NCBI GenBank assembly: GCA_029779995.1
Contig: JAKOZM010000202.1
Location: 1 to 8,540 of the forward strand
Source of the DNA: Actinomycetes bacterium
GTDB lineage: Bacteria > Actinomycetota > Actinomycetes > S36-B12 > UBA10799
Reading direction: 5' to 3'
DNA: 8,540 nt
The position numbers and the translations under genes were made by a program. This document shows, piece by piece, positions 1 through 8,540 of the stretch (positions are counted from its first letter, which is position 1; each line of letters starts with the position of its first letter). The notes beneath the pieces are model-generated. The model did no database searches. It was not told the origin of the DNA and saw only the letters and a list, made by a program, of their open reading frames with translations.

Positions 1-673
1 GCACTTCTTCAACGAGACCCGGTTGCTGCGCGACGCCCTCGGCCAGCTCGTCTCCGGTGCCCTGGCCGGCCTGTTCGACGACCACACCAACATCGCCGTC
101 GACTGGAACGCCCCCATCCAGTCGCTGTCGCTGTCCCGGCTCAACCCCCTCGGAGACGAGGCGATCGGCATCGCCCTGGTCTGCCTGAACAGCTGGGGCC
201 GGGGCATGCGCGAGATCGCCGCACCAGGGGACATGCGCATCGTCGTGCGCGACGAGATGTGGAAGGCGATGCGCCTCGGGGTCGAAGCCGTCAAAAGCCT
301 CGACGAGGACCTGCGCCTGTCCCGCGGCGTCGCCGGCCGCGGCGGGGACATCCAATGGGCCAACGCGCACAAGCCCTCCGACATGCTCACCGTCGGAGAC
401 CAAGGCTCCCAAGCCGCCAACATCGCCCGAGACCTCATGCACCTGGCCGACATCAAGATCCTGCACGGCCAGAAGCCCGCAGTCGCCGGCGAACTCGACG
501 CCATGCTCGGCCTGGGGCGCCAAGCCACCGAGGTGATGACCGACTGGGCGATGCAACGCAAAGGCCGCGCCCTCTGGCTCGTCGGTGAACGCAGCTTCAA
601 GGTGGAGACCCGACTGCACCCCGTCGAAGAACACCTCACCTGGACCAACGAAGCCCTCGAGGGCGCCATCTAG
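1..673 (+). CDS. VirB4-like conjugative transfer ATPase, C-terminal part (5' truncated)
   Basis: The reading frame is open from base 2, so the gene begins upstream of the window; about 223 C-terminal residues and the TAG stop (671-673) are present. The part seen fits the C-terminal half of the ATPase domain of VirB4/TraC-type type IV secretion ATPases, which energise pilus assembly and DNA transfer at the inner face of the membrane. A Walker B-like strand MRIVVRDEMW has its D-E pair at bases 251-256. Before it comes SLSLSRLNPLGDEAIGIAL. After it come WANAHKPSDML (the histidine/arginine-type motif that follows Walker B in this family) and a late segment RALWLVGERSFKVETRL. The Walker A motif must lie upstream. 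The next gene, a secreted cell-wall hydrolase, starts 8 bases after the stop, so the two are probably cotranscribed. Family placement is from remembered motifs; another HerA/FtsK-like conjugation ATPase is the alternative. Confidence 0.8.
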   Translation, partial: HFFNETRLLRDALGQLVSGALAGLFDDHTNIAVDWNAPIQSLSLSRLNPLGDEAIGIALVCLNSWGRGMREIAAPGDMRIVVRDEMWKAMRLGVEAVKSLDEDLRLSRGVAGRGGDIQWANAHKPSDMLTVGDQGSQAANIARDLMHLADIKILHGQKPAVAGELDAMLGLGRQATEVMTDWAMQRKGRALWLVGERSFKVETRLHPVEEHLTWTNEALEGAI

Positions 674-681
674 GCACGCCC

Positions 682-2220
682 GTGAAGAAGCTCACCGCCG
701 CAGCCACCGCCTTCCTGGCGATGCTCATCGCCCTACCGCTGATGACAGCGGCCTTCGTCGTCTCCAGCGCCCCAGCGGTCGCCCAAGCGGTGCAGTGCAC
801 CACCGCGGGACTGCCTCCCACCGGAGCGTGGCGGCCCCCGTTCCAGCAGGCCTACGCAGTCAGCCCGCGAGGGTTCGGGTTGGAGTTCCACCCGATCTAC
901 CACCAGTGGCGCCAACACACCGGGCAGGACATGTCCTCCCTGCCCGACCCCGGGCCCGTGGTCGCTGCCGCCCGCGGAACGATCACCTCGGCCGGCCCAG
1001 CGGGCGGATACGGCAACCTCGTCGTCCTCGACCACGGGGCAGGAGTCAGCACCTACTACGCCCACCTCGCCTCGATCAGCGCCGACATCACGCCCGGGGC
1101 GCCCGTGTGGATGGGACAACAGCTCGGGGTCGAAGGCACGACCGGCACGAGCACCGGAAACCACCTGCACTTCGAGGTCCGCCAAGACGGCACCCCGATC
1201 GACCCCATCCCGTTCATGCTCGCCCACGGCGCCCCCCTCAACGGCCAAGCGGTCGCCCCATCGAGCCCACCCGGCACCGGGCCAAGCGACCCTGGCGGCC
1301 AGCAAGGCGGCATCGGCTTCACACTGCCCCCACCTGGCACCCCACGCCTGAACTCACTGTCCAACCCGCCCCAGCCCATCCCCGCCGACATCAAGACCCT
1401 CTACCTAGCCGCCGCCGACCGATACCACCTGCCCTGGACCCTGCTGGCCGGGATCGGCATGGAAGAGACCGCACACGGACGCACCGCCGCCACCAGCTCA
1501 GCCGGCGCCCGGGGCCTCATGCAGTTCATGCCCGCGACCTGGGCGATGTACGGCGTCGACGGGGACGGGGACGGGGACGGCCGCGCCGACATCACCAACG
1601 ACGCCGACTCGGCAATGAGCGCAGCGAACTACCTGACCGCCTCGGGAGTCACCGCCGGCCCCGCCGGCGTGCGGCGCGCGATCTTCGCCTACAACCACGC
1701 CGACTGGTACGTCAACGACGTCCTCTACTACGCCGCCGCCTACGGCGGCGGCACCGTGCCCGGCGACCCCAGCGACTGCGGACCCGGCGGGATCGGCAAC
1801 CCCAACCTGCCCCCCATCGACAACGCCGCGATCGCCGCCATGCTCACCTGGGCCCAGAGCCACATCGGCGACCCCTACGTCTTCGGCGCCAACGGACCGG
1901 ACGCCTGGGACTGCTCCAGCTTCACCCAGGCCGCCTACGCCCAGATCGGGACCAGCATCCCCCGCACGGCCTCCGCCCAACGCAACTGGCTCGCCGCCGG
2001 CAACGGGTTCCGCGTCCCCGCAGGCCAGGAACGACCAGGGGACCTGCTGTTCGTCGACAGCTACCTCGGCCCTAACCAGATCGGCCACGTCATGATCGTC
2101 TTCGACCCCGCCACGCACCTGACCGTCGAGGCCGGCGGAGCCAAGGTCGGCAACTACGACTACAGCCAATGGGCCGACCACCACATCTATGAGTTCTGGC
2201 GTGTCGGAGCCACCCACTAA
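682..2220 (+). CDS. Secreted three-domain peptidoglycan hydrolase (M23 + SLT + NlpC/P60) of a conjugation system
   Basis: A 512-residue protein with a GTG start. A signal peptide occupies residues 1-36: MKK, then a hydrophobic core, with a likely cut after AVAQA. Domain 1 (about 45-180) is an M23/LytM-type metallo-endopeptidase with H79-x3-D83, YAH127 and H161-L-H163, so the zinc and catalytic set is complete. A Pro/Gly-rich linker (about 185-232) leads to domain 2 (about 233-350), a lytic transglycosylase with probable catalytic E262 in MEETAHG and the motif GARGLMQFMPATW. It carries an Asp/Gly loop (293-300) resembling a calcium site. Domain 3 (about 378-510) is NlpC/P60, with C411 in WDCSSF and H469 in IGHVMIV. 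Together these could cut both glycan and peptide bonds. It follows a VirB4-like ATPase gene, so it probably opens the wall for the transfer channel, as VirB1/CwlT-type enzymes do. Exported or surface location is inferred from the signal peptide. Confidence 0.9.
   Translation: MKKLTAAATAFLAMLIALPLMTAAFVVSSAPAVAQAVQCTTAGLPPTGAWRPPFQQAYAVSPRGFGLEFHPIYHQWRQHTGQDMSSLPDPGPVVAAARGTITSAGPAGGYGNLVVLDHGAGVSTYYAHLASISADITPGAPVWMGQQLGVEGTTGTSTGNHLHFEVRQDGTPIDPIPFMLAHGAPLNGQAVAPSSPPGTGPSDPGGQQGGIGFTLPPPGTPRLNSLSNPPQPIPADIKTLYLAAADRYHLPWTLLAGIGMEETAHGRTAATSSAGARGLMQFMPATWAMYGVDGDGDGDGRADITNDADSAMSAANYLTASGVTAGPAGVRRAIFAYNHADWYVNDVLYYAAAYGGGTVPGDPSDCGPGGIGNPNLPPIDNAAIAAMLTWAQSHIGDPYVFGANGPDAWDCSSFTQAAYAQIGTSIPRTASAQRNWLAAGNGFRVPAGQERPGDLLFVDSYLGPNQIGHVMIVFDPATHLTVEAGGAKVGNYDYSQWADHHIYEFWRVGATH
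1558..1581 (+). repeat. Tandem hexanucleotide repeat (GACGGG x3 + GACGGC) inside the hydrolase gene
   Basis: Four consecutive six-base units, three identical (GACGGG) and the last GACGGC, encode four Asp-Gly pairs (residues 293-300). The unit length keeps the reading frame, so gain or loss of units would change the length of the Asp/Gly loop without breaking the protein. Confidence 0.9.
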
Positions 2221-2224
2221 CGTT

Positions 2225-2250
2225 CTCGATAACTGAGGCGAGTTATAGAG
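2225..2250. terminator. AT-rich inverted repeat just after the hydrolase gene (terminator or operator)
   Basis: ATAACT (2229-2234) and AGTTAT (2241-2246) are perfect inverted arms around GAGGCG. Beyond one mismatched pair the arms extend with CTC (2225-2227) and GAG (2248-2250). It starts 5 bases after the hydrolase stop codon, the usual place for a terminator, but there is no T-run. Its AT-rich arms stand out in very GC-rich DNA and would equally suit a repressor operator. Confidence 0.45.
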
Positions 2251-2257
2251 CAGAACA

Positions 2258-2286
2258 GCGCAGGAGACGCAACGCGCCTCCTGCGC
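2258..2286. terminator. GC-rich hairpin, 9-bp perfect stem
   Basis: GCGCAGGAG (2258-2266) pairs perfectly with CTCCTGCGC (2278-2286) across an 11-base loop. It lies 38 bases after the hydrolase stop. GC hairpins without a T-tract are common candidate terminators in actinomycetes, so with the preceding inverted repeat it may separate transfer-gene transcription from the regulatory operon. Confidence 0.45.
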
Positions 2287-2483
2287 GCCCAGTTGCGCAG
2301 CCTGGGACAGGAGACGCTGCGCTACGTGGCGAGCTCCTCGCCTGCGACCGTTACCCAATCGCCCGTCGCTGAGGAGCCGCCCACCGACCAGACAGCCACT
2401 TCTGCGCCGCCGGACGGCCACCGCTAACTTCGTGGGCGACCATCTCGACTGCTCAGTGGTAGGAACACCTGCAGCGACGCGAC

Positions 2484-2489
2484 GGGAGG
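2484..2489 (+). promoter_or_regulatory. Strong ribosome binding site (GGGAGG) for the leader ORF at 2495
   Basis: GGGAGG lies 5 bases before ATG at 2495, an ideal Shine-Dalgarno position. That ATG is not in the frame of the sigma-like gene that follows, which bears on the choice of its start and on possible translational coupling. Confidence 0.6.
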
Positions 2490-2494
2490 CGACC

Positions 2495-2548
2495 ATGGAT
2501 CACCCACCACCACCGGTTGAAAGCATCGGGCAACGCCGTGCATCCTGA
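2495..2548 (+). CDS. 17-residue leader ORF overlapping the start of the sigma-like gene
   Basis: ATG at 2495, backed by GGGAGG, opens a 17-codon frame (MDHPPPPVESIGQRRAS) ending at TGA 2546-2548. It overlaps the first codons of the sigma-like gene in another frame. Its stop lies 5 bases after the candidate GTG start at 2538, a layout typical of termination-reinitiation coupling. Alternatively the ATG is the true sigma start and one base has been gained or lost between 2497 and about 2538. The peptide itself shows no recognisable function. Confidence 0.4.
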   Translation: MDHPPPPVESIGQRRAS

Positions 2549-3062
2549 CATTGCAGCCCTATACCTGCGGCACCGCGTGGTCCTTCTCGCGGTGGCCAGC
2601 AGTGTCCTCCGTGGCACCCCGCAGCGCGACCAGGTCGAGGACGTCGTCATGGAGGTCATGACCTCGCTCGGCGAAAGGCCACCCACAAGCCCCGTGCACA
2701 ACTGGGAAGCCTTCTTGGTGCGCGCCACCCGGAACAAGGCCATCGACCTCCTCCGATCGGCGGCGGCCCGACACCAGGGCGGCTCCATCGAGGACGACCA
2801 GCACCCCAAAACCGACCAGTTCATCCCCGACGACGTCGCCGAACGGGTCGACAACCAGCGCGCCGGCGCGGAGCTCTGGGACAAACTCTGCCTGCTCGAC
2901 CCACGGGACCGGCGCATCCTGTGGGAGTACAAGGCGCTCGGTCGTCTCCGCGGGGCGGTTGCTCGCGAGTTCGGGATCAGTCCCGCCCGAGTCAGTCAGA
3001 TATCCACCGCCAGCCTGAAGATCTTGCGTGAGGCGCTCCTGAAAGAGGGACACCAGCCATGA
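2517..3062 (+). CDS. Sigma-70-family (ECF-like) RNA polymerase sigma factor
   Basis: Up to 181 residues. Region 2 is about 11-86: a helical segment ALYLRHRVVLLAVA, then an acidic EDVVMEVM stretch, then NWEAFLVRATRNKAIDLLRS, which matches the W-x-FL-x3-ARN-x-AIDxLR pattern of ECF region 2. An acidic linker (91-117) leads to region 4 (about 118-173): LLDPRDRRILWEY, then the helix-turn-helix GAVAREFGISPARVSQISTA that would read a -35 element. It would direct RNA polymerase to an unknown promoter set, perhaps transfer genes. The start is uncertain: TTG 2517 has no Shine-Dalgarno, GTG 2538 has a weak one, and the only strong site serves the out-of-frame ATG at 2495. The stop overlaps the next gene in ATGA, so the two are translationally coupled. 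Confidence 0.75.
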   Translation: MKASGNAVHPDIAALYLRHRVVLLAVASSVLRGTPQRDQVEDVVMEVMTSLGERPPTSPVHNWEAFLVRATRNKAIDLLRSAAARHQGGSIEDDQHPKTDQFIPDDVAERVDNQRAGAELWDKLCLLDPRDRRILWEYKALGRLRGAVAREFGISPARVSQISTASLKILREALLKEGHQP

Positions 3063-3706
3063 CCGCGAACCGAGACGACCGCATCGCCGACCTCGTCACC
3101 GCCCGCGCGCTCGACCCCGGCCTGTCGCGGCCTGACTGGGTCAGCGACTCCGAATGGGAGGAGATCTCCCAGCTGTCCCTGATCGAGCGCGAACTGCGCC
3201 ACGCGGCCCAGGCTCCTCCTCTGGAGCGCGACCGGGTAGCCGCCATGCTCGGGCTGGTCGCGGATCCGGCTCTCCAACTCAACCCGGCAGGCCTGAAACG
3301 ACACCGGCAGCGGGCACGCCTGACCCCGAGCCAGGTCGCAGCCCTTCTCGCAGCACGGGGCTGGGACATCACGCAGCGCGACATCTTCCGATGGGAGAAC
3401 CAGAGCAGCGCCGACGTTCCGCCGGCGGTCATCGAAGCCCTGGCCCAGGTGATCCGAGCCGCCACCGAGGACCTCACATACCGACGCGACACCACTGCCT
3501 CGCTCCTGGACGCGGGAAACCCCGTCGTCCAAGGTCTCGCGTCCCGTCTGGCCGCAGCCCTGGGAATCGGCGGAGACATGGCTCTGGCCCGGCTGCGGAC
3601 CGCCGCCGCGGGCAGCTTCCATCGCGGCGTGAAGCCCGAGAACGATCAATTGCTCGCCACTTTGGACGGGTACGTACGGGCCATGGAGCGGCGCCGTGGA
3701 TCTTGA
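3059..3706 (+). CDS. XRE-type helix-turn-helix regulator
   Basis: A 215-residue protein starting at ATG 3059, with AGAGGGA about 8 bases upstream. Residues about 79-130 (LKRHRQRARLTPSQVAALLA, then ITQRDIFRWENQ) form a Cro/C1-like helix-turn-helix in which RWEN is the family's typical end. The 78-residue N-terminal part is acidic and helical (SEWEEISQLSLIERELRHA), and the C-terminal part (145-215) is alanine-rich and helical; I recognise neither. The start overlaps the sigma-like gene by 4 bases, and the end overlaps the metallopeptidase gene by 11. In many mobile elements an XRE repressor sits beside an ImmA-type protease that inactivates it, so this is the probable protease target. Because it also follows a sigma factor it might inhibit that factor instead, or act as an antitoxin-like protein. 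The DNA-binding domain call is solid; the role is inferred. Confidence 0.75.
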   Translation: MTANRDDRIADLVTARALDPGLSRPDWVSDSEWEEISQLSLIERELRHAAQAPPLERDRVAAMLGLVADPALQLNPAGLKRHRQRARLTPSQVAALLAARGWDITQRDIFRWENQSSADVPPAVIEALAQVIRAATEDLTYRRDTTASLLDAGNPVVQGLASRLAAALGIGGDMALARLRTAAAGSFHRGVKPENDQLLATLDGYVRAMERRRGS

Positions 3707-4703
3707 CCTTGCCGCGGCTGCCGCCCTGGCGGCTCTGGACGGCGCCACGCGGCGATGGTTCGTGAACGACCCCCTCGCCGCCCTCGCCGGTCTGGGGCTC
3801 GCCGTTGAGGCCGTACCCCACTTGGACGAGGCACGCGATGGGGGCGGCGCCTGCGATGGTGCGTCGTACGTGCATGACGAGGTCATCTTGTATCGGCCCA
3901 GCCCATACTCGCGGCGTCAGAACTTCACCCTCGGCCACGAACTTGGTCACCACTTGGTCGACGCCAACGCCTCGATCGTCGACTGGCTCGCCGACCAACC
4001 CGATCCGATGCAGCAGCTGGAAACCATCTGCGACCGCGTTGCCCAAGCACTGCTGCTCCCCGACGCCGTGGTCACCGCACACGTCGGCCGACCGGTCCGA
4101 GCCCGGTCGGTACTGGACCTCTACGAGCACACTCAGGCCAGCCGGCCCGCCTGTGCCATCGCCGTCGCTCAGCGCCTGCCTGGGCTCGGTGCCGTCGTCA
4201 TCTTTGAGCCTGGCACCAACAAACTGGGGTTCACCAGCGTCCACCCCGACCCGGACCGCGGATGGCCTGAAGTCTTCCCCTGGAAGGATCACCCGCTCCC
4301 CGCCGGCCACCCCCTTAAGACGCTGACCCCCGGCGGCGAGCTCACCCAGCGAACCTTCTGGGAGACACCGCGGGGGCGACGAGAACAGTTCTATGTCGAC
4401 GCCATCGTCGACGACCATCGAGTCATCGCGGTTTTCTCCGACGCCGACCTGTGGGACTGCGAAAAGCTCCACATCGAACCTCCTCGTGCCTACGCCGCCC
4501 GGCCACTTCGGGACGTCACTTGCTGTGGGGTGACCCGGCAAGTCCGCGGGTACCCCTGTCCCACCTGCGACGGCGGGTACTGCCCTGCCTGCGGAAACTG
4601 TCGCTGTCAGAAGCGCGCTGAACGGGAACAGCAGTGCCAGGGCTGCTACCAGGTGTTCTTGCCCCACCTCCTCGTCAATCGACGCTGCGAGGAGTGCCGC
4701 TAA
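3696..4703 (+). CDS. ImmA/IrrE-family metallopeptidase with cysteine-rich zinc-ribbon-like tail
   Basis: A 335-residue protein starting at GTG 3696, with GGAG (3685-3688) well spaced, and overlapping the regulator gene. The peptidase domain (about 15-165) has HELGHH (H81, E82 and H85 form HExxH), then ETICDRVAQALLLP, where E109 is the likely third zinc ligand of the ImmA/IrrE family (COG2856). Family members cleave XRE repressors in ICEs and phages, or act in stress responses. A middle domain (about 166-265) is not recognised. The tail (276-335) has 12 cysteines in 60 residues, including CPTC, CPAC, CQGC and CEEC, enough for two zinc-ribbon-like sites. The adjacent helix-turn-helix protein is the obvious candidate substrate. 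The peptidase call is firm; substrate and trigger are inferred. Confidence 0.85.
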   Translation: MDLDLAAAAALAALDGATRRWFVNDPLAALAGLGLAVEAVPHLDEARDGGGACDGASYVHDEVILYRPSPYSRRQNFTLGHELGHHLVDANASIVDWLADQPDPMQQLETICDRVAQALLLPDAVVTAHVGRPVRARSVLDLYEHTQASRPACAIAVAQRLPGLGAVVIFEPGTNKLGFTSVHPDPDRGWPEVFPWKDHPLPAGHPLKTLTPGGELTQRTFWETPRGRREQFYVDAIVDDHRVIAVFSDADLWDCEKLHIEPPRAYAARPLRDVTCCGVTRQVRGYPCPTCDGGYCPACGNCRCQKRAEREQQCQGCYQVFLPHLLVNRRCEECR

Positions 4704-4769
4704 CCCTCCGCGGCCTTGTCTCGACTACGCAGTGACAGGACACCCCATGAACGGGTCGGCTGTCGGGAC

Positions 4770-4777
4770 GGAGGTGA
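4770..4777 (+). promoter_or_regulatory. Perfect Shine-Dalgarno GGAGGTGA fixing the start at ATG 4783
   Basis: GGAGGTGA is fully complementary to the 16S rRNA 3' end and lies 5 bases before ATG 4783. It selects this start over the in-frame GTG 4732 and ATG 4747, which have no such site. Confidence 0.8.
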
Positions 4778-4782
4778 ACACG

Positions 4783-4938
4783 ATGGCCAAGAACACCGGC
4801 CACGGATACCGGCACGGAGCGGTCCGCAATCGCAGCGAGTTCAAGGTGGGCAACACCTGGTTCAAGCGCGACGGCGACACCGGCCGCATCCTCAACGGAA
4901 GCCCCAACCAGCACAAGGGCGTCCGGAACGAGAAGTAG
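4783..4938 (+). CDS. Small basic conserved-type protein, 51 residues, function unknown
   Basis: The 51-residue product begins MAKNTGHGYRHGAVRNRSEF and ends KGVRNEK. The pattern RHGAVRNRSEF, then W-x-KRD-x-DTGRI, then KGVRNEK resembles a widespread family of small (50-60 residue) basic uncharacterised proteins, as I remember it. It has no signal peptide or membrane segment and is rich in Arg, Lys, Gly and Asn. The perfect Shine-Dalgarno predicts efficient translation. It begins 79 bases after the metallopeptidase stop and is followed at once by a strong hairpin, so it is either the last gene of the regulatory operon or an independent small unit. No function should be assigned. Confidence 0.7.
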   Translation: MAKNTGHGYRHGAVRNRSEFKVGNTWFKRDGDTGRILNGSPNQHKGVRNEK

Positions 4939-4941
4939 TAC

Positions 4942-4978
4942 CGGCGGCGGGTGCCTGCTTGACAGGCACCCGCCGCTG
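4942..4978 (+). terminator. Strong GC-rich hairpin terminator
   Basis: GCGGCGGGTGCCTG (4944-4957) pairs perfectly with CAGGCACCCGCCGC (4963-4976) around a CTTGA loop. One G-T and one C-G pair extend the stem to 16 pairs. It sits just after the small protein's stop and before the methyltransferase. There is no T-tract, as is often seen in actinomycetes. It probably insulates the restriction-modification genes from the upstream operon. Confidence 0.8.
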
Positions 4979-5042
4979 CAGGACGTTCACGAAAACCGCG
5001 ACCCCGGCGCGCGCCGCCCGGGCCGCCCGCCCGTGGATGCGG

Positions 5043-5048
5043 CACACT
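5043..5048 (+). promoter_or_regulatory. Possible -10 element (CACACT) for a leaderless methyltransferase mRNA
   Basis: CACACT resembles TANNNT and ends 7 bases before the A of ATG 5056, the spacing expected if transcription starts at the start codon. The methyltransferase has no Shine-Dalgarno and follows a strong hairpin, so it needs its own promoter. No -35 match is visible about 17 bases upstream, which keeps this weak. Confidence 0.25.
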
Positions 5049-5055
5049 GGCCGGT

Positions 5056-6117
5056 ATGCCGACCAAGGCCGCCACGCGCATCGAGCCCGTTCGCGCGGCC
5101 CACGAGACGGCCGCCCACCATCCCAGAGTCCGTTGGATGGGAAGTAAGTACCGCCTCCTCCCTCACCTGGCCGACACCTTCGCCGAGCTGGGCGGCGCAA
5201 CAGCGCTGGACGCCTTCTCCGGCTCCGGCGTCGTGTCCTACCTGCTGAAGAAGCAAGGGTTCCAGGTCCACAGCAACGACTACCTCCAGTTCCCCGCGAC
5301 GATCGCAGCCGCCACCATCGTCAACCAGGCCACCACCCTGAACCAGGGCGACATCGACCGCATCCTGGGCCCAGCCGCCGACGACCGTACCTTCATCCAA
5401 GACACCTTCGCCGGCGTCTTCTTCGACCAGGACGACTTGCGCTTCATGGACTCGGCATGGAGCCACATCGCCGCCATGCGAGGCCACAAGAGATCCATCG
5501 CCATCAGTGCCCTCTGCCTCGCCGCCGCCCGAAAGCAGCCACGCGGCGTCTTCACCATCAGCGGCGACCTCACCCACTACAACGACGGACGCCGGGACCT
5601 GCGGATACCGCTGCGGCAGCACTTTGTCGAGCGGGCAGCCGAGTACAACGCGAGCGTCTTCCAAGGACCCGCCTGCAAGGCCACGGCGGTTGAAGTGTCC
5701 GAGCTCGAGCACCGCCGCTACGACATCGTCTACCTGGATCCGCCCTACGCGCCCCCCCGGGACGACAACGACTACACCAAGCGTTTCCACTTCCTCGAGG
5801 GCCTGAGCCGATACTGGGCCGGGGACACGATCATGGCCGACACCAAGACCAAGAAACTCCCCAAGCGGGTCACCAAGTTCTCGACTAAGCGCACCATCGA
5901 GGAAGGCTTCCGCGACCTGTTCAAGCGGTTCCACGACTCCACGATCGTGCTCTCCTACTCGTCCAACGCCCTCCCCGACCTGGAGTCCCTGACCCGACTC
6001 CTCGCCGAGTTCAAGGACGACGTCCAGGTTCGGTCCATCGAACACACCTACCACTACGGAACTCACGCCGCCGCCACTCGCCGCAGCGTCGACGAATACA
6101 TCTTCGTGGCGCGTTGA
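5056..6117 (+). CDS. D12-class (Dam-like) N6-adenine DNA methyltransferase of a type II R-M system
   Basis: A 353-residue protein. Motif X is RVRWMGSKYRLL (about 25-35). Motif I, the S-adenosylmethionine loop, is LDAFSGSGVVSYLL (51-64). The catalytic motif IV is YLDPPY (226-231). The X-I-IV order is that of alpha-class amino-methyltransferases (D12 family), which transfer a methyl group to N6 of adenine at a specific site. The 150 or so residues between motifs I and IV would hold the target recognition region; the sequence recognised cannot be read from this. It ends 3 bases before the downstream gene, whose features suit a restriction endonuclease, so the pair is a classic type II arrangement with the modification gene first. 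The ATG lacks a ribosome binding site, so translation may be leaderless. An orphan methyltransferase is possible if the partner is inactive. Confidence 0.9.
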   Translation: MPTKAATRIEPVRAAHETAAHHPRVRWMGSKYRLLPHLADTFAELGGATALDAFSGSGVVSYLLKKQGFQVHSNDYLQFPATIAAATIVNQATTLNQGDIDRILGPAADDRTFIQDTFAGVFFDQDDLRFMDSAWSHIAAMRGHKRSIAISALCLAAARKQPRGVFTISGDLTHYNDGRRDLRIPLRQHFVERAAEYNASVFQGPACKATAVEVSELEHRRYDIVYLDPPYAPPRDDNDYTKRFHFLEGLSRYWAGDTIMADTKTKKLPKRVTKFSTKRTIEEGFRDLFKRFHDSTIVLSYSSNALPDLESLTRLLAEFKDDVQVRSIEHTYHYGTHAAATRRSVDEYIFVAR

Positions 6118-6120
6118 GCA

Positions 6121-6963
6121 ATGATTGACCCACCCGAGTTGATCGCGTACACGCAGCGGCTCCGGCGCCTCACCGCCCACGCCGACCCGACCCGAGGCAA
6201 CCCGCACGCCGAGGCCATCCGTACCAGCGCCAACGCGCTGGAAGCCCTATCAAGCATCACCGCCGCCACACTGACCGACTGGGTGACCACGCACCCCGAT
6301 GGGGTCTACACCCTCGGCCTGGCCGTCGGACTCAGCCAAGAGAAGCTGAAGAACCTCCTCCGGGCCGAGTTCGGCACCACCTCCTGGACGGTCGTGGCCC
6401 GAACCGGGCCCGATCGACTGGTCGCCTGGATGGACGACGAGTTCGGCCTCATTCCGGCCATCCAGGCTCAGCGCGGCCGGTCATACTCACTTGGCGACGT
6501 GCTCGCCGCCCGGGGAACATCGCGCCAAACCGCCACCGCAGCCGGGGAGACCGGGAGGCTCATCGAGGACCAAGTGGAGGCCATCGTCAAAGACCTCGAC
6601 CTGCCCTACCAGATGCGGGGGCGCTTCGTCGGCGTCAACGGGCGAACCGGGCCGGCCGATCTCGCCATCCCCAACTTCACTGACTGCGTGATCGCCGTCG
6701 GCTGCAAGGGGTTCGACTCCACCGGATCAAAACTCACCGCGGCCGTCAGCGAGATCACCGAAATGGTCGACGTACACCGGCCACACCAGTACCTCTTGGC
6801 AGTTGTCGACGGCATCGGCTGGCTCGGCAGGATGGGCGACTTCCGACGGATGTGGGACCACTACGAGCAGCGACGCATCGAAGGGCTCTACACGCTGGAA
6901 GACCTCGACCGGTTCCGAAGCGACTTGGAAGCCGCTGCTCGACGAGCCCGCTTGCTCCACTGA
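6121..6963 (+). CDS. Probable type II restriction endonuclease, PD-(D/E)xK-like, with atypical catalytic motif
   Basis: A 280-residue protein starting 3 bases after the methyltransferase stop, without a clear ribosome binding site, so translational coupling is likely. The C-terminal half has the layout of a PD-(D/E)xK nuclease: helix RLIEDQVEAIVKDL (146-159, with E149 a possible metal ligand), strand GPADLAIP (D180), strand CVIAVGCKGFDSTGSK (189-204), then QYLLAVVDGIGWLGRMGDFRRMW (223-245). K196 fits the catalytic lysine. The acidic residue normally two places before it is glycine (G194, codon GGC at 6700-6702), so the enzyme may be weakened, dead or use another acid. The N-terminal 110 residues look helical and may serve DNA recognition. 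The role rests largely on pairing with the methyltransferase; resemblance to the DpnII-like group is only an impression. Confidence 0.7.
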   Translation: MIDPPELIAYTQRLRRLTAHADPTRGNPHAEAIRTSANALEALSSITAATLTDWVTTHPDGVYTLGLAVGLSQEKLKNLLRAEFGTTSWTVVARTGPDRLVAWMDDEFGLIPAIQAQRGRSYSLGDVLAARGTSRQTATAAGETGRLIEDQVEAIVKDLDLPYQMRGRFVGVNGRTGPADLAIPNFTDCVIAVGCKGFDSTGSKLTAAVSEITEMVDVHRPHQYLLAVVDGIGWLGRMGDFRRMWDHYEQRRIEGLYTLEDLDRFRSDLEAAARRARLLH

Positions 6964-7032
6964 CTGAACCCGAGCGACCATCCACCACCGAGCCAAGCCC
7001 CGCTCACCGACGTCGAGCACAACGGGACAGAT

Positions 7033-7084
7033 AACACGTGGCCCACGTCGGAAACCCGCACCATCGAACACGTGGGACACGTCG
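7033..7084. repeat. Two 18-bp direct repeats, each containing the palindrome ACGTG-N3-CACGT (candidate operator)
   Basis: AACACGTGGCCCACGTCG (7033-7050) and AACACGTGGGACACGTCG (7067-7084) agree at 16 of 18 bases, with starts 34 bases apart. Each contains ACGTG and CACGT arms separated by 3 bases (GCC or GGA), the form of a dimeric regulator site. The 34-base spacing is a little over three helical turns. The regulator encoded at 3059 is a candidate ligand, but nothing here proves it. Confidence 0.65.
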
Positions 7085-7201
7085 ATCACGGGTGAAAACT
7101 GCTCCCAGACAAGCCCGCAGGTTGCCCCCACCCTGACGGAACATCGGCGGTCGTCGTGATCCGCCAGCAGCAGCTGATCGCATTAGGAGGCAGGACGAGC
7201 C

Positions 7202-7208
7202 GGAGGAA
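7202..7208 (+). promoter_or_regulatory. Ribosome binding site (GGAGGAA) for the membrane protein at 7214
   Basis: GGAGGAA ends 5 bases before ATG 7214. A second GGAGG-type tract about 16 bases upstream has no start codon at a useful distance. Confidence 0.7.
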
Positions 7209-7213
7209 ACCCG

Positions 7214-7672
7214 ATGCAACGCTCACGACGCACCAACCCCTACCCGTTCACCTGGGAGATCCCGCTTGCGTTGGTCGTCGCGGTGCTCCTGCTGCTGCTG
7301 CTGGGTGTGCAGCTCGGTCGCTCAGCGGCGAACCTGCTTGCCGGCAACGGGTGGGTCTTCGTCGACCGGGCCGCACTGTTCACCAGCCTGCCGGGAATCA
7401 TCAGCGGGCACGCCGACGCGGGCCTGGGCCCGCTGAGCCACCATCCCGCCTCCTCCGTCATGTGGGGCTCGATCGGCACCGCCGAGGCGATCATCCTGGT
7501 CGGCTGTGCTGCCGGGCTGAAGTGGGGGCTCGGCCGGTGGGGACCCGGGCGGTTGCATGGCATGGCCACTCGCGCGGAGGCCGAGGCACTGCTGGGCAGG
7601 ACCCGCCTGCGCAAGCACGCCAAGGTGATTCGGCCAGACTTGTACGGAGCCAGCACGGAGAGCAGCCGATGA
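7214..7672 (+). CDS. Two-helix membrane protein, likely the separate N-terminal part of the coupling protein
   Basis: A 152-residue protein with a basic start (MQRSRR), a first membrane helix at about 15-35 (very leucine/valine-rich) and a second at about 87-105 (GTAEAIILVGCAAGLKWGL). A roughly 50-residue loop lies between them. The tail is basic and cytosolic by the positive-inside rule: HGMATRAEAEALLGRTRLRKHAKVIRPDL. Two helices plus such a tail match what normally precedes the ATPase domain in VirD4/TraG coupling proteins. The next gene starts directly with the ATPase region and overlaps this stop by ATGA. The product therefore probably anchors the coupling ATPase in the membrane. It has no catalytic motif. 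It could instead be an independent transfer protein of unknown role. Confidence 0.7.
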   Translation: MQRSRRTNPYPFTWEIPLALVVAVLLLLLLGVQLGRSAANLLAGNGWVFVDRAALFTSLPGIISGHADAGLGPLSHHPASSVMWGSIGTAEAIILVGCAAGLKWGLGRWGPGRLHGMATRAEAEALLGRTRLRKHAKVIRPDLYGASTESSR

Positions 7673-8540
7673 GACGCCTGCGACCCGTAGAGGTCGGGTG
7701 GCGCCTGGGTGACGCCCGCGAGCCGCGTGGTGGTCAGCTGTGGGTGCCGTGGGATCGGACGGCCGGAGTGATCGGGCCGCAAGGGTCGGGTAAGACGCTG
7801 GACCTGCTCGCGCCTGCCCTGATCGACGCGCCGGGCGCGGCGTTGACGACCCTGACGAAGGTCGACGACCTGCTGCTGACCTTCACCGCGCGGTCCACTC
7901 GGCAACGACCGTGCATCGTCCTCGATCCGTTCGGCCTGGTGCCCGGACTGCCCGAGGTGGTGTGGGACCCCATCCAGGGCTGCGTCGACCCCCTGGTCGC
8001 CGAGCGACGCGCCAAGGCCTTCACTGCCGGCACCGTCAAAGGTGCTGTCGCCGGCGGGCACGCCGACGACGCGGCGCACTTCTACGCGGCCGAGGCCGCC
8101 AAGGTGCTGCAGGGCTACTTCCACGCCGCCGCGCTGACCGGGCGCAGCCTTGAGCACGTCCTGGCGTGGGTGGCCAAACCGTTGGCCGCCACCGATCCCA
8201 CCGAGATCCTGCGCGAGCACCCCCATGCCGCAACCTTCTGGGACGGACTTCTCTATGGGGCGTTGCACGGGGACGACCGGACCGCCGGTAACACCATCAC
8301 CACGGTCCAACAGGCCATGTCCCTGTTCTTCCAAGAGGACATCCGCCGCCGCTGCGTCCCCGGCCCCCATCGCGCCGCCACCGACATCGCGCACGTCATC
8401 GCCCAAGGCGGCACCATCTACCTGCTCGGCCGCGAAGACCCCTACGCCTCCGCTTCCCCGCTGATGACGGCCTTCGCCGAGCACGTCCTGGACACCGCCC
8501 TGCAGGCCGCGAACACCTCGCCGTGGGGGCGGCTGTGCCC
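7669..8540 (+). CDS. VirD4/TraG-like type IV coupling protein ATPase (3' truncated)
   Basis: The ATG at 7669 overlaps the preceding stop (ATGA) and has GGAG about 8 bases upstream. The frame is open to the window end, giving 290 residues. Near the N terminus come VEVGWRLGDAREP, then Walker A GPQGSGKT (36-43). Then come TTLTKVDDLLLTF and CIVLDPFGLVPGLPEVVWDP, both typical of the actinobacterial TraG/VirD4 group. Residues further on (GDDRTAGNTITTVQQAMSLFF and GGTIYLLGREDP) fit the all-alpha and central parts of this domain. Walker B should lie beyond the window. The protein would dock the relaxase-DNA complex and drive DNA into the secretion channel. Full-length family members carry two membrane helices before Walker A; none is present here, and the gene just upstream seems to supply them. 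Confidence 0.88.
   Translation, partial: MRRLRPVEVGWRLGDAREPRGGQLWVPWDRTAGVIGPQGSGKTLDLLAPALIDAPGAALTTLTKVDDLLLTFTARSTRQRPCIVLDPFGLVPGLPEVVWDPIQGCVDPLVAERRAKAFTAGTVKGAVAGGHADDAAHFYAAEAAKVLQGYFHAAALTGRSLEHVLAWVAKPLAATDPTEILREHPHAATFWDGLLYGALHGDDRTAGNTITTVQQAMSLFFQEDIRRRCVPGPHRAATDIAHVIAQGGTIYLLGREDPYASASPLMTAFAEHVLDTALQAANTSPWGRLC

Follow-up and report, generated by a model that had tools for sequence, protein, structure and literature searches.

The stretch of DNA analyzed here, referred to as the window, comprises 8,540 nt from an Actinomycetes bacterium (S36-B12; UBA10799; GCA_029779995.1, contig JAKOZM010000202.1, positions 1-8,540, forward strand). Three genes lie head to tail on its forward strand: one for an ECF-type member of the sigma-70 family (2538..3062, 174 aa from GTG 2538), one for a 215-aa HTH protein (3059..3706), and one for an M78/ImmA-type metallopeptidase (3696..4703). 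The first two overlap by 4 nt (3059-3062) and the last two by 11 nt (3696-3706). A first-pass annotation had already described a sigma-70-like factor heading an operon with an XRE regulator and an ImmA-type protease, overlapping by 4 and 11 bases and with the catalytic residues numbered H81/E82. Its families, overlaps and residue numbers agree with our results; its start for the sigma gene does not. It also overlooked features described below, namely a pair of promoter-like sites, a gene for a 51-aa protein, a hairpin following that gene, and the genes that lie downstream in relatives. The cassette is compact, and its carriers are soil-type bacteria.

The sigma protein matched TIGR02937 (1.1e-13) and Sigma70_r2 (1.2e-5) in profile searches, while the Pfam match of region 4 alone (0.0074) fell below the family cut-off. 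Against the PDB, the profile of the sigma family gave the ECF factor SigL as its top match (6dv9, 5.7e-19), and the protein fits the ECF pattern of regions 2 and 4 only in about 160-200 aa. Its frame can open at TTG 2517 or GTG 2538, of which alignment with relatives favors the latter. The earlier operon start at 2495 was rejected, since ATG 2495 lies in a different frame, with a stop at 2546-2548, and instead opens a 17-codon uORF (2495..2548, forward strand) that overlaps the sigma start by 11 nt. This uORF is preceded by a Shine-Dalgarno sequence (GGGAGG, 2484..2489, forward strand). A uORF led by such a sequence and overlapping the sigma start by 1-20 nt was present in 16 of 35 loci for which sigma starts were assigned by the analyst (19 of 38 by a looser count), as compared to a mean of 1.6 and a maximum of 6 in 500 shuffles of the leaders; relatedness among loci was left in, both here and in the permutation test of the promoter-like sites.

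The HTH protein consists of a helical N-terminal part (residues 1-70), an XRE-type HTH domain (about 75-142), and a helical C-terminal part (145-214). Its sequence match to HTH_31 (9.6e-5) is below Pfam's own cut-off, and a PDB sequence search with the family profile matched nothing meaningful. A Foldseek search with the structural model returned no match at E<=0.001; closer structural comparison, which covered mainly residues 71-143 and barely touched part 1-70, indicated that the domain is similar to the DNA-binding parts of CapH, ImmR and DdrO, and equally to those of many XRE proteins. DdrO aligned with residues 75-210 of the model at an rmsd of 10.3, and C proteins were also among the structural neighbors of the domain. 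No anti-sigma domain appeared among the best 25 of 45 Pfam families matched by 38 HTH proteins (E<=5). A sub-threshold match (0.027) to zf-HC2, a fold used by anti-sigma factors, was seen in one distant homologue only (locus L039). A single metagenomic record, P0123, is a natural fusion of the sigma and HTH proteins; the AlphaFold2 model of this fusion had a pTM of 0.44 and gave no confident sigma-HTH arrangement or interface.

The peptidase is of the ImmA/IrrE/CapP type (M78, 3.7e-6; PADLOC capP, 1.6e-13). Its HELGH motif, encoded at 3936-3950, occupies residues 81-85, and H81, E82 and H85 were invariant in an alignment of 27 peptidases; the C-terminal part is cysteine-rich. When compared with known structures, the family profile matched an IrrE orthologue (8slm, 4e-13), IrrE (3dte, 3.9e-11) and, more weakly, CapP (7t5t, 0.017).

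Conservation of this arrangement was examined in 44 loci, namely the window, 3 plasmid loci picked up through DNA similarity in their ImmA part, and 40 loci found by an ImmA alignment search. Sigma and HTH frames like those of the window lie directly 5' of the ImmA gene in 42 of the 44, and in 28 of these 42 the HTH gene overlaps the sigma gene by 4 nt. The two exceptions, L039 (Chloroflexi) and L040 (Thermoleophilaceae), have diverged genes at the sigma and HTH places. In an independent draw of 394 genomes, 6 encoded a full-length ImmA of this family, all 6 loci also carried sigma and HTH genes, and the HTH family was detected in no genome but these (E<=1e-10). The first-pass annotation had proposed a synteny search, with a failure of the families to co-occur as the main outcome that would speak against it; they were found together, in a fixed order, in both samples.

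Two promoter-like sites flank the trio in the window. P1 (2424..2452), found in the scan of the 44 loci, consists of CTAAC (2424-2428) and CGACTGC (2446-2452) separated by 17 nt, one mismatch from the consensus CTAAC-N17-CGACTAC, and precedes the uORF and sigma gene. P2 (4700..4728) matches the consensus exactly, with CTAAC (4700-4704) enclosing the ImmA stop codon and CGACTAC at 4722-4728, and precedes a gene for a conserved 51-aa protein. Both are on the forward strand, and they are the only sites in the window at one mismatch or fewer. The usual pattern across loci is likewise one site before the sigma gene and one after ImmA, ahead of the 51-aa gene or first cargo gene. In nine loci that lack the 51-aa gene P2 stands before the first cargo gene, in diverged form in L033 and L041; in L016 and L018, where the 51-aa gene and cargo are divergently oriented, P2 is on their strand. 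P1 scored no higher than 1.5, and so counted as good, in 39 of 43 loci; for P2 the figure was 38 of 44. In the independent sample 4 of 6 full loci had both sites with at most one mismatch. Of the other two, L095 had one mismatch in P2 and two in P1, and L098 had neither site within two mismatches. The test applied did not find a dual promoter in the distant subtype L090-L092.

The exact pattern occurred 50 times in the 733 kb of the 44 loci. Of the other spacers between 10 and 24 nt, only N16 gave a match, and that once. Neither first-order Markov simulations nor 18 control loci contained the pattern. Seventeen host genomes held 28 exact sites, every one identical to a P1 or P2 of a locus, against 4 for the reversed pattern. 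A relaxed scan (one mismatch, spacing 12-20) turned up further sites within the loci, including two at N17 (L016, 2573; L021, 12780). Within 35 of the 44 loci, P1 and P2 differed by 1.51 mismatches on average as compared to 2.88 +- 0.14 after permutation, a value reached in 0 of 5000 permutations; near-duplicate or broken loci (L006, L010, L015, L026, L036 and L037) were left out, as were any in which P1 and P2 could not both be scored. The -10 element is mostly CGAC, and CGTC in some loci. Near its -10 and start, P2 shows additional conserved bases (CtgccTC...gTGAGaGc), part of which P1 lacks. The P2 leader was also examined for a conserved RNA stem; of 11 single folds, one (L017) differed clearly from shuffles. 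In the portions of the literature consulted, ECF promoters are described as having AAC at -35 and CGT at -10 (PMC3426412), and the SigE spacer as 16 or 17 (PMC6767563). The form of the consensus fits such promoters, and, as far as sequence can tell, the position of P1 ahead of the sigma gene fits an autoregulated promoter of the ECF type, CTAAC-N17-CG(A/T)CTAC.

The 51-aa protein (MAKNTG...KGVRNEK; 4783..4938, forward strand) matches the PADLOC candidate PDC-S38 (8.8e-13) and has a homologue in 31 of the 44 loci. Immediately 3' of its gene, a GC-rich hairpin (4943..4976, forward strand; -36.3 kcal/mol for a 45-nt stretch) is terminator- or attenuator-like and probably marks the end of the cassette. 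Hairpins of -24 kcal/mol or lower followed the 51-aa gene in 26 of the 31 loci when 110 nt were searched, including the ubiquitin-type loci L024 and L032; P2 may therefore serve mainly the 51-aa gene in those loci. The possible cargo of the window lies beyond the hairpin on the same strand, which makes control of its methyltransferase by P2 uncertain. It comprises a D12-class DNA adenine methyltransferase (5056..6117; MethyltransfD12, 3.8e-15; PADLOC MTase_II, 2e-78) and a 280-aa protein (6121..6963) that may be a restriction enzyme, judging from its position and a GCKGF...TGSK-like stretch noticed by eye; PADLOC and domain-profile searches gave the latter no convincing family match. Neither had a cluster-mate among the genes called for L001-L043.

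Cargo could be assessed in the 41 loci with useful sequence past ImmA. Recognized immune systems accounted for 24 of them, being ThiF/E1 ubiquitin-like operons in 15, CBASS in 8, and Bil in 1, and in the other 17, the window included, the cargo was not a recognized CBASS, Bub or Bil. Defense genes, mainly of restriction types, also lie on the other side of the cassette, so defense islands account for part of the association. This comparison by PADLOC covered 103 downstream proteins from 35 loci (the best 25 of 123 families) and 90 other-side proteins from 34 loci (25 of 25 families), with the window and proteins longer than 1100 aa excluded. Cargo differs behind near-identical cassettes. L035 and L036 share a block of 2,691 bp with 85.6% identity, from 5' of P1 to 3' of the hairpin, after which a Bub operon follows in one and CBASS in the other. 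A tree of 39 loci also revealed changes of cargo, based on labels assigned by the analyst with 7 unknown rows ignored; its support values were SH-aLRT only, and 11 of its 36 inner branches were left open.

The window also carries conjugation-type genes, namely one for an M23/SLT/NlpC wall-lytic protein recognized by Pfam and a frame resembling a coupling protein, spotted by eye beyond 7669. PLSDB labels one of the three near plasmid copies of the cassette conjugative and the other two non-mobilizable. Viral contigs gave five weak M78 matches, none from the ImmA family of the cassette.

With gene order, family assignments, the two matching sites and their specificity, and cargo exchange read directly from these sequences, we consider it probable that the cassette works as an exchangeable unit, complete in itself, that turns immune operons on: a controller of the CapH/CapP type with an ECF sigma factor of its own. 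How it operates is inferred: the sigma factor would recognize the sites, and the HTH protein would act as inhibitor until it is cleaved in response to a cue. In the resting state, the HTH protein would silence either the sigma factor or the promoters that it uses. On a cue from DNA damage or phage, which is probably single-stranded DNA, as it is for PprI/IrrE and CapP, the protease would cut the HTH protein. The freed sigma factor would then act on P1, amplifying its own operon by feedback, and on P2, from which the 51-aa protein and the immune genes that follow would be expressed: CBASS, Bub or Bil in relatives and perhaps a restriction-modification pair in the window. The three-part circuit of the first-pass annotation thus survives as the most economical model, owing to the matching promoter-like sites before the sigma gene and the next unit and to the P0123 fusion; the ICE-switch part of that proposal does not.

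The nearest alternative differs from this circuit only in the HTH step. Here the HTH protein would be a DNA-bound repressor at P1 and P2, like CapH, that never contacts the sigma factor, which would be a plain activator. We judge this somewhat less than evenly probable. The likeness of the HTH domain to CapH, ImmR and DdrO argues for it, as does the lack of an anti-sigma domain among the Pfam families listed above, and the extra conserved bases of P2 could be the operator. Against these stand the natural sigma-HTH fusion, the zf-HC2 match of the L039 homologue, sub-threshold as it is, and the helical part that precedes the HTH, whereas the solved CapH domain starts with the HTH.

Other readings depart further from the proposed switch. 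A control unit dedicated to the neighboring restriction-modification system, in the manner of C proteins, would account for the methyltransferase that follows in the window and for the C proteins among the structural neighbors of the HTH domain. It is improbable, however, given that the methyltransferase and 280-aa protein are without cluster-mates in the other loci and are separated from P2 by the hairpin. A shade less probable still is a maintenance or transfer switch like ImmR/ImmA of ICEBs1, a repressor-protease pair. The ICE or phage switch suggested in the first-pass annotation draws on the resemblance to ImmR and on the conjugation-type neighbors in the window (the M23/SLT/NlpC protein and the coupling-protein-like frame), but neither of the window's two sites lies before transfer genes, the cassette fronts CBASS, Bub-like and Bil genes in many species, PLSDB classes two of three near plasmid copies as non-mobilizable, and 50,697 phage records contained no relative of the ImmA protein at E<=1e-5. 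It is very improbable that P1 and P2, rather than being promoters, are direct repeats remaining from the integration of a mobile cassette. In most loci the sites do flank the trio, and exchange involves the cassette as one block, but the 17-bp spacers differ and every site is shortly 5' of a start codon in the sense direction. Repeats of the att type were rejected on the geometry of L016 and L018, in which the sites are inverted, back to back between the sigma and 51-aa genes.

Among the means by which cells silence self-harming immune systems and later activate them, those described so far are mainly promoter repressors (CapW, CapH and CapS) and, in one CRISPR branch, the released sigma factor CalpS. 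We lean slightly toward the fuller reading that the cassette encodes an exchangeable immune sigma factor, released from an HTH/anti-sigma protein by a protease trigger, which would serve CBASS, Bub, Bil and unrecognized systems across actinobacteria and respond in an all-or-none manner through feedback. If true, a transferable sigma controller common to unrelated immune systems would join the ideas of repressor and released sigma factor and add feedback. The sequence CTAAC-N17-CGACTAC next to such a cassette also offers a search tag, in that any gene following it would be a candidate for an immune effector. The candidates include the 51-aa protein and unrecognized cargo, for example in L003, L004, L007, L021 and L022. 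A sigma-HTH-ImmA controller with exchangeable immune cargo was not found in the open-access PMC literature with search terms that CalpS likewise escaped.

Among known systems, ImmR/ImmA of ICEBs1 shares the repressor-protease pair and a similar HTH domain, whereas the cassette adds a sigma factor and immune cargo and has no promoter-like site before the transfer genes of the window. In PprI(IrrE)-DdrO of Deinococcus, DdrO acts on an operator motif of its own to repress damage-response genes, according to the part of PMC10904395 consulted. The likeness lies in the IrrE structures matched by the peptidase profile and in the alignment of DdrO; the cassette, however, includes a sigma factor as well, and its exact sites are confined to it. 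ECF sigma operons such as ECF41, as excerpted from PMC3426412, resemble the cassette in regions 2 and 4, an AAC-type -35, apparent autoregulation and a local target; the cassette instead combines its sigma factor with an XRE-type HTH protein and a protease, and its proposed targets are immune operons. CapK and CapS are likewise an exchangeable controller 5' of diverse immune operons, mostly Bub, but comprise a kinase and a STAS-wHTH repressor resembling anti-sigma partner-switching proteins, and the sections of PMC13373217 consulted do not name a sigma factor. CapH and CapP (Lau et al. 2022), which govern CBASS and further immune operons according to the extracts used (PMC13373217, PMC10693628, PMC10904395), share the order of an HTH gene and an IrrE-like metallopeptidase gene ahead of CBASS and Bub operons. 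The N-terminal domain of CapH superposes on the HTH part of the cassette protein, and the cassette peptidase matches PADLOC capP. Behind the HTH, where CapH has its C-terminal dimerization domain, the cassette protein has the helical part 145-214. As described in those extracts, however, CapH and CapP are two genes without a sigma factor, whereas 42 of the 44 loci have an ECF sigma gene at the head of the operon; the cassette also has the N-terminal helical part on its HTH protein, the cysteine-rich C terminus of its peptidase and a pair of promoter-like sites of the ECF type. Release of an immune sigma factor by a protease is already known from type III CRISPR, where CalpL cleaves the anti-sigma factor CalpT and frees the sigma factor CalpS (PMC11229360, in part). 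The cassette, as proposed, would follow the same logic, with a protease cutting a sigma inhibitor and a dedicated sigma factor released in an antiviral response. CalpL is linked to CRISPR and is a SAVED-Lon protease activated by cA4, whereas the cassette has an M78 peptidase; within the account of that source, the cassette is set apart by its XRE-type HTH partner and by exchangeable immune cargo behind a matching promoter.

The trio in the window comprises a sigma-70-family factor (2517 or 2538 to 3062), an HTH_31 protein (3059-3706) and an M78 (ImmA/IrrE) peptidase (3696-4703), as identified by family searches, and rechecked coordinates bear out the overlaps of 4 and 11 nt reported in the first-pass annotation. 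The sigma start that it placed at 2495 is not retained: this position opens a separate 17-codon leader ORF (2495-2548) with its own Shine-Dalgarno, and the sigma reading frame starts at GTG 2538 or TTG 2517. In 16 of 35 loci a leader ORF with a Shine-Dalgarno sequence runs into the sigma start, compared to an average of 1.6 with shuffled leaders, and in nine of those 16 the overlap is 4 nt, which suggests translational coupling or attenuation. The sigma family contains regions 2 and 4 and, when searched against the PDB, matches ECF factors (SigL, 5.7e-19). The window peptidase matches the PADLOC capP model (1.6e-13), and its family profile matches IrrE structures (4e-13 and 3.9e-11) and CapP (0.017). 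Residues H81, E82 and H85 are conserved in the peptidase alignment of 27 sequences, as is the cysteine-rich C-terminal part.

To the extent of synteny, the earlier proposal that these genes belong together is upheld. Loci were gathered through ImmA alone, ignoring sigma and HTH at collection, and number 44 (40 by ImmA alignment, three on plasmids by similarity of their ImmA DNA, and the window); window-like sigma and HTH ORFs lie immediately 5' of ImmA in 42 of them. In one exception, L040, the two places are taken by a member of the sigma cluster and by a protein of 217 aa. In the other, the Chloroflexi locus L039, the sigma place holds a protein of 329 aa in which sigma region 4 is matched (6.6e-7), beside a 446-aa HTH protein with a below-threshold zf-HC2 zinc finger match (0.027), the pair (7569-9974) preceding a Ub/E2/E1-like set. 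An independent set of 394 genomes, drawn evenly from the class, gave nine ImmA matches at E<=1e-20, consisting of six full family members (two known beforehand), one fragment that keeps the promoter-like site P2 and the 51-aa gene, and two distant matches. Sigma and HTH were present at 6/6 full members, and the HTH profile, at E<=1e-10, matched exactly these six genomes. In L099, a decayed copy in genome G200, the ImmA C-terminal part, the promoter-like site behind it and the 51-aa gene were detected, and a search there for sigma and HTH detected neither. Distant ImmA relatives were also seen (L090-L092, L100, L101). In L090-L092 a ~320-340-aa protein is followed by an HTH protein whose N-terminal part is of another kind, then by ImmA and other genes, these being a nucleotidyltransferase in L091 and DUF3892-ThiF-DUF6527 in L092; the stretch TTACGTCGTC behind ImmA is common to L091 and L092.

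Reading of the leaders revealed one bipartite element both 5' of sigma (P1, 2424-2452) and behind ImmA (P2, 4700-4728). The 733 kb of the 44 loci contain 50 exact copies of CTAAC-N17-CGACTAC; at the other spacings from 10 to 24 there is a single copy, with N16. The exact element was found in none of 20 Markov-1 simulations and none of 18 control loci. A relaxed scan (one mismatch, spacings 12-20) returned more sites scattered in the loci, two of them at N17. Sites were scored by mismatches, plus 0.5 for N16, and called present at 1.5 or less, which finds P1 in 39 of the 43 loci scored for it and P2 in 38 of 44; in L037 and L043 the sequence stops within ImmA. When 17 host genomes were searched whole, 28/28 exact matches were identical to P1 or P2 of the loci, and the reversed control pattern gave 4 matches. 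Extended by GTGAG, the element has six exact matches in the 394 genomes, five at cassettes (four genomes) and one elsewhere (G205), and its reversed control has none. Among the six full loci of this sample, four carry both sites, each no more than one mismatch away from the consensus; in L095 P2 is present and P1 has two mismatches, and in L098 no site with two or fewer mismatches was found. ECF promoters are described with AAC at -35 and CGT at -10 (PMC3426412), and SigE promoters with a spacer of 16 or 17 (PMC6767563); the form of the element agrees with these, although the -10 here is usually CGAC.

The two sites of a locus also vary in step, as CTAAAG in L030 and L031, CTTACA in L035 and L036, TTAACA with N16 in L038 and CGTCTAC in L023. 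Mean P1-P2 mismatch within a locus is 1.51, against 2.88 +- 0.14 when permuted, and 0/5000 permutations were as low (35 loci, kinship uncorrected). In L016 and L018 the 51-aa and CBASS genes diverge from sigma, and P2 sits on the same strand as they do. Nine loci lack the 51-aa gene (L004, L011, L019, L023, L030, L031, L033, L034, L041), and in these P2 precedes the first cargo gene, in diverged form in L033 and L041. The P2 leader (4729-4782) begins with a conserved TGAGAG that in several loci can pair with bases 5' of the ribosome site, with energies mostly no better than shuffles.

Cargo, called by gene clustering and family searches of representatives, is varied. ThiF/E1-based ubiquitin-like systems, Multi_ubiq + DUF6791-ThiF + DUF6527 among them, follow in 15 loci, CBASS in 8 (patatin 3.3e-112, CD-NTase 1e-170, E1-E2 1.7e-293, HNH-SAVED, and Cap15 with cyclase 7.5e-95) and Bil in 1 (BilD 3.5e-115). 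L037, L040 and L043 have little or no sequence content beyond ImmA, and the remaining 17, including the window, carry a lone Cas2-like protein, DUF3892, an OLD-like ATPase, an HNH protein, a methyltransferase or unknown genes. At E<=1e-10, 123 PADLOC families matched on the cargo side in a set of 35 loci, of which the best 25 were cyclases of CBASS and SAVED/endonuclease effectors, and 25 families, mostly restriction genes and candidates, matched the other side of 34 loci. The surroundings are thus generally defence-rich, yet CBASS lies on the P2 side. Window segments 1-2220 and 7214-8540 resemble a conjugative element, with an M23/SLT/NlpC wall-lytic protein (682-2220, family search) and, by eye, a frame after 7669 that resembles a coupling protein and contains a GPQGSGKT loop; clustering placed frames 23-673 and 7669-8538 together with L014 genes.

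When the three proteins of 39 loci are placed on a tree (support by SH-aLRT alone), cargo changes at least 13 times, or 11 in broad classes. Sister cassettes carry unlike cargo, Bub in L035 versus CBASS in L036 and Bub in L042 versus DUF3892 in L025/L026. L035 and L036 have one common block at E<=1e-10 (85.6% over 2,691 bp), running from before P1 to just past the hairpin behind the 51-aa gene, and L042 and L025 have a common stretch of 81.7% over 2,561 bp. By these sequence comparisons, the cassette is exchanged as one block.

The 51-aa gene (4783-4938) has a homologue in 31/44 loci, is the PADLOC candidate PDC-S38, and encodes a very strongly conserved protein (AKNTG.GHR.GAV...RSEFK...TWFKRD..TGRI.NGS..QHKGVRNEK). 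A GC-rich hairpin recognized by folding energy (4943-4976 in the window) follows at -24 kcal/mol or stronger in 26 of these 31 loci, the window included, and is absent at that strength from L001, L006, L007, L012 and L016. Where a hairpin lies ahead of the cargo, the main product of P2 may be the 51-aa protein, the cargo being transcribed by read-through or from another promoter. The 77-aa proteins of L004 (11139-11369, first behind P2) and L022 (4469-4699, behind the 51-aa gene) are 81% identical and are possibly another cargo family. A ~90-aa protein behind the 51-aa gene in L002, L005, L009, L010, L013-L015 and L020 occurs with or without CBASS next; in L009 it is weakly similar to Cas2 (PF09827, 0.0064).

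PprI/IrrE cleaves DdrO (PMC10904395) and CapP cleaves CapH (PMC13373217), both stimulated by ssDNA, and by analogy the ImmA protein here should cleave the HTH protein. Since the sigma factor comes with its own pair of promoter-like sites, lifting the inhibition would lead on to dedicated transcription that amplifies itself. The HTH protein would either hold the sigma factor itself or cover the promoters. The first alternative is favoured by a single metagenomic protein that joins sigma and HTH, together with the extra N-terminal part of the HTH protein, and the second by the extra conserved bases at P2. Protease release of an immune sigma factor is a known possibility, in that CalpL cleaves the anti-sigma CalpT and CalpS is released (PMC11229360).

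CapH+CapP, CapW/BrxR and CapK+CapS are known as controllers of immune operons, and CapW or CapH+CapP accompanies 219 of 544 Bub operons (PMC13373217). In type III CRISPR, a response based on a sigma factor is known in CalpL/CalpT/CalpS. A literature search, with terms that also missed CalpS, found no description of a sigma-HTH-ImmA unit that controls exchangeable immune operons; on this footing, we read the trio as a variation on the idea of CapH+CapP, to which a dedicated ECF sigma factor is added.
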